From the NCBI GenBank assembly GCA_018267215.1, contig JAFDYX010000029.1, positions 173,873 to 237,872 on the forward strand: DNA of 64,000 nucleotides, read 5' to 3'. A program made the translations under genes and the position numbers. This document shows, in pieces, positions 1-64,000 of the stretch. Under the pieces are notes generated by a model, which did no database searches, had not been told where the DNA came from, and saw only the letters and a program-made list of their open reading frames with translations. The DNA comes from Bacteroidota bacterium. Its GTDB lineage: Bacteria; Bacteroidota; Bacteroidia; Cytophagales; Cyclobacteriaceae. The stretch's first letter is position 1. The number at the start of each line of letters is the position of its first letter.

Positions 1-1
1 A

Positions 2-463
2 TACGATGTAAATAAACTATTGAAACGGATTCATCTTCGTTATAAAAAAGGGCGGGGCTTTGTCAATATCGTCATTGCCGAAGGCGCCAAGCCTAAGGAG
101 GGAACCGTTACATCAACAGCAGGCGAAAAAGGATCGGAGCATGTGCGGTTGGGCGGTGTGGCCTACCAGTTGTCGAAGCAACTGAAAGATGCCGGGTGCA
201 AAGCGGAAATCCGCGAGACAGTCCTCGGCCATGTGCAGCGCGGAGGTACGCCCGTAGCGTTTGATCGGCTGCTGGCATCGGTGTTTGGTGTAAAAGCGTT
301 TGAACTGGTGCTGGAGAAAAATTTCGGGAGGATGGTAGCGCTCAAAAATAACCAAATCGTTTCCGTTACATTAGATGAGGCTACGCGCGAACCTAATTTT
401 GTAAACCCCGGCTCGTATATCGTGCAGGCAGCTAAAGGACTGGGCATCAGTTTTGGAGATTGA
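2..463 (+). CDS. pfkA: 6-phosphofructokinase, C-terminal part (cut by window edge)
   Basis: The reading frame is open to the left edge, so only the C-terminal ~153 residues are present. ATP-dependent PfkA phosphorylates fructose 6-phosphate to fructose 1,6-bisphosphate in the cytoplasm, the committed step of glycolysis. The segment ETVLGHVQRGGTPVAFDR corresponds to the strongly conserved C-terminal motif of the family (VLGHIQRGGxPxxxDR), which contains substrate-binding Arg and Gly residues. The C-terminus matches the usual PfkA end in length. It converges on dnaN with a hairpin between them. The TTG at 20 is not a real start, because homology continues upstream of it. Confidence 0.93.
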   Translation, partial: YDVNKLLKRIHLRYKKGRGFVNIVIAEGAKPKEGTVTSTAGEKGSEHVRLGGVAYQLSKQLKDAGCKAEIRETVLGHVQRGGTPVAFDRLLASVFGVKAFELVLEKNFGRMVALKNNQIVSVTLDEATREPNFVNPGSYIVQAAKGLGISFGD

Positions 464-472
464 TACAAACGA

Positions 473-497
473 AAGAGCCATCATTACGATGGCTCTT
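473..497. terminator. Hairpin between convergent pfkA and dnaN
   Basis: Ten-base perfect inverted repeat (473-482 and 488-497) with a 5-nt loop, lying between two converging genes. No long T-run follows on either strand, so termination in both directions is inferred from the stem and its position. Confidence 0.6.
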
Positions 498-522
498 GAA
501 GATATTCCGTACCTGTTTTCTG

Positions 523-1647
523 TTAGGCATATTGGTTCAGCATCACCGGCATCACCAGCATGAGGATGTCTTCTCCCTTATCTTTTTCTGATGGCAGGAT
601 AACACCTGCTTTATTGGAGGCTGACATGTTCAGTTTAATCTGATCTGTATCGAGGTTGTTCAGCATCTCAATCAGGAAACGGGCATTGAACCCGATCTCA
701 ATATCTTCTCCTTCATGCTCGCACGAAAGTCTTTCGTTTGCTTCATTAGAGAAGTCGAGGTCTTCGGCAGATACTTGCAGTTCGCTGCCTGTAATTTTCA
801 GGCGAACCTGGTGCGTAGTTTTGTTGGCATAGATGGAAATCCTTCGCAGCGAGCTGAGCAGGTCGGTGCGGCTGATGGTCATCTTGATGGGGTTGGTAGT
901 CGGTATGACGTTATCATAATCCGGAAAGCGCTCATCAATCAGGCGGCAGATCATGCGGATATTTCCAAAACGGAAAAAAGCATTGCTCATGTTGAAGTCT
1001 ATGCTTACGTCTGTGTTCTCGGCAGGTAAGGTTGCCTTCAGCAAGTTCAGCGCCTTGCGAGGGATGATGATGGTGTTTCCGTTTTCTGATTTAATGTCTG
1101 TTCTGCGGTAGCGCACCAGCCGGTGGCCATCGGTGGCTACAAACGTAGTGTTCTTCTCGCCCAGGTTTACATACACACCCGTCATGGCCGGGCGCAGTTC
1201 GTCACTGCTGGTGGCGAATATGGTATTGTTGATGGCACGTGCCAAAACCTCGGTAGAAATATTGGCGGAGAAATCGTTAGATACGGCCGGCACTTTAGGG
1301 AAGTCGGTGGCATTTTCGCCTGCTAATTTATAGCGGCCGTTGTCCGAACTGATTTCGATGCCATAGCTGGCTTCATCTACGGAAAAAGTAACAGGCTGGT
1401 CGGGCAGGTTTTTTAATGTTTCCAATAATATTTTGGCAGGCACGGCAATATTTCCTTTTTCTTTCGATTCAATACCGATTTCGGTGATCATAGAAGTCTG
1501 CAGATCAGAAGCGGTAACTGTCAGCTTGCTCTTGTCAATTTCAAACAGAAAATTTTCTAAAATCGGAACCACGGGGTTGGTGGTAATCACGCCATTGATG
1601 TGCGAAAGCTGTTTCAACAGGATGCTGGAGTTGACGATAAACTTCAT
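523..1647 (-). CDS. dnaN: DNA polymerase III sliding clamp, beta subunit
   Basis: Full-length beta clamp (374 aa; the family is usually 365-380). It forms the ring-shaped dimer that tethers the replicative polymerase and other repair proteins to DNA. The N-terminal clamp domain begins MKFIVNSSILLKQL. The middle domain contains the conserved stretch ATDGHRLVRYR, and the C-terminus ends in the typical VMPVMLNQ tail (most clamps have MPMRL), which lines the partner-binding pocket. It is not next to dnaA here, so it does not form the classical oriC-linked dnaA-dnaN pair. The divergent neighbour is an exported peptidase, and the shared 167-bp gap should hold both promoters. Confidence 0.97.
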   Translation of the reverse strand: MKFIVNSSILLKQLSHINGVITTNPVVPILENFLFEIDKSKLTVTASDLQTSMITEIGIESKEKGNIAVPAKILLETLKNLPDQPVTFSVDEASYGIEISSDNGRYKLAGENATDFPKVPAVSNDFSANISTEVLARAINNTIFATSSDELRPAMTGVYVNLGEKNTTFVATDGHRLVRYRRTDIKSENGNTIIIPRKALNLLKATLPAENTDVSIDFNMSNAFFRFGNIRMICRLIDERFPDYDNVIPTTNPIKMTISRTDLLSSLRRISIYANKTTHQVRLKITGSELQVSAEDLDFSNEANERLSCEHEGEDIEIGFNARFLIEMLNNLDTDQIKLNMSASNKAGVILPSEKDKGEDILMLVMPVMLNQYA

Positions 1648-1769
1648 TGAATTCTGATTTGTAGTTGTTAATGGGCGGTAAAGTTAACAAGAAATGACAA
1701 TCGGAAAAAAATATAAACTATCTTACAAAACGGTTTTTTTTAGATAATTTCAAAGGTAATGACTGTAAA

Positions 1770-1777
1770 TACATTTG
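1770..1777 (+). promoter_or_regulatory. Putative -7 box (TACATTTG) of the S9 peptidase gene
   Basis: It matches the Bacteroidota -7 consensus TAnnTTTG and lies 37 bases before the start codon. The expected TTTG -33 box is only weakly represented (TTTC, 18-nt spacing), so this is a moderate call. Confidence 0.45.
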
Positions 1778-1814
1778 AAAAAACCTTATCTTAAATTTAA
1801 AAAATAATATATCC

Positions 1815-3857
1815 ATGAAGAATTTATTGACATTGTTCTTGACGGTAGCTGCCTCGTCTCTTTTTGCGCAGGGATTGGAACAGTTTTTTAGCCACCCGTT
1901 TGAGTCTGATTTTGCTTCCTCTGCCGATGGTAAACACATAGCCTGGGTGATAAACGACCAAGGCAAGCGGAATGTGATGCTGAAAACCGGCAATGACCTG
2001 CCACGGGCTATCACATCTTACGATCAGGATGACGGACAAGAAATAGCTCATTTATTATTTTCCCCAAACGCCACGAAGTTGATTTACGTCCGGGGTGGCT
2101 CAGCGAACCAGCGAGGCGAGCGCCCCAACCCGGCAAGCCTCTCGGAAGGAGTGGAGCAGGCTATTTATTTTAAAGACCTCTCATCAAAAAACAATCCTTC
2201 CAAAATTACACAAGGGAGTAATCCATTGTTTTATCCCGATGGCTTAAAAATTTTGTTTTCTAAAGGTGGCCAGATTTATGAAACGAATTTGGATATCAAT
2301 GCAGAACCCAAACTGCTTTTTCATGCACGCGGCACAAACCACAGCCCGAAGTTTTCGCCCAATAATTTGGAAATACTTTTTACCAGCGACCGGGGCGATC
2401 ATTCCTTTACAGGAATCTTCAGCACGGTAACTAAAAAAATACGTTGGGTGTCGCCCGATGTTTCTTTAGATAATTTCCCGGTGTGGTCTCCGGATGGAAA
2501 ACAGATTGCCTTCATCCGCTACGATGGAATTAAAATAGATGAACTCAGAAACTATGTGGCCGGATTAAAATTTTCTATTTGGGTAGCTGATGCCGAATCG
2601 TTGACAGCCAAAAAAATCTGGTCGTCTCCCGCAGACGATGGTGGGTTTGCACAAGACCGCGAAAAACCATTGACATGGACGAGCACCAACCGCATCCTAT
2701 TTTATTCCGAGCACACCGGCTGGAACCATGTCTTCTCCATGAACCCTGATGGAACCGACCTGAAAGACATTACCCCGGGCGACAACAGTGAAGTAGAAAA
2801 TTTTACCCTCGATGCATCAGGACAAAATATTTATTTCGATGGAAACAAAGACGACATAGACCGCAGGCATATTTGGAAATCGAGCGTAACAGCCGGAAAT
2901 CCCGTGGCCGTTACCTCGGGCGAAGGAATAGAAATGTACCCTGCTTTTGGGGGCACACAACTATATTGTTATCGCACCACCATCAATCAGCCGATGGCGT
3001 TAGCAAAAGTGGATGAGTCGAGGAAAATTGTTGTGGCACTGAATGTAACGATAAAAGCACCTGCTTATGTGCCGCAGTTATTTGTTAAACCGGAGCAAGT
3101 TATTTTTAAAGCTGCCGATGGCACTGTCATCCACGGCCAACTTTTTATAGACCGCAAAATTTCCGGTAAGCGCCCCGGCTTGGTTTATATGCACGGAGGC
3201 CCCGAGCGGCAAATGCTGTTGGGGTTCCATTACATGGATTATTACAGTGGAGATTATTCCTTCAATCAGTTTTTGGCTCATGCCGGTTATGCGGTGGTAG
3301 CTGTTAATTATAGGGATGGCATCGGCTACGGCAAAAATTTCAGGCAGGCAAAAAACCAAGGCCCTCGTGGCGCCAGCGAATATCAGGATGTGGTGGCGGC
3401 AGCCAAATTTTTGCAAGCCCTTCCGGAAGTGGAAGCATCTAAAATCGGATTGTGGGGAGGCTCGTACGGAGGTTATCTTACGGCTATGGGCCTAGCCCGC
3501 AATCCCGAAATTTTTAAAGCCGGTGTAGATCTGCATGGTGTACACGACTGGTCTTTCGATGCACAAGATGCTACCAACGGCTGGGGGCTGGCAAAAAACG
3601 AAATGGAGTTGGCGCGCAATTCATCTCCGGTGGCAGACCTATCAAAGTGGGTAGCTCCTGTACTTTTTATTCATGGAGATGACGACCGCAATGTGCAGTT
3701 TCAGCAGACAACCGATTTGGCCACTAAGTTGCGCGGAAAGAACGTGCCTGTTGAAGTCATCGTTTTTCCGGATGAAGTTCACGGTTTCCTTCGCTACGAA
3801 ACCTGGCAAAAAGTTTTTAACGGAGCGAAAGATTTTTTTGATAGGAAATTGAAATAG
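1815..3857 (+). CDS. Exported S9 family serine peptidase (prolyl oligopeptidase/DPP-IV type)
   Basis: 680 aa with a signal peptide (about residues 1-18, ending SSLFAQ), so it is periplasmic or outer-membrane exposed. Residues ~30-400 form a TolB/WD40-like beta-propeller with repeated SPDGK-type blades, which gates access to the active site. The C-terminal ~230 residues are an alpha/beta-hydrolase domain. Its nucleophile is Ser550 in GGSYGG, the Asp is near residue 620 in HGDDDRNVQ, and the His is near residue 655 in DEVHGF. This family cleaves short peptides, often after proline or N-acylated residues; the exact specificity cannot be read here. A sirtuin gene follows 31 bp downstream and is probably co-transcribed. 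Confidence 0.93.
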   Translation: MKNLLTLFLTVAASSLFAQGLEQFFSHPFESDFASSADGKHIAWVINDQGKRNVMLKTGNDLPRAITSYDQDDGQEIAHLLFSPNATKLIYVRGGSANQRGERPNPASLSEGVEQAIYFKDLSSKNNPSKITQGSNPLFYPDGLKILFSKGGQIYETNLDINAEPKLLFHARGTNHSPKFSPNNLEILFTSDRGDHSFTGIFSTVTKKIRWVSPDVSLDNFPVWSPDGKQIAFIRYDGIKIDELRNYVAGLKFSIWVADAESLTAKKIWSSPADDGGFAQDREKPLTWTSTNRILFYSEHTGWNHVFSMNPDGTDLKDITPGDNSEVENFTLDASGQNIYFDGNKDDIDRRHIWKSSVTAGNPVAVTSGEGIEMYPAFGGTQLYCYRTTINQPMALAKVDESRKIVVALNVTIKAPAYVPQLFVKPEQVIFKAADGTVIHGQLFIDRKISGKRPGLVYMHGGPERQMLLGFHYMDYYSGDYSFNQFLAHAGYAVVAVNYRDGIGYGKNFRQAKNQGPRGASEYQDVVAAAKFLQALPEVEASKIGLWGGSYGGYLTAMGLARNPEIFKAGVDLHGVHDWSFDAQDATNGWGLAKNEMELARNSSPVADLSKWVAPVLFIHGDDDRNVQFQQTTDLATKLRGKNVPVEVIVFPDEVHGFLRYETWQKVFNGAKDFFDRKLK

Positions 3858-3888
3858 AAACTATCAAAGGAATTACGATGAGCGTGAG

Positions 3889-4569
3889 ATGAAGCAGTTG
3901 GTGGTATTAACGGGTGCCGGCATTTCTGCCGAGAGCGGGCTGGCCACTTTTCGCGATGCGGGCGGATTGTGGGAGGGGTATAAAGTGGAAGATGTGGCCA
4001 CGCCTGAGGCATGGCAAAGAAATCCTGAATTAGTTTTAGAATTTTACAACCAACGCAGAAAAGCGGCACGCGAAGCAAAGCCCAACCGGGCACATCATAT
4101 TTTGGCTGAACTGCAAAATGATTTTAATGTAACCGTCATCACCCAAAATGTAGATGACCTGCACGAACGGGCAGGCTCAAAAAATGTAGTTCACCTCCAC
4201 GGCAGTTTGTTCGAATCGAGAAGCACATCCAATCCGTCATTGATTTATAAAATTGAAGACGATTTAAAACTGGGCGATAAGTGCGCGAAGGGTTCACAGC
4301 TACGCCCCAACATTGTGTGGTTTGGTGAAATGGTGCCCATGATGGCCGTGGCTACAGAGATAGCGGCAACAGCAGATATTTTTTTGGTGGTAGGCACATC
4401 GCTGGTAGTTTATCCGGCAGCCGGTCTGATTGATTATGTTCCCGATTCTGTACTAAAATTTGTTGTTGATCCAAAAAAGCCCGAAGTCTATCACGTTCCC
4501 AATCTTGAATTTATTGTTGAGAAGGCTAGTGTAGGGATGGAGATGGTGAGAAAAACATTGCGCAATTAG
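3889..4569 (+). CDS. cobB: Sirtuin, NAD-dependent protein deacylase (CobB type)
   Basis: 226 aa, a compact bacterial class III sirtuin. The NAD-binding motif GAGISAESG is at residues 9-17, FRDAGGLW at 21-28 and TQNVDDLH at 85-92. The catalytic His104 lies in HLHG. Tyr53 and Arg56 in FYNQRR correspond to the Y-x-x-R pair that binds succinyl or malonyl groups in SIRT5 and E. coli CobB, so a desuccinylase/demalonylase role is likely, perhaps alongside deacetylation. The zinc module is eroded: the first cysteine position is Ser and only one Cys remains (DKCAKG), so structural zinc is probably not bound. It is 31 bp downstream of the S9 peptidase. Confidence 0.93.
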   Translation: MKQLVVLTGAGISAESGLATFRDAGGLWEGYKVEDVATPEAWQRNPELVLEFYNQRRKAAREAKPNRAHHILAELQNDFNVTVITQNVDDLHERAGSKNVVHLHGSLFESRSTSNPSLIYKIEDDLKLGDKCAKGSQLRPNIVWFGEMVPMMAVATEIAATADIFLVVGTSLVVYPAAGLIDYVPDSVLKFVVDPKKPEVYHVPNLEFIVEKASVGMEMVRKTLRN

Positions 4570-4626
4570 TTTTTAAAAATATATGTAAAGACAAGGTTGA
4601 AGAAGTATAGCATAGTGTATAAATAC

Positions 4627-4652
4627 CGAAGGCCGCCCGCTGGCAGCCTTCG
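4627..4652. terminator. GC-rich hairpin between convergent cobB and DUF2911 genes
   Basis: Seven-base perfect stem (4627-4633 with 4646-4652) that extends inward past one mismatch. It lies in the gap between two converging genes. There is no clear T-run. Confidence 0.4.
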
Positions 4653-4679
4653 ATGTAAGAATAAATGAATGATGAAAAA

Positions 4680-5528
4680 TTACTTCAGCGACTTCTGCAA
4701 CTCTTCGTTCATATTAACATAGTCGCGGTTTTTGGCAGCCGCAGCTTTTTCGGAAGATTTTTTGGAAGAGGCCAATGCAGCTGCTTTGTTGCCAAGCGCT
4801 TTTTCAATACGTGCACGCTGATACCAAATCCAAAAAGCATCAGGCGAGGCTTCAGAGGCTTTCACAGCCCACTCTTCTGCTTGCTTCAGGTCTTTGCCAT
4901 TTTCTAAGTAATAAACCGCAGCCTGGTAATAGTTGTTGGGATTTATTTTTGTACTGGCTTCGATAGACTTCATCACTTTCGCATCAAAGTCAACACCGAC
5001 ACTAAATTTTACAGATGTGTTTTCCCAAGCCAGTTGAACTTTGGCAGACTTACTGTCGTCAGCAATATCTCCGATATTGTAGGTAAGTGTTTCTACTTTT
5101 TCAGCCAACTTTTCTGATTTTACTTTGAAGTTGATGAGCTCTTGGGCTTTGTCGTAGTGTTCGGTATCTCCGCCCAAGTTGATGTCCTTATACAAGGATA
5201 CAGTCCACTCGCTGGCGCCCGGCCAAGTGTAGATCAGATATTTTCCGGCAGGCACTTTGTTTCCTTCTACCGTTACATCATCAGAGAAAGAAATAAACGT
5301 ACCATTGTTGGCACCCGAACGCCAAATGGTTCCGTACGGCAACAGGAAACCGGCTCCTTCGCCAAAAATTTTTCTTCCCTTTACACGAGGGCGCGAGTAA
5401 TCAATTTTTACATCGGTAAGTCCAACAGTAGTAGATACCGACCCGGCAGGGCTGGGCGAAGGTGTTTTTATTTGGCCGAATGCCATCAAAGAAACACCTG
5501 CCAAAAAGAGAGATAAGATTGATTTCAT
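4680..5528 (-). CDS. Exported DUF2911 domain protein with C-terminal TPR helices
   Basis: 282 aa with a signal peptide (residues 1-19, ending LMAFGQ). Residues ~25-165 are a DUF2911 domain: DVKIDYSRPRVKGR, then the YGTIWRSGANNGT stretch, then VPAGKYLIYTWPG, the usual conserved blocks of this Bacteroidota family. Residues ~185-270 look like two or three tetratricopeptide helices (YYLENGKDLKQAEEWAVKA). No enzymatic role is established for DUF2911; a periplasmic binding or scaffold role is only a guess. A near-consensus promoter precedes it. It is divergent from the 3-methyladenine glycosylase gene. Confidence 0.88.
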   Translation of the reverse strand: MKSILSLFLAGVSLMAFGQIKTPSPSPAGSVSTTVGLTDVKIDYSRPRVKGRKIFGEGAGFLLPYGTIWRSGANNGTFISFSDDVTVEGNKVPAGKYLIYTWPGASEWTVSLYKDINLGGDTEHYDKAQELINFKVKSEKLAEKVETLTYNIGDIADDSKSAKVQLAWENTSVKFSVGVDFDAKVMKSIEASTKINPNNYYQAAVYYLENGKDLKQAEEWAVKASEASPDAFWIWYQRARIEKALGNKAAALASSKKSSEKAAAAKNRDYVNMNEELQKSLK

Positions 5529-5544
5529 ATAGTTTGTTTTTTTG

Positions 5545-5575
5545 CAAATTTAATGTGGAATAGCAGATGACCAAA
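5545..5575 (-). promoter_or_regulatory. Consensus Bacteroidota promoter (TTTG-N19-TAAATTTG)
   Basis: Read on the minus strand, TTTG (5575-5572) is followed by exactly 19 bases and TAAATTTG (5552-5545). This fits the -33/-7 consensus of the Bacteroidota housekeeping sigma factor. It lies 16 bases upstream of the DUF2911 start codon, giving a very short leader. Confidence 0.75.
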
Positions 5576-5644
5576 CACTTTGTAGAAAGCAGTATAGATA
5601 ACGTTATTTTGCATCTTAATTTTAACAGAACTTTAACATACAGC

Positions 5645-6232
5645 ATGATACTAAGCCAATCATTTTATCTGCGCAAAGATGTAACCGTCATCGCCCGGCA
5701 GCTTTTAGGAAAAATTCTTGTTTCAAAAACAAATCGGCAACTGACTAGCGGCATGATTGTAGAGACAGAGGCGTATTCTGAAATAGAAAAAGGAAGCCAT
5801 GCCCATAGAGGGAAAACAAAACGCAACGAGGTAATGTTTGGGATGGGAGGCGTAGCCTACGTGTACTTGTGCTATGGCGTACACGAAATGTTTAATGTGG
5901 TAACGAACACAGAAAATAAAGCTGACGCCATTCTGATACGGGCACTACAACCGGTGGATGGCATAGAGTGGATGATGGAACGGGCAGGCTCAACTTCTTC
6001 AAAAAAAATAACTTCGGGGCCGGGCAAACTGACAAAGGCGATGGGCATCGGGCGAAAACAAAATGGCAACTCGCTGGTTGATGGTTCAATCTGGATAGAA
6101 GACCGTGGCTTGCGCGTAAGCCGTCAGGAAATTGTAACAACCACACGCATTGGCATAGACTATGCGGGAGAAGACGCACAGTTGCTCTGGCGTTTTTTTG
6201 TAAAAGGAAATAAATGGGTGAGCAAATATTAA
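5645..6232 (+). CDS. DNA-3-methyladenine glycosylase (AAG/MPG family)
   Basis: 195 aa from the chosen ATG at 5645. An upstream in-frame ATG at 5567 would add 26 residues with no family similarity and would run into the divergent promoter. The enzyme removes alkylated purines (3-methyladenine, hypoxanthine and others) to start base excision repair. Visible family motifs are ARQLLGK, VETEAY (with the catalytic Glu), the HAHRGKTKRNEVMFG block, YVYLCYG and IRALQPVDG, then the SGPGKLTKAMGI substrate-pocket segment. Its length agrees with bacterial MPG proteins (190-210 aa). Confidence 0.94.
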   Translation: MILSQSFYLRKDVTVIARQLLGKILVSKTNRQLTSGMIVETEAYSEIEKGSHAHRGKTKRNEVMFGMGGVAYVYLCYGVHEMFNVVTNTENKADAILIRALQPVDGIEWMMERAGSTSSKKITSGPGKLTKAMGIGRKQNGNSLVDGSIWIEDRGLRVSRQEIVTTTRIGIDYAGEDAQLLWRFFVKGNKWVSKY

Positions 6233-6275
6233 TTGAGTATTTCCTTAATTTGCCGGACAGACATCATAAAAAAAT

Positions 6276-7817
6276 ATGACAGTTCGATTGATCGCACTGA
6301 TAGTACTTATTGGTTGTGGCCATGTTTTGGCTCAGAAGGTTACACCTGCTCCGTTTCGGCTTGTTAATTCGCCTTACGATGAACAAGCGCCTGTTATTTC
6401 GCCCGATGGCAAAACCATGTATCTAACCATTGCCAATCACCCACAAAACATAGGAGGGAAGCGCGATGCCGGAGATATTTGGGTTTCGTTGTTTATGGAT
6501 GGTCAGTGGCAGCCGCCCATACATGCTGGCCAAGCACTCAACAATGCAGGTTACAATGCCGTGGCAGGTTTCAGTGCCGATGGCTCCACACTTTTTTTAC
6601 TCGGCCATTATGAAAAAAATGGCGAGATAGCCCGAACACAAGGTATTTCTTTTTGCAGAAAAAATGAGTCGGGGTGGACAAGCCCTGAGAATATTTCTAT
6701 TCCCTATTTTTTAAATCGTTCGGATCATTTTTCGGGCATGATCAGCAAAGATGGCAACACATTTGTTTTTGCGGCCGAATCATACGGCACAAGAGGCGTA
6801 GAAGATATTTATGTGAGTTTGAAAAAAGACGGGCGGTGGAGCGATGCTATTAATTTAGGATCGGTGATCAACACACCTTATCAGGAATGGACTCCGGCAC
6901 TCAGCGATGATGGCCGTACACTTTTCTTTTCGTCTAATGGAAGAAAGGGATTGGGCGGCTTCGATATTTTTATGTCTATCCGTTTGGATGACAGTTGGAC
7001 AAACTGGTCGGAGCCGGTGAATGTAGGAGAGCCGCGCAACTCAGAGGCACGCGATTTGTATTTTCGATCTGATGCAACTCCGTCAGTTTTTACAACCACC
7101 CGCGACAGCGACCGCTATGGAAATATCTTTGCGTGGTATGACTCTGCCCACACTGTGAAAATGGACACCATCAAAATGGTTGAAAAAAAATATCCATCGA
7201 AGGGTGCATTTAAAAAGGTAACAATATATGGACTGGTAACAAGTGCTAAAGCAGGCAATAAGCTAAACGCACGATTATATTTTAAAACAGATTCTTTGCA
7301 ACTGCAAGCAGTCAGTGCCGATGGAAAATTTCAAATCATCATTCCGTCAACGAAAATTTACCATATCGAAATTCAGTCACCGGGTTTTGTAAATCTTTCT
7401 GAGAAGTTAGATATCCACACCTACGAACTACAAACGCTGGAGATGAATTTTAAGCTGCAACCTATTGAAGTGGGTACGGTGGTCAACTTAAAAAATATTT
7501 TGTTTGTGGTGGGCACAACAACCTTACTGGCTGAATCTTATCCGGAGTTAGACGTAGTGCAAAGTTTTTTGCTAAATAACCCGAATGTGGAAATTATGTT
7601 GGAGGGGCATACTGATAATCGAGGAAACGCAGAGGCTAATCTCATTTTGTCAAGGCAGCGGGTAGAGGTGATCAAAAAATACTTAGTATCCAAAGGCATC
7701 CCAGCCAAACGCATTAAAGGCAAAGGATATGGCGGCACCAAGCCGGTAACCACCGCAGATAACGAAGAGGCACGGAAACTCAACAGACGGGTGGAGTTTG
7801 TGATAGTGAAAGACTGA
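6276..7817 (+). CDS. OmpA-family outer membrane protein with PD40 beta-propeller repeats
   Basis: 513 aa with a signal peptide (residues 1-19, ending GHVLAQ). Residues ~30-290 contain PD40/TolB-like blades (SPDGKTMYLT, SDDGRTLFFSSNG). Residues ~310-395 resemble a carboxypeptidase-regulatory-like beta-sandwich. The last ~110 residues are an OmpA C-terminal domain: LEGHTDNRG, LSRQRVEVIKKYL and NRRVEFVI include the conserved Asp and Arg that bind the diaminopimelate of peptidoglycan. It probably links the outer envelope to the wall; the propeller's partner is unknown. The architecture is common in Bacteroidota, in some cases associated with type IX secretion or gliding loci, but no such genes lie nearby. 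Confidence 0.9.
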   Translation: MTVRLIALIVLIGCGHVLAQKVTPAPFRLVNSPYDEQAPVISPDGKTMYLTIANHPQNIGGKRDAGDIWVSLFMDGQWQPPIHAGQALNNAGYNAVAGFSADGSTLFLLGHYEKNGEIARTQGISFCRKNESGWTSPENISIPYFLNRSDHFSGMISKDGNTFVFAAESYGTRGVEDIYVSLKKDGRWSDAINLGSVINTPYQEWTPALSDDGRTLFFSSNGRKGLGGFDIFMSIRLDDSWTNWSEPVNVGEPRNSEARDLYFRSDATPSVFTTTRDSDRYGNIFAWYDSAHTVKMDTIKMVEKKYPSKGAFKKVTIYGLVTSAKAGNKLNARLYFKTDSLQLQAVSADGKFQIIIPSTKIYHIEIQSPGFVNLSEKLDIHTYELQTLEMNFKLQPIEVGTVVNLKNILFVVGTTTLLAESYPELDVVQSFLLNNPNVEIMLEGHTDNRGNAEANLILSRQRVEVIKKYLVSKGIPAKRIKGKGYGGTKPVTTADNEEARKLNRRVEFVIVKD

Positions 7818-7834
7818 TGCCGGATTTTAATGAC

Positions 7835-9523
7835 TCAATACCCGGCAGCGGTGTCGTCTCCGCGCGTATGGTCGGCACCACCTTCTAATTTTCCATTCTT
7901 TAGTACAAGGATAGCATCTACACGGCCGATGGCCTGTCGGTTTACAATCTTATGCCCCATTTTTACCAGCGCAAGGCTGTCGTTGGTGGTCAGCCCTCGT
8001 TTCTCTACGGCCACTACATCAGGAAGCCACTGGCTATGGAAACGTTTGGCATCTACGGCTTGCTGCATCCCCATGTCATGCTCGATTACATTGAGGACGG
8101 TTTGAAAAACTGAAGTGATGATGGTTGACCCACCGGGCGTGCCGACAACCATAAATAGCTGATGATTTTTTTCTACGATGGTAGGCGTCATGGCGCTCAG
8201 CATCCGTTTGTTGGGTTCTATGCTGTTGGCTTTGGCGCCCAAAACCCCAAACATATTGGGCACACCGGGTTTGACGCTGAAGTCGTCCATTTCGTTGTTG
8301 AGAAAAAAACCGGAGCCGGCCACCACCACATTAGAACCAAACCAGCCGTTGAGCGTAGTGGTAACAGCCACGGCATTCCCATGAGAATCTACAATAGAAA
8401 AATGGGTGGTCTCTTCTGATTCATATCCGGCAATTTTCCCTTCTTTCACTTGGCTGCTCGGTGTAGCCTGCTCGGGATTAAAAGTACTCATCCGCTCATC
8501 GTTATACTGGTCGTTTAAAAGTTCTTTGACGGGCACTTTGTAGAAATCGGGGTCGCCCAAATATTTCGTGCGGTCGGCATACACTCTGCGCTCGGCTTCC
8601 ACCATGAGGTGAACAGTCTTTACATGATTGAAGCCCCATGATTTGATAGGGTAGGGCTCTACACTCTTGAGCAGTTGAATCAGGCAAATGCCCCCGCTTG
8701 ATGAAGGAGGCATAGAAATAATTTTGTAATCCTTGTAAACGCCCGTAACGGGCTCGCGCCAAACCGATTTATAATTTTTTAAATCTTCCAGCGTGATAAT
8801 TCCTTTTCCTCTTTGCATCTCAGCCACCAGGTCATCGGCAGTTTTGCCTTCATAAAACCCGGCTCTGCCCTGATCGCGGACGCGCTCTAACGTGTGACCC
8901 AAGTCAGTCCATTTTACAATGTCGCCAGCTTTCCAATTATCCTTTAACAAAAAATTCGGTTTTACCGTATTGTATTTAATAAGATCAGGTTGCGATTCAT
9001 TAAACCATTTAGCTTCGCGTGAAGTGAGCGTAACACCATTCATGGCCAAGTCAATGGCAGGTTGAACTAAATCTTTCCAGGGTAGTGTCCCTAATTTTTT
9101 GTGCGCCTCCACCATGCCATCAACAGAACCGGGAACACCCGAAGCCAGATGTCCTATCAAACTCAACCCAGGAATAACATTACCATCTTTGTCGAGGTAC
9201 ATATTTTTAGATGCTTTGGCAGGTGCTTTTTCGCGATAGTCTAATGCATAGAGCGAGCCGTCTTTCTGGCGCACCACCATAAAGCCACCTCCGCCAATAT
9301 TACCGGCTGCCGGAAAAACAACCGCTAATGCAAACTGAACGGCAATGGCAGCATCTACCGCATTACCACCTTTTTTTAAAATAGCAACACCCACCTGCGA
9401 GGCCAACGCATGAGCCGAAACAACCATGGCGGAGTCAGCCACTAAGCCTAAACTTTTTTGGTGCTCTTGCGACTGACAAGCAAAGGCGCCCCATACCAAT
9501 AAAAGAATGAATAAGCGTTTCAT
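7835..9523 (-). CDS. ggt: Gamma-glutamyltranspeptidase precursor (lipoprotein)
   Basis: 562 aa from the ATG whose codon ends the gene at 9523. An in-frame upstream start at 9589 would put 22 residues ahead of an evident signal sequence, so it is rejected. The N-terminus [18 protein letters not shown] has a lipobox-like Cys at residue 16. The enzyme self-cleaves into two subunits and transfers or hydrolyses the gamma-glutamyl group of glutathione. The nucleophile that becomes the small-subunit N-terminus is Thr372 in ETTHFS. Other conserved parts are [10 protein letters not shown], the GFMVVR block, DYREKAP, PSSSGG and the Gly-Gly oxyanion region VGTPGGSTI. It converges tightly (18 bp) on the OmpA gene. 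Confidence 0.94.
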
Positions 9524-9613
9524 GGAATTTATATCTGGTTTGAACTCTAAAAATATTATTTCCTTATCAAACAATAGTAACTTACGCAAAACATTTTATT
9601 ACCAATACACATC

Positions 9614-10243
9614 ATGGGATTGCGGAAAGAAAAAGCTGCCCGCCTGAAACTGGCTATATTAGATGCTACACTCAAACTTATCGGAAAAAAATCTTTTGAC
9701 GACCTGTATGTAGATGAAATTTGTGCGAAAGTAAAAATATCGAAAGTAACATTGTTTAGTTACTTTCCACAAAAAGAAGATATTCTGCTTTATTATTTTA
9801 GGCTGTGGTGTTTGAAAAGGGCTGTAGAGTTAGCAGAGAAACCAAAGGAAGGCATTAACGGAATTTATTTTTTGTTCGATAGACTGAGCGAAGACTGCGA
9901 AGCAAACCCCGGAATCATTTTAAGTTTATTTGCTTATCTGGCAGACCTGAAGCGGAACCCGAAACCTTTTCCGGTGAAGACAGAAGAAAAAAAATTACTG
10001 TATCCGCACATAGAAAATATCCAAGGTATCGAAATTCAGTCGGTAGATCAGATGTTTGAAAAATTTTCGCTGGAAGCAATCTTTAAAAAAGAAATTACCA
10101 AAACTTCTTCTACCCGCGATATTGCCCACCTGCTGATTTCTATCTTTTATGGCTCGGTAGTAACAGCACATATCAACCAGATAGCTCCGCTAAAAATATT
10201 CTTTAGAAAGAATCTGGATTTTGTACTGAAGGGGTTGCAATAA
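9614..10243 (+). CDS. TetR/AcrR family transcriptional regulator
   Basis: 209 aa. The N-terminal ~60 residues form the TetR DNA-binding domain: ILDATLKLIGKKSF, then the helix-turn-helix VDEICAKVKISKVTLFSYF and the follow-on KEDILLYYF. The C-terminal all-helical domain is divergent, and its ligand cannot be inferred. It is divergent from ggt with a 90-bp gap, so it could control itself and ggt, though no clear palindromic operator stands out. It ends exactly where the convergent small lipoprotein gene ends. Confidence 0.9.
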   Translation: MGLRKEKAARLKLAILDATLKLIGKKSFDDLYVDEICAKVKISKVTLFSYFPQKEDILLYYFRLWCLKRAVELAEKPKEGINGIYFLFDRLSEDCEANPGIILSLFAYLADLKRNPKPFPVKTEEKKLLYPHIENIQGIEIQSVDQMFEKFSLEAIFKKEITKTSSTRDIAHLLISIFYGSVVTAHINQIAPLKIFFRKNLDFVLKGLQ

Positions 10244-10450
10244 CTAACGCAACGTTTCCATTTTTGTCGTGCGTCTCTTCAAGAGACGAATGTGCCGTGC
10301 GCCCACAGGTATATCAATGACATACTTATTTCCTGCCGGCCAGATTTTGTGTGTTTTAGGCCGAAGTACCTGTGTCTTGTTTTTTGAGGAACGGCACGAC
10401 ACGAGGAGGCAAAGAGATAATAGCAATATCAGGGATAAGGCGCGCGCCAT
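10244..10450 (-). CDS. Small putative lipoprotein
   Basis: 68 aa. The N-terminus MARALSLILLLSLCLLVSC is a convincing lipoprotein signal with the lipobox VSC followed by charged RSSKNK. The remaining ~45 residues are basic, with no recognised domain. The signal peptide argues for a real gene, and no other gene covers this stretch. It abuts the stop of the TetR gene. No function can be assigned. Confidence 0.55.
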   Translation of the reverse strand: MARALSLILLLSLCLLVSCRSSKNKTQVLRPKTHKIWPAGNKYVIDIPVGARHIRLLKRRTTKMETLR

Positions 10451-10537
10451 GTAGGGTTTTAATTGTTCTAAAAATAGCTTTTTATTTTTTTATACAACAG
10501 GTAACTTGGCGAGGTATTAAAATATATCCTGTTAAGT

Positions 10538-11320
10538 ATGAACTTTCAGTTTATCAAATATCATGTAGCCGGAGGCATAGCCACCATTATCCTTAACCGC
10601 CCGGAAGTTTACAATGCGCTAAATGATGAAATTACTTTTGAGCTTCAGGATGCACTGAAGGCTGTAGCCAAAGACGAGCAAGTGCGCGTGGTGGTGTTGA
10701 CAGGCGAAGGAAAAGCATTTTGCTCCGGCCAAGATTTGAAGGCTTCGTCTGGCGCAGGCAAGCGCTCGTTTAAAGAATCGTTGACCAAACGCTACAATCC
10801 ACTTATTATGGGCATGCGTCATTTGCCGAAGCCCATCATTTGTAAACTGAATGGAGTGGCGGCCGGTGCAGGCTGTTCGATAGCATTAGCTTGCGATATC
10901 ATTGTGGCTGCGTCAACAGCCACTTTAATAGAAGTATTTATCAACATTGGGTTGGTACCCGATTCAGGATCAAGTTATTTTCTGCCTCGTGCAATTGGTA
11001 CGGTCAAGGCTTTTGAGCTTTGCAGTATGGGTACGAAAGTAAGTGCGGCTGAGGCGCTGCGATTAGGGCTGATTAATCAAATAGCAGAAGAAGGGAAATT
11101 AGAGGAGGCCGTAAAACGTTACACCGATTATTTTGCGCAGGCGCCTACCAAAGCAATCGGGCTGATCAAAAAAATGTTGAGCAAGTCAGCCGTTTCTTCG
11201 CTGGAAGAAATGTTGGAGTACGAAGCATACCTTCAGGAGATTGCCGGCACAACAATAGATCACCGGGAAGGTGTGCAAGCATTTTTGGAAAAAAGAAAGC
11301 CGGTATTCACCGGCAAATGA
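10538..11320 (+). CDS. Enoyl-CoA hydratase/isomerase family protein (PaaG-like)
   Basis: 260 aa, full-length crotonase fold. Conserved blocks are LNRPEVYNALN near the start, the oxyanion-hole segment GKAFCSGQDL, GVAAGAGCSIALACDIIVA, and GLVPDSGSSYFLPR. The Asp in VPDSG, in place of the Glu pair of true hydratases, resembles PaaG (1,2-epoxyphenylacetyl-CoA isomerase). No other phenylacetate-pathway gene is nearby, so an isomerase or hydratase acting on another acyl-CoA is equally possible. Confidence 0.88.
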   Translation: MNFQFIKYHVAGGIATIILNRPEVYNALNDEITFELQDALKAVAKDEQVRVVVLTGEGKAFCSGQDLKASSGAGKRSFKESLTKRYNPLIMGMRHLPKPIICKLNGVAAGAGCSIALACDIIVAASTATLIEVFINIGLVPDSGSSYFLPRAIGTVKAFELCSMGTKVSAAEALRLGLINQIAEEGKLEEAVKRYTDYFAQAPTKAIGLIKKMLSKSAVSSLEEMLEYEAYLQEIAGTTIDHREGVQAFLEKRKPVFTGK

Positions 11321-11321
11321 T

Positions 11322-12059
11322 TTACAATCCGTTGAGCGAAATACCGATAGTCATTACATTCATGCCCGTTTGCGAGGGACCTGAGTTTCCTGAAAAATAG
11401 GGCGATAGATTATATTGATAGAATAAGTTGAAATTGCCGATACCCACACGGGTGTAAAATCCATACCGGAGCTGGTTCAGACCGTGCGTTTGTTTATCTT
11501 TATAAACTCCGTTTACCCCATTCATTGAATATTTTATTTTGGTGTGGCTGTCCATCAAAAAGCCTACCCGACCACCAACAGAAAAATTAAACCCGCTAGC
11601 GGGGTTTTTGGGGTTAGTGTCGAACCTGAATTCCACCGGCATCAGATCAAAATAATTGGCTACGAGCATACTTTTCTGTACACTTACCGAACCCGATGCG
11701 AAGAAAGCCAACTGAGTAATCGGCACCAAGTCGTACGATCCGTCTTGCCCTATTTGCGAACTCAGCGTATAGTTGTTAGTGAATTTAAACCGTTCGAAAG
11801 CAAACCCGCCCCCTGGGTTGTAGCTGAATTTGGAATTGCCGATTTGGATCGGGTAATGATAGTACACATTTAATGTGCGCGATCCCCAAAAGCCCTGATT
11901 AAAAAAAGCAGGGCGGCTCATGCCATTATTAAACCCGAGGTCAACCAGGAAAAACCCGGGAATGTCGGGGCGGTAGGCTTTTTTCTTTTTCTCTTGGGTA
12001 TAGGCCATTGAAAAAATACAGAACACTAAAATGGCTGTAACAAAATATTTCTTAGTCAT
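11322..12059 (-). CDS. Outer membrane beta-barrel protein, unknown function
   Basis: 245 aa from the ATG at 12059, which directly precedes a signal peptide (MTKKYFVTAILVFCIFSMAYTQ split). The earlier in-frame ATG at 12101 would bury that signal. The mature part alternates polar and aromatic/glycine residues in short strands (NVYYHYPIQIG, FNFSVGGRVGFLM, YGFYTRVGIGNFNLFYQYN) and ends with a strand-like MTIGISLNGL, typical of 8- to 10-strand barrels of the PorT/OMP_b-brl type. A TAnnTTTG-like box is present on the minus strand at 12085-12078, without a clear -33 box. Confidence 0.75.
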   Translation of the reverse strand: MTKKYFVTAILVFCIFSMAYTQEKKKKAYRPDIPGFFLVDLGFNNGMSRPAFFNQGFWGSRTLNVYYHYPIQIGNSKFSYNPGGGFAFERFKFTNNYTLSSQIGQDGSYDLVPITQLAFFASGSVSVQKSMLVANYFDLMPVEFRFDTNPKNPASGFNFSVGGRVGFLMDSHTKIKYSMNGVNGVYKDKQTHGLNQLRYGFYTRVGIGNFNLFYQYNLSPYFSGNSGPSQTGMNVMTIGISLNGL

Positions 12060-12218
12060 TTTATTTTTTTGAACCGGCAAAAATACATTTTTAACTGACA
12101 AATCTCACTTTTATTAAAGAGTGAATTGCAAGTATAAAAGTTTTATGAAGGAAAGACTTCATGTTACCGTACCGATAGATTGACATCGTTTTAAAATAAA
12201 TCTCGATTTATTAAATCG

Positions 12219-12249
12219 TTTGGTGAACGGATTTATTCTCTTAAATTTG
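12219..12249 (+). promoter_or_regulatory. Consensus Bacteroidota promoter of tRNA-Arg (TTTG-N19-TAAATTTG)
   Basis: TTTG at 12219-12222, a 19-nt spacer, then TAAATTTG at 12242-12249, 20 nt before the first base of the tRNA. Both boxes match consensus perfectly. The same -7 octamer and spacing occur before the DUF2911 gene. Confidence 0.8.
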
Positions 12250-12269
12250 CCGCTTTGTAATTTTTACCC

Positions 12270-12343
12270 GGGCCCGTAGCTTAACTGAATAGAGCATCTG
12301 ACTACGGATCAGAAGGTTGGGGGTTTGACTCCCTCCGGGCCCA
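12270..12343 (+). tRNA. tRNA-Arg (anticodon ACG)
   Basis: 74-nt cloverleaf: acceptor 12270-12276 pairs with 12336-12342, the D stem is 12279-12282/12292-12295, the anticodon stem is 12297-12301/12309-12313, and the T stem is 12319-12323/12331-12335. The anticodon is at 12304-12306, with A34 to be edited to inosine for reading CGN codons. The discriminator is A, and CCA is not encoded. Position 19 is A rather than G and position 56 is T rather than C, a matched change at the elbow tertiary pair. Confidence 0.97.
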
Positions 12344-12444
12344 CTAAAATGATTAGTCGTTAGGTTAGCTGTGGTTTGAGCCTACCTTTTTTAAACTTTT
12401 TAAAGCAATAAAGCATCATTACTTCTGTTAAGGTAAAATTGAGA

Positions 12445-13782
12445 ATGCGAGGTAGGTTTATTTTTTTTCTGGCGCTGACGATAACGGCTGTTTTGGGGTG
12501 GTCTTGCGAAGACCCCAACACATTAGCTGTGAGCAGGGTATTCAGTAATAATAATCTTCAAACGATTTTTAGTGACACATTCTCTGTGGTTACATCAACT
12601 GTTCAGTTAGATACTTTTTTAACCAATGGCACCGGAACAGTACTTTTGGGGCGCTATCACGATGCTCAATTAGGAACCGTTTCTTCTTCTTCCTATTTTC
12701 AATTGTCGTACACCAGCCTTTTTCAACCTACTTTTCAGTCATACTTCGACTCGATGGTGCTGGTTATGTTTTACAACAAAACCTTCACCGGAGATACCAC
12801 CCAAAGCATGAAGATCAACGGCTATCAGGTTACAGACTACTTAATACCTCGGAAAATACCTACCGGCTCTGTAAAGATGTCTATTTTCGGATCTTATCCG
12901 GGTTTTTTCAATTCCACAAAATTTGCGCATGCGGCTACTCCGATTATTTCGGGAACAGTAAAATTATTTCCCCACCGAGATACCGTTACCCTTCGGGTGG
13001 CCGACAGTTTTGGCGCCAAGTGGTTCAGTTTGGCTCAGTCTGATTCGGGTAACATATTTTCTAATATGTCAGTTTTTAATTCAGCTTTCTTTCGCGGGCT
13101 GTATCTCGAACCCGATCCTTCATCTACCGCTTGTGTGGCGGGTTTTAAAGCTGATAAATTAAGGCTTCGTATTTATTACAAACGTCTGATCAACGGAGTG
13201 CTAAAAAATATGCATATTGATTTTACAATCAATAATGGCTATCAGTTTAATAATATTCAATACGACAGATCAGGTACTGCGTTAAGCGGGTTGCAACCCT
13301 ATCAGGCTATCCCTTCTACTGCCACCGGCAATACGTGCTATGTGCAAACAGGCACGGGGCTGGTAACGAGGCTTGATTTTCCCTCAGTAAAATCATTCTT
13401 TGCCAATAATCCTAACGTGTTGTTAAACGCTGCTTATCTGATAGCTTACCCTGAACCCGGCAGTTTTCCGGTCAATCTTTTGCCGCCCAGTAAGTTGGAA
13501 TTATTTACCACCGATGTAACCAACATACCCATTACCACTTTTGGGAATTCTACAGCATCTATTGTGTATGACAATATATTAGGTGTTAATACATTCTATT
13601 CATTTTCTATTTACTCTTTTTTCTTCAGTCAAGTGAAGAGCAATACCAATTACATTACACCCTTGTTTATTGCACCGGGAGATAACATGGGGGGCAGTGT
13701 TCAACGAGCATTTATCGGAGATCGCTATAAAGGTTACAACAAAATAAAATTACAACTCTACTATACCCATGTACCAAATTAA
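12445..13782 (+). CDS. DUF4270 family lipoprotein
   Basis: 445 aa from the ATG at 12445; the TTG six bases earlier is less likely. A signal peptide ends near LGWSC, so Cys20 is the probable lipidation site although the lipobox is weak. The segment SVVTSTVQLDTFLTNGTG followed by VLLGRYHDAQLG is the characteristic DUF4270 N-terminal block, in which threonine- and aspartate-rich beta strands lead into a long beta-rich domain. The function is unknown; members are surface or periplasmic lipoproteins of Bacteroidota. The stop lies just behind a possible upstream start of the following kelch gene, suggesting translational coupling in one operon. Confidence 0.82.
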   Translation: MRGRFIFFLALTITAVLGWSCEDPNTLAVSRVFSNNNLQTIFSDTFSVVTSTVQLDTFLTNGTGTVLLGRYHDAQLGTVSSSSYFQLSYTSLFQPTFQSYFDSMVLVMFYNKTFTGDTTQSMKINGYQVTDYLIPRKIPTGSVKMSIFGSYPGFFNSTKFAHAATPIISGTVKLFPHRDTVTLRVADSFGAKWFSLAQSDSGNIFSNMSVFNSAFFRGLYLEPDPSSTACVAGFKADKLRLRIYYKRLINGVLKNMHIDFTINNGYQFNNIQYDRSGTALSGLQPYQAIPSTATGNTCYVQTGTGLVTRLDFPSVKSFFANNPNVLLNAAYLIAYPEPGSFPVNLLPPSKLELFTTDVTNIPITTFGNSTASIVYDNILGVNTFYSFSIYSFFFSQVKSNTNYITPLFIAPGDNMGGSVQRAFIGDRYKGYNKIKLQLYYTHVPN

Positions 13783-13792
13783 ATCTACCTAT

Positions 13793-14986
13793 ATGAAACG
13801 AGTTTTAGCCTGTTCGGGCAACGTATTAATTATGTTCGCATTTTTGATAGCCTTGGCATCGTGCAGCAATCCAAGTTCAACTACCTATCCGGGCAGTTGG
13901 GATAAATTAGGAAGCTTTGCGGGAATACCCCGACAGGGCGCGGTAGGTTTTGTTATTAATAATGTTGGTTATGTGGGACTTGGCTATAATGGAATGAACA
14001 ACATCAACACAGCCTTCCTGACTGATTTTTGGAAATATGATCCGGTGGCTGATGCATGGTATCAGATAGCTTCATTTCCGGGGGCCGGAAGGCGCGATGC
14101 AGTGGCTTTTGTTATGAATGGCAAAGCGTATGTAGGTACAGGTTACAGCATTCCCAATGGTGTGAATAACCCGATGAGCGATTTTTGGCAATATGACCCT
14201 ACGGTTGCACCTATTGGCCAGTGGACTCGTGTAGCAGATTTTGGATATTCAAAAGATCAATTGGGTGTAACAGTATCGGCTCGCTACGGTTGTGGCGCAT
14301 TTACTGTCAACAACCGCGGGTTTGTAGGTTGGGGAAATGATATTAACCTCTATGATTACAAAGACTTGTGGGAATTTTTTCCTGACTCGGTAGCATCGGG
14401 TAGTGCGGGCCCCGGCTATTGGAAGCAACGCCCCGGAGCCGGCTCCAAAAGAGCTTTTCCATTTACTTTCGTAATCAACAATGGTGATAATGATATAGCT
14501 TATGTAGGAGGAGGATATGACCAGGCAGGTGGCCAGTCTTACCCGGTTGATTTTATCAGGTTTGATGTAAGCAAAATAGGCAGCACCACCACTTCCCCTT
14601 GGGCTTACCTGAATGGGCTGACCGGAAAAGACAGAAATGGAAATGCCATAGCTCAACCCCGACCCAGACAACAGGCATCTACTTTTTCAATTGGTGGATA
14701 TGGTTATGTTACGATGGGTTCTGCCGGTGCTGGCGATACGTGGCAATATACTCCTGCAGTTTTTGATAATAATGGAAATATTACCAATGGAGATGTTTGG
14801 ATGCAATACTTCTCAATTGTTACTAACGTACCGATAAACGGGGCGCCACGAAGTGATGCTGTCGGGTTGACGGTTAACGTGAACGGAAAAGGATTGGGTA
14901 TTTTAACAACCGGTGGTAACGGAAACAGCAGCTTTGACGACTGCTGGCAGTTCGACCCCACAGGTATTGAGCCAGATTATAAATAA
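13793..14986 (+). CDS. Kelch-repeat lipoprotein
   Basis: 397 aa from the ATG at 13793; an in-frame ATG at 13769 inside the DUF4270 gene would delay the signal sequence. The lipoprotein signal ends LIALASC. The mature protein carries about six kelch-type blades with repeated GYVGLGYN, AYVGTGY, GFVGWG, AYVGGGY and GYVTMGS motifs, each followed by an aromatic D-x-W-x-Y/F segment (DFWKYDP, DTWQYTP, DCWQFDP), giving a beta-propeller. It is a binding platform or enzyme scaffold. It sits 10 bp after DUF4270, so the two are probably made together at the cell surface. A strong terminator follows. Confidence 0.88.
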   Translation: MKRVLACSGNVLIMFAFLIALASCSNPSSTTYPGSWDKLGSFAGIPRQGAVGFVINNVGYVGLGYNGMNNINTAFLTDFWKYDPVADAWYQIASFPGAGRRDAVAFVMNGKAYVGTGYSIPNGVNNPMSDFWQYDPTVAPIGQWTRVADFGYSKDQLGVTVSARYGCGAFTVNNRGFVGWGNDINLYDYKDLWEFFPDSVASGSAGPGYWKQRPGAGSKRAFPFTFVINNGDNDIAYVGGGYDQAGGQSYPVDFIRFDVSKIGSTTTSPWAYLNGLTGKDRNGNAIAQPRPRQQASTFSIGGYGYVTMGSAGAGDTWQYTPAVFDNNGNITNGDVWMQYFSIVTNVPINGAPRSDAVGLTVNVNGKGLGILTTGGNGNSSFDDCWQFDPTGIEPDYK

Positions 14987-15006
14987 TCAATCATAGACAT
15001 TCAATT

Positions 15007-15038
15007 AAAAAATCCGGATCGCATGATTCGGATTTTTT
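15007..15038. terminator. Bidirectional rho-independent terminator
   Basis: Stem of 14 pairs including one G-T wobble (15007-15020 with 15025-15038) and a 4-nt loop. An A-run precedes and a T-run follows, so it can act on both strands. It separates the convergent kelch and CHAT genes. Confidence 0.88.
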
Positions 15039-15041
15039 GTT

Positions 15042-17687
15042 TTAGTTTCCTATTAAAATAAACGGAGCCCAATAATAAGGAGAAGAATAGACGGGTAGTT
15101 TCATTAGTTCTAGTTTAGCCTCGCGGATAGAACGGTTAAAATCCGTGTTGGGATTTTTTTGCAGTTGACGATAGAAGTCAATCATTAGTGCAGCGGTAGA
15201 TTGATCGGCTACTTTCCAAAATGATACAATGATATTTTTGGCACCCGCATAGGTGAGTGCCCGCGACAGCCCGATTACCCCTTCGCCTGTAGAAATTTTG
15301 CCTAAGCCTGTTTCGCATGCCGACAACACAATGAGGTCGGCATTAAAATGCAAATTGTATATTTCACCACAATATAAATTGCCATCTTCTGCACCCTCAC
15401 CATTCAGGTACACTTCCGACTGAGAAGGATCCTGCGAATCAACAACTCCGTGTGTAGCCAGATGTAAAATATTATAGTGGCTGGCTTCTTTAGATTTTAA
15501 TAATTGCTCGTTGGCTTTTTCGTAAGTATAGATCATTGATCTATCAGGGAATAATCCGGCAATAGTTTTTACTTCTTCTTCTGAATCCGGTAAGTCCGGC
15601 AGGTTTTTGTTTTGATTAAACCGGATGGGGGCACAAAGTAATATAGAGGCCTCATATGCAGGTTTTATTTTTTCTTTTTGCAGCATAAGCCCGGCTGCAA
15701 ATTCGTAACTGATAGCCCATCGGTTAATAAAATATTTTGTGTTACTAAAGCTATTACCCTTTACTTTCTTTAAGGGGAGTGCTTCAAATGGTAATGTACT
15801 TAGTCTGGCCGAGGGTAGAATGATTAACTCATTGATGTATTTAGGGACATGGGGCATGAGAGATTTTCGAAGTATTTCGGTTTTTTGGTAAGTAGAATAA
15901 TCACGATGTAATAGACTGTTGACGAAGCCCAGGCAAAGCCGATCGAAGTTATTGGGTAAGGTAGAACGTGTAACTGTAAACTTTGTTGCGGTAACGGCAA
16001 ACTGATATATTCTTTTTTCTTTAGTTGCTACAAAATAACTAACCACTGCTTGCTGAGGTTTAATAATACTGCGAATATCATTGAGGGTAGCAGAAAGTGT
16101 ACGGTACTTCAGGTTGTAATAGGATGGATAATCCTTCTCCATTTTTTTAATCAGCTGTTCGTACGACAGCTTGATTTCAAATAATGCATTTTTAATTTTC
16201 TGTTCCTCGTCTTCCCCCGGCTTAGCGGCCAATTTTTCTGAAAGAAAGGTAATGGTAGATTTTTTAATACGCTCTTCTTCCAATAACTCGGCTGAGATGC
16301 CGGCAAATGATTTAGCCTGTGCATCTGCGATAGATGCTTGCAGTACGGCAGACTTGCTTTTCTCGGCAAAATAAAAAGCCATTTCACGATAGTGAGCCGG
16401 CTGTATGACCAGTTCACTGATAGTGTAGGCAATGCGCACGCCATCTTCATACACTGCGTTGGCAAGCGCACTCAAAGCAATTTTGTCGTTTTCATTGCTG
16501 CTGCCTTTGCGGATGAGGTCAATCAGGCTATCACAAGATTGAAGTGTGATTAATGCAAGTTTTAAATTTTTCAGTTTTAGTGTTTTGTTGTGATATAAAG
16601 ATTCCAGCGTTTGTGCTTTTAGATCAAGCGAATACAATTGTACTTCTGCATTATAAAATTGTTGTACGGGTGGGTTTTTGGTAATCCTTGTTTCATGAAA
16701 AACAGGTGAGTTAGCAATGAGGGCTTGCTGCAAATCGCTTAAAGCATCAGCATGCTTTTTTTCGCTGAGTAGCACACTCGCCCGTTGGTTATAGACTGCG
16801 GCAATATCTGGATGCTTTAACCCATAATTTTTTTTATAGATCAGTAATGCTTTGTTGAAATATTCTAATGCAGCCAGATTATTTTTTATTTGTACATACG
16901 ACCGCCCCAAGTTTGCCATAGCCAACGCTTCGTTGGGGTGTCCATCGGGATAGATTTTGTGCCAGATAGAAAGGGCTGTTTCAAAATGGTGTATGGCATC
17001 GCCTACTAATTGCAGCTTCAGGTACATCAACCCTATGTTGGTATTGGCGATGGCAATTTTCGGATGGTTGCCACCATAAATTTTTTCATAGATAGCAAGC
17101 GCTTTTTCATAGTAGTTTAATCCTTTGTCGGCATCGGTGTTTCCGTAGATCAGTCCCAAATCATTGAGAGAGGCTGCGACCTCCTCGCTTTCAGAACTAA
17201 AAATAGATAGCCGGGTTTGTAATGCCTGCAAACCATTTTCTTCTGCCTGATTATTTTTGCCGAGGCTCCAAAAAAGCAAACTCAAGTTAGAAAGGCATTT
17301 GGCGGCTTCGGGCGATTTTTCTTTTCCCTGTTTCTTAAAAATATCTCTTGCCTTTTCAAGATAATTTTGTGCCAAATCACTTCTCCCCTTTAAGAGATAA
17401 AGATAGCCGGTGTTGTTGTCTGTAATTGCCTTTTCCACACTATCTGTGGGTGAGATATTTTGAAGTAAGACCGAGGCTTCATCCAACCTCCCCAAACTCA
17501 TCAAGGCAGAGGCTTCTTTGTTTTTTATTAGTATAGAAGGATTGGTTTGATTTCGTATCAGACTTAATACGGCAACGTAGTTAGCTTGAGAAAGTAAAGA
17601 ATCAATTTTATGTTCTGTTGTTTGGCAATGCAATGTATTTGCAGCAAGCAATATCAATACAGCGAAGAGTGAGATGCTTTTCATCAA
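15042..17687 (-). CDS. Exported TPR protein with C-terminal CHAT (caspase-like) protease domain
   Basis: 881 aa with an N-terminal hydrophobic signal (ISLFAVLILLAANTLHCQ), so it is outside the cytoplasm. Residues ~30-340 hold tandem TPRs (LGLIYGNTDADKGLNYYEKA, AIANTNIGLMYLKLQ, LAMANLGRSYVQIKNN). Residues ~400-560 are helical with a coiled-coil stretch. The last ~300 residues are a CHAT domain with the caspase-type dyad: His746 in LATHGVVD and Cys791 in LSACETGLG, followed by GEGVIGLSRALTYAGA. CHAT domains cleave proteins in several bacterial signalling systems; the target here is unknown. The start overlaps the stop of the upstream beta-barrel gene by 4 bp (ATGA), so the two are translationally coupled. 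Confidence 0.9.
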   Translation of the reverse strand: MMKSISLFAVLILLAANTLHCQTTEHKIDSLLSQANYVAVLSLIRNQTNPSILIKNKEASALMSLGRLDEASVLLQNISPTDSVEKAITDNNTGYLYLLKGRSDLAQNYLEKARDIFKKQGKEKSPEAAKCLSNLSLLFWSLGKNNQAEENGLQALQTRLSIFSSESEEVAASLNDLGLIYGNTDADKGLNYYEKALAIYEKIYGGNHPKIAIANTNIGLMYLKLQLVGDAIHHFETALSIWHKIYPDGHPNEALAMANLGRSYVQIKNNLAALEYFNKALLIYKKNYGLKHPDIAAVYNQRASVLLSEKKHADALSDLQQALIANSPVFHETRITKNPPVQQFYNAEVQLYSLDLKAQTLESLYHNKTLKLKNLKLALITLQSCDSLIDLIRKGSSNENDKIALSALANAVYEDGVRIAYTISELVIQPAHYREMAFYFAEKSKSAVLQASIADAQAKSFAGISAELLEEERIKKSTITFLSEKLAAKPGEDEEQKIKNALFEIKLSYEQLIKKMEKDYPSYYNLKYRTLSATLNDIRSIIKPQQAVVSYFVATKEKRIYQFAVTATKFTVTRSTLPNNFDRLCLGFVNSLLHRDYSTYQKTEILRKSLMPHVPKYINELIILPSARLSTLPFEALPLKKVKGNSFSNTKYFINRWAISYEFAAGLMLQKEKIKPAYEASILLCAPIRFNQNKNLPDLPDSEEEVKTIAGLFPDRSMIYTYEKANEQLLKSKEASHYNILHLATHGVVDSQDPSQSEVYLNGEGAEDGNLYCGEIYNLHFNADLIVLSACETGLGKISTGEGVIGLSRALTYAGAKNIIVSFWKVADQSTAALMIDFYRQLQKNPNTDFNRSIREAKLELMKLPVYSSPYYWAPFILIGN

Positions 17688-18631
17688 AATCGGTACTGGT
17701 ACGTAAATGATGTTACAAATTCGCGCGAGAGGCCATCCGGATTTTTAGGTCGCTGCACAATGCGGTTGCCTACCAATAATTTTATGGAAGAGTTGGTGTT
17801 GAAGTGGTAGCCCAACGTGTAGATGGCAGAAAGCGCCAGCCCGTCACTTCCGATTGAAACTTTGGGTGTAAGTAAATTGCTTGTCAGTGAAGGAACTTGA
17901 ATGTCATCGGCATTTAGACGGTAGATAGGCAGCAACCCGATACTGGCATTAAATTGTGAAAAACGAAAATTGCGTTCGATGCGGATCATAACATCTTTTC
18001 CGCGCTGGAGGTTGTTGGATTGTGCATAACGGAGGATATAAGATGTGTCGGCAGCATCTTCTTTTCTCCATTCGCCCCACCAAAACCCGTTTTGGTTTCT
18101 GTCGAGGGCCTGCTGATACCCCACAGCCAACAACCATTTTTTGGTGATGATGGAAGCTCCTACAATTAAATCGTGTGTACCCAAGCTGGTTTGGTAATAC
18201 ATAGGTAAACTTCTTCCTTGAAATTGTTGAAGGTCGCCATTATTAGAGGGAATTTTGGTGCCCACGGTAATATTCAAATCGAAGTTATCTTGACGGATTA
18301 TATTTCGGGTGATACTGAATGAAATATCGCTCATGCTTTGATACGTGCCCAAGTGGCCACTCGATAGCTGATAAGGTATTTTTACTTGTGCAGTATATTT
18401 TTCTCCCAAGCTGATATTTGCCTCCATCGTGGATACCCAAATATGATTATTGAAATGTGTTATCCCGTAATACTGACTGAATTCTATTGAGTAGAGTTTA
18501 GCTTTATAGTTTTTGTTAAAAGGTTGGTCGGGCTTCATGGCGCCCATGGTACAAAAGCCTGCATCGCTGCACCCTTGCGAAAACAAACAATGAAACTGAA
18601 GCAATGAAATAATTAAAAGCACAAGCCGCAT
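17684..18631 (-). CDS. Outer membrane beta-barrel protein, unknown function
   Basis: 315 aa with a signal peptide (MRLVLLIISLLQFHCLFSQG). Just after cleavage lies a short cysteine cluster, GCSDAGFC, with two Cys five apart in an exported protein. The rest consists of amphipathic strands (YTAQVKIPYQLSSG, FDLNITVGTKIP, LLAVGYQQAL, LALSAIYTLGYHF) ending in YQYRF, the terminal aromatic expected of barrels inserted by BamA. It may be a transporter or receptor. Its stop overlaps the start of the TPR-CHAT gene by 4 bp, so the barrel and the protease probably act together. Confidence 0.75.
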   Translation of the reverse strand: MRLVLLIISLLQFHCLFSQGCSDAGFCTMGAMKPDQPFNKNYKAKLYSIEFSQYYGITHFNNHIWVSTMEANISLGEKYTAQVKIPYQLSSGHLGTYQSMSDISFSITRNIIRQDNFDLNITVGTKIPSNNGDLQQFQGRSLPMYYQTSLGTHDLIVGASIITKKWLLAVGYQQALDRNQNGFWWGEWRKEDAADTSYILRYAQSNNLQRGKDVMIRIERNFRFSQFNASIGLLPIYRLNADDIQVPSLTSNLLTPKVSIGSDGLALSAIYTLGYHFNTNSSIKLLVGNRIVQRPKNPDGLSREFVTSFTYQYRF

Positions 18632-18699
18632 GCTTAAAATTACGAAATCAAAAAATAAGCAATGGTTTTCTTTTATATTTTGATTGATGCCCCACTTTG

Positions 18700-19680
18700 T
18701 TACATGCCCAACGATTGGTTTTCGATGGAAGCCAGTTCAATAATTTTGGCGTACTCTGTCGGGTTCAGGTCATTGAAGAAATAGTGAACAGGATTAACAT
18801 AAGTCCCGTTGACAAACACTTCGTAATGTAAGTGTGGTGCTGTTGATAAGCCGGTAGTGCCCACATAGCCGATTAAGTCGCCCCGCTTAACATGCTGCCC
18901 CTGGCGAACGGCAAATCCATGCATGTGTGCATACCGTGTGCGATAGCCAAAACCATGATCAATTTCCAACACATTTCCATAACCCGTAAAACTGAACTGA
19001 AGGTTATCAATTGTTCCGTCTGCGGTGGCATAGATGGGTGTGCCGATACTGGCGGCAAAGTCAACGCCCGTATGCATCTTCATTACTTTATAAACAGGGT
19101 GGATGCGAAAACCATAACCGGAAGCTAAGGCAATCAGTTGTTTGTTAGACACAGGTTGAATAGCCGGAATGGCTGCTAACAGCTTTTCTTTGTTTTTGGC
19201 GAGTGCTACGATATCATCCTGCGATTTTGATTCGATGTAAACTTTTCGTTTGAGCTGCGCCATGGTTTCCTCCATGGTAACAATGAGGTCTTCGTGTTTA
19301 ATTTTTTTGCTGCGGATATCTTCAAAACGGTCTGCTCCGCCCACGCCACCTTGCCTGATATTTTTATCAACAGGTTCAGCCCCCAGCACAGCGCGATAGA
19401 TGTTGTCATCGCGATACTCCATGCCATCCAACTGAGTTTTAAGTTTTTGGAATTCTACATTTAAGTGTTGGTAATAGAATTCCATTTCCTTTACTTCATT
19501 TCGTAGCATCAGCTCGCGGGGCGACTCAAAATAATTACCTGCCAAGAAAATCAGCCCCAAGGCCATACCCAGCGTGAGCATCATGATACCCACAATGTTC
19601 AGGATCACATCGCCTGTTGTGGTTTTGATGCGCTCGTACTTGCAGGTTTCGGTGTCGTAGTAATATTTAATCCGTGCCAT
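18700..19680 (-). CDS. M23 family metallopeptidase (LytM-type peptidoglycan hydrolase)
   Basis: 326 aa. One transmembrane segment near residues 25-48 (IVGIMMLTLGMALGLIFLAG) anchors it in the inner membrane. A coiled coil follows (~55-160). The periplasmic LytM domain lies at ~190-300. Zinc ligands are visible in HTGVDFA (His, Asp) and HLHYEV (His), with the other catalytic His in YAHMHG, so all catalytic residues are present and it should cut peptide cross-links. Its start overlaps the end of trhO by 14 bp. Confidence 0.93.
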   Translation of the reverse strand: MARIKYYYDTETCKYERIKTTTGDVILNIVGIMMLTLGMALGLIFLAGNYFESPRELMLRNEVKEMEFYYQHLNVEFQKLKTQLDGMEYRDDNIYRAVLGAEPVDKNIRQGGVGGADRFEDIRSKKIKHEDLIVTMEETMAQLKRKVYIESKSQDDIVALAKNKEKLLAAIPAIQPVSNKQLIALASGYGFRIHPVYKVMKMHTGVDFAASIGTPIYATADGTIDNLQFSFTGYGNVLEIDHGFGYRTRYAHMHGFAVRQGQHVKRGDLIGYVGTTGLSTAPHLHYEVFVNGTYVNPVHYFFNDLNPTEYAKIIELASIENQSLGM

Positions 19681-20722
19681 GGATAACTAACGGTTCGTTT
19701 ATTTTCTGGCGCAGGTTTGCAGCCCGTCCCTTTTTAAATACTTGGCGTCCTTTATTAATACCCCGTCTGATTTCTTTTTGTTGTTCTGAAGGAAGAGTTA
19801 AAACATGGCTACACTCATCTGAGCAGCATCCATTATATTTTTTCTGGCATTCATCGCATTGGATGAACAGCAAGTGGCAGCCATCATTTTTGCAATTGGT
19901 ATGGTGGTCGCACAGTTTGCCGCACTGATGACAATGGCTGATGATGTCGTTTGATATCCGTTCGCCCAGACGTTCGTCAAAAACAAAATTTTTACCGATA
20001 AACTTATTTTCCAATCCTTGTTCTTTTACCTGGCGGGCGTATTCTATAATACCTCCATTCAATTGAAAAACATTTTTAAATCCGACATGTTTCATCCAGG
20101 CGCTGGCTTTTTCACAGCGAATGCCACCTGTGCAGTACATTAAAATATTTTTATCTTTTTTATCGCGCAGTAGTTGCTCTGCCAGGGGCAACTCTTCCCG
20201 AAAGCTGTCGGCATCCGGGCAGATGGCATTTTTAAAATGCCCCACTTCGCTTTCGTAGTGGTTGCGCATGTCAACAATAACCGTGTTAGGATTGTCGGCC
20301 AGTTGGTTAAACTCGCTCGCGTTAACATGTTGCCCGCAGTTGGTTACATCAAAGGTATTGTCATGCAGGCCATCGGCCACAATTTTTTTGCGCACCAGAA
20401 TTTTTAACTTAAAAAACGATTTGCCATCATCTTCGATGGCGTTATTCAGACGAATGTTTTTTAGGAACTCTATTTCAAAAAGCTGGGCTTTAAATTTCTC
20501 CAGATTTTCTGCTGGAACACTTATCTGCGCATTGATGCCCTCGTGGGCCACATAAATCCTGCCCAGCACATGCAGGGTATCTAACAGCTTGAATAAATTA
20601 TCGCGAAAGAGAGCAGGCTCGAAAATGTAATGATATTTATAAAATGAAATCGTTATCCGCTCTTCAGTGGAGCGCTGTAGTTTTTCTTTTAATTCTTTCC
20701 CGTTTGTTTTGTTGTGCAACAT
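19667..20722 (-). CDS. trhO: tRNA uridine(34) hydroxylase TrhO (rhodanese domain)
   Basis: 351 aa, matching E. coli YceA/TrhO (350 aa). It oxidises U34 of tRNA to 5-hydroxyuridine, a precursor of the cmo5U/mo5U wobble modifications. The N-terminal ferredoxin-like domain (HVLGRIYVAHEGINAQISVP) is followed by a rhodanese domain with the active loop CTGGIRCEKAS. The C-terminus is Cys-rich (CHQCGKLCDHH, NDGCHLLFIQCDEC, CCSDEC), probably binding zinc as in the family. It is co-transcribed with the M23 peptidase through a 14-bp overlap. Confidence 0.94.
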   Translation of the reverse strand: MLHNKTNGKELKEKLQRSTEERITISFYKYHYIFEPALFRDNLFKLLDTLHVLGRIYVAHEGINAQISVPAENLEKFKAQLFEIEFLKNIRLNNAIEDDGKSFFKLKILVRKKIVADGLHDNTFDVTNCGQHVNASEFNQLADNPNTVIVDMRNHYESEVGHFKNAICPDADSFREELPLAEQLLRDKKDKNILMYCTGGIRCEKASAWMKHVGFKNVFQLNGGIIEYARQVKEQGLENKFIGKNFVFDERLGERISNDIISHCHQCGKLCDHHTNCKNDGCHLLFIQCDECQKKYNGCCSDECSHVLTLPSEQQKEIRRGINKGRQVFKKGRAANLRQKINEPLVIHGTD

Positions 20723-20764
20723 GATGCCACAAAGATAATGAAACGCCAGAAAGTACCCGATCCC

Positions 20765-21385
20765 TTAGTCGGAGATCAGTTTCCCTTTTAATAGCTTGTT
20801 ATACTCATCACAAGTGAGGTAGCCCCGCTTTTCGCAAGCCGGACAGGATTTATACACGTCTCCGAAATAATTTTTCTTGACGATCACACCCGAGCCTTTA
20901 CACGAAGGGCACACTACTTTGCCGGTAGCTCCGCAATCTATGTAGTAATCGCCAGACAATACTTCGTAAGCGCGCTTAGTCTCCTGAGCTTTTAGTTTCA
21001 ATAACTCCTGCTCTGATTTCTCCAGCCACTCAATAGCTTGTTCGCTATATTGCCCTTGGGTTCCTTTCAGTTGTATGTATTTATTGAGCCAGTCAATACT
21101 TTGTCGGTACTTTCCCAGAAAGAAAGAATTTTTTCCGAAATAATAAGTAAGGTCGGTGGGCACACTGCGGATAGATTTTAGGATCAACCTGAACTGGGCA
21201 TCGGCTTCTTGGTAATGCCCTTCATCGGAGAGGCGTACGGCCGAATCAATTTTCATGGTCACCCTCCGCGCATGATCCATCTGCCGCATGAGTTCCAGTT
21301 CTCTGATCTTATCTTTTTCAGCTTGGCTTTGTGCCATACCCGAAACACTGACTATCAATAATAGAAATCCGACACACCACTTCAT
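20765..21385 (-). CDS. Exported protein with DnaJ-like cysteine motifs
   Basis: 206 aa with a signal peptide (MKWCVGFLLLIVSVSGMAQ). The middle (~25-130) is helical and TPR-like (HYQEADAQFRLILKSI, YRQSIDWLNKYIQL). Residues ~150-195 contain paired Cys motifs, CPSCKGSG and CPACEKRGYLTC, which match the CxxCxGxG zinc-finger repeats of DnaJ, here as about one and a half repeats. Zinc fingers are unusual in exported proteins. It overlaps the preceding ACMSD gene by 4 bp. No specific function is known. Confidence 0.75.
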   Translation of the reverse strand: MKWCVGFLLLIVSVSGMAQSQAEKDKIRELELMRQMDHARRVTMKIDSAVRLSDEGHYQEADAQFRLILKSIRSVPTDLTYYFGKNSFFLGKYRQSIDWLNKYIQLKGTQGQYSEQAIEWLEKSEQELLKLKAQETKRAYEVLSGDYYIDCGATGKVVCPSCKGSGVIVKKNYFGDVYKSCPACEKRGYLTCDEYNKLLKGKLISD

Positions 21386-22407
21386 TTTTTTTTCTTTTGA
21401 CTAATAAAATTTTCTTCTTTTAAATCGAGCCACTCCAAAGCCGAACGATAAAATATATCTTCTTTTGTTTTTTTAGAGAGATCCATTTCTTCTATGAATT
21501 TTCCTATCTCCAAATCGCCCAACGGGAAAGGATAATCGGAGCCCAGCATGATGCGGTTTGATCCTTGCAGTTTTAATATGTATTCTAAAATCTGGCTGTC
21601 GTGGGTAACGCTATCCACCCAAAATTTACCGATGTACTTTCGCGGATCTACGTTGTTGTCAACGGCTACCAGATCGGGGCGGCATGCAAACCCATGTGCT
21701 ATGCGCCCGATCGTTGGAAAAAATGAACCGCCCGCATGGGCAAACATGACTCTTAGTTTAGGAAGTTTTTCAAACACACCACCGAAGATCATCGAACAAA
21801 TGGCACGCGAGGTTTCGGCCGGCATGCCCACTAGCCAAGGCAGCCAATAACGCTGCATCTTTTTTTCGCCCATCATGCTCCACGGGTGTACGAGTACAGC
21901 AAGGTTTAATTTTTCGCAAGCCTGAAAGATGGGCATGAACCGCTCTTCATTCAGGTTTTCATCATTGATGTTAGAGCCAATTTGTATTCCGCGCATGCCT
22001 ATTTTTTTTAGACGCTCTAATTCTTTTACGGCCAGCTCGGCATCTTGCATGGGCACCGTGCCAAGGCCTACATAATTTTTAGGGTACTTGGCTACCAGCT
22101 TGGCAATATGGTCGTTTAAAAAGTGCGAAAGCGAAAGACAATCCAGCGGCTTGGCCCAATACGAAAACATAACCGGTATGGTGCAAACTACTTGCACTTG
22201 TGTGTTGTGTTGTTCGTATTCGTCTATCCGTAAGGTGGCATTCCAACTGTTTTCTTTGATCTCGCGGAAGAACTGGTTGCCACGCATCATTTTAGCAGCT
22301 CCTTTTTTGTGATGTTGCAGGTAGATGAAATCTCCATAACCGAACCGCTCGCTCCAGTTGGGCATTTTTTTGGGAAGGATGTGTGTGTGACTGTCTATTT
22401 TCAGCAT
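21382..22407 (-). CDS. 2-amino-3-carboxymuconate-6-semialdehyde decarboxylase (ACMSD)
   Basis: 341 aa from the ATG at 22407. The longer frame starting at 22485 adds 26 residues upstream of the family start MLKIDSHTHILPKK. Similarity to ACMSD runs end to end: FGYGDFIYLQHH, FSYWAKPLDCLSL, VGLGTVPMQDAELAVKE, YWLPWLVGMPAET, ICSMIFGGVFEKLPKL, LGSDYPFPLG. The metal ligands are His7 and His9, the His in LVHPW and the Asp in GSDYP. ACMSD diverts the kynurenine/3-hydroxyanthranilate pathway from quinolinate (NAD) towards 2-aminomuconate and catabolism. No other kynurenine gene is in the window. It overlaps the zinc-finger-like gene by 4 bp. Confidence 0.92.
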   Translation of the reverse strand: MLKIDSHTHILPKKMPNWSERFGYGDFIYLQHHKKGAAKMMRGNQFFREIKENSWNATLRIDEYEQHNTQVQVVCTIPVMFSYWAKPLDCLSLSHFLNDHIAKLVAKYPKNYVGLGTVPMQDAELAVKELERLKKIGMRGIQIGSNINDENLNEERFMPIFQACEKLNLAVLVHPWSMMGEKKMQRYWLPWLVGMPAETSRAICSMIFGGVFEKLPKLRVMFAHAGGSFFPTIGRIAHGFACRPDLVAVDNNVDPRKYIGKFWVDSVTHDSQILEYILKLQGSNRIMLGSDYPFPLGDLEIGKFIEEMDLSKKTKEDIFYRSALEWLDLKEENFISQKKKK

Positions 22408-22490
22408 GAGCCGGTTGAACAATTCCGAAATATCGGGAAAAATGATCAGAGTTGAGAAGTCAGGGCGAAGACCTGATCGGTACAATAAAT

Positions 22491-23030
22491 TTATTCGCGG
22501 ATAAGCCGTGCCGCCAATGTGTGCTTTTTGTTTTTGATTTCATCAATCGTTCCCGAAACGAGATCGCCATTCAATAAATTATTTTCTGATGAATGACGAC
22601 CCGTCCAGATTTGCGCCAGCACATCGTAGTTTTTGTTTGTGAGTTTGTTGTATATTTTTTTCGACATTTTCAGATTCTCCACTTTAAATTTCCATGGACT
22701 AAAAATCTCACGCTGGTACGACTTGATAATATAAGGGCCATGGTCTTCGTTTTTTGCGAGGGTAGTATCGCCCGGCTCACCTGTAAATTGCAGAAACACG
22801 ATGACCGACTCATGGCTGCTCTCTAAAAGGTCTTTTGCTTTTTCACTCAGGGCAATTTCAATTTCAAATGGCGGTATCCAAACAGAATCCGGTTCTATAG
22901 TTGCTTGTTGGTCTGCACTGGAAGCAGACGCTTCCGCTTCCGGTAAATTATTTTCCGACTTTTTTTCTTGTTTACGATTTTCGCACGAAAGCAATAGCAA
23001 CAAACAAAAGACTACAACTGCCGTTTTCAT
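22491..23030 (-). CDS. Lipoprotein of unknown function
   Basis: 179 aa. The signal MKTAVVVFCLLLLLSC has a good lipobox, followed by a charged, low-complexity linker (residues 17-45). The remaining ~130 residues look like one beta-rich domain (FEIEIALSEKAKDLL, VIVFLQFTGEPGDTT, YDVLAQIWTGRHS). No family is recognised. It lies 39 bp after the M14 peptidase gene and 83 bp before ACMSD, in the same direction. Confidence 0.75.
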   Translation of the reverse strand: MKTAVVVFCLLLLLSCENRKQEKKSENNLPEAEASASSADQQATIEPDSVWIPPFEIEIALSEKAKDLLESSHESVIVFLQFTGEPGDTTLAKNEDHGPYIIKSYQREIFSPWKFKVENLKMSKKIYNKLTNKNYDVLAQIWTGRHSSENNLLNGDLVSGTIDEIKNKKHTLAARLIRE

Positions 23031-23069
23031 TTTGGTAGAAATATTTTTTAGACGAAGTTAAAAGCAAAG

Positions 23070-25865
23070 CTATCGCTTCTCATCCAGTTTTACCTTGTGC
23101 GGCACTTCATCTACAAAGTAAAGTTCGTTGAACAATAGTTTGAACGTGCCTTGCGCTTGGGCGCGAAACGTAATTTCCGGACTGAATGAGTACAGTTTTC
23201 CTTTGCCCACCGCAGCCTCAAATGCCACCACACCGCCTTTTAAATAATTAGCGCCCCATGCCCAGCCGCTGCGCAGCGGGTTCTCGTCACCAAACCAAGC
23301 CAAGGGTTTTATTTTTCCTTGCACGATGGCTTCGGGTGCAAGTTTAAAAACAGGACTGTTATCAAAATACACATCTGTTTTTGCGGCCATGCCCCACGTG
23401 GCACTTTGGGTAGAATCCATCTGCACGCGCAGCAAACTTCCGGGCACATAATATTTGTCGCTGGGCAGAGATCGTTCGTTGCCCTGATAAATTTCTGTCA
23501 GCGCATCTTTTACGGGAAGGTTCAGATGGTAAGCTAAGTTCGCGCTGGTGCCGATGGTTACAATCTTTCCGCCTGCTTCCAAAAATGTTTTCAACTGGGG
23601 AATAGATTTTTCTACAGTAATGTGGCCCAGATGGGAACGGAACTCTGTCGGTATTTCTTCTTCTTTCGGATCTTTTCGCGCAAAACCCCACTCATCGGTT
23701 GTTTCTTTGCCCATCTTGGGGATGGCGCGCGTAACAAAAACGATGACATCATATTTCTTTTTCAGCTCGCCTGCATCTATGTCTTTGGCATAAATGATGT
23801 CTGCCGTAAAATGATATTGTTCCATCAGCCACTTTACCCAGCCTGCCGGCATAGAGCCACCGTAGGTATCCCACAACGCAATGCGTGGCTTAGAAACTTT
23901 AGCGAGCGCATCGCCCGGAGTTTTTGAAACTCCGGTTACGGTCAACCCTAATTCTGTGGCATTTTTTTCTACAATCAATTTGGCTTTAGCCTTGAGCGGC
24001 ACATAAAAACTTCCGGCAGGCATGTTGTTATTTTTTGCCAAGCCTTCGGGCAGGCGATATACTTCTTGTCCTTCTTTCAACAGATCGTTTACCAACGCAA
24101 AGGCATTGTTGGCTTTGGCATTGATGAGGTAGCCGGCCACCGCACCATTTTCAATTTTACCAGTCGGATTTTGCAATTCACCATAAGGAATTAGCTCAAA
24201 CGGGCCGTCAAAATTTTCTATGTAGCGATCGAATTGTACACCCATTTGAAAGGCGAGCGTCCAACCGGCCGCATCGTACGGACGCACAGGCGGCCCACCG
24301 GGATATTGAAAGTCGTTGGGGTGATCTTGCGGCTCAAACATATCGAGTATGTGCGGACGAAAAGCCTGATTGTTTTTTACGATGTATGATCCTGCCGGAT
24401 ATTTTTTCTTGTTCACCATAAAATCTGCTTTTGCTTTTTCTATCCGGATTCCGGTTTTGATTAACGCATTAACAAATTTTACAGCCGTGGGGAAATCGGG
24501 TTGGTCGGAAGGGATAATGTAGCCGCGTGCATCGCGCTGTGCCGGTACGCGGAAAAGACTGTCATAATATTTTATCGGTATGCCCGGAGCATTAAATCCA
24601 AACATATCGGCAGCGGGTGCATCTTTTTTCTTAGGCCTGTTTTTAAAAGCCGTAGAGATCACTTCTATTTTGCTGGGATAGGGTGTCCAGTAATCTGTGT
24701 TGCCCCGCTCGATAGAATTTTTTCCCATGCGGTAAATATTGTAGAGCAACTGGTCGCTGTTGCGCGAGGCATAATCTAGCACGGCATAATTGAGCGAAAC
24801 AGAATAGTCTATGGATTGCCGGAACTTCCATTTTTGCGGAGGCACCGGAAAAGGTGTGTTGTTGTTGGGAACCAGCCGTGATGGCACCACGGGAATATCG
24901 CTGGGCGTAGGGCCGCCCACGATTTCGGTTAGCAGGCCGATCATATTATGAAAGTGTGTGGTGGTGCGCAGTCCTCCGTTGTACCAGGTAGAAAACACCG
25001 AACCACCCAAGCGTGTGTAGCCGGGTTTGTTCTCGGCATTCAGCCGGTTTACCATGGCTGCGCCCACGGCATCAATGCCCGTTATCATGAGCGGATCGAA
25101 CACATAATTGAACGGGTCGCGGTAGGGTGGCCCCGCCAGCACAGAACCCGCGGGCCCGGCCTGATGATGGTTGTACATAATCTGTGGTATCCATTCAACA
25201 AACAATTGTCTTCCCATGTTTTGGGTTTCTTTCATATTCATAATGAAAAAATCGCGGTTGTTGTCGTGGCCAATATATTTTTGATAGAGGCGCGGAAGAA
25301 ATTCCATACTTCTTTTTTCGGGTTTGGGCTCGCGCATATACCAGTTGGAAACCAACTCCTGCCCATCAGGGTTGGCATGGGTAAAGAGGATCACTACTTT
25401 ATCGAGTATGCGCATGGTTTCGGCATCGTTGCGGCTGACGATCTGATACAGTGTTTCAATCAACTGGTGTGTGCCCACTACTTCGGTGGCGTGCAGCCCT
25501 CCGTCAATCCATACTATGGCTTTACCTTCGCTGGCCATGGCGCGGGCTTGCTCTTCGGTGATGCCCTCGGCTCGTGCCAACTTCACAGAGATTTCTTTGT
25601 AGCGATCTAATTTTTTGTGGTTCTCTGGCGATGTAACAATCAGTTGGTATTGATGCCGCCCTTCTTCCGTCAGCCCGATGTCTACCAGTTTCACGCGGTC
25701 GGATGTGGCCAATTTTTTAAAGTAAGCCTCTGTTTGCGTGTAGGTGGCCAGCATGTAGTCATCGCCTATGTTGAAGCCAAAATGTTCTTTGGGCGTGGGG
25801 ATGGACTGAGCCGGTAAATGAATGCATATAAATAATGCACAAATGAGAATGGATAGGCGTATCAT
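23070..25865 (-). CDS. Exported M14 family zinc carboxypeptidase
   Basis: 931 aa with a signal peptide (IRLSILICALFICIHLPAQS). The M14 domain occupies about residues 40-370: zinc ligands in GGLHATEVVG (His, Glu), FTHANPDGQE with substrate-binding residues, YNHHQAGP, and a candidate general-base Glu in GLLTEIVGG. A long C-terminal part includes a GATase-like fold (~650-800: IVFVTRAIPKMGK, GGKIVTIGTSANLAYHL). Members of this large M14 group in Bacteroidota are periplasmic peptidases, and actual carboxypeptidase specificity is untested. It begins the long minus-strand run down to the CHAT gene. Confidence 0.9.
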   Translation of the reverse strand: MIRLSILICALFICIHLPAQSIPTPKEHFGFNIGDDYMLATYTQTEAYFKKLATSDRVKLVDIGLTEEGRHQYQLIVTSPENHKKLDRYKEISVKLARAEGITEEQARAMASEGKAIVWIDGGLHATEVVGTHQLIETLYQIVSRNDAETMRILDKVVILFTHANPDGQELVSNWYMREPKPEKRSMEFLPRLYQKYIGHDNNRDFFIMNMKETQNMGRQLFVEWIPQIMYNHHQAGPAGSVLAGPPYRDPFNYVFDPLMITGIDAVGAAMVNRLNAENKPGYTRLGGSVFSTWYNGGLRTTTHFHNMIGLLTEIVGGPTPSDIPVVPSRLVPNNNTPFPVPPQKWKFRQSIDYSVSLNYAVLDYASRNSDQLLYNIYRMGKNSIERGNTDYWTPYPSKIEVISTAFKNRPKKKDAPAADMFGFNAPGIPIKYYDSLFRVPAQRDARGYIIPSDQPDFPTAVKFVNALIKTGIRIEKAKADFMVNKKKYPAGSYIVKNNQAFRPHILDMFEPQDHPNDFQYPGGPPVRPYDAAGWTLAFQMGVQFDRYIENFDGPFELIPYGELQNPTGKIENGAVAGYLINAKANNAFALVNDLLKEGQEVYRLPEGLAKNNNMPAGSFYVPLKAKAKLIVEKNATELGLTVTGVSKTPGDALAKVSKPRIALWDTYGGSMPAGWVKWLMEQYHFTADIIYAKDIDAGELKKKYDVIVFVTRAIPKMGKETTDEWGFARKDPKEEEIPTEFRSHLGHITVEKSIPQLKTFLEAGGKIVTIGTSANLAYHLNLPVKDALTEIYQGNERSLPSDKYYVPGSLLRVQMDSTQSATWGMAAKTDVYFDNSPVFKLAPEAIVQGKIKPLAWFGDENPLRSGWAWGANYLKGGVVAFEAAVGKGKLYSFSPEITFRAQAQGTFKLLFNELYFVDEVPHKVKLDEKR

Positions 25866-25959
25866 AACGGTGTATTTATTATTGCAATGATATTGAATGA
25901 AGGCTCAGGCAAAAGAGGAATTTGATGAGAGGGGATAAGCATATTTAAGTGCTGGTCTT

Positions 25960-27219
25960 TTATGGCTTTAGTTCGGCCTTCAAGATGATCACATCTTTTA
26001 ATTGATCGGTCGGCTTAAGATGATGCCGGGTATCGTACCCGCCCCACTGACTGTTGGCGATGTAGTAAAATGTGTTGCCGGCCATCACTCCTAAAGTAGG
26101 TTCACCAAAGTCGGGATGGTGGCGGTCTATTATTTCAAAACCGGTGATAGTATTTTTTTCTTTGTCAAGGAAATATCTTGTTGCCCGTGCCGGCACCACT
26201 CCGTTTTGGATGGCAATGAGCGAGTGATGATAAAAATACAAGCCATCAATTCCATGCAGCGAAACAGATTGAGTTGTCGTTACTTCCGTCAATTTTTTTG
26301 TTGAGACATCCAACCGGAAGATGCCTTTCACATAATCAGCGATGAACAACTGTCTGGCATCGTCTGAGAAGGTGATGCCTTGCAAACTGAGAAACTCGGT
26401 ACTGGAATAAAACGGTTCGATATGTCCTGTTTTTTCGTTGATGAGGGTGAGTTCGTTGGTTTCGCTGTCAGACAAGTACACGCGCCCTTTTGGGTCTAGG
26501 ATCAAATCTCCGTACACACCTTTTTTGGGTGCGATAAATTTCTGTAACAGTTTGCCGCTATGCAGGTCGAATTTAAAAATGATAGACTGCGCCAGCGAAT
26601 CGTAGTTCTCCATTTCTTGTAAAGGAGAGGTGCCTGCCCAGAGTATATTTTTTTGAGCATCAATCTTTAAGGCCATTACACTGCCCATGCCTTCAGTGCC
26701 GGCTTTGCAGAAATCAGAAACAACGCCATCGGCTGTACGCTTGATTATTTTTCGTTGGTGGATGCTGCCTAAATAAAATGAGCCGGAAGAAGCATCAAAT
26801 GCTATCGGCTCCGGGTGGATGCTGCGGTCTTTCAGGGTGAAGGCAACTGTTGAGTGGACGATGCTGCGCTGCCATTCCTTTTGTAGCGCAATGAGTTCTT
26901 TAAACTCGTCAGTGTCTTTAATGGATTTGAAATCGGCAATTCCCTCCAGTTTAAAATTAGCATCAATCAATATAGCCTGTTGGAGAAATTTGATGGCTTC
27001 TTCTTTTTTGTCTGTCAATGCCGAGGCAATACCCGCCTGATACATGATGCCCTGGTGAAATGGGTTCAGTTTGTTTGCTTCTTTGATGTGGGTATAGAAG
27101 GAGGGGTAGTCTTTTTTTCGGTAGTCGGCCATGGCCTGTGTGTACAGGTGCTGCAACTCTTGAGCGTGCAGAGATGACATAAATGTTATTGCGAAAAAGA
27201 AGAGGAGCAAGTTTTTCAT
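25960..27219 (-). CDS. Exported protein with TPRs and an SMP-30/NHL-like beta-propeller
   Basis: 419 aa with a signal peptide (MKNLLLFFFAITFMSSLHAQ). Residues ~22-115 are TPR-like (HLYTQAMADYRKKDYPSFY, GIASALTDKKEEAIKFLQQA). Residues ~130-410 form a six-bladed propeller of the SMP-30/gluconolactonase type (GSFYLGSIHQRKIIKR, DLILDPKGRVYLSDSETNELTLI, FIADYVKGIFRLDV). A lactonase activity is possible but no catalytic set can be pinned down. It follows nth by 12 bp in the same direction and is probably in the same transcript. Confidence 0.82.
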   Translation of the reverse strand: MKNLLLFFFAITFMSSLHAQELQHLYTQAMADYRKKDYPSFYTHIKEANKLNPFHQGIMYQAGIASALTDKKEEAIKFLQQAILIDANFKLEGIADFKSIKDTDEFKELIALQKEWQRSIVHSTVAFTLKDRSIHPEPIAFDASSGSFYLGSIHQRKIIKRTADGVVSDFCKAGTEGMGSVMALKIDAQKNILWAGTSPLQEMENYDSLAQSIIFKFDLHSGKLLQKFIAPKKGVYGDLILDPKGRVYLSDSETNELTLINEKTGHIEPFYSSTEFLSLQGITFSDDARQLFIADYVKGIFRLDVSTKKLTEVTTTQSVSLHGIDGLYFYHHSLIAIQNGVVPARATRYFLDKEKNTITGFEIIDRHHPDFGEPTLGVMAGNTFYYIANSQWGGYDTRHHLKPTDQLKDVIILKAELKP

Positions 27220-27231
27220 TTACAATGATAC

Positions 27232-27855
27232 TTAGCCTGCCAAGTAATATCCGCATACACGGTTCATCACACACTCAATACATTTAGGGTTGGTGGGCCG
27301 GCATATTTCTCTCCCTAAAAATGAAATAGCCATACCGGCTTCGCCCCAATCTTTTTTGTCGAGGGTGTCCATCAATTGTTTTTCTATTTTTTTAGGGTCA
27401 GTGCCTTGGGCAATGCCAAGGCGGGGTGCTACGCGCACTACGTGCAGATCTACAATGACACCTTCGGCCGGCAGGTTCATCTCGCGCAAGATTACGTTAG
27501 CCGACTTGCGGCCGATGCCCGGCAAGGCCGTCAGTGCTTCCAGCGTGGTGGGGATGTTTTTGTTTTCCTTGATTTCGGCTGCCAGCGCCAGCAGCCACTT
27601 GGTTTTGTTGGCAAAGTTGCGCACACCGCTGATCAGTTTGTGCAATGATTCGGCATCGGCTTTTGCCAAGGCTGCCATGTTAGGGTAGGAGGCAAAAAAT
27701 GAGGGAGCCAGTTTGTTGATGTGACGGTCTGAGTCCTGCGCAGATAAAACCACGGCAACGATCAGCTCGTAAAAATTACCATACTCCAGCGGATGTTTTC
27801 TGCCTTTGTATTGGTTGATGAGCGGCAGTATTTCTTTTTTCCAGTTAACAGGCAT
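27232..27855 (-). CDS. nth: Endonuclease III, DNA glycosylase/AP lyase
   Basis: 207 aa (E. coli Nth has 211). It removes oxidised pyrimidines and nicks abasic sites in base excision repair. The helix-hairpin-helix motif LPGIGRKSANV contains the catalytic Lys117; the catalytic Asp136 is in VIVDLHVVRV. The 4Fe-4S cluster motif C-x6-C-x2-C-x5-C is complete near the C-terminus (CRPTNPKCIECVMNRVC). The family-typical TH of VDTH is LH here, a mild change. Confidence 0.95.
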   Translation of the reverse strand: MPVNWKKEILPLINQYKGRKHPLEYGNFYELIVAVVLSAQDSDRHINKLAPSFFASYPNMAALAKADAESLHKLISGVRNFANKTKWLLALAAEIKENKNIPTTLEALTALPGIGRKSANVILREMNLPAEGVIVDLHVVRVAPRLGIAQGTDPKKIEKQLMDTLDKKDWGEAGMAISFLGREICRPTNPKCIECVMNRVCGYYLAG

Positions 27856-28052
27856 TGCTTTTTGTTTTGGGTATTCAATTTCTTTATCAAGATATAAAAT
27901 ATTTTTTTTGAAGAATCATCAGAGGTGGGGTGATAACTCTATGTTCAGGTCAAATCATTTATAATTATCCTATCACTTTCAGAAGCCACACCTTTATTTT
28001 TCCTTTTGCATGATAAAAACTTTTGCTTTCTTCCGAAATAAATTAACCCACC

Positions 28053-30140
28053 ATGAAATATATCGTTGGATTTTTCCTGCTCATCAGCACCCATACTTTT
28101 GCGCAGGTGCTCACCGGTTTTTCGGCAGCTTCTTCCGAAAAGCAAAAACAAGCCGAATCTTTTTTCTTAAATCAGCAGGAAAGCGAACGCTACAAAAATC
28201 ATTTAAAAAATTTGACCAAAGAACCACACATTGCCACCTCAAAAGCCAACGAACGTGTGCGCGATTACATTGCAGAGGTGATGCGCAAGGCTGGCTTGCA
28301 GGTAGAAATTTTTCCGTACGATATTTATCTGCCCGTGATGCCCGGCACTGCTTCCGCTGAAATTGTAGAGCCCATACGCATTCCACTTAATAACATAGAA
28401 TACATTCACAAAGAAGACCCGTTCTCTTCTGACCCGAATTTATATTTCGGCTACAATGCCTACACCGGCTCGGGCGATGTAACGGCCGAAGTAGTGTATG
28501 CCAACTTTGGCCGCAAAGAAGATTTTGAAAAACTGCAAGCGATGGGTATTTCAGTGAAAGGTAAAATTGTGATAGCCCGCTATGGCGGCAACTTCCGCGG
28601 CTATAAAGCCAAGTATGCCGAAGCAGCCGGTGCGGCAGGGCTTATCATCTTTACCGACCCGGGAGACAGCGGCTATGCCAAAGGGCTGGTGTACCCGGAA
28701 GGACCCATGTATAATGAAAGCGATATTCAGCGCGGCTCCTTGCTTACGTTGGATTGGACGGGCGACCCGCTCACACCTTTTGAGCCGGCATTACCACTCG
28801 ATGGAAAAAAGAAAATCAACAGAAAAAAACCGGAAGAAATTTCGGGTATGCACACCATACCTGTGTTGCCGCTACCGTACGGATCGGCCAAAGAAATTTT
28901 TGCACGCATGACGGGCAAACCTGTGCCGCCCCGGTGGCAAGGTGGGCTGCCTTATACTTATCGTATAGAAGGCGGGCCTGATTTAAAAGTACGAATCAAC
29001 GTGCAGCAAAAAAGAGAAATACAACGTGTGTATGATGTAGTAGGCACATTAACAGGCACAGAATCTCCCAACGAATGGGTGATGGCCGGCTCGCACTATG
29101 ATGCGTGGGGTTTTGGTGGTACTGATCCCAACAGCGGCACAGCCATGTTGCTGGCATTAAGCGAGTCGCTGGGCAAAGCGGCACAGGCAGGATATAAACC
29201 CAAGCGCACCATCAAGATTGCGCATTGGGATGCCGAAGAGCAGGGGGTGCTCGGCTCTACCGAATGGGTAGAACAATTTCGCGATGAACTGGACGCGAAA
29301 GGTGTAGCCTACTTTAATGCAGATGGTGCCGTGTCGGGAAAGGTATTTGGCGCTGCCTCAAGCCCCACCTTGAAAGGGTTGCTGATCGAGTCAACCAAAG
29401 TTGTTCCTTATCCTGATTCGTCTAAGTCGGTGTACGATCATTGGCTGGGCAAACGTGAGATGAAAGAACCGCCTCTCGGAAATTTAGGCGGTGGCTCCGA
29501 TCACATTGCATTTTATACACACGTGGGCATCCCTTCGTGGGGTGGGGGTACAGGCGGCCCTTCTATCTATCACTCCAATCACGACAGTTTTTATTTTTAT
29601 GAACACTTCGCGGATCCTTCATTTAAAATGGGCCCGCTTGTGGAGAGCGTGTTTGGTGTGATGGCCTTACGGCTGGCCAATGCCGAGACGATACCTTACG
29701 ATATTTCGCGTTATGGCACCGACTTAAGAACACACTTCGAAAGTTTGCAGAAACTGACGAAGGCTTACGACAAATCTGAAAATGCTTTTTCGTTTAATGC
29801 ACTCATCAAAGCCGCTGATGATTTGAAGAAAACAGGTGAAGAAACGGAAGCGGCATTGAAGACGGCAAAAGATGCCAACAAAAAAGCTATCAATGCCGAA
29901 CTCATTTCTTTAGAGCGCCAATGGATTGACAAGCAAGGGATGCCTTACGGAAGTTGGTACCGTTCGCTCTATGCCTCGCCCGATCCTTACAGTGGTTATG
30001 CTTCGTGGATGCTCCCGGCCTTTCAATACGAAGCCTCCATCAGGTCAACGGCCAATTTAAAAATGTGGGAGCAAAAATATTTGGGTGCCATCGGTAAGTT
30101 GAAGGCCAAAATGGAAACGATTACAAAACTGGCTAAGTAA
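28053..30140 (+). CDS. Exported M28 family peptidase (glutamate carboxypeptidase II-like)
   Basis: 695 aa with a signal peptide (MKYIVGFFLLISTHTFAQ). Domain order matches human GCPII/PSMA: an N-terminal part, a protease-associated (PA) domain (~120-290, GKIVIARYGGNFRGYKAKYAE split), the M28 peptidase core, and a C-terminal helical dimerisation domain (~580-690). Zinc ligands are visible: His and Asp in GSHYDAWGFG and TDPNSGT, the Glu pair in DAEEQG, Asp in FNADGAV and His in YHSNHDSF. It likely removes C-terminal acidic residues or processes small peptides in the periplasm. It stands alone on the plus strand. Confidence 0.93.
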   Translation: MKYIVGFFLLISTHTFAQVLTGFSAASSEKQKQAESFFLNQQESERYKNHLKNLTKEPHIATSKANERVRDYIAEVMRKAGLQVEIFPYDIYLPVMPGTASAEIVEPIRIPLNNIEYIHKEDPFSSDPNLYFGYNAYTGSGDVTAEVVYANFGRKEDFEKLQAMGISVKGKIVIARYGGNFRGYKAKYAEAAGAAGLIIFTDPGDSGYAKGLVYPEGPMYNESDIQRGSLLTLDWTGDPLTPFEPALPLDGKKKINRKKPEEISGMHTIPVLPLPYGSAKEIFARMTGKPVPPRWQGGLPYTYRIEGGPDLKVRINVQQKREIQRVYDVVGTLTGTESPNEWVMAGSHYDAWGFGGTDPNSGTAMLLALSESLGKAAQAGYKPKRTIKIAHWDAEEQGVLGSTEWVEQFRDELDAKGVAYFNADGAVSGKVFGAASSPTLKGLLIESTKVVPYPDSSKSVYDHWLGKREMKEPPLGNLGGGSDHIAFYTHVGIPSWGGGTGGPSIYHSNHDSFYFYEHFADPSFKMGPLVESVFGVMALRLANAETIPYDISRYGTDLRTHFESLQKLTKAYDKSENAFSFNALIKAADDLKKTGEETEAALKTAKDANKKAINAELISLERQWIDKQGMPYGSWYRSLYASPDPYSGYASWMLPAFQYEASIRSTANLKMWEQKYLGAIGKLKAKMETITKLAK

Positions 30141-30206
30141 AAAATACGTTGCTCAATAGAAGCATCAGATTCATGGGATGACTATACCCTGTCAGTAAAA
30201 ATATTT

Positions 30207-30653
30207 TCATTGAAAATATTGGTGATAAGTTTGAAACGATGCCCGGATGTCGGCAATTATTTTGTCAGCGTTTTCTTTTGTTTCCGTTTTGCTCAGGCTG
30301 TCAACTAATTCCAGATGGGGGTGAAGCCATTTGTGTAACTCTTCGTGACTTTTTCCTTTCATGGTACAGCTTTTAATCAGGGCTGCATTTTTCTCTTTCA
30401 GTTGAGCGGCCAACGCTTGGTAATCTGATGAATGTGAGGAGATATACGAATTTACGGTTGCCTCGGCTTCGGCCACATAAGGTTTCATCTCATCGTTTAC
30501 CAGCCACTTGGCCCCGTTGTTGAGTTCGATCAATTCTGTTGTGTTGTCATGGTGTTGTTCATCGGCTTCATCACCAGCCTGTTCAGAGGTAGGATGGCCG
30601 CAACGGAAGAAGAGACTGATGGTTATGGCTACAATCAATAATTTTCTTTTCAT
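30207..30653 (-). CDS. Small lipoprotein of unknown function
   Basis: 148 aa. The signal MKRKLLIVAITISLFFRC has a lipobox-like end. The mature part begins with a His/Asp/Glu-rich stretch (DEADEQHHDN) and continues as helices (WLVNDEMKPYVAEAEATV). Such His-rich segments can bind metal ions, which would fit the neighbouring cation-transporting ATPase, but this is inference. It overlaps the preceding membrane-protein gene by 4 bp. An AT-rich 9-bp hairpin (30200-30208/30212-30220) spans its stop codon. Confidence 0.7.
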   Translation of the reverse strand: MKRKLLIVAITISLFFRCGHPTSEQAGDEADEQHHDNTTELIELNNGAKWLVNDEMKPYVAEAEATVNSYISSHSSDYQALAAQLKEKNAALIKSCTMKGKSHEELHKWLHPHLELVDSLSKTETKENADKIIADIRASFQTYHQYFQ

Positions 30654-31045
30654 GATTTTTTAGGTTGATTTTTTTTTATGATGAAGAGCACGGCAATAAA
30701 CATAACGACTGTAAAAGCAATACGAAAAATCATAGCCACAACAGTTCGGGTTTCATAAATGCCTCCGTTGCCGATGTATGCCTGCAGTCCGAAAAAAGAG
30801 ATATTCAGCAGCAAGAGAGCCAACCCCAGGCTATAGATGCTATAGATTGGTTTTTTCCAGAGGGCATAAGCAGCATAGAGATAAATCATTCCACACAGCA
30901 GGTTGGTGTAAACTATAAATAAGACATAGTTACCTTCTTTCTCGCGAATACCAAACACATCTAAAATAATAGAAGAGGTTAAAAAAACGGATAGTGCCCC
31001 GAAGAGTGTCAGCAAAATGGATAGAATAATTTTTGGTGTTTTCAT
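30650..31045 (-). CDS. Small four-helix membrane protein
   Basis: 131 aa with four hydrophobic segments: IILSILLTLFGALSVFLTSS, YVLFIVYTNLLCGMIYLYAAY, SIYSLGLALLLLNISFFGL and VVAMIFRIAFTVVMFIAVLF, then a short basic tail. No family is recognised. It lies between the P-type ATPase (12 bp upstream) and the small lipoprotein (4-bp overlap), so the three probably form one transcript connected with cation transport. Confidence 0.75.
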   Translation of the reverse strand: MKTPKIILSILLTLFGALSVFLTSSIILDVFGIREKEGNYVLFIVYTNLLCGMIYLYAAYALWKKPIYSIYSLGLALLLLNISFFGLQAYIGNGGIYETRTVVAMIFRIAFTVVMFIAVLFIIKKNQPKKS

Positions 31046-31057
31046 GGAAACTTTGGG

Positions 31058-33571
31058 TTATGTGGATAGTTGTTTTTTTATTCGCTTGGCTAACTTATAA
31101 ATTTCAAACCATAATACTGAAACTGCAGCAGTAGTGAGAGCCATGCCCAACTGTGCCATGCTCAGACTGGTAACATGGAAGAACCGGGAAAATGATTCGA
31201 TATAGAGAATGATAAAAAGAAGTAACAGCACAAGGGCAGAAATGCCGATCAGCAAGGGGTTGCGATTTTTAAAGCTCTCGAACAAACTGTAGTAGAAGGA
31301 GCGGTTGGCAAAACTCAATAAGATATTGGCAAATACTAAGGTGCTGAAAACCATGGCTCGGGTTGTTTCTTCATTACCTCCGCGCCCAACAGTATGTCGG
31401 TAAACAAACAATACGCCTGCTGTAATGATTAACCCCTGCACGATGCTGATGATCAGTTCGCGCCAGTTCAAAAATGTATCGGTCATGGTGCGCGGTGATT
31501 GCAGCATGGTATTTTTTTCCATCGGTTCGTTTTCATAGACAATGGAGCATGTGGGGCCCATGATCAACTCGAGGAAGATAACATGAACGGGCGTAAAAAT
31601 CTGCGGGTATATCCATCCTAAAAGCAGGGGCAGAGAAACAGTGAGGATAATCGGGATGTGAATGGAGATAATGTATTGAATGGCCTTCTTGATGTTTGTA
31701 TAAATTCTTCTGCCGGCTGCAATGCCGATGACGAGTTTTTCCAAATCGTCATGGGTAATCACCAATGCGGCTGCAGCCTTGGCTATCTCTGTTCCTTTGT
31801 GGCCCATGGCTACGCCAATGTGTGCAGCCTTTAGTGCGGGGCCGTCATTTACGCCATCGCCCAGCATGGCCACCACTTCGCCTTTTTTCTTTAGTGCGTT
31901 TACTACGGCCAGCTTAGCTTCGGGAAACATGCGGGTAAACAAGGTAGTGCGAGCCGACAGTTCTATCAATTCTTTTTCTGAACACCCGCTGATTTGATGG
32001 CCATCAACTACCGGTGAGTTGTTGATAATACCGGCTTGCCGGGCAATGGCAACTGTGGTGTGGGCATGGTCGCCCGTGATGACCTTCACCTGAATGCCGG
32101 CCTGATAAATGCTGTGAAATACACGATTGATATTTTTCTTAGGAGGATCATAAAAGATAACCAGCCCCAGAAATTCAAAAATAAAATTCTGTTGTTTCTT
32201 AGGGAACTGATCTCCTTCAAATTTTGATTTGGCTACTCCCAGCACGCGATACCCTTGTTCCCCAAGCGAGGTGATCCGGTTTCTGATTTTTTCCTTTTCA
32301 GCTTCTGACAGAACTGACACTTCGAGAATGGCTTCGGGCGCACCCTTGGCGGCTATAATCCGGTTTTTATTTTTGTCTTGAAAGAGATGGGTCATCATGG
32401 GTGGCTTCCCTTCCAGCGGATATTCGTGAAATAGCTGAAAGTGCGGCCTCTTGTCGTGAGTTTGTGTTTGGGTATAGACGTGGTGCAAATTTTTTTCCAT
32501 CGGGTCGAAAGGAACCGGCTCACTGCCCCACATGGCATATTCGATCAGCTCATTCAGGTTTTCTGAATCAAATTCTTTTTCGTCATAAATTTTATCGGAA
32601 GAATAATGGTATAGATACTTCAACTGCATAGAGTTTTCGGTAATGGTGCCTGTTTTATCGCTGCAGATTACCGAAGTGCTGCCGAGAGTTTCTACCATGC
32701 TGCTTTGTTTGATGAGGATACCTTCGCGCATCAGCTTCCAGGAGCCCAGCGCCATAAAAGTGGTGAAGGCCACGGGTATCTCTTCCGGTAAAACAGACAT
32801 GGCCAAAGTAAGCCCTTCCAACAGGCTGGTGATGATATTGTGAGTTTGATAAAAACTGAAAAGGCAAACGATCAGAAAGACAACCGCTCCGCCAATAGCC
32901 ATTGCTTTTACAAATTTCCCGATCTGCGTTTGCAAAGGCGAAGGCTGCTCTTTTATGGCTGCGATAGACTCGCCTATCTTTCCGAGACGTGTTTCTTTCC
33001 CTATCCGGCTTACTTTAAAAACAGCCAGCCCCGAAACAACCAGCGTGCCGCTGTAAACATCACTATCGGTAGATTCGTTACTTTTATAAACAGAAAGACT
33101 TTCGCCCGTCAGGGCAGCTTCGTTAACAGAAAAATCGTTGCTGTGTACTATTTGCCCATCGGCATTGATCATTTTCCCTTCCTCCGTTACACATAGATCG
33201 CCTACGGCAATTTCGTGGGTAGGTAGCTGTTTGATTTTGGAATTGCGGATGACTTTACTTAACGGCTCATTCAATTTTTCTAATTCTTCCAATGCTTTTT
33301 TACTGCGGTTGTCCTGATACAAAGAAATTCCTGACACCGCCACAATGGCGGCCAACATAAAAAGCGCCTCACCATAGTTGCCGACTGCCGCATAGATGCA
33401 AGCTACCGCAATGAGCAAGATCAGCATGGGCTCTTTTAAAATATCCACCAGCAGGCTCAGCCATGAATTTTTCCCGACCGCATTAATACGGTTAAAACCA
33501 TAGCGGGCTTGCGAAACTTTTACTTCTTGTTCCGACAGGCCGGTCAGATGTGGGGGTATGTGATAGTCCAT
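31058..33571 (-). CDS. Cation-translocating P-type ATPase (P2, Ca2+-type)
   Basis: 837 aa with the full P2-ATPase plan. It has an N-terminal cation-ATPase domain (GLSEQEVKVSQARYGFN), the actuator-domain TGES motif, and the phosphorylation motif SDKTGTITEN with the Asp near residue 305. A nucleotide-binding domain follows (KGAPEAI), then the hinge motif GDGVNDGPALKAAHIGVAMG and C-terminal transmembrane helices. The M4 ion-site segment reads VLPEEIP, close to the PEGLP/PEEIP of Ca2+ pumps. It uses ATP to expel Ca2+ or a related divalent cation; the exact ion is not certain. It is the first gene of a three-gene cluster. Confidence 0.93.
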   Translation of the reverse strand: MDYHIPPHLTGLSEQEVKVSQARYGFNRINAVGKNSWLSLLVDILKEPMLILLIAVACIYAAVGNYGEALFMLAAIVAVSGISLYQDNRSKKALEELEKLNEPLSKVIRNSKIKQLPTHEIAVGDLCVTEEGKMINADGQIVHSNDFSVNEAALTGESLSVYKSNESTDSDVYSGTLVVSGLAVFKVSRIGKETRLGKIGESIAAIKEQPSPLQTQIGKFVKAMAIGGAVVFLIVCLFSFYQTHNIITSLLEGLTLAMSVLPEEIPVAFTTFMALGSWKLMREGILIKQSSMVETLGSTSVICSDKTGTITENSMQLKYLYHYSSDKIYDEKEFDSENLNELIEYAMWGSEPVPFDPMEKNLHHVYTQTQTHDKRPHFQLFHEYPLEGKPPMMTHLFQDKNKNRIIAAKGAPEAILEVSVLSEAEKEKIRNRITSLGEQGYRVLGVAKSKFEGDQFPKKQQNFIFEFLGLVIFYDPPKKNINRVFHSIYQAGIQVKVITGDHAHTTVAIARQAGIINNSPVVDGHQISGCSEKELIELSARTTLFTRMFPEAKLAVVNALKKKGEVVAMLGDGVNDGPALKAAHIGVAMGHKGTEIAKAAAALVITHDDLEKLVIGIAAGRRIYTNIKKAIQYIISIHIPIILTVSLPLLLGWIYPQIFTPVHVIFLELIMGPTCSIVYENEPMEKNTMLQSPRTMTDTFLNWRELIISIVQGLIITAGVLFVYRHTVGRGGNEETTRAMVFSTLVFANILLSFANRSFYYSLFESFKNRNPLLIGISALVLLLLFIILYIESFSRFFHVTSLSMAQLGMALTTAAVSVLWFEIYKLAKRIKKQLST

Positions 33572-33731
33572 AATTTATCGGCTACATAAAAATAAGCAGC
33601 GGAGTGGCAGTACACTATGATTTCTTTCTTATCAATGGCAGATTTTAATCAGTTCACATCACGGAAATTTGAAACTTGTAACCTGAGGCTGATTGCGTTA
33701 TTTTCGCAACAAAAATTCAATCATCACTATT

Positions 33732-34706
33732 ATGAGCAACCGCCCGATTTCCGCTTTTATCGAAAAAAATTACCTGCACTTCAACGCTGCGGCCTTGGTA
33801 GATGCTGCCAAAGGTTATAAAACACATCTGGCCGAAGGGGGCAAAATGATGGTAACGCTGGCCGGGGCCATGAGCACGGCCGAGTTGGGGATTTCATTGG
33901 CGGAAATGATCCGTCAAGGTAAAATCGACATCATTTCTTGCACAGGTGCAAATCTGGAAGAGGACGTGATGAACCTGGTGGCGCACTCGCACTACAAGCG
34001 CGTGCCGAACTATCGCGACCTCACTCCGCAAGACGAATGGAATTTGCTCGAGAATCATTACAATCGTGTTACCGACACTTGTATTCCAGAAGAAGAAGCA
34101 TTTCGCAAATTGCAAAAGCATTTGGTGAAAGTTTGGAAAGATGCCGAGGCAAAAGGCGAGCGTTATTTTCCGCATGAGTTTTTGTACAAAGTAGTGTTGA
34201 GTGGCGATTTGAAACAGTACTATGAAATCGACCCGAAGAATTCGTGGATTTTGGCTGCAGCCGAAAAGAATATTCCAATTGTAGTGCCGGGCTGGGAAGA
34301 CAGCACGACAGGAAATATTTTCGCTTCTTACGTGATCAAAGGCGAATTGAAAGCAAGCACCGTAAAATCTGGTATTGAATACATGGCTTGGCTAACGGGG
34401 TGGTATCGTAAAAACTCAAGTGGAAAAGGTGTTGGCTTCTTCCAAATCGGTGGTGGCATTGCAGGAGATTTTCCGATATGCGTGGTACCGATGATGTACC
34501 AGGATTTGGAGTGGCACGATGTTCCGTTCTGGAGTTACTTCTGCCAGATTTCTGATTCCACTACAAGTTACGGCTCGTATTCTGGCGCAGTGCCGAATGA
34601 AAAAATCACATGGGGAAAATTGGACATTCACACCCCAAAGTTTATTGTAGAGAGCGATGCTACGATTGTGGCTCCTTTGATGTTTGCATATATTCTTGAT
34701 ATGTAA
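33732..34706 (+). CDS. Deoxyhypusine synthase family protein
   Basis: 324 aa from the ATG at 33732. The sequence follows deoxyhypusine synthase: LAGAMSTAELG, the NAD-binding SCTGANLEEDVMN, the GWEDSTTGN block, QIGGGIAGDFPICV, SYGSYSGA and TWGKL. Lys296 in ITWGKL is the equivalent of the catalytic lysine of human DHS. Eukaryotic and archaeal enzymes modify eIF5A/aIF5A with spermidine, but bacteria lack that substrate. The bacterial homologue probably transfers an aminobutyl group to a small amine, as homospermidine synthase does. There is no polyamine gene alongside. A palindromic repeat begins 25 bp after the stop. Confidence 0.9.
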   Translation: MSNRPISAFIEKNYLHFNAAALVDAAKGYKTHLAEGGKMMVTLAGAMSTAELGISLAEMIRQGKIDIISCTGANLEEDVMNLVAHSHYKRVPNYRDLTPQDEWNLLENHYNRVTDTCIPEEEAFRKLQKHLVKVWKDAEAKGERYFPHEFLYKVVLSGDLKQYYEIDPKNSWILAAAEKNIPIVVPGWEDSTTGNIFASYVIKGELKASTVKSGIEYMAWLTGWYRKNSSGKGVGFFQIGGGIAGDFPICVVPMMYQDLEWHDVPFWSYFCQISDSTTSYGSYSGAVPNEKITWGKLDIHTPKFIVESDATIVAPLMFAYILDM

Positions 34707-34730
34707 AATCCTTTGCACTTCTCAATATTT

Positions 34731-34780
34731 CTCTGCGCCTTTGCGGTTGATTGTTTTTTTTAACCGCAGAGTACGCAGAG
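34731..34780 (+). repeat. Imperfect palindrome, copy A (upstream of GxxExxY gene)
   Basis: 50-nt element: outer stem 34731-34737/34774-34780 (CTCTGCG with CGCAGAG), internal loop, inner stem 34742-34748/34762-34768 (TGCGGTT with AACCGCA), and a T-rich loop. Near-identical copies occur after the gene. Confidence 0.85.
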
Positions 34781-34793
34781 GTTCGCGGAGAGG

Positions 34794-35186
34794 ATGAGTA
34801 AAATACATATGACAGAAAACGAAATTTCAGATAAGATTATTGGTTGCGCAATCCAGGTCCACCGTGAGCTTGGGCCTGGCCTATTAGAATCCTCCTATGA
34901 AGAATGTCTTTATTTTGAATTGATTCAGTCTAATCTTTTAGTCGAAAAGCAAAAACCACTCCCGCTGGTTTATAAAGATGTGAAATTAGAATGTGGATAC
35001 CGACTGGACTTAATGGTGGAGAAGAAAGTAGTAGTTGAGATAAAAGCAGTAGAGGTGTTGAATGATTTACACATGGCACAAATTCTAACTTATTTAAAGC
35101 TTACTAAGTGCAAGCTGGGGTTGCTGATGAATTTCAATGTTCCTTTGATGAAAAGCGGAATTAAAAGAGTAGTAAATAAGCTCTAA
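34794..35186 (+). CDS. GxxExxY family protein (PD-(D/E)XK nuclease-like)
   Basis: 130 aa; the ATG at 34794 is used, though the ATG at 34809 is a close alternative. The defining motif G-x-x-E-x-x-Y is seen in GPGLLESSYEECL. A nuclease-like core follows: GYRLDLMVEKKVVVEIKAVEVL has the spaced Asp and E-x-K of the PD-(D/E)XK fold. It ends with NFNVPLMKSGIKRVVNKL, the family's standard C-terminus. The molecular function is unknown. It is tightly bracketed by copies of a palindromic repeat (one before, two after). Confidence 0.9.
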   Translation: MSKIHMTENEISDKIIGCAIQVHRELGPGLLESSYEECLYFELIQSNLLVEKQKPLPLVYKDVKLECGYRLDLMVEKKVVVEIKAVEVLNDLHMAQILTYLKLTKCKLGLLMNFNVPLMKSGIKRVVNKL

Positions 35187-35189
35187 ACC

Positions 35190-35258
35190 CTTTGCGCCTT
35201 TGCGGTTGAGTGTATTTTTTAACCGCAGAGTACGCGAAGATGCGCAGATGCGCAGAGG
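35190..35258 (+). repeat. Imperfect palindrome, copy B
   Basis: Same orientation and core as copy A (TTTGCGGTTGAGTG, T-run, AACCGCAGAGTACGCG), with an extra GCGCAGAT duplication in its right arm. It starts 4 bp after the GxxExxY stop codon. Confidence 0.85.
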
Positions 35259-35298
35259 GATACAGGAGATAGAGATATAAAATTGAACTCTCAGCGTT

Positions 35299-35359
35299 TC
35301 TCTGCGCCTTTGCGGTTGATTGTTTTTTTAACCGCAGAGTTTGCGAAGGTACGCAGAGG
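35299..35359 (+). repeat. Imperfect palindrome, copy C
   Basis: Almost identical to copy A over CTCTGCGCCTTTGCGGTTGA, the T-run and AACCGCAGAG, then a GAAGGTACGCAGAG right arm. It lies 87 bp before the sensor kinase start. Confidence 0.85.
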
Positions 35360-35445
35360 AAATGCTGGATGCTGCTCTGGTTTAAAAAAAAACGATATAC
35401 CGTATTGACGTATTTTATTATCTTGTCGGATACAACTATAAATGT

Positions 35446-38043
35446 ATGTGGCATAGGCTGATGACTTTGATCTTTACGATTGCACCTCTACTGGCATTTT
35501 CTCAAACCCGTGTTGCCGATAGCCTAAAAATTTTACTGGCAAAGAGCAAAGGCGAAGCAAGGCTGTCGATTCTTAATCAACTTGCTTATGAAATGATTGA
35601 CATTGATAACCGACTGGCTAACCAGTATTGTGATCAGGCCATCCAACTAGGCAAAAGTATTAATAGCGAAAAACTGATGGGTGTTGCCTACACACAAAAA
35701 GGCGTAAACGCCTATTTGGCCGGTCATTATTCGGAAGCGCTGCAAAATTTGAAAAGCGGATTGACACTTGCCCTTAAAACGGCCGACCGCAATAATCAAG
35801 GCTATACCCTGTTACAGTTGGGGAATTGCTATCTGAACAAAGGCTTTTTCGATTCTACCAAATTATACTATGATAAAGCCTATCACATTCTGAAAGATAG
35901 CGCCAACCCGTTAAATCTCTCTAAACTTTACCGCAACCTGAGCGTGATGTATCGGTTTTCTAATAATTATGAGATGCAGAAAAAATATATAGACCGGGCG
36001 CTGAAAATTAATTATGCACTGCATAATCAAGAACGGGTTATTGATATTACGATACTGAAGGCCGTATTATTTTCGCAATTGACAAAATTCGATTCAGCGA
36101 ATATCACCCTTGATTGGGTAGAACAAATGGCTCTGAAATTACCTGATAAAGAAAAATTGATATATGAAGTTAACTATAACCGGTTACTTATTGCCATAGC
36201 GCAGGGCAAATACGAAAAAGCTTTTCATTTTATGGACTTGGCTCGCAGCTATCTCGACAAAAATAATTTCCCAAAGAAGAAGACAGTTTTTTTTAAAAAT
36301 GTAGGACGTGTTTTTGGCTTACGCGGAGATTACGAATTATCACTCCAAAATTTATATGAAGGGCTGGCAATAGCTGATAGTGAAAATTTCATAGATGATA
36401 AAATAGATATTATTTGCAATTTGGGATGGTCAACCCACTTTGTAGGAGACTATGAAAAGTCGTTATCTTTTGCAGAAGAAGCATTGAAATACGCTACTCG
36501 ATATAGCCTGCCAAATTTTATGATGCAGGCTCTTAACCTCAAAGGCACAGTATTAACGGATTTAAAAAGATATGAAGAGGGAAGGACTGTATTGCGTGCT
36601 AATATAGATACCTGTAATAAGTACAATAATTATATAAGCTTGATGGCGGCATACTCTGATTGGGGTAATCTGGAAATAATGGCCGGCCGGCCAGCAGATG
36701 CTGTTCCTATATTACTCAAGGGAATTATCCTGGCTCAAGATAAAAATGAAAAGCGTGGACAATTATGGATACATCTTTCGCTTGCTAAGGCATACATTGA
36801 ATTAAAGCTGTTACCTGCGGCTACGCAAGAGCTGACTAATGCTGAAAAACTGGAGAAGTTGCTTCAGGAAAAAGAAGCGCTGATTGAAATATATAATACA
36901 AAAAAGTCATTACTTAAGGCACAAGGAAAATTTCAACAGTCATTGTATTATGCTGAATTAGCCATACACCTGAGAGATAGTATTCGTAGTATGGAGGTAA
37001 CCAACCGCTTTGTAAACTTGCAACACCTGGATGAGATAAGTCAGCGCGAAACAAATATTAAAATTCTTACGCAGCAAAAGGAAATAAGCGAAGCGCAGAT
37101 AAAACTAAAAGATTCCAGGCTTCAGGTACAGTACATTATTGTTGCTACGGTAATCATAGCAATGGTTGTTTTTCTAGTAGCAGCTCTGCGTTTTCGAAAT
37201 TTCTACAAACGAATTGTAGTTTTAAACAAAAATATTCAGGAACAAAACGAAGAGATACAGGCACAGTCGGAAGAGTTAACCCAAAGTAATAGTACAATAT
37301 CTAAGATGAATCAACACCTGGAAGCAGCGGTAGAAGAAAAAACATCCAACCTTAAAACGGCTAACGAAGAACTGATCCGCTCTAATAATAACTTGCAACA
37401 GTTTTCGTATGTGGTGTCGCACAACCTGCGTGGCCCTATTGCACGCCTACTGGGGCTTACATCTATTTTAAAAACACTTCCTCCGGGTGATGAGCAGAGC
37501 AAGTTTGTAGAACTGACACATAAGTCTAGTACTGATCTGGATAACATTGTTACTGACTTAAGCAAAATTATTAACCTGAAAGGAGGCACCAATTTACTAG
37601 AGCCTGTTAACCTTCGTACAGAACTGGAGATATCCATACAGCAAAACGCATTGCCGGAGAGCCATCACAAAGATGTTTTGGTAAAATTTGATGAAGACAT
37701 AACGGCTCGCTCCGTTAAGGCATTCATTCAAAGCATTTTTTATAACCTTCTCAATAATGCGTACAAGTACCGATCGCCAGACAGGCCACTGAAAATTATG
37801 GTTGAGGCGAAGAAAGTAAACGATGTGGTGGAAATTTTGGTGAGCGACAATGGGCTTGGGATTGACCTGACCAAACACCGCGAAGCGGTCTTTAAATTAT
37901 TCAAAAGATTTCACCTCAATGCTGATGGACGCGGGCTGGGGCTGTACTTGGTAAAAGAACAGATCGAGTCGGTAGGCGGAACTATTGATATTCAATCCGA
38001 GCCTGATGTAGGCACAACTTTTATCATACGGCATCCTTTGTAA
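35446..38043 (+). CDS. TPR-containing sensor histidine kinase
   Basis: 865 aa with a signal peptide (LIFTIAPLLAFSQ) and a periplasmic array of TPRs (~40-520; LLQLGNCYLNKGFFDS, LYRNLSVMYRFSNNYE). A single membrane helix follows near 560-583 (YIIVATVIIAMVVFLVAALRF), then a cytoplasmic coiled coil (~590-645). The kinase core begins with the H-box YVVSHNLRGP, where His659 is the phosphorylation site. Next come the N-box NLLNNAYKYR, the G1 box DNGLGID, and the G2 box GRGLGLYLVKEQIE. No receiver domain is attached and no response regulator is adjacent, so it is an orphan. The ATG at 35461 is a possible alternative start. Confidence 0.93.
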   Translation: MWHRLMTLIFTIAPLLAFSQTRVADSLKILLAKSKGEARLSILNQLAYEMIDIDNRLANQYCDQAIQLGKSINSEKLMGVAYTQKGVNAYLAGHYSEALQNLKSGLTLALKTADRNNQGYTLLQLGNCYLNKGFFDSTKLYYDKAYHILKDSANPLNLSKLYRNLSVMYRFSNNYEMQKKYIDRALKINYALHNQERVIDITILKAVLFSQLTKFDSANITLDWVEQMALKLPDKEKLIYEVNYNRLLIAIAQGKYEKAFHFMDLARSYLDKNNFPKKKTVFFKNVGRVFGLRGDYELSLQNLYEGLAIADSENFIDDKIDIICNLGWSTHFVGDYEKSLSFAEEALKYATRYSLPNFMMQALNLKGTVLTDLKRYEEGRTVLRANIDTCNKYNNYISLMAAYSDWGNLEIMAGRPADAVPILLKGIILAQDKNEKRGQLWIHLSLAKAYIELKLLPAATQELTNAEKLEKLLQEKEALIEIYNTKKSLLKAQGKFQQSLYYAELAIHLRDSIRSMEVTNRFVNLQHLDEISQRETNIKILTQQKEISEAQIKLKDSRLQVQYIIVATVIIAMVVFLVAALRFRNFYKRIVVLNKNIQEQNEEIQAQSEELTQSNSTISKMNQHLEAAVEEKTSNLKTANEELIRSNNNLQQFSYVVSHNLRGPIARLLGLTSILKTLPPGDEQSKFVELTHKSSTDLDNIVTDLSKIINLKGGTNLLEPVNLRTELEISIQQNALPESHHKDVLVKFDEDITARSVKAFIQSIFYNLLNNAYKYRSPDRPLKIMVEAKKVNDVVEILVSDNGLGIDLTKHREAVFKLFKRFHLNADGRGLGLYLVKEQIESVGGTIDIQSEPDVGTTFIIRHPL

Positions 38044-38102
38044 CGACTGGGGTAGGTTAATTTTTACAAATACCTTTTAACTTGCAGCCTCAACAATCAT
38101 TC

Positions 38103-39890
38103 ATGAATTTAGACTTACAGTTACGTTCCTCTATCCGGTCAGCGGTTTCTGCTTTGTTTCAGGTGCAGTACGATCAGTTGCAGCTACAACCTACCAATGC
38201 CGAGTTTGAAGGCTCGCACACATTAGTGTGTTTTCCGATTACTAAGATTTCGAAGAAAAGCCCTGAGCAGACAGCCACCGCCATTGGGGAATATCTGGTT
38301 GCCCATTCGGGTATTGTTTCCCGCTTCAATGTGGTGAAAGGCTTTTTGAATTTGGTGATAGCCGATAAAGTATGGGCTGAAGTTTTTCAATCCATCTATG
38401 CCGATAAAAACTTTGGAGCACTTCCGTCAAACGGAAGAGAACTGATGGTGGAGTATTCGTCCCCCAACACAAACAAGCCTTTGCACCTCGGACATTTGCG
38501 AAATAATTTTTTGGGCTATTCCGTTGCGGAAATTTATGCAGCCTTGGGTTATACAGTGCACAAAGTGCAGATCATTAACGACCGCGGCATCCATATCTGC
38601 AAAAGTATGGCCGCCTGGCAACTGTTTGGCAATAACGAAACTCCTGCAAGCAACGGCCTGAAGGGCGACAAACTCGTAGGAAAATACTATGTAGAGTTCG
38701 ACAAAAACTACAAAGCACAAATAAAAGATTTAGTAGGGAAGGGGATGAGCGAAGGCGAGGCAGAGAAGCAAGCGCCCATCATGAAGATGGCAGTAGATAT
38801 GCTACAGAAATGGGAAGCGAAAGACGAAGCTACGCTGCAACTCTGGAAGACCATGAACGGCTGGGTGTACGAAGGCTTTAACGAAACGTACAAACGCATG
38901 GGTGTTGACTTCGAAAAATTGTATTACGAATCAAATACCTATTTGCTAGGCAAAGAAGAAGTGTTGCGCGGCTTGGAACAAGGCGTATTTTTTAAAAAAG
39001 AAGATGGCTCCGTGTGGGTGGATTTAACTTCTGATGGCTTAGACCAAAAAGTGTTGTTGCGGGCAGATGGCACTTCTGTTTACATGACACAAGACATAGG
39101 CACGGCTATTTTGCGCTTCCGTGATTTTCCGAAAATAGAAGGACAGGTTTACACCGTGGGCAATGAGCAGGAGTATCACTTCAAAGTGTTGTTCCTGATT
39201 TTAAAAAAACTGGGTTACAGTTGGGCTGAGAAATGCTATCATCTTTCGTATGGCATGGTAGATCTGCCCACGGGCAAAATGAAATCGCGCGAAGGGACGG
39301 TGGTAGATGCCGATGATTTGATGCAAGAGATGGCCGATGAAGCCGAGAAGCAAACGCGCGAGTTGGGGAAAATTGAAGAAGCTACCGATGCTCAGATTAA
39401 AGAACTTTCTGAAATAATTGGGTTGGGTGCACTGAAATTTTTCTTACTAAAAGTAGATCCCAAGAAACGAATGATGTTCGATCCCAATGAATCAATTCAA
39501 TTACAGGGGCATACCGGCCCGTTCATCCAATACACCCACGCCCGCATCCGCGCCATCATCCGCAAGGCCGAGATAATGGGTGTGCAACCGAGCGAAAAAG
39601 AATTGACACAGATTGCCGTGCTGGAGGCGGCTGAACGCGAAGTAATTTTCATGGTTAACAACTACATTAACAAACTGAACGAAGCAGCCCGCGATTACTC
39701 GCCTGCCGTAGTTGCCAACTTTGCTTTCGACCTCGCTAAAGGATACAATCATTTTTATCAAACTATTCCCATCTTCAACGAAGACGATCAGATAAAACTG
39801 AAATTCAGAATTGCCTTCTCGCAAGTGGTGGCCGATGTATTGAAGAAGTCAATGAAGTTGTTGGGTATAGCTGTACCTGAGAAAATGTAG
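38103..39890 (+). CDS. argS: Arginyl-tRNA synthetase
   Basis: 595 aa from the ATG at 38103; a TTG 21 bases earlier is less likely. It charges tRNA-Arg with arginine. The N-terminal additional domain (Add1) occupies ~1-95. The class I HIGH signature appears as HLGH in NTNKPLHLGHLRNN, and the KMSK-like loop is KMKSREGT. The anticodon-binding DALR domain is at the C-terminus (QYTHARIRAI onwards, ending GIAVPEKM). A tRNA-Arg(ACG) lies 26 kb upstream in the same window, unlinked to it. Confidence 0.97.
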   Translation: MNLDLQLRSSIRSAVSALFQVQYDQLQLQPTNAEFEGSHTLVCFPITKISKKSPEQTATAIGEYLVAHSGIVSRFNVVKGFLNLVIADKVWAEVFQSIYADKNFGALPSNGRELMVEYSSPNTNKPLHLGHLRNNFLGYSVAEIYAALGYTVHKVQIINDRGIHICKSMAAWQLFGNNETPASNGLKGDKLVGKYYVEFDKNYKAQIKDLVGKGMSEGEAEKQAPIMKMAVDMLQKWEAKDEATLQLWKTMNGWVYEGFNETYKRMGVDFEKLYYESNTYLLGKEEVLRGLEQGVFFKKEDGSVWVDLTSDGLDQKVLLRADGTSVYMTQDIGTAILRFRDFPKIEGQVYTVGNEQEYHFKVLFLILKKLGYSWAEKCYHLSYGMVDLPTGKMKSREGTVVDADDLMQEMADEAEKQTRELGKIEEATDAQIKELSEIIGLGALKFFLLKVDPKKRMMFDPNESIQLQGHTGPFIQYTHARIRAIIRKAEIMGVQPSEKELTQIAVLEAAEREVIFMVNNYINKLNEAARDYSPAVVANFAFDLAKGYNHFYQTIPIFNEDDQIKLKFRIAFSQVVADVLKKSMKLLGIAVPEKM

Positions 39891-39974
39891 TGTTAATACG
39901 ATGTTGGTAGTAATGCCGTTCGACTACAAAAAAATAGAGTTGTCCATTTGGGCTACTTTATTTATTTTTGACAT

Positions 39975-40331
39975 GTGAACAAAAAACGTAACCTCTTATT
40001 CTATAAGAACTACTTTCAGGCCTTCTATAACGACCAGGCGACCAGAGTTCAAAAGAAAATCCTTTGGACTTTGAGAATAATTGAGGATATAGACAGGATA
40101 CCAGAGGTTTATTTTAAACATTTGGAGGGCACGAACGGACTTTATGAAATCCGAGTTCAAAGCGGAAGTGACATCTTTAGAATCTTCTGCTTTTTTGACA
40201 ACAATAATTTGGTTGTAATTGAACATGGGTTTCAAAAGAAAACTCAAAAAACACCTGACAGAGAAATTGAGAGAGCTGAAAAAATTAAACGAGAGTATTA
40301 TGAAGAAAAAAAACGTAACAACCCTCAGTGA
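39975..40331 (+). CDS. HigB-type toxin (RelE/Gp49-like mRNA interferase)
   Basis: 118 aa with a GTG start; the overlapping ATG is followed at once by a stop. The RelE/ParE-superfamily fold of the Gp49/HigB branch is recognisable in the core YFKHLEGTNGLYEIRVQSGSDIFRIFCFFDNNNLVVIEHGF and the basic C-terminal KTPDREIERAEKIK segment (shown here only as landmarks at ~39-79 and ~86-100). It should cleave mRNA on the ribosome. It is more AT-rich than its neighbours, pointing to acquisition. The antitoxin gene overlaps its end by 32 bp, in toxin-first (HigBA) order. Confidence 0.85.
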   Translation: MNKKRNLLFYKNYFQAFYNDQATRVQKKILWTLRIIEDIDRIPEVYFKHLEGTNGLYEIRVQSGSDIFRIFCFFDNNNLVVIEHGFQKKTQKTPDREIERAEKIKREYYEEKKRNNPQ

Positions 40332-40599
40332 GTTTATCGACAAAAATGTTGGTAAAAAGGGAACAAGGAAACGAGATAAATTTGAAGTCGACTATGAAGC
40401 ATTCAAACTTGGAGTCCTTATCCAGCAAGCGAGAAAAGAAAAAGGACTGACTCAAGAAAAAGTTGCTGAGTTATCAGGGACAAACAAGTCTTACATTTCA
40501 AAACTTGAGAAAGATTTAAAGGACGTTAGATTTTCGACCCTCCAAAGAATTATTTCTGATGGGCTCGGTGGACACCTTGAGATTTCAATCAAGTTTTGA
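40300..40599 (+). CDS. HigA-type antitoxin, XRE family DNA-binding protein
   Basis: 99 aa from the ATG at 40300; an earlier in-frame start at 40219 lies deep in the toxin gene and is less likely. The N-terminal ~40 residues are charged and probably neutralise the toxin. An XRE helix-turn-helix follows (LIQQARKEKGLTQEKVAEL, then NKSYISKLEKD). Such antitoxins repress their own operon. It is coupled to the HigB-type toxin by a 32-bp overlap. Confidence 0.87.
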   Translation: MKKKNVTTLSEFIDKNVGKKGTRKRDKFEVDYEAFKLGVLIQQARKEKGLTQEKVAELSGTNKSYISKLEKDLKDVRFSTLQRIISDGLGGHLEISIKF

Positions 40600-40651
40600 T
40601 AATGAAGGCGCTGCATATGCACCAGAGTGCTGTGGGCAGCACATTCGTTTT

Positions 40652-41101
40652 CTACATATCCGGTATTTCAGGCTCAACTAATTTCTTCAGTTTGTCTAAG
40701 GATTCTTGCCAACCTAAATAGCACATCTCTGTCGGTATGGCTGAAGGTATGCCTTCTTGCAGTATATTGATTTCAGTGCCGCAAGAAACCTTAGTCAGTT
40801 TTATGGAAGTAATCATTTCTCCGGGCAAATTCGGGTCGTCAAATTTGTCGTTGTATTGAATAAACTCATTCGCAGTAATAGCCAAATAAGTTCCACCAAA
40901 CGAATGCCCATTCCCGGTAGAAAAATTGGTGAAAGTCATGTGGTAAGTGCCACCCACTTTAAATTCCATTTGATGAACGCTGCATAAATAGCCGTAGGGT
41001 GGAAGCCAACTGGCATAAGCGTTAGCTTCTGAGAAAGCACGAAATACTTTTTCGGGAGAAGATTTGAATACACGGTGCAATGTTACGCTGTTACTTTTCA
41101 T
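40652..41101 (-). CDS. SRPBCC (AHSA1-like) domain protein
   Basis: 149 aa from the ATG at 41101; a longer in-frame start runs into the upstream VOC gene without family similarity. The family pattern is clear: HRVFKSSPEKVFRAFSEA, WLPPYGYLC, VGGTYHMTF, GTYLAITANEFIQY and a C-terminal helix (GWQESLDKLKKLVEPE). This START/Bet v 1-like fold binds hydrophobic ligands; its role is unknown. Its start lies within the last 11 bp of the VOC gene, so the two are coupled. Confidence 0.88.
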   Translation of the reverse strand: MKSNSVTLHRVFKSSPEKVFRAFSEANAYASWLPPYGYLCSVHQMEFKVGGTYHMTFTNFSTGNGHSFGGTYLAITANEFIQYNDKFDDPNLPGEMITSIKLTKVSCGTEINILQEGIPSAIPTEMCYLGWQESLDKLKKLVEPEIPDM

Positions 41102-41540
41102 GATAATTTTGTTGGTTAGTAATATTAAACATCCAGCGTATGCCGAATCTGTCTTTGCAGGTACCCCAATAACCCCAAAACTCATCGTGGGGAGCTACGC
41201 CATCGCTGCCACCCTGAGAGAGTTCTTGATACAGCCGGTCTGCTTCTGTTTTGGTGTCTGGGTTTAGACTAATCGTTACATTGTTTCCTTCTATCAATTT
41301 TTGCCCCATACTTTCCAGTATATCCGTAGCCATAATTTCAGTGCCGCCCAGAATGGGCAAGGCAACATGCATCACTTTCTTTTTGTCAGCTTCAGATAGT
41401 GGTGGCATTTGCGGATGGGGCGGAGCATCGCCTAACCGCATGATAGGTGCTGAAAATTCTGTCTTAAAAACTTTTTTGTAATAGTTAAATGCTTCGTCTG
41501 CATTGCCTGCGAAGTTTAGATAAATGGATGTGTGAGCCAT
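41091..41540 (-). CDS. VOC family protein (PhnB-like)
   Basis: 149 aa, glyoxalase/bleomycin-resistance superfamily, PhnB/3-demethylubiquinone branch. Landmarks are IYLNFAGNADEAFNYYKKVF at the N-terminus, MHVALPILGGTEIMATD, NVTISLNPDTKTEAD, and WGYWGTCKDRFGIRWMFN. Members are small metal-binding or ligand-binding proteins. The adjacent SRPBCC gene overlaps by 11 bp; this VOC-SRPBCC pairing is common in soil bacteria. Confidence 0.9.
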   Translation of the reverse strand: MAHTSIYLNFAGNADEAFNYYKKVFKTEFSAPIMRLGDAPPHPQMPPLSEADKKKVMHVALPILGGTEIMATDILESMGQKLIEGNNVTISLNPDTKTEADRLYQELSQGGSDGVAPHDEFWGYWGTCKDRFGIRWMFNITNQQNYHEK

Positions 41541-41634
41541 GTTGTATGGTTTTAATATTAAAGTTAACCTTTTATCTGTGTAGCAGCAGTCAGCACAATA
41601 TTGGCAAAGAGCCGGTCAGGCTTTTTTTGCCGAT

Positions 41635-42201
41635 TTAATTTTCGATCATTGAAACTATTTGCTGATCGAGGGGCTGAACCGAGGAGTTGAAAAAGGTAAC
41701 GGTAGTGCCGTCAGCACTGACGAAGTATTTGGCAAAATTCCAGTCAGGCTTGTGGCCGGATTTGGCCTTCAGCCATTTGTACAGTGGGTGCGTATCGCTT
41801 CCTCTCACCGAAATTTTCTCGAACATCTGAAATTTCACGCCATAGTTTTGTTCGCAAAACTCAGCGATATCGGCATTGCTGCCCGGCTCTTGCCATAAGA
41901 AATTGTTAGCCGGAAAACCGAGCACCGTTACCCGGTCGCCATATTGTTCGTGCAGCTTTTCCAGTCCGGCATACTGCGGAGTTTTGCCGCATTTCGATGC
42001 GGTGTTGACGATCAGCAGTTTGTGTCCTTTGTATTTTGAAAAATCAATCTCTTGCCCGCTCAGCGATTTTATTTTAAAATGATAGATAGAGGCGGGCAAC
42101 AGCGTGATATCGTCAGGCAAAAGCAGATCAGAAAAAAATGAGGTCAATCCCATAATTATTAAAACAGCTAAACTGATTAACCCAAGTTTTTTATAACTCA
42201 T
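41635..42201 (-). CDS. Glutathione peroxidase family protein (membrane-anchored)
   Basis: 188 aa with an N-terminal hydrophobic helix (LGLISLAVLIIMGLTSFF) that probably anchors it outside the cytoplasm. The catalytic triad is visible: Cys71 in TASKCG, Gln104 in WQEPG and Trp154 in DWNF. A second Cys in EFCEQNYG is the usual resolving site of thioredoxin-dependent members, so it is probably a thioredoxin-type peroxidase rather than glutathione-dependent. It overlaps the upstream paralogue by 11 bp. Confidence 0.92.
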   Translation of the reverse strand: MSYKKLGLISLAVLIIMGLTSFFSDLLLPDDITLLPASIYHFKIKSLSGQEIDFSKYKGHKLLIVNTASKCGKTPQYAGLEKLHEQYGDRVTVLGFPANNFLWQEPGSNADIAEFCEQNYGVKFQMFEKISVRGSDTHPLYKWLKAKSGHKPDWNFAKYFVSADGTTVTFFNSSVQPLDQQIVSMIEN

Positions 42202-42682
42202 CCGTGATTTCCTTATCGAGCGGTTTTATTTTAGAGCTAAAGAATTTTACGGTGCCGTCCGGCTTGATCAGGTATTTACAGAAATTCCAGGTTGGCTCTT
42301 GACCGGTCTTTTCTTTCAGCCACTTGTAGAGCGCATGCTGGTCTTCGCCCTTCACCGAGATTTTTTCAAACATCTGAAAAGTGACACCATAGTTTTTTTT
42401 ACAAAACTCACCGATCTCGGCATTGGTGCCCGGCTCTTGATGGCCAAAATTATTAGCCGGAAAACCGAGTATGGTTACTTTACTTCCGTACTGTTCGTGC
42501 AGTTTTTGCAGGTCAGCATATTGTGGCGTATTGCCACACTTGGAAGCTGTGTTAACGATCAGCAACGTTTTTCCTTTGTATTGCGAAAAATCAATTAGCT
42601 TCCCTTCCAATGAATTGATTTTAAAATCGTAAAGAGAAGGCGATACCGCGATCAGCAAAATCATGACAGCAAGTGTTTTCAT
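42191..42682 (-). CDS. Glutathione peroxidase family protein (exported paralogue)
   Basis: 163 aa from the ATG at 42682, which begins a short hydrophobic leader (MKTLAVMILLIAVSPS). The catalytic residues are Cys49 in TASKCG, Gln82 in HQEPG and Trp132 in TWNF; a resolving-type Cys lies in EFCKKNYG. It is very similar to the adjacent downstream gene and clearly a tandem duplicate. The two overlap by 11 bp, so they are co-expressed. Confidence 0.92.
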   Translation of the reverse strand: MKTLAVMILLIAVSPSLYDFKINSLEGKLIDFSQYKGKTLLIVNTASKCGNTPQYADLQKLHEQYGSKVTILGFPANNFGHQEPGTNAEIGEFCKKNYGVTFQMFEKISVKGEDQHALYKWLKEKTGQEPTWNFCKYLIKPDGTVKFFSSKIKPLDKEITDEL

Positions 42683-42936
42683 AATATTCTTTTTTATGAT
42701 TGAACAATAAAACAACAATATTGTTCAGCTAATTCAAAATTATTTTAGACGAATGGAATAGAACCTCTTTTATGTGCATTCTGAATTTTGTAGAAGTTGC
42801 TTTTGCCGATAGTAAAGCACTTTTTTAATTCACTTTTTAACTGATATTTTTTTGATGGCTGGACAGCCAGCTTGCACCATTATACCTCATCTCGCTTCAT
42901 TTGGGGTATGCCTCAAAAAAAACAATCAGGTCAGCA

Positions 42937-43371
42937 TCAGGAGGTGTGATCATACACAATCACCCACACACCATTTTTCTTTTTGAAGAGAAGTGTGAAT
43001 ACGCCTGAAGGATTGTCTTTCTCGCGCTTCAAAAAATAATTTCCGGTTACGAGGCAACTGTTGGCTGATGTGAAATCCAGATGCAAAATATCAAATCTCA
43101 ATTCTCCCATGGCAGCTTGGTCGGGGTAAGATCGCTTGTAGCGGATCAGCGTACTGTCCCAGCCGGCCACAATCTTTCTTCCAACAAAAAGCAGGGAGTC
43201 AGATCGCCAGTAGCCTTTCATAAATGCATCTATGTCGCCTTTGTTCCATGCTGCTACCTGATCGGCCAATGTCTGGCGGATGGCGCTTTCGCTGGCAGCA
43301 CGATCAGGTATGGGCTGGTGCGGGGCAGCACAGCCGGCTGCAAAAAGAGTAATCAGTATAATTTTTTTCAT
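42937..43371 (-). CDS. NTF2-like (SnoaL/DUF4440) lipoprotein
   Basis: 144 aa. The signal MKKIILITLFAAGCAAP has a lipobox-like end. The mature domain resembles the DUF4440/SnoaL fold: IRQTLADQVAAWNKGDIDAFMKGYW, then strands with FVGRKIVAGWDS and GVFTLLFKKKNGVWVIVYDHTS, the typical final strand. Such domains bind small ligands or act as simple enzymes; no specific role can be given. Confidence 0.82.
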   Translation of the reverse strand: MKKIILITLFAAGCAAPHQPIPDRAASESAIRQTLADQVAAWNKGDIDAFMKGYWRSDSLLFVGRKIVAGWDSTLIRYKRSYPDQAAMGELRFDILHLDFTSANSCLVTGNYFLKREKDNPSGVFTLLFKKKNGVWVIVYDHTS

Positions 43372-43519
43372 GGTGGTTTTCTGATGGTTGGACGGTGCAG
43401 GTTTAAAACCTTTTTACCCGGTAAAGCTGACGGAAGACAATCAAAAAATCAAATTCCTATCGGATAAAATCTTAATATTTGATAAAGTAGCGTTAATTTG
43501 GCGACTTATTTTTCAACTG

Positions 43520-45973
43520 ATGATAAAAATCAATTTTACCAAAGATGTATTGCCGCACTTGGTGGCGGTGGGTGTGTTTCTGCTGGTGACTATCATTTTC
43601 TTTAGTCCCTTTTTCTTTGAACACAAGTCGCTTGAGCAACACGATATTCAGCAAGGGCAGGGGCAGGGGAAATCGCTGGTGGACTATCGTGCAGCCACGG
43701 GCAAAGAAGGACTTTGGTCGCCATCCGCTTTCAGCGGCATGCCGGCTTATCTGGTAAGCCTTCGGTGGAGCGATGCCCCGATGGGTTTCGCTAAAAAAGT
43801 AATGGCGCTATTTATCGCTCACCCGGTAGCTAATATTTTTCTGGCCTTCGTTTGTTACTACATTTTATTGTTGTCGTTTCGGGTGCGCCCGTATCTGGCT
43901 ATTGCCGGAGCATTGGCCTTCGGCCTGTCTTCTTACGTGATTATCGGATTGGGCGCGGGGCACAATTCACGGATCGGAGCCATTGCCTTTATGCCTTTGG
44001 TGGTGGCGGGCATACACCTTGTGTTTTCAAAAAAACGTGTACTTGGCTTTGCCGTAACAGCGCTGGGACTGGCGCTTCATTTCCGTGAAAACCACTTACA
44101 GATTACGTACTACCTGCTGATGATTGTTTTGGTGTATGGGCTGGTGCAGTTGGTGGGGGCATACAAAGAAAAGAAGATAAAGGACTTTGCAATTAACATG
44201 GGGCTGCTGGTTCCGGCTGCTACGCTTGGGCTGGCCACTTACTTCGGACAGTTTTGGGCGATCAATGAGTATTCGCAGTACACCATCCGCGGCAAGTCAG
44301 AGTTGGTCAGTCCGAAGATTCCGACCAGCGGCTTATCGCGCAGCTATGCTTTTGATTACAGCAACGGAATTTTGGAACCGATGACATTGCTCGTTCCCAA
44401 TTTTTATGGAGGAAGCACTTCGCATTATCTGGTGCAAGACCAGCAGGGAGAAACATACAAAGCTTTGGTTAACGCCAGCGACAATCAATTAGCCAATCAG
44501 TTGGTAAACTACACCTCAGCCTACTGGGGGCCGCAAAGCCTGACAGCGCCCTACTATGCGGGAGCTATCATCGTATTTTTATTTGTGGTCGGCATATTGC
44601 TGGTAGAAAAAAAATGGTTGTGGTGGATTTTGCCCTTGAGTGCATTCTGCCTCATCATGAGTTGGGGCGAAAGTTTTTCATCTTTCAATTATCTTTTGTT
44701 CGACTACTTGCCGGGCTACAATAAATTCAGGTCAGTTACTTTTGCTCTTGTCATCATTCTTTTTTTTATGCCTTTGCTGGGTATGATGGGGCTGGAGAAA
44801 TTTTTGAGCCAGCCGTTGACGAAAGAACTGAAGAAAAAATTATTGATTGCCTTTGGTGTTACAGGTGGGCTGTGCTTGCTGCTGGTAGTGTTTGCGGGGT
44901 TGGGCAGCTTTGCCCGGACAGGCGAAGGGCAGTTGCCATCTTGGTTTACCACGGCACTGCAGGCTGACCGAAAGAGTTTATTCCGCAGCGATGCCTTTCG
45001 TTCTTTTTCTTTTATTCTGTCTATATTCATTCTTCTCTACTTTAATGTGAACAAGAAAGTTTCTGAAGTTGTCTTTCTGGCCTTTCTGGCTTTCATGGTA
45101 ACGATGGATTTGGCGATCGTAGATAAGCGCTACTTTGGAAAAGAAAAATTTCAGCGTAAATCTGAAAACACATTCTTCGCCATCAATCCGTCAGACGAAG
45201 TGATTTTGAAAGACAAGAGTTACTATCGCGTGTATAATTTACAAGGAGCCTTCAACGATGGACGCACTTCGTACTATCATTATTCTATTGGCGGCTACCA
45301 TGGTGCCAAGTTGAGGCGCTATCAGGATTTATACGACTCGTGTATGATGCCGCAAACACGCCAGTTTATGACCGATGCCCAGGCAGGTACATTAGATTTT
45401 ACGAAGTATTCGTCTTTCAATATGCTCAACGTAAAATACCTCATGTTTGGCCAAGAGGCCAATAAAGTCATTTTAAATCCTGCCGCTAACGGGCCAGCGT
45501 GGTTTGTGCAGCAAGTGCTAACCGTTTCATCGCCAAACGAAGAATTGAAAAAAACAGGAGAGATAGACACAAAAAAAACGGCTGTGATCCAACAATTAAC
45601 TACTGACACCAAACCGTTAACAGTGGATAGCACAGCTACCATCACGCTTCTTGAAAACACACCGCCCTACATGAAGTACGAATCCAATTCATCGGCAGAT
45701 GGTGTAGCGGTCTTCTCAGAAATTTATTATCCGAAAGGGTGGCATGCCCTGATTGACGGAAAGGAAACCGACATACTCCGTGCGGACTATGTGTTGCGGG
45801 CACTAAACATCCCGGCAGGCAAACATACCATTGAGTTTAGATTTGAACCCAAACCTTATTTGATTGGCAACAAAGTAACCGCTGCCGCCAACTGGTTAGT
45901 GCTGCTGGTAGTGGTGGGCTGCGTAGCATGGAATTTTAAAAAAACCGAAACAACAATAATTACAAACAAGTAA
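43520..45973 (+). CDS. YfhO family membrane protein (GT-C-type glycosyltransferase-like)
   Basis: 817 aa from the ATG at 43520. The gene frame also runs upstream, but the sequence there lacks family features. Around a dozen transmembrane helices are evident (VGVFLLVTIIFFSPFFF, VCYYILLLSF, IIVFLFVVGILLVE, LVIILFFMPLLGMMG), followed by a C-terminal extracytoplasmic domain and a final helix. Landmarks of the family are EQHDIQQGQGQ and FSGMPAYLV near the N-terminus and FSEIYYPKGWHALIDGKE near the C-terminus. YfhO in Bacillus is linked to sugar decoration of surface polymers. The GH20 gene follows 14 bp on. Confidence 0.88.
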   Translation: MIKINFTKDVLPHLVAVGVFLLVTIIFFSPFFFEHKSLEQHDIQQGQGQGKSLVDYRAATGKEGLWSPSAFSGMPAYLVSLRWSDAPMGFAKKVMALFIAHPVANIFLAFVCYYILLLSFRVRPYLAIAGALAFGLSSYVIIGLGAGHNSRIGAIAFMPLVVAGIHLVFSKKRVLGFAVTALGLALHFRENHLQITYYLLMIVLVYGLVQLVGAYKEKKIKDFAINMGLLVPAATLGLATYFGQFWAINEYSQYTIRGKSELVSPKIPTSGLSRSYAFDYSNGILEPMTLLVPNFYGGSTSHYLVQDQQGETYKALVNASDNQLANQLVNYTSAYWGPQSLTAPYYAGAIIVFLFVVGILLVEKKWLWWILPLSAFCLIMSWGESFSSFNYLLFDYLPGYNKFRSVTFALVIILFFMPLLGMMGLEKFLSQPLTKELKKKLLIAFGVTGGLCLLLVVFAGLGSFARTGEGQLPSWFTTALQADRKSLFRSDAFRSFSFILSIFILLYFNVNKKVSEVVFLAFLAFMVTMDLAIVDKRYFGKEKFQRKSENTFFAINPSDEVILKDKSYYRVYNLQGAFNDGRTSYYHYSIGGYHGAKLRRYQDLYDSCMMPQTRQFMTDAQAGTLDFTKYSSFNMLNVKYLMFGQEANKVILNPAANGPAWFVQQVLTVSSPNEELKKTGEIDTKKTAVIQQLTTDTKPLTVDSTATITLLENTPPYMKYESNSSADGVAVFSEIYYPKGWHALIDGKETDILRADYVLRALNIPAGKHTIEFRFEPKPYLIGNKVTAAANWLVLLVVVGCVAWNFKKTETTIITNK

Positions 45974-45987
45974 CCCCCTTGATCATT

Positions 45988-47580
45988 ATGAGAAAAATTT
46001 TTGTCATCGCTTTTGTGTCTGTTTTATTTTCTTGCCAGAAAGAGAAAACAAGTACACTCACCACACTCATTCCGGTTCCTCAATCTGTTGCAGCCGACAA
46101 AGGTTCTTTTAAACTAACGGAGTCAACAAAGATCAAGATTGAGACATCTGTAGAAATGGTTCAGTCGGTTGCCAATTATCTGGCTGCTAAGCTGCGGTCT
46201 TCCACAGGCTATGCACTGCCGATAGAAAGTGGCGCTGCTTCGCAAGGCGATATTTTAATTCAACTCGATGCAAAAAAAGAACTTGGCAAAGAAGGGTATG
46301 AGTTGAAGGTGGATGAAACACAAGTTGTGTTGACGGCCTCTAACCCCGCAGGTTTGTTCAGAGGCGTGCAAACCATCCGGCAACTGCTGCCGGCAGCTAT
46401 CGAATCGGCATCTGTTCAAGCCAACACAAAGTGGACGATACCGGCCGGCACGATTCATGATTTCCCCAATTACGCTTGGCGCGGATTGATGCTCGATGTA
46501 AGCCGCCATTTCTTTTCTGTGGAAGATGTGAAGCGGCTGCTCGACCAGATGGCCTATTACAAACTGAATGTATTTCATTGGCACTTAAGCGATGACCAAG
46601 GCTGGCGCATAGAAATCAAATCGTGGCCGAAGCTAACCGAAGTAGGCGGACAAACACAAGTAGGCGGCAAGAAGGGTGGCTTTTACACACAAGAACAATA
46701 CAAAGCAGTGGTGAAGTATGCCACCGAGCGCTACATCACAGTCATTCCTGAAATAGATATGCCCGGCCATACCAACGCGGCCTTGGCGGCCTACCCGGAA
46801 CTGAATTGCAGCGAACAGACTTTGCAACTTTCTCCCGGCAATGAAGTGAAACGAAAAGTACCCGGACTGTACACAGGTATCGGGGTTGGGTTTAGCACCC
46901 TATGCACGAGCAAAGATGTTACCTACAAATTTGTAGATGATGTAGTGCGCGAGTTGGCAGAAATTACTCCGGGTGAATATTTACACATAGGCGGTGACGA
47001 AAGCCACGCCACCAAGAAAGAAGATTATATGCCATTCGTCAGCAAGGTTCAAAAAATTGTAGCCTCGCATGGCAAAAAGGTAGTGGGGTGGGACGAAGTT
47101 GCCATTACCACGTTAGAGCCAAACACCTTGGCGCAGGTGTGGGCCAATGCCGAAAACGGAAAGTTGGCGATAGCGCAAGGGGCACAAGTAATTTTATCTC
47201 CGGCCAAAAAAATGTACCTCGACATGAGCTATGACTCTACCTCTAAATTAGGCTTGCACTGGGCTGCGTATGTAGAAGTGGACAGCGCCTATGCCTGGGA
47301 TCCGACTACCTGGAAAAAAGGAATTGCAAGAGAGAATATTTTTGGACTTGAGTCTGCCTTATGGTCGGAGACAATCGAAACGCAACAAGACATAGACTAC
47401 ATGGTGTTCCCTCGCCTGCCCGGCCATGCCGAGATTGGCTGGTCGGCTGCTGCCGATGGCAAGCCGGGTTCGAGAAACTGGGAAGAATATAAAATCCGGT
47501 TAGCGCACCACGGCCCTCGCTTAGAAGCTATGGGCATCCATTTTTATCAATCCAAATTAGTTCCGTGGGTGAAGGAGTAA
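45988..47580 (+). CDS. Beta-N-acetylhexosaminidase, GH20 family (lipoprotein)
   Basis: 530 aa from the ATG at 45988; a TTG nine bases upstream is less likely. The lipoprotein signal is MRKIFVIAFVSVLFSC. An N-terminal GH20b domain (~25-140) precedes the (beta/alpha)8 catalytic domain (~150-500). Key features are WRGLMLDVSRHFF, the FHWHLSDDQGWR motif, and the catalytic pair Asp337-Glu338 in GGDESH; the Asp assists the substrate's N-acetyl group and Glu is the acid/base. It removes terminal GlcNAc or GalNAc from glycans such as chitin oligomers or peptidoglycan fragments. It is co-directional with YfhO. Confidence 0.94.
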   Translation: MRKIFVIAFVSVLFSCQKEKTSTLTTLIPVPQSVAADKGSFKLTESTKIKIETSVEMVQSVANYLAAKLRSSTGYALPIESGAASQGDILIQLDAKKELGKEGYELKVDETQVVLTASNPAGLFRGVQTIRQLLPAAIESASVQANTKWTIPAGTIHDFPNYAWRGLMLDVSRHFFSVEDVKRLLDQMAYYKLNVFHWHLSDDQGWRIEIKSWPKLTEVGGQTQVGGKKGGFYTQEQYKAVVKYATERYITVIPEIDMPGHTNAALAAYPELNCSEQTLQLSPGNEVKRKVPGLYTGIGVGFSTLCTSKDVTYKFVDDVVRELAEITPGEYLHIGGDESHATKKEDYMPFVSKVQKIVASHGKKVVGWDEVAITTLEPNTLAQVWANAENGKLAIAQGAQVILSPAKKMYLDMSYDSTSKLGLHWAAYVEVDSAYAWDPTTWKKGIARENIFGLESALWSETIETQQDIDYMVFPRLPGHAEIGWSAAADGKPGSRNWEEYKIRLAHHGPRLEAMGIHFYQSKLVPWVKE

Positions 47581-47644
47581 GCCTTTGGTAAACGAGAGAG
47601 AAGGAGATTGTAATGCTGCTCTTGAGGTAAAGTGGCAGAGATTG

Positions 47645-48622
47645 TCAATGCTTCATCGGCCGCTTTTTTATCATGCCGCCTTTGGTGTCTTTCACGCTGT
47701 GCATCACCACGAAGGCATGGGGGTCTAATTTTTCAATTTCTACATTGAGTTTATGAACTTCTAAGCGGGTGATGACGGTGTAGAGTATTTCAAGTTGTCG
47801 TTTTTCACCGCTCTTGCCATACCCGCCTTTGCCACTATAAACAGTAACGCCCCGGCCCATCTCATTGTAAATCATGTGGCGTATGTCTTCGTTGTGTGGC
47901 GAGATGATCGTTACGCCAATATATTCTTCGATCCCTTCCACTAAGAAGTCGAGCGTTTTCGATGCCGACATATAAGTGATCATGGAGTAGAGGGCGATTT
48001 CAATTCCCAGAAAATAAGCGGCAGTAGAAAAGATAATCACATTGATGACGATAATGACGTCTCCGATGGTAGTTCCAAATTTTCGACTGAGAAAAATGGC
48101 AAGCACTTCGGTGCCATCCAGCACGGCACCACCACGCACGGCCAAGCCGATGCCGGCACCTAAAAAAAATCCGCCAAAGACCGCCACCAGCAAGTTGTCG
48201 TTGGTGATGTTGGGAAAAGTAACAGTAGCCAGCACAAACGACAGCCCGGCAATAGCTAATGCCGCTTTGATGGCAAACGAACGGCCCATCACGATATAGC
48301 CTAAAATGATGAACGGAATGTTTACACCGATGATGAGCTGATAGAGCGGTATGTGGGTCAAGGCTGCAATCAGCAGCGAGATGCCCGTGGCGCCACCGTC
48401 AATGAAGTGATTGGATAACAGAAAACCTTTGAAGCCAAAGGAGGCAGAGAAAACACCGAGGGTGATCAGCACCACATCTTTGATCAACCGCTTGGTAATA
48501 ATAAAAAGTTCGCGATAGCCTTTGGCCAGCAAGTAGTTGGAGTAGGATTTTCCCTTGGCCAACATTCTGCCTTTGCTGCCCAGCGTAGTGCGTACAATTA
48601 TTTTTTGCCAGATTCTATTCAT
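47645..48622 (-). CDS. YitT family membrane protein (DUF2179)
   Basis: 325 aa. After a ~40-residue basic N-terminus come about five transmembrane helices (VVLITLGVFSASFGFKGFLL, IIGVNIPFIILGYIVMG, LLVAVFGGFFLGAGIGLAVR). The motif FIDGGATGISLL and the RGGAVLDGTEVLAIFLSRK stretch are hallmarks of YitT proteins. The cytoplasmic DUF2179 domain (~230-320) starts VTIISPHNEDIRHMIY. The function is unresolved. The N-terminus is longer than in many relatives; ATG/GTG alternatives inside are possible. Confidence 0.9.
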   Translation of the reverse strand: MNRIWQKIIVRTTLGSKGRMLAKGKSYSNYLLAKGYRELFIITKRLIKDVVLITLGVFSASFGFKGFLLSNHFIDGGATGISLLIAALTHIPLYQLIIGVNIPFIILGYIVMGRSFAIKAALAIAGLSFVLATVTFPNITNDNLLVAVFGGFFLGAGIGLAVRGGAVLDGTEVLAIFLSRKFGTTIGDVIIVINVIIFSTAAYFLGIEIALYSMITYMSASKTLDFLVEGIEEYIGVTIISPHNEDIRHMIYNEMGRGVTVYSGKGGYGKSGEKRQLEILYTVITRLEVHKLNVEIEKLDPHAFVVMHSVKDTKGGMIKKRPMKH

Positions 48623-48776
48623 GTATTATACACTTCCTCCTTGAAAAATATTTTAACGGATGTTATCAAAAGTAAGCATTACACTCAACTTTTTACTTGC
48701 CGCAGACGATGAAATATTTATTTTCGCAGAGACATTAAAAAGATGAGCGCTAACCAGAGCGTGACAATACGACAAT

Positions 48777-49919
48777 ATGAATCCAGTTTCCTTAGCCGCA
48801 TCATTCAAAGACCAATATCATCACACACCCATGATAGTGCGGGCTCCGGGGCGCATCAACCTGATAGGAGAGCATACCGATTACAACAACGGCTTTGTGA
48901 TGCCCGCTGCGATTGACAAACATTTTCTTTTTGCTGTCGCGGCTAACAACACTAATCAATTTAACATACAGGCAGTTGACCTCCATGAGACAATTTCTTT
49001 TTCATTAGATGAACTCAAGGCAGGCCATCATTGGTCTAATTATCTGATGGGAGTGATTGATGGTATGGCGCGCAGAGGGAAAAAGATAGAGGGAGTAGAT
49101 GTGCTGTTTACAAGCAATATCCCGGCTGGTGCCGGATTGTCTTCATCGGCTGCTTTGTGCAGTGGCTTTGGTTTTGCACTCAACGAATTGTTTCGCTATA
49201 ACCTGAGCCGGCTTGAGTTGGCATTGATTGCTCAAGAGTCCGAACATCGGTTTGTAGGCGCGCAAGTAGGCATCATGGATATGTATGCAAGCTTGTTTTC
49301 GCGCACCGGGTCTGTTATGCTGCTGGATTGCCGTAGTTATACACATGAGTATCTTCCTTTTCAGTTTGGAAATTTTGAACTGCTGCTGGTTGATACGAAG
49401 GTGAAGCACTCGCTGGCCTCGTCCGCCTACAACAACCGCAGACAGGCTTGTGAAGAGGGGGTGAAGATTATCAAACAAAATAGACCAGAAGTTCAGTCCT
49501 TGCGCGATGTGGATGAAACTGTATTGCAAATTTTTAAGCCATCTATGACCGAAGAGGTCTTCAGGCGTTGTAACTATGTAGTGAAAGAAATAGACCGCAC
49601 CCGGCAAGCCGCACATCACCTAAAAAAAAATGACCTGACAGCTGTAGGCAAGCTGATGTACGAAACCCATCGTGGGTTGAGTAGTGAATATGAAGTAAGC
49701 TGCCCTGAGTCGGATTGGGTTGTAACCACTGCCCGCGAAACCGGTGTAACCGGAGCCAGACAAATGGGCGGAGGCTTTGGTGGTTGTGTGCTTTGTCTGC
49801 TGAGCATATCTGTAAAAAATATATTTATCGAAAAAGTTAAAGCGAAATATTTTGCGCAATTCGAAAAAGAACCTGATTTTTATTCAATTGAACTGAGCGA
49901 AGGTGTCGCCTTAGTGTAA
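48777..49919 (+). CDS. galK: Galactokinase
   Basis: 380 aa, GHMP kinase family. It phosphorylates galactose to galactose 1-phosphate in the Leloir pathway. The signature RAPGRINLIGEHTDYNNG is at ~21-38, the ATP-binding PAGAGLSSSAAL follows, and the third GHMP motif QMGGGFGGC is near the C-terminus. The sodium/solute symporter gene starts 47 bp downstream, so uptake and phosphorylation of the sugar are probably linked. No galT, galE or galM is in the window. Confidence 0.95.
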   Translation: MNPVSLAASFKDQYHHTPMIVRAPGRINLIGEHTDYNNGFVMPAAIDKHFLFAVAANNTNQFNIQAVDLHETISFSLDELKAGHHWSNYLMGVIDGMARRGKKIEGVDVLFTSNIPAGAGLSSSAALCSGFGFALNELFRYNLSRLELALIAQESEHRFVGAQVGIMDMYASLFSRTGSVMLLDCRSYTHEYLPFQFGNFELLLVDTKVKHSLASSAYNNRRQACEEGVKIIKQNRPEVQSLRDVDETVLQIFKPSMTEEVFRRCNYVVKEIDRTRQAAHHLKKNDLTAVGKLMYETHRGLSSEYEVSCPESDWVVTTARETGVTGARQMGGGFGGCVLCLLSISVKNIFIEKVKAKYFAQFEKEPDFYSIELSEGVALV

Positions 49920-49966
49920 GTCATAAACCTATAACCGTTAACCTCAACCTTAAATCTCCTTAGCGA

Positions 49967-51616
49967 ATGAAGACCAGCGATTACATTGTATTTGTTATCT
50001 ACCTCATCACTGTAGGCACATACGGTTACTGGATTTATACCCGAAAGAAGAAAGCATCGGCCGACTCCAAAGATTTTTTCCTGGCAGAAGGCTCGCTTAC
50101 ATGGTGGGCTATCGGTGCTTCGCTCATCGCTTCAAATATTTCGGCCGAACAATTTATTGGCATGTCTGCTTCAGGCTTTGCCATGGGGCTGGCCATTGCT
50201 TCGTATGAATGGATGGCAGCCGTTACACTGATTGTAGTGGCCGTATTTTTTCTGCCCATTTATTTAAAAAATAAAATTTACACCATGCCGCAGTTTTTGG
50301 CGCAGCGCTATAGCCCGCTGGTGGCCACCATCATGGCTATATTTTGGTTGTTGGTGTATATCTTCGTCAACCTTACCTCCATTTTATATTTGGGTGCGCT
50401 GGCAGTAGATACGATTACCGGTCTGGGGTTTACTACTTGTGTGATTGGACTCTCGGTGTTTGCGGTGATTATTACATTGGGCGGTATGAAGGTAATTGGT
50501 TTTACGGATGTCATTCAAGTTTTTGTATTGGTGCTGGGCGGTTTGGCTACCACTTATCTGGCACTTGATTTAGTGGCAGCAAAACTGAGCGGTGGCGACA
50601 TTTGGAATGCTTTGTCGTTTGTTAAAAACAGCGCCAGCGACCACTTCCACATGATCCTCAACAAAGGGCAGGTAATGATGTCGGATGGAAAAGGAGGAAC
50701 CGAAGATGCGTACCAAAAGTTGCCCGGTTTGGCCGTGCTGATCGGTGCGATGTGGATTGCTAACTTATATTATTGGGGCTGCAACCAATACATTACCCAA
50801 CGGGCGCTGGGTGCCGATTTGCAAACGGGGCGTGCCGGGATATTATTTGCTTCGTTCCTCAAATTGCTGATGCCTATTATAGTTGTGCTCCCCGGTATTG
50901 TGGCCTTCGTACTTTACAAGAACGGATTCTTTCAAACAGAAATGATGACGACCATCCACATAGGAGACGAAGCAAAAGAAGTGCTCCGCTCGGATCGTGC
51001 TTACCCGGTGTTGTTAAATTTGCTGCCCACCGGACTGAAAGGTTTATCGTTTGCTGCCCTCACGGCTGCTATCGTAGCTTCCCTTGCCGGAAAAGCCAAT
51101 AGCATCTCTACCATTTTTACGCTCGATCTGTATCAGAAATTTTTTAAAACCAACGCCTCCGAAAAACATTTAGTGAACGTAGGCAAGGTGGCCATCATCG
51201 CATCAATGTTGATTGCTATTGTCATGGCTCCGCAACTCAGCCGCTTTGATCAGGCCTTTCAGTTTATTCAGGATTTTACCGGGTTGATTTCGCCCGGAGT
51301 GGTAGCCATTTTTTTGTTAGGTATGTTTTGGAAACGTGCCAATGGCGCAGCAGCCCTTGTGGCTGCGCTGGCTACGCTGCCGCTGGGCTTGGCATTCAAT
51401 AATTGGATGCCCGATATCCCGTTCTTGCATCGCATGGGTTATGTATTTTTAATTTTGGTTGGACTGATGGTCATCGTTAGTTTGATCTCGCCTCGAAAAG
51501 AAAACCAAACCGGTGTAGTCGTAGAAGCCAAAATGTTTTCAGTAGATAAAAAATTTGCCTTGGGTGCACTTTTGGTGATGGGCCTGATCACAGCATTGTA
51601 TATCGTATTTTGGTAA
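49967..51616 (+). CDS. Sodium/solute symporter (SSS family, SglT-like)
   Basis: 549 aa with about 14 transmembrane helices. SSS landmarks include FFLAEGSLTWWAIGASLIAS and NISAEQFIGMSASG near the N-terminus, the IANLYYWGCNQYITQRAL segment, and AALTAAIVASLAGKANSIST, which matches the sodium-site region of vSGLT-like carriers. Next to galactokinase it probably imports galactose or glucose with Na+. Confidence 0.92.
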   Translation: MKTSDYIVFVIYLITVGTYGYWIYTRKKKASADSKDFFLAEGSLTWWAIGASLIASNISAEQFIGMSASGFAMGLAIASYEWMAAVTLIVVAVFFLPIYLKNKIYTMPQFLAQRYSPLVATIMAIFWLLVYIFVNLTSILYLGALAVDTITGLGFTTCVIGLSVFAVIITLGGMKVIGFTDVIQVFVLVLGGLATTYLALDLVAAKLSGGDIWNALSFVKNSASDHFHMILNKGQVMMSDGKGGTEDAYQKLPGLAVLIGAMWIANLYYWGCNQYITQRALGADLQTGRAGILFASFLKLLMPIIVVLPGIVAFVLYKNGFFQTEMMTTIHIGDEAKEVLRSDRAYPVLLNLLPTGLKGLSFAALTAAIVASLAGKANSISTIFTLDLYQKFFKTNASEKHLVNVGKVAIIASMLIAIVMAPQLSRFDQAFQFIQDFTGLISPGVVAIFLLGMFWKRANGAAALVAALATLPLGLAFNNWMPDIPFLHRMGYVFLILVGLMVIVSLISPRKENQTGVVVEAKMFSVDKKFALGALLVMGLITALYIVFW

Positions 51617-51695
51617 TGTGCTTTTTACTCTGTGTCCGCGTAGGCAGCCATCTCTCGCCCACAGTTCATTAAAATCTGCCTTTCCTGTAAGTAGT

Positions 51696-51725
51696 TTTGT
51701 GGTCATTTTAAAATGATCTACTTTG
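51696..51725 (+). promoter_or_regulatory. Putative promoter (TTTG-N19-TACTTTG)
   Basis: TTTG at 51696-51699, a 19-nt spacer, then TACTTTG at 51719-51725, 21 nt before the first amidohydrolase start. The -7 box has one base fewer than the consensus TAnnTTTG. Confidence 0.45.
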
Positions 51726-51746
51726 CTGCACCAGTAATTTATTTTT

Positions 51747-53459
51747 ATGACTCAACGATTTTTAATAGGCCAGATACGATGGTTGCCATTAGTACTGGCA
51801 TTTATTTCTGTTACCGGCACATTTGCTCAAGATGAAAAGCAGATTGCCCCTGTTGGAAGAATCTATGCGTTAACCAACGTTACGGTGGTGCCATCGCCCG
51901 GCAAAAAAATTGAAAAGGCTACGGTAGTGATCAAAGACGGTTTGATTCAGGCAGTAGGTACGGCCGTGTCAATCCCTACCGATGCCATCATTATGAAAGC
52001 TGATTCCATGTATGTCTATGCCGGTTTTATAGACGGGCTGTCGCGCACAGGTGTTATTAAACCAAAGGATGAGCCCAATCCACAACGTCCCAAAGATCCG
52101 GGCAATCCTCCGGCTGATAAGGCAGGCATCACACCTCAAAACGATGTGCGCAATTCATTGAACCCCACAGATAAATCGGTGGAAGAGCTTCGGAACATCG
52201 GCTTCACCTTGGCACAAGTAGTTCCGTACGGACATTTTCTGCCGGGCACTTCTGCTATTGTTCTTTTAGGCGGCAAGTCGGCTGACGAGATGGTGTTGGT
52301 AGATCAATCGGGTTTATATTCCGAGTTGTCTGGAGCGCAAAATGTTTATCCCAATACGGTGATGGCAGTCATGGCAAAGTGGCGCGAGTTGTACAGAAAC
52401 GCATCATTAACAAAATCATATCAGGCATTGTATGCATCCAATCGCAGTGCCTTGACAAGGCCATTGAATGATCGCGTGGAAGAAGCTTTCTATCCGGTAA
52501 TAGACCGCAAAATTCCGGTTGTTTTTAAAGCAGAAAAAATATTAGAAACGCAACGTGTGCTGACTTTAAAAAACGACCTCGGCTTTTCGCTGACAATCGG
52601 TGATCTGAAAGAAGGCTATCCGATGATTGATAAAGTAAAAACTTCAGGCGCAAAAATATTTCTTTCGCTCGATTTGCCTGACGAGGTAAAGAAGAATGAA
52701 AAAAAATCTAAAAACAAAAACGACTCACTGAAGACAGCAAAAACAGAAAAACCCAAATCGGCAGCAGAGTTAGAAAAGCAAGGGCTGGAAAAAAGAAAGA
52801 ATGATGCCATTGTAAAATATACAGGGCAAGCCGCTGACTTCCACAAAGCCGGAATTGTTTTTGGATTCTCTGCCATGAGCGCGAAAACGAAAGACATCCA
52901 GTCTAACTTGAGACGGATGATTGCTGCCGGTCTGCCGGAAGAGGTAGCGCTGGCTGCCTTAACCACTAACCCAGCCAAGATGCTGGGCTTAGAAGACAGG
53001 CTGGGTACCGTAGAAAACGGCAAGATGGCCAACTTGGTAGTGAGCGACAAACCGTACTTCAACGAGAAAGCAAAAGTGCGATATGTTTTTGTAGATGGAA
53101 ATTTGTACAAGCTCGACATCAAAGAACCGAAAAAATCTAATGGTAGTGTTGTGGCAAAAGGAAACTGGAGCTACACCACCGAAACACCCAACGGCACCAA
53201 CAACGGTAAGTTGACGATTAACGATGACAACGGAACTCTTTCAGGCACCATCAGCAATTCCACCTCTGGCAAAGGAACTGAGATGAAAGACGTAGCACTG
53301 GATGGCAACACACTATCATTTTCCTTTGAATACAGCATGGGTGGCAACACTATGAAAATAGATGTTTCGGTAAAAATTGATGGCGATGCTTTTGAGGGAG
53401 TGATGACTCCGGGTAAATTCGGAAGCTTCCCGATGAAAGGCACACGCGATCCTAAATAA
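51747..53459 (+). CDS. Exported amidohydrolase-fold protein lacking metal ligands
   Basis: 570 aa with a signal peptide (LVLAFISVTGTFAQ). The amidohydrolase frame is recognisable: an N-terminal beta-sandwich (TNVTVVPSPGKKIEKATVVIKDG split) and a C-terminal LTTNPAKMLGLEDRLGTVENGKMANLVV. The HxH motif expected after the FIDG is absent, the later His positions carry other residues (VFKAEK, SLTIGD), and the Asp position reads GFSAMS. A Lys/Glu-rich insertion sits near ~315-355. The last ~110 residues are an extra beta-rich domain. It is probably catalytically dead or a partner of the next gene, 13 bp downstream. Confidence 0.85.
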   Translation: MTQRFLIGQIRWLPLVLAFISVTGTFAQDEKQIAPVGRIYALTNVTVVPSPGKKIEKATVVIKDGLIQAVGTAVSIPTDAIIMKADSMYVYAGFIDGLSRTGVIKPKDEPNPQRPKDPGNPPADKAGITPQNDVRNSLNPTDKSVEELRNIGFTLAQVVPYGHFLPGTSAIVLLGGKSADEMVLVDQSGLYSELSGAQNVYPNTVMAVMAKWRELYRNASLTKSYQALYASNRSALTRPLNDRVEEAFYPVIDRKIPVVFKAEKILETQRVLTLKNDLGFSLTIGDLKEGYPMIDKVKTSGAKIFLSLDLPDEVKKNEKKSKNKNDSLKTAKTEKPKSAAELEKQGLEKRKNDAIVKYTGQAADFHKAGIVFGFSAMSAKTKDIQSNLRRMIAAGLPEEVALAALTTNPAKMLGLEDRLGTVENGKMANLVVSDKPYFNEKAKVRYVFVDGNLYKLDIKEPKKSNGSVVAKGNWSYTTETPNGTNNGKLTINDDNGTLSGTISNSTSGKGTEMKDVALDGNTLSFSFEYSMGGNTMKIDVSVKIDGDAFEGVMTPGKFGSFPMKGTRDPK

Positions 53460-53472
53460 AAAACTGACTTCG

Positions 53473-54831
53473 ATGAAAAATTTAAAATTGATAGCAGCCT
53501 GTCTATTCTTATACGGAGTTGCACAAGCACAAGACAAAGGAAACTTGCTGATCAAAAACGGCACCGTACTGACAGTCACCAAAGGCACACTGCCGGAAAC
53601 TGATGTGCTGGTAAAAGATGGCAAGATCACCCAGATTGCTAAGAACATAACTGCACCGCAGGGTGTAAAGACCATTGATGCTAAAGGGTTGTTCGTTATG
53701 CCTGGCATTATTGATGCACACTCGCACATTGCGCTGGATGCCATCAATGAAATGACCAGTCCGGTGACAGCAGAGGTAGCGGAAGCTGATGTAGTCAACC
53801 CATTTCAAATCAATATCTACCGCGCCCTAGGTGGCGGAGTAACCACCATCCACTCACTACACGGATCGGCCAACGCCATCGGGGGGCAATGTGTTGTATT
53901 AAAATTGCGCTACGGTACATTCGATATGAATGCCATGAAAATGGAAGGCGTTCCGCGCACCATTAAATTTGCCTTGGGCGAAAATCCTACCCGTGTACAT
54001 GGAGGCGGTAGCAATATTGTGCCACGCACCCGAATGGGCGTGGAGTTTGTCATCCGCAAATCTTTTTCTGATGCCAAAAAATATATGGAAGAATGGGATG
54101 CCTACAATAAAAATAAGTTGGTGAAAGGATTTCGCGGTGCGTCACCCGTTTATAATTTACGTTTGGAGACTTTGGCAGAAATTTTAAAAGGCAACATTAT
54201 TATCCACTGCCACAGCTACCGTGCTGATGAAATTTTTATGCTCCTGAAAGTGTGTAAAGATTTCGGTATCAAAAAAATTACATTCCAGCATGCGAACGAA
54301 GGCTATAAAGTTGCGCCCGAGTTGGCTGCCTATGGCGCGATGGCTTCTGTTTTCTCCGACTGGTGGGCGTACAAATTTGAAGTGTACTATTCTACTGCCT
54401 ACAATGCAGCCATCCTGACAAAAAACGGAGTGGTAACATCCATCAACTCAGATGATGCCGAGATGATGCGCCATCTCTATCACGAAGCGGGCAAGACACA
54501 AAAATATGGCGGCCTCTCAGATGAAGAAGCGCTGGCATTGATCACCATTAACCCAGCCAAGCAACTGGGCGTGGAGTCGCGCATCGGTTCTTTGGAAGTA
54601 GGCAAAGATGCAGACATAGCCATCTTTAAAAACCATCCGCTTTCTATTTATGGTGTTCCGCAATATACTATTGTAGATGGCATCGTGCGCTTCGACAGGG
54701 CAAACGATCCGGCAGACATGCGCCTGATGGTTGACCCCAAACAAAATCTGGAAGAAGCCACGCTTTCAGAAAAAGGAGTTGATCGCTGTATGGAGGGAAC
54801 AGAATTTTTATTCACCAACGACAAAAATTGA
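53473..54831 (+). CDS. Exported amidohydrolase, metal ligands intact
   Basis: 452 aa with a signal peptide (LIAACLFLYGVAQA). It is an imidazolonepropionase-like member of the amidohydrolase superfamily: HxH in IIDAHSHIAL, further His in IIHCHSYRADE and ITFQHANEG, and the catalytic Asp in SINSDDAEM. The C-terminal signature is ITINPAKQLGVESRIGSLEVGKDADIAIF, the usual end of the beta-sandwich. It likely hydrolyses an amide or cyclic amide in the periplasm; substrate unknown. It sits between two related proteins that have lost these residues, and is followed by the third after 3 bp. Confidence 0.9.
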   Translation: MKNLKLIAACLFLYGVAQAQDKGNLLIKNGTVLTVTKGTLPETDVLVKDGKITQIAKNITAPQGVKTIDAKGLFVMPGIIDAHSHIALDAINEMTSPVTAEVAEADVVNPFQINIYRALGGGVTTIHSLHGSANAIGGQCVVLKLRYGTFDMNAMKMEGVPRTIKFALGENPTRVHGGGSNIVPRTRMGVEFVIRKSFSDAKKYMEEWDAYNKNKLVKGFRGASPVYNLRLETLAEILKGNIIIHCHSYRADEIFMLLKVCKDFGIKKITFQHANEGYKVAPELAAYGAMASVFSDWWAYKFEVYYSTAYNAAILTKNGVVTSINSDDAEMMRHLYHEAGKTQKYGGLSDEEALALITINPAKQLGVESRIGSLEVGKDADIAIFKNHPLSIYGVPQYTIVDGIVRFDRANDPADMRLMVDPKQNLEEATLSEKGVDRCMEGTEFLFTNDKN

Positions 54832-54834
54832 TTT

Positions 54835-56145
54835 ATGAAGAAGTTACAATTGGTCTATGGAATGATAACAGCCTTACTGTGTGCGTTGGTGTTTCATTTG
54901 GAGGCGCAAATACCCAAAGCAAAAACCGGCACTTTTGCACTCACACATGCTACCATCGAAACCGTAACGAAGGGAACGATTACAGATGGAACGGTAGTCA
55001 TCAGTCACGGAAAAATTACTGATGTAGGCACGAACGTACAACTGCCGGCAGGTGCTGATGTAATTGATTGCAAAGGTCTCTTCATCTACCCGGGCATGAT
55101 TGATGGCGGCACTAATTTGGGTATGTCAGAAATCGGGTCGGACCCACGCACACAAGACTTTAATGAAATAGGAGATGTCATTCCTCAGATGAGCGCGCTG
55201 ACGGCCGTCAACCCCAATGCGGTAGCCATACCCATCACGCGGGTGAGTGGCATCACCACTGTGCTGGCATCACCACAGGGCGATTTGTATTCGGGCACAG
55301 CAGCACTCATCAATCTTCATGGCTACACACCCGAGCAAATGTATGCAGGCTTTCAGGGCGTAACACTGAATTTTCCCAACACGGGCAGGCGCGGTTTTTG
55401 GGATCGCAGAACTGACGAGGAGATAAAAAAGGCGGCTGATAACGCTATGAAACGAATGAGCGAAGTGTGGGATCGTGCAGTGCAATACCAAAAAATTGAC
55501 TCGGCCACCAAAGGAAAGGCGGGGTACTACCCCGAGATGCAGGCACTATTGCCGGTAGTGAAAGGGGAGCGGCCTCTGTTAATCGAAGCCAACGCTGCCA
55601 AAGACATTCAGTCGGCATTGAAGTGGATAAAAGAAAAGAAAATTAAAAATGTAATTCTCACCGGAGTATCCGAAGGCTGGCGTGTGGCCGATGAAATTGC
55701 CAAAGCAAAAATTCCGGTGATTACCGGAGGAGTGCTGGAACTGCCTACCCGCGAATACGACCGCTACGATCAAGCCTACGCCAACGCAGGGCAAATGTTT
55801 AAGGCAGGAGTGAAGGTGGCAATCCGCTCGGGCGAAACCAACAACCAAAACTACCGCAACCTTCCGTATCATGCGGGCTTTGCCGTGGCTTACGGAATGG
55901 ATAAGACTGAAGCGTTGAAAGCCATCACCATTGTGCCGGCAGAAATTTTTGGAGTGGCCGATAAAATCGGCTCCATCGAAACAGGCAAAGTGGCCAACTT
56001 GTTTGTTTGCGATGGCGACCCGTTTGAAACCAAAACGCAAATCAAACAGGTGTTTATAGATGGCTGGCAGATTCCATTGGTAAGCCGCCAGACCCAACTG
56101 TATGATGAGTTTTTAAAACGTGAGCCAGGCGTTAGCAAGAAATAG
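54835..56145 (+). CDS. Exported amidohydrolase-fold protein lacking metal ligands
   Basis: 436 aa with a signal peptide (LVYGMITALLCALVFHLEAQ). Sequence follows the amidohydrolase frame from THATIETVTKGTI to IVPAEIFGVADKIGSIETGKVANLFV. The HxH position is DGGTNLG, later His sites read LIEANAAKD and ILTGVSEG, and the Asp site is AIRSGETNN; all ligands are replaced. It is probably a non-catalytic subunit or a binding protein. It is separated by 3 bp from the active family member. Confidence 0.85.
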   Translation: MKKLQLVYGMITALLCALVFHLEAQIPKAKTGTFALTHATIETVTKGTITDGTVVISHGKITDVGTNVQLPAGADVIDCKGLFIYPGMIDGGTNLGMSEIGSDPRTQDFNEIGDVIPQMSALTAVNPNAVAIPITRVSGITTVLASPQGDLYSGTAALINLHGYTPEQMYAGFQGVTLNFPNTGRRGFWDRRTDEEIKKAADNAMKRMSEVWDRAVQYQKIDSATKGKAGYYPEMQALLPVVKGERPLLIEANAAKDIQSALKWIKEKKIKNVILTGVSEGWRVADEIAKAKIPVITGGVLELPTREYDRYDQAYANAGQMFKAGVKVAIRSGETNNQNYRNLPYHAGFAVAYGMDKTEALKAITIVPAEIFGVADKIGSIETGKVANLFVCDGDPFETKTQIKQVFIDGWQIPLVSRQTQLYDEFLKREPGVSKK

Positions 56146-56166
56146 TTTTTTTATTGGAGTTTTTTT

Positions 56167-56192
56167 AGCCGCCAGCGATGGCGGCTTTTTTA
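56167..56192 (+). terminator. Rho-independent terminator
   Basis: Eight-base perfect GC-rich stem (56167-56174/56179-56186), a GCGA tetraloop and a following T-run. It closes the amidohydrolase operon; the next gene starts 46 bp later. Confidence 0.85.
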
Positions 56193-56237
56193 TTTTCACT
56201 GTACATTACCTGATTCTAACTTTGCGTACCTTGAAGC

Positions 56238-57548
56238 ATGATCTTGTTTGTGGACATGAACAGCTTTTTTGCCAGCTGCGAGCAGCAGGTAAACTATTGG
56301 CTGCGTGGCAGGCCGGTGGGGGTGTGTGCTTACACCGGAAAATATGGATGCATCATCGCGCCTTCCATTGAAGCAAAAAAAAGAGGCGTGAAAACCGGTA
56401 TGCGCCTGAACGATGCTATCCAGATATGCCCCGACATCGTTCCTCTCGAAACACATCCTAACCGTTATCGCGAATACCACATTAAAATCATGAACGTGCT
56501 GCGGCAGTATTCGGAAGACGTAATTCCCAAAAGTATTGATGAAGCCATTGTTGACCTGACCAGCTATCAGTTGATTTATAAAAACCTGAAAGACTTAGAG
56601 AAGCTGGCTCATCAGATAAAAAAAGACATCCGCGAAAAAGTAGGCGACTGGCTGAAGTGCTCTATTGGCATAGCACCTAACGCCTTTTTGGCCAAGCTCG
56701 GCTCCGACATACAAAAACCTGACGGCCTCACGGTGATCATGCCTGAAAATATTGATGCCATACTTTCTAAACTCACGCTCACCGATTTGCCAGGCATCGG
56801 CCGGGGCATGGCCGAGCGCTTGACGAATGCAGGCATCTTCACGCCCCTGCAACTGAGGCACACCAAACCCGATTTCATCCGGGCAGCGTGCAAAAGCATC
56901 GTTGGATTTTATTGGTACCAGCGGCTCAATTTTCAAGAAGTGGAAGTTGACGTAAACAGTGACGGCTACAAAAGTATGCAAGCCATGAGGCAGATTTCGG
57001 CTGAGAAAAGAAAGTCGGCAGAAAATTTGAACCAGTTGCTGATCTCGCTCTGCATGACGCTGGAAAAAAGAATGGTGCGCAACGGTGTATTTTGCCGCGA
57101 CCTGGGGTTTTATGCTTCCTACGAAGAGCGAACCTGGAAAGACCATGTGCCGCTGCCCAAGCCCGTGCAAGATGGGATGGAACTGGTCAACATCATCAAG
57201 GCACGCATGAAAAAATATGAAGAGAAAAACCATAGCGGCCCCATTATCAACACGGAGATGAAAGCCATGTGCGTGTACGTCAGCTCTTTTGTTTCTGATG
57301 ATGCCCTGCAATATCACTTGTTTGAAAACAATGTAACCAAAGACAAGCTGCGCAAAATTATTTACGATGTAAAAAATAAATATGGCCTCGATAAAATTAT
57401 GAAGGCAGCCGAACTGAGCGGCTCGCCCGTGATGCACGATGCCATCGGCTTTGGCTCGGTAAAAGATCTGCATGGCGACAAGTCAGTAGCCGAGCAGATG
57501 GAAGAGTTGGGTATGGACTCTTCCAAAATTGATTTGAGCAATTTTTAG
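56238..57548 (+). CDS. Y-family (translesion) DNA polymerase
   Basis: 436 aa. The Y-family core is visible: FVDMNSFFASCEQ with Asp6, and SIDEAIVDL with Asp101 and Glu102, the catalytic carboxylates. The helix-hairpin-helix region is LPGIGRGMAERL. The little-finger domain follows (~235-345). It extends beyond the usual end by ~80 residues (KMKAAELSGSPVMHDA), and no clear QLxLF-type clamp-binding peptide is seen. Whether it is the DinB or UmuC type is uncertain. It overlaps kdsB at the 3' end by 4 bp. Confidence 0.88.
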   Translation: MILFVDMNSFFASCEQQVNYWLRGRPVGVCAYTGKYGCIIAPSIEAKKRGVKTGMRLNDAIQICPDIVPLETHPNRYREYHIKIMNVLRQYSEDVIPKSIDEAIVDLTSYQLIYKNLKDLEKLAHQIKKDIREKVGDWLKCSIGIAPNAFLAKLGSDIQKPDGLTVIMPENIDAILSKLTLTDLPGIGRGMAERLTNAGIFTPLQLRHTKPDFIRAACKSIVGFYWYQRLNFQEVEVDVNSDGYKSMQAMRQISAEKRKSAENLNQLLISLCMTLEKRMVRNGVFCRDLGFYASYEERTWKDHVPLPKPVQDGMELVNIIKARMKKYEEKNHSGPIINTEMKAMCVYVSSFVSDDALQYHLFENNVTKDKLRKIIYDVKNKYGLDKIMKAAELSGSPVMHDAIGFGSVKDLHGDKSVAEQMEELGMDSSKIDLSNF

Positions 57549-58303
57549 CGACCGGTTTCTTGTTGCCTCAAGATAACCAGCGCCCGTTGCAGGTCTTCGG
57601 GTGTATCAATACAAATACTTTCTTCCATCTCGGTCTCAACCGTTTTTATCTTAAAACCATTTTCTATCCATCGCAACTGTTCGAGCGATTCTGCTTTTTC
57701 GAGAAGGGAGGGAGCGAGCTTGGTAATTTTTTCTAAAATATCTGAGCGGTAAGCATACAGTCCCACATGCCGGTAAAAAGTAGTTTGGTTGAGCCAATCT
57801 TTTGGTTCTGCTTTTTGCACGAATGGGATAGGCGAGCGGCTGAAGTAGATGGCATCTCCCTGATGGTTGACTACCACCTTGGCTTCACCAGCCGAATGCA
57901 GTTGCTCGCGTGTAGCAATTTTTTGTATTAATGTGGCCAACTCCGTTTGCATTGTTATAGATGCACACAATAAATCAATTTGCGCGGGGTCAATAAAAGG
58001 CTCATCACCTTGAATGTTGATGGCAAAATCAAATTTTTCATTTTGTTTTTGCAGGGCTTCAAAACACCGGTCGGTTCCGCTGGGGTGGTCTTCGCGCGTG
58101 ATGACGGCATTTCCGCCAAACGATACGATGTGGTCGAATATCCGCTGGTCATCGGTAGCCACAACTATTTTGTGCAGGCGTTTCGATTTTTTTACCTGAT
58201 AGTAAACGCGTTCAATCATGGTTTGCCCAAGCATATCAACCAGTGGCTTGCCCGGAAAACGGGAAGAGGCAAAGCGTGCGGGAATGATGCCGATGATTTT
58301 CAT
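57545..58303 (-). CDS. kdsB: 3-deoxy-manno-octulosonate cytidylyltransferase
   Basis: 252 aa, matching KdsB (~245-255). It activates Kdo as CMP-Kdo for lipopolysaccharide inner core synthesis. Motifs are IIPARFASSRFPGKPL (nucleotide binding), ATDDQRI, GTDRCFEAL, INIQGDEPFID, and YRHVGLYAYR. Single copy and adjacent to nothing else of lipid A. It indicates an outer membrane with Kdo. Confidence 0.95.
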   Translation of the reverse strand: MKIIGIIPARFASSRFPGKPLVDMLGQTMIERVYYQVKKSKRLHKIVVATDDQRIFDHIVSFGGNAVITREDHPSGTDRCFEALQKQNEKFDFAINIQGDEPFIDPAQIDLLCASITMQTELATLIQKIATREQLHSAGEAKVVVNHQGDAIYFSRSPIPFVQKAEPKDWLNQTTFYRHVGLYAYRSDILEKITKLAPSLLEKAESLEQLRWIENGFKIKTVETEMEESICIDTPEDLQRALVILRQQETGR

Positions 58304-58384
58304 GAATTAAGATTAGGTCTAGACTTTATTTAGCACTTGAAATGTAAAAAAAAATAGTTATAGCTTCGCTTTTTCATTTTTTTA

Positions 58385-58392
58385 TATATTTG
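58385..58392 (+). promoter_or_regulatory. Putative -7 box (TATATTTG)
   Basis: It matches TAnnTTTG and sits 22 nt before the start of the cysteine-rich protein gene. No clear -33 TTTG at 19-21 nt. Confidence 0.45.
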
Positions 58393-58414
58393 AATAATCA
58401 ACCCATCATAAAAT

Positions 58415-59089
58415 ATGAAAAAAATAAACACACTGCACATTCTTTCTGCCATAATTCTATTTTGCTGCCATGCATCAGACAACCTCAACAGCCAAATCGA
58501 TTTAAAAAAATTTTCTGTTGCTTCACAAAGCACTTACTCAACTGCAAACGTCACTCTGAAGGATATGAAAGGTGAGGGAATGGCTGTTATTCTTAATTCA
58601 GAAAAGACTGATAAGCCTTATAAGATGTATTATCTTCAAACAAAGGAAGCTATTGAATTTCAACCATATTCTGGAAAAGCAGAATTAGTTGATTTGCAAC
58701 ATGGAGTTTTGGTTAAGCCTATTGGGGAGAATAAACTGTATTTTCTTTGTTTGAGCGGGGGCGCAGGAGAATCGGTTTACGCTAATGTAACGAAATCGTT
58801 CCATGGACATCCAATGGATGTTTTAAGAGGGTATGGCATTGGCACTAAAGAAAACGATAATGAAGGTGAGTATACTTATATCGTACCAGAATCGCTTAGA
58901 GGGTTAAAGAATTTAGATGAGTTTAAAGCAGCCTTTAAAAAAATGAATGTAGAAAATAAATCAACTCAAAGATTAGCAGAAAATAAGTGTAGTGCGTCTT
59001 GTAAAAATGGTTCATGCTCAGCTTCTGGATCCAGTGTAAGTTGCATGTGTTTATCTGATGGAACACCTTCTTGTAGCAGTTACAACTGA
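58415..59089 (+). CDS. Secreted protein with cysteine-rich C-terminus, unknown family
   Basis: 224 aa. A hydrophobic N-terminus (INTLHILSAIILFCCHAS) indicates export or a lipoprotein. Residues ~30-185 form one uncharacterised domain, beta-rich at first (YKMYYLQTKEAIEFQPY, KLYFLCLSGGAGESVY). The last ~33 residues contain six or more cysteines in short spacing (KCSASCKNGSC, VSCMCLSD, PSCSSYN), which could form disulfides or bind metal. The gene is clearly more AT-rich than its neighbours. No assignment is possible; similar Cys-rich ends occur in secreted peptides and adhesins. Confidence 0.72.
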   Translation: MKKINTLHILSAIILFCCHASDNLNSQIDLKKFSVASQSTYSTANVTLKDMKGEGMAVILNSEKTDKPYKMYYLQTKEAIEFQPYSGKAELVDLQHGVLVKPIGENKLYFLCLSGGAGESVYANVTKSFHGHPMDVLRGYGIGTKENDNEGEYTYIVPESLRGLKNLDEFKAAFKKMNVENKSTQRLAENKCSASCKNGSCSASGSSVSCMCLSDGTPSCSSYN

Positions 59090-59193
59090 TATTGTAGAAA
59101 GATAATTTATTTTTGAATTGAATTAATAACTTATTTGTAGGCTAAGAATTTAAATGATTACAAATCCACTTAGAAAGAAATGAGGGGCAATAA

Positions 59194-59316
59194 ATCGATT
59201 TACGTTCAGCGGAGCTAACGTATATTGTATCTTGTACAAATGGCTCAGGTTCAGGTTCAGGTAATAATATAACTTTTAAGCGCGTTGATGGTGCTCCTCA
59301 TTATAACTCATGGTAA
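59194..59316 (+). pseudogene. Short possible coding remnant after the cysteine-rich gene
   Basis: Between a stop at 59191 and a stop at 59314-59316 lies a 40-codon frame without a start codon, reading roughly SAELTYIVSCTNGSGSGS then NITFKRVDGAPHYNSW. It contains a GGTTCA tandem repeat (Gly-Ser). It looks like the C-terminal end of a degraded secreted protein. The rest of the 59090-59328 gap holds nothing recognisable. Confidence 0.3.
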
Positions 59317-59328
59317 AATACGACTCAA

Positions 59329-60684
59329 TTAAGTGGTACTTCTAATCCTCCAATTCGCTGGATAAAGATTGTTTATACGGTTGCCCAAATGGTTGACCCA
59401 TCCGATGGGCACGCTCTGAAATTTCATTAATGTAAAACCTGATTTCTCTGAACCTAAATACAAACTTTCCTTTCGGAGAAAAGCGATGGCCTGATCGTAA
59501 GTCAGATCAATAGCCTGAAAATTTTCCTGGTTTAGTTCGTTAGAAAGCGCAAAGGCATGCTCGGGGATAAGTTTATCGTGCTTGATAGTTGCCACGGCTG
59601 TTCCTTTTTGAATTGCTTTAAAATTGCTGGCAAGGAAATCAATGTCATCAACACTTTCTTTAGGCAATGCGATAATTAAATCATCGTATAGAACAAATTC
59701 AATTGTATCGGGCTGGGTTACCCATGTGGTAAGCCGTTCATTTAGTTTTTTAGGTGCAACCTGAAATTTTTTCTTCGATCGGACAGCAACTTCATCTTCC
59801 TTCTCCATTTTTTTTAAAACAGAAATAAAAAAGCCTTCGCCCTTTGCACGATGAGGAAAAAACTGATAACCCCATACGCCTTCATGGAAATTCTCTTGTG
59901 CTGACCAATTCTCTTCCGTTTTCAGTTTTATACTTTTTGCTTTTTGAGTTTGTATCAGCGGCTTTAAATTTTCCTCATTCTCTTTTGGATTGTACGTGCA
60001 GGTGCTGTAAATCAAAATGCCATTGGTTTTTAGCGTTGGCCAAATATGATTTATAATCCGCTGTTGCCGCAGCGAACACAGGCGTGCGTTCTCATCGCTC
60101 CACTCGTTCATGGCCTTGGGGTCTTTGCGAAACAGGCCTTCGCCTGAGCAAGGTGCATCTACCAGCACTACATCAAAAAAGCCTGTTAGCTTAGAAAAAT
60201 CTTCGGGGTCGTTCTGGGTAACCACCGCATTTACAGTGCCCCATTTACAAATATTTTCTGCAAGGATGGTGGCGCGTGTTTTAATCACTTCGTTGCTCAC
60301 CAACAACGAACTGTTATTGATTAAACTTAAAAGATGGGTTGATTTTCCGCCCGGAGCCGCACAGGCATCTAATACACGGAGCGATTTAGAAAGATCGGCA
60401 GCTTGCTTCAGCGCTTGCTCAAGAAACATTGAACTGGCTTCTTGCACATAGTATGCACCCGCATGTAAGAGTGGATCGAAGGTAAAGGCCGGCCGCTTCT
60501 CTAAGTAATAACCTCCTTCGCACCACGGAATGTGTTCTGATTTTTGTACTAACTTTTTAAACGGGTTGAGGCGGATGGAAGTAGGCGAGGGGCGGAGGTG
60601 AGCCTCGGCAAAGGCAGGCCACGCCTCACCTAACAGGCTCTTCATCCGCAGGCTAAAGTCAAGGGGAAATCCGACAGTATCCAT
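59329..60684 (-). CDS. 16S rRNA (cytosine-C5) methyltransferase, RsmF-like
   Basis: 451 aa (E. coli RsmF 479). It methylates C5 of a cytosine in 16S rRNA using SAM. The SAM motif I is LDACAAPGGKSTHL. The two cysteines of m5C RNA methyltransferases are seen: motif IV DAPCSGEG (Cys near 177) and motif VI STCTYNP (Cys near 228, the covalent nucleophile in this family). The C-terminal ~150 residues form the PUA-like RNA-binding part typical of RsmF. Confidence 0.93.
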   Translation of the reverse strand: MDTVGFPLDFSLRMKSLLGEAWPAFAEAHLRPSPTSIRLNPFKKLVQKSEHIPWCEGGYYLEKRPAFTFDPLLHAGAYYVQEASSMFLEQALKQAADLSKSLRVLDACAAPGGKSTHLLSLINNSSLLVSNEVIKTRATILAENICKWGTVNAVVTQNDPEDFSKLTGFFDVVLVDAPCSGEGLFRKDPKAMNEWSDENARLCSLRQQRIINHIWPTLKTNGILIYSTCTYNPKENEENLKPLIQTQKAKSIKLKTEENWSAQENFHEGVWGYQFFPHRAKGEGFFISVLKKMEKEDEVAVRSKKKFQVAPKKLNERLTTWVTQPDTIEFVLYDDLIIALPKESVDDIDFLASNFKAIQKGTAVATIKHDKLIPEHAFALSNELNQENFQAIDLTYDQAIAFLRKESLYLGSEKSGFTLMKFQSVPIGWVNHLGNRINNLYPANWRIRSTT

Positions 60685-60748
60685 TGCCCAAATCTATGCG
60701 ATCTGCAAATAATATTTTCTGTTTATTTTCGCCCATAAATTTTTTGTT

Positions 60749-62014
60749 ATGGAGATCAAAGCCAATGACAGCCGATTAAAAAGTTGGGTAGCTGTGCCGC
60801 CCCACTCAGACTTCCCGATTCAAAACCTGCCGTTCGGAATTTTTACGACAACCCAGACGAAGCCCCGTGCCGGAGTAGCTATTGGTGGGCATGTGCTGGA
60901 TTTGGCTTATTTGCATGAACACGGATTTTTAGATGGGCTCGGCATGCCTGCTGGAATTTTCAATCAAAAATACCTGAATGATTTTTTGGCGCTTGGAAGA
61001 AAAAAAGGGCGCGAAGTGCGCGAGCGTGTTTCTGAGTTGCTCCGCCATGATAACGACAAGTTAAAATCCCATCAGGTGGCAGCACTTGTCCCGATGGAGA
61101 AGGTGCAGATGCTGCTGCCCGTGCGCATACCCAACTACACCGATTTTTACAGCAGCGAAGAACATGCTACCAACGTAGGCACCATGTTTCGCGACCCCAA
61201 GAATGCATTGCTCCCCAACTGGAAACACCTGCCCGTGGGCTACCATGGCCGTGCTTCTTCTATCGTAGTGTCGGGCACACCCCTTCATCGGCCTAAAGGA
61301 CAAACCAAACCAGCTGACGCTGAGTTTCCGGTTTTTAGTCCAACACAAAAATTAGATTTCGAACTGGAGGTGGCGTTTATCACCTGCGCGGAAACTACAT
61401 TAGGTTCGCACATCACCACCAAAGAAGCAGAAGAAAATATTTTTGGATTGGTACTCTTCAACGATTGGAGCGCACGCGATATACAGACGTGGGAGTATGT
61501 TCCACTTGGCCCATTCCTCGCTAAAAATTTCGGATCAACCATTTCGCCATGGATAGTTACGCTTGATGCACTTGAACCCTTTCGGGTAAAAGGCCCAGAA
61601 CAATTTCCGCACGTGTTGCCCTACCTTTCATTTGAAGGAAATAGAAATTTTGATATCGCGCTGGAGGTGTTGATCCAACCTGAGAAAGGAGAAGCTACAA
61701 CGGTGAGCCGTTCTAATTTTAAATACATGTATTGGAATATGGCGCAACAACTGACGCACCATACCGTGAACGGCTGCAACATACAGGTAGGCGATATGTA
61801 TGCCAGCGGCACGATCAGCGGCCCATCGCCCGGCTCGTATGGCTCCCTGCTTGAGCTGACCTGGAACGGCCAGCGGCCTTTGCATTTAAGCGATGGCAGC
61901 GAACGCAAATTCCTGCTCGACAACGACACGGTCATTATCAAAGGCCACTGCGATAAAGATGGGGTGCGGATTGGATTTGGTGCGTGTGCAGGAAAGGTTT
62001 TGCCTGCCCTCTAA
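60749..62014 (+). CDS. fahA: Fumarylacetoacetase
   Basis: 421 aa, about the length of human FAH (419). It hydrolyses fumarylacetoacetate to fumarate and acetoacetate, the last step of tyrosine degradation. Landmarks are PFGIFTT, the catalytic-region NYTDFYSSEEHATNVG, HLPVGYHGRASSI, ELEVAFI, LFNDWSARDIQTWEY and GTISGPSPGSYGS. No other gene of the pathway is adjacent. The REP-like palindrome begins 10 bp after its stop codon. Confidence 0.95.
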   Translation: MEIKANDSRLKSWVAVPPHSDFPIQNLPFGIFTTTQTKPRAGVAIGGHVLDLAYLHEHGFLDGLGMPAGIFNQKYLNDFLALGRKKGREVRERVSELLRHDNDKLKSHQVAALVPMEKVQMLLPVRIPNYTDFYSSEEHATNVGTMFRDPKNALLPNWKHLPVGYHGRASSIVVSGTPLHRPKGQTKPADAEFPVFSPTQKLDFELEVAFITCAETTLGSHITTKEAEENIFGLVLFNDWSARDIQTWEYVPLGPFLAKNFGSTISPWIVTLDALEPFRVKGPEQFPHVLPYLSFEGNRNFDIALEVLIQPEKGEATTVSRSNFKYMYWNMAQQLTHHTVNGCNIQVGDMYASGTISGPSPGSYGSLLELTWNGQRPLHLSDGSERKFLLDNDTVIIKGHCDKDGVRIGFGACAGKVLPAL

Positions 62015-62021
62015 AATAATC

Positions 62022-62366
62022 TTAACTGGCGCAAGCGTCAAGCTTGTGCCAGTTGAGCTTATTGATGAAGCCATTTTCATAATGAACCAAATCCGTTTTA
62101 AGGCTTCCGATAAAACCGTGAATGGCAACATCGCTATACACAGGCAGCCGATATCCGTAGGTAGTTTGCATATATTTTAAGAGGACGGGCTTATCAAAAG
62201 CTATAGCAGAGAATAAATCAATATCTATGCTCATTCGGTGCCCGATCTGAAGTGAAAGTGCAGTGCCACCCACTAAAATAAATGAAGATAACTTTTTATC
62301 GAGCATCAGTTTTTGTAAAACATCCAATGTATTCTTTGAAACTGTGTCGGTATGCAGTTTGCTCAT
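62022..62366 (-). pseudogene. AbiEii-type nucleotidyltransferase, C-terminally truncated by a REP element
   Basis: 114 aa remain. The N-terminal nucleotidyltransferase signature is present: FILVGGTALSLQIGHR followed by SIDIDLFS, containing the GG...D-x-D-type catalytic motif. Full-length relatives are about twice as long. The frame leaves the family pattern near FINKL, and the final ten codons and stop (NWHKLDACAS) are read from the REP palindrome at 62024-62054. Enzymatic function is doubtful. Its start overlaps the stop of the upstream partner by 4 bp (ATGA), as in an operon. Confidence 0.8.
62024..62054. repeat. REP-like palindrome 1 (at end of the AbiEii fragment)
   Basis: 31-nt palindrome with arms AACTGGC/GCCAGTT and inner CAAGC/GCTTG. 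It is the same element as those around the RAYT gene 1.2 kb downstream. Confidence 0.85.
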
Positions 62367-62701
62367 ATCCTTATTTTTTGGTTACTGTTTTTGAGCAGCG
62401 AAGGGGAGAGCATTAAATTTTTGTACGCCTTCATGTCATTATATGGAATAGAAAAGATATTGCTGATAAACTCTATTTCCCGTTGCGACAGCGAAGGGAT
62501 TTCTTTGATTTGCGACACAACTTTATCAATGCCATAGAGATTGAGCATGGCGTAAAAATCTTCACTGGCACCACGCTCAATTACGCGCTGCACAACTAAA
62601 GCAGTCTGTGCTGTAAAATCAAAACGCGACTGGTCATACTCCCAAAAAAGAGCGGGATTAAACTGAGCTTCCGAATGAAGTTTGTAGTTGTCGAAAAACA
62701 T
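62363..62701 (-). CDS. Small protein paired with AbiEii-type gene (DUF6922-like, tentative)
   Basis: 112 aa from the ATG at 62701; an upstream in-frame start at 62755 adds an unlikely 18 residues. It is helical: WEYDQSRFDFTAQTALVVQR, RVIERGASEDFYAML, and IEFISNIFSIPYNDMKAY. It resembles the short proteins that commonly precede AbiEii-type nucleotidyltransferase genes in Bacteroidota, possibly their antitoxin side; the family name is recalled, not checked. The 4-bp overlap with the truncated toxin-like gene supports pairing. Confidence 0.65.
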   Translation of the reverse strand: MFFDNYKLHSEAQFNPALFWEYDQSRFDFTAQTALVVQRVIERGASEDFYAMLNLYGIDKVVSQIKEIPSLSQREIEFISNIFSIPYNDMKAYKNLMLSPSLLKNSNQKIRI

Positions 62702-62808
62702 AACTAAGCGAAATGAAACTACTTCAAAGTAACAAACTTTGTTACTAACTCCCAATTTTCTCGTAAAGCCATCGTTGGCTATATTTTCCGATCAGATGTA
62801 AGCGTCCT

Positions 62809-62984
62809 ATTCAGGCGCTAGCGTCACGCTTGCGCCAGTTGAGGGCAAGAAGTCTGCCGCAAGAACAAGTTGGTTATTTTTCGACTATAAGTAGGAAATA
62901 CAAATTTGCTGATAATGACAGGTTATGTTTTGCCCTTTGTCCAATCATTCTTACTTGGCACAAGCGTGACGCTTGCACTAGTTG
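62809..62984. mobile_element. REP-bounded mini-cassette 1 (internally deleted RAYT derivative)
   Basis: Two REP-like palindromes in opposite orientation (62809-62840 and 62952-62984) flank ~110 bp. Inside, 62887-62922 matches the first 12 codons of the RAYT gene (ATA instead of ATG). The following tail TGTTTTGCCCTTTGTCC is shared with mini-cassette 2 but not with the RAYT gene. Confidence 0.7.
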
Positions 62985-63025
62985 CCTTGTGCCACAAGGG
63001 CATTACAAATGCCTTTTTATTTGTC

Positions 63026-63056
63026 GTTCGACATACGCTGCGCTAACATGTCGAAC
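63026..63056. repeat. 9-bp inverted repeat GTTCGACAT/ATGTCGAAC
   Basis: Perfect arms 63026-63034 and 63048-63056 with a 13-nt GC-rich loop, lying between the two mini-cassettes and followed by AGCAAAATTTTTTTG, so a terminator-like role is possible. Not REP-related. Confidence 0.55.
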
Positions 63057-63081
63057 AGCAAAATTTTTTTGTTAAGTCCGC

Positions 63082-63245
63082 AATCAGGCGCAAGCGTCAC
63101 GCTTGTGCCGCAAGAACAAGTCGGTTAATTTTTTCAACCATGAGCAGGAAGTACAAATTTGCTGATAATGACAGGTCATGTTTTGTGCTTTGTCCTTTAT
63201 CCAATCAGGTATCAACTGGCACAAGCGTGACGCTTGCGCCAGTTG
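63082..63245. mobile_element. REP-bounded mini-cassette 2 (internally deleted RAYT derivative)
   Basis: Opposed REPs at 63083-63110 and 63214-63244 flank a segment whose 63140-63175 equals the first 12 codons of the RAYT gene, ATG included. It then continues with CATGTTTTGTGCTTTGTCCTTTATCCAATC. A 41-codon frame (63140-63265) runs through it. CTTTATCCAATC recurs at 63981-63992 beyond the RAYT gene, suggesting an internal deletion of a longer element. Confidence 0.7.
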
Positions 63246-63271
63246 CCTTGTGCCGCAAGAGTTAAAGTTCT

Positions 63272-63297
63272 CATTCAGATGTCCCGCTTGTGCCGAA
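63272..63297. repeat. Partial REP-like element upstream of RAYT
   Basis: Half-palindrome with CCGCTTGTGCCG, 26 nt before the RAYT start, in the position of the left REP of the cassettes. Confidence 0.55.
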
Positions 63298-63322
63298 GCA
63301 ACAAGAAGGTTAACTTTCCATC

Positions 63323-63871
63323 ATGAGCAGGAAGTACAAATTTGCTGATAATGACAGATTATACTTTATCAGTTTTGCTGTGGTTTACTGGATTGATTTG
63401 TTTGTCAGGAGAGAATACAAGGACATTGTATTGGAGAGTTGGCGGTACTGCCAACGGGAAAAAGAGTTGGATATCTATGCGTGGTGCATTATGCCCAGCC
63501 ATGTTCACATGATCATCGGAAGTAAAGGCAGGCCGTTGGATAAAATTGTTGGAGAGATGAAAAGCTATACATCGCGTATGCTCAGGAAAGCCATAGCAGA
63601 ACACGCAGGAGAAAGCAGAAGGGAATGGATGGTCTGGCTGATGGAAAAGGCCGGGATGGGCAATAGCAATAATAACGAATGGCAATTATGGCAGCAGCAT
63701 AACAAACCGATAGAATTGCTGAATGAGGAAATGTTTTATCAGAAGATGGAGTATATCCATAGGAATCCGGTAGAAGCAGGTTTTGTGGAGAACGAGGAAG
63801 ACTATCTACACAGTAGTGCAAGAGATTTTTTTGATAAGAAGGGTTTGGTCGAGTTATCGTATGTTGTGTAG
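63323..63871 (+). CDS. REP-associated tyrosine transposase (RAYT, IS200-like Y1)
   Basis: 182 aa. The single-strand-DNA HUH nuclease motif is MPSHVHMIIG, with the HVH metal-binding pair. The candidate nucleophilic Tyr is in EMKSYTSRML, about 45 residues later. The C-terminal YIHRNPVEAGFV is the RAYT signature. RAYTs bind and cut REP hairpins and are thought to spread them. Two further partial copies of its 5' end lie upstream and several REP-like palindromes on both sides. Confidence 0.9.
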   Translation: MSRKYKFADNDRLYFISFAVVYWIDLFVRREYKDIVLESWRYCQREKELDIYAWCIMPSHVHMIIGSKGRPLDKIVGEMKSYTSRMLRKAIAEHAGESRREWMVWLMEKAGMGNSNNNEWQLWQQHNKPIELLNEEMFYQKMEYIHRNPVEAGFVENEEDYLHSSARDFFDKKGLVELSYVV

Positions 63872-63876
63872 AGAAA

Positions 63877-63940
63877 GGCACAAGTGGGATGCTTGAGCCA
63901 GCCAGAGTAGGGAAGGCACAAGCGGGATGCTTACGCCAGG
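63877..63940. repeat. REP-like elements downstream of RAYT (two copies)
   Basis: Two imperfect palindromes, 63877-63901 and 63915-63939, of the form GGCACAAG-n-GGATGCTT-n-GCCAG. The core reads GTGGGATGC/GCGGGATGC rather than GCGTGACGC as in the left copies. A third, shorter GGATGCTTGCGCAAG stretch follows at 63944-63958. The window ends 42 bp later. Confidence 0.75.
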
Positions 63941-64000
63941 CAAGGATGCTTGCGCAAGTGAAGGCCAGTAGAGGTTTTATACTTTATCCAATCTGGGGCA

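Follow-up and report, generated by a model that had tools for sequence, protein, structure and literature searches.

Internally deleted, REP-bounded RAYT forms in Bacteroidota, some of them scattered, look like steps from a transposon toward small mobile repeats

The relations among RAYT genes, REPs and REPINs are outlined in the portions available to us of PMC2817692, PMC3116915, PMC8049555 and PMC3733652, where the spacers of known REPINs appear as short and highly diverse (PMC8049555). Palindrome-bounded, non-autonomous elements called PATEs have been described from Haloquadratum and, according to the accessible part of PMC3119063, some of them arose by core deletion of an IS605-type transposon and sometimes carry remnants of the transposase coding sequence. 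In TIRtrons and TIRYT, as presented in the accessible part of PMC3733652, long inverted repeats enclose a tyrosine transposase gene, and their ends also occur as dispersed copies. The part of PMC6006769 available to us places subclass 2.6 of TnpAREP mostly in Bacteroidetes, with WQ and YIHxNP motifs and with atypical flanking structures, copies of which lie elsewhere in the genome; deleted copies with gene pieces are not mentioned in that description. No description of RAYT codons inside REP pairs was found in the accessible portions of these six papers (PMC3116915, PMC3733652, PMC6006769, PMC2817692, PMC8049555 and PMC3119063).

We analysed a window of 64,000 nucleotides from a Bacteroidota draft genome (35 contigs, 3.38 Mb, 96.5% complete). 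An earlier note on this DNA had placed two REP-bounded units, with their REPs opposed, upstream of an intact RAYT gene, and this arrangement was confirmed: the first unit (M1) spans positions 62814-62979 and the second (M2) 63087-63240. Details of the features are presented in Table 1.

Table 1. Features of the M1, M2 and RAYT region (window positions)
Feature	Positions	Strand	Evidence
M1 left REP	62814..62836	+	hairpin -10.1 kcal/mol, z -3.6; REP pattern match
M1 leader and RAYT codons 1-14, start codon ATA at 62887	62855..62926	+	81% to RAYT start region, E 3e-14
M1 tail ..CCCTTTGTCCAATC..	62929..62955	+	repeat family D6
M1 right REP	62957..62979	-	repeat analysis and REP pattern match
Outer half-palindrome after M1 right REP, common to both units, CCTTGTGCCACAAGGG	62980..63000	.	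family D4, 93% over 43 nt including REP
Dispersed 38-bp palindromic repeat, unrelated, between M1 and M2	63024..63061	+	21 matches in own genome, <=3 mismatches
M2 left REP	63087..63109	+	perfect 10-bp stem, -9.9 kcal/mol, z -3.9
3' half of M2 left REP, leader, first 12 RAYT codons with ATG intact at 63140	63096..63174	+	86% to RAYT start region, E 2e-21
M2 tail TTTGTCCTTTATCCAATCAGG	63189..63209	+	repeat family D6
M2 right REP, pairs 23/23 with left REP	63218..63240	-	inverted repeat I2
Outer half-palindrome after M2 right REP, common to both units, CCTTGTGCCGCAAGAG	63241..63261	.	family D4
Left REP of the RAYT itself (CCC variant), missing its left arm	63281..63294	+	unfolded, -0.2 kcal/mol
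Intact RAYT gene, 182 aa	63323..63871	+	NF047646 REP_Tyr_transpos E 1.5e-28; Y1_Tnp E 1.4e-9
Degenerate right REP of RAYT, CCC/GGG variant	63877..63899	-	family D3
Second degenerate right REP of RAYT	63915..63937	-	D3, I5; REP pattern match
Half REP	63944..63958	-	family D5
Tail of third right end (M3), then perfect REP(-) on contig C4	63976..63996	+	D6; 100-bp contig overlap

The gene downstream of the units scores 99.5 bits against the RAYT family model NF047646 (cut-off 80) and contains a Y1 HUH domain (Y1_Tnp 38.6, cut-off 23). Its likely home is subclass 2.6 as far as the accessible part of PMC6006769 defines it, the protein reading SHVH and YIHRNP where the subclass table gives NH[LIV]H and YIH[QN]NP. 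A search of solved structures gave zero matches at E <= 0.001. RAYT relatives at 42%, 30% and 29% identity, together with fragments, are present in the same genome, a second close copy is absent, and relatives at E <= 0.001 occur in 53 of the 62 congeneric genomes searched (its own included). A remnant of another RAYT, with several stop codons, lies at C2:107164-107368 of the same genome.

The earlier note had given both units about 165-175 bp; measured from REP to REP, M1 has 166 bp and M2 154 bp. The RAYT leader that it reported is present in both as CCGCAAGAACAAG, although the gene itself reads CCGAAGCAACAAG; the first 12 codons, said to be in each unit, follow an ATG in M2 but an ATA in M1. 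Matches of M2 and M1 to the RAYT start region are far beyond chance and show homology of the units to the start of a RAYT. As for the tail, which was held to be foreign to the gene, its CTTTRTCCAATC part is indeed unaligned, but its first part aligns with codons 12-15/16. Both tails include CAATC. The REP arms of M2 are 100% complementary over 23 nt and the whole unit is predicted to fold as a single long hairpin (z -6.2), the predicted fold of M1 being weaker (z -2.8). To the right of the right REP both units read AGTTGCCTTGTGCC(A/G)CAAG(G/A)G, and similarity between them stops beyond the REP-bounded unit and this right extension of about 21 nt. The outer stretch was first taken as a mark of tandem duplication and later as a possible compound right end, comparable to that in Terrimonas (see below).

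Other repeats and gene remnants surround the units. The 38-bp palindromic repeat between M1 and M2 is probably a separate REP-like family, and it also adjoins RAYTs on contigs C30 and C27. A further dispersed repeat around CCCCTCTCC..GGAGAGGGG adjoins lone REPs at three loci (L044, L045 and L046). To the left of M1 lies a truncated AbiEii-type ORF (62022-62755, minus strand), whose Pfam AbiEii match covers profile positions 2-49 of 238 and whose final codons are supplied by a REP copy at 62028-62050; its neighbour has a DUF6922 match.

Both flanks of the RAYT gene carry degenerate REPs, the left one being broken. Reappearance of the M2 tail after the gene, as had been noticed earlier, was borne out at 63976-63996 and extends past the window, whose final base is the end of contig C21. 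Read in reverse complement, the final 100 bases are identical to the end of contig C4; past the overlap C4 continues with CAAGCGTGACGCTTGCGCC and completes a perfect right REP(-) of the units' type. Such contig overlaps point to a branching of the assembly, so that a join of C21 and C4 is likely rather than certain. Assembly breaks at RAYT/REP sites are seen here (C21/C4, overlap 100 bp) and at C17/C27 (overlap 125 bp). Since its REP is of the GTCACGC type (on the other strand) found in M1 and M2, and the REPs adjoining the gene are of the CCC variant, this right end, M3, may be read as a third right end of the units' type. The first bases of its tail resemble RAYT codons 13-16. The alternative, that the tail is the native 3' flank of the gene, was considered and left unproven: a check of 3' flanks, suggested with the earlier note, did locate the tail and then, beyond the window end, a REP(-), but TCCAATC lies within 200 nt past the stop codon in 1 of the 94 RAYT loci checked.

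Comparison with the gene suggests a parent other than the gene itself. Between M2 and the gene, 9 of 32 leader sites differ (plus two gaps) and none of the 35 sites in codons 1-12; counted by hand as 9 of 33, the leader differs from the codons in this respect with p 0.0008. M1 differs from the gene at 10/32 leader and 3/35 codon sites, and from M2 at 3/32 and 3/35. As regards selection on the start codons, the three M1 differences in codons 1-12 are, by eye, all at third positions, a pattern in keeping with descent from a sibling gene that formerly functioned. Because its REPs and leader differ from those of the units, the present RAYT is probably a sibling of their parent and not the parent.

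In our view M1 and M2 are, fairly probably, the non-autonomous products of internal deletion in a Bacteroidota-type RAYT transposon. The parent would have been a RAYT flanked by inverted REPs, sibling to the present RAYT element, which lost its coding middle and left behind the left REP, the leader, the first 12-15 codons or so, a short tail and the right REP. RAYT proteins are thought to bind the single-strand hairpins of REPs. The REP pair of a unit, forming such hairpins as putative binding sites, would make it a potential substrate in trans, and copying by a RAYT, or rearrangement at the palindromes, could have produced the two units, and the piece of a third, that lie next to the gene. 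We infer that M1 and M2 may have moved by this route with a RAYT acting in trans; the kept codons would be passengers and not a needed signal. The internal deletion proposed in the earlier note gains support from Terrimonas, the genome G014 and other loci where the middle is lacking (see below); the adjoining RAYT is probably not its source. Weighing against this reading are the absence of M1 and M2 copies beyond the locus (see below), the rarity of the tail in RAYT 3' flanks, which leaves a RAYT 3' origin of the right junction doubtful, partial copies elsewhere that are one-ended, and the sequence that both units have in common on their right, which is compatible with local duplication.

Partial copies also accompany other RAYTs of the phylum. 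From named genomes we took the best 80 loci of at least 470 stretches encoding a RAYT relative and looked in the fetched flanks (up to 10 kb) for partial copies of 20-299 coding nt, with up to five random mechanical ORFs per locus (251 in total) as control. Such copies lie near 13 of these best 80 RAYTs as against 14 of the 251 control ORFs (p 0.004), one of the 14 being a second RAYT. A previous survey, whose 95 loci included some records twice, gave the same kinds of copies, together with second RAYT genes, full or nearly so, at L099, L157 and L169. In all 13 loci the first-listed fragment lies no more than 30 nt from a gene end; multiplied together, the chances under uniform placement give 3e-12 (one fragment per locus, RAYT fragments alone). 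The start is kept in six loci (L130, L157, L185, L194 from nt 11, L201 and L204) and the 3' end in eight (L127, L128 to 20 nt before the end, L149, L155, L156, L157, L183 and L186), both being kept in one. L156 has a further, interior piece (codons 139-153) with the 3' piece directly after it, and five codons, below the 20-nt limit, are kept in L165 and L197. The common factor is a REP-bounded end and not the start codon, with the kept part varying by lineage, which fits loss of a transposon core and derivatives that a RAYT may copy in trans.

Some of these loci contain more than truncated ends. Two-ended units were recognised by eye at L128, L149, L156, L197 and L201, the other named loci being one-ended or of unclear structure; in Terrimonas, G014 and some other loci the units combine sequence from the two sides of a RAYT and lack its middle. 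At L157, L165, L185 and L204 the start-bearing piece goes straight into the next left REP, making these truncated left ends and not two-ended units, and at L130 the sequence read contains no right REP after it. The copies at L127 and L186 resemble a 3' end repeated locally. Within G063, the genome that contains L157, the start-bearing piece has no copies except RAYT gene starts, and leader pieces lacking the start are repeated on another contig.

Local decay with tandem duplication, in which the left end of a RAYT was duplicated in place by slippage or recombination at palindromes and then truncated with no movement, is the first rival to be weighed. The genome of the window itself speaks for it. 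In a DNA search the start region occurs at three places in the draft (M1, M2 and the RAYT gene), all at this locus, so the genome-wide check for dispersed copies that the earlier note had suggested gave none: copies of M1 or M2 beyond the locus are absent from the 3.38-Mb draft and from the 61 other congeneric genomes, where the sole match is the start of the RAYT gene of one genome (G002). Single REPs of the units' type, allowing one mismatch, lie at five other places in the genome. All 22 listed partial coding copies of the 13 surveyed loci are likewise oriented as their gene and within 10 kb of it; the left ends at L157, L165, L185 and L204 are arranged head to tail, followed by a complete left end or the next REP; and the 21-nt stretch recurs to the right of both units. 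However, similarity between M1 and M2 is gone outside the REP-bounded unit and its extension, and shared orientation is expected under tandem copying and also under single-strand insertion favouring one replication strand. The reading, which overlaps with the copying step proposed above, is rather unlikely in our estimation.

Dispersed copies in Terrimonas sp. NS-102 also count against a purely local origin. The unit there consists of REP(+), about 40 nt, RAYT codons about 163-177 and REP(-), and its four copies (99-100% identity) are spread over three contigs, with 3.3 kb between two of the copies; another feature is that one copy is without its final 12 bases and lies 33 bases from a contig end. 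Similarity between pairs of copies ends 59-74 bases to the left of the query unit and, on the right, between 12 bases short of the unit end and 34 bases past it. Farther out the flanks are unrelated except for scattered repeats, mostly copies of ends; at the two C30 loci these include a stretch of 130 nt matching at 97%, about 800-1000 bases from the unit. The left end of the unit recurs at the RAYT lying 4.5 kb off (98% over 91 nt). Mobilisation of core-deleted units in Terrimonas is supported on sequence grounds, because four near-identical copies have unrelated immediate flanks. Mobility of deleted forms, raised in the earlier note, is to this extent upheld, but for Terrimonas and not for M1 and M2.

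Two further genomes extend the range of forms. G014 contains four units of 151-170 bp in which the RAYT leader is joined to the last codons and a right REP; they are 90-100% identical to one of them and all lie within 4 kb. In that genome, an extra unit with codons 1-36 is all that matches the window protein at E <= 0.001. By eye, the CTTGAG of codons 35-36 recurs at the 3' end, which fits a core loss that sometimes happens at short matches. RAYT-derived units of G014 stand at L207 and L208-L210, the genome having no full RAYT match at E <= 0.001, and isolated right ends are present at 3.59, 3.62 and 4.06 Mb, the last RAYT codons being kept in some of them. On the complete chromosome of Chryseobacterium sp. 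ZHDP1, no more than 17 kb separates three start-bearing units (the query, 98% and 89%) from a RAYT whose own start is broken. Two share a right flank and the third has different flanks; likeness to the RAYT 3' side is small beyond the REP itself, which is weak evidence for the right junction. The ZHDP1 units (L246) lie between ORFs, some paralogous, and adjoin a 1390-aa ORF; of these ORFs, the two tried have no Pfam match. Two of the units share a flank with a neighbouring duplicated gene.

The right junction bears on a second rival, in which an old RAYT took up a REP or REPIN after about codon 15 and afterwards lost its remaining part; CAATC(A/T)GG, the tail, would then be the foot or target of the incoming REP. 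AATC(A/T)GG does stand to the left of other REPs in the genome (M2 left, C17, C23 and C21:136981), TCCAATC was found in 1 of 94 RAYT 3' flanks, and for subclass 2.4 the accessible part of PMC6006769 reports REPs inserted into RAYT genes. We nevertheless regard this origin as unlikely, as the same type of junction in M1, M2 and M3 would require a single truncation and then duplication of the complete two-ended unit, which would again be the copied entity.

That the kept start is functional, as a leader/start decoy or regulatory RNA titrating RAYT or controlling its translation, is very improbable: start-bearing copies do recur (6 of 13 named loci), and M2 keeps an ATG and codons 1-12 identical to the gene although its leader differs, but 3' ends are kept as often (8 of 13), the length kept ranges from zero to dozens of codons, start codons are missing from the main forms in G014 and Terrimonas and M1 has lost its ATG, which goes against the recognition or translation signal suggested earlier.

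Returning to internal deletion as the preferred origin, it is tempting to speculate further, at somewhat less than even confidence, that RAYTs of Bacteroidota are still mobile and repeatedly shed REP-bounded, core-deleted copies with either gene end, as living intermediates between a RAYT transposon and REPINs, the shared orientation then reflecting strand-biased single-strand insertion. Units with RAYT codons between REPs link RAYT and REPs by descent, and they are natural substrates of graded length for testing the end requirements of a RAYT of this subclass.

Compared with the described systems, M1, M2 and their kin are best regarded as probable MITE-like RAYT derivatives, akin to REPINs and to the PATEs of haloarchaea. 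Like REPINs and BIMEs, M2 has two inverted REPs that form one long hairpin, a short spacer and a position near a RAYT. In contrast to these, the spacer of M1 and M2 is RAYT leader and coding sequence, and the copy number is low: two complete units and the right end of a third, at one locus, and not many dispersed copies. Copies at unrelated sites, as in MITEs, are found in Terrimonas and not in the genome of the window; both ends with the coding middle lost are found in Terrimonas and G014, whereas M1 and M2 keep the left RAYT end and have on the right a REP and a tail with no match to the RAYT 3' end. TIRtrons and TIRYT resemble the RAYT locus in their tyrosine transposase gene, inverted repeats and end copies, but their repeat sequences differ from the REPs of the window, and the accessible part of PMC3733652 does not mention coding passengers. 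The PATEs, being likewise non-autonomous and palindrome-bounded and in part core-deleted, are the nearest precedent in the literature as accessible to us; they belong to haloarchaea and an IS605-type transposon, whereas the setting of M1 and M2 is a RAYT with REP ends in Bacteroidota.
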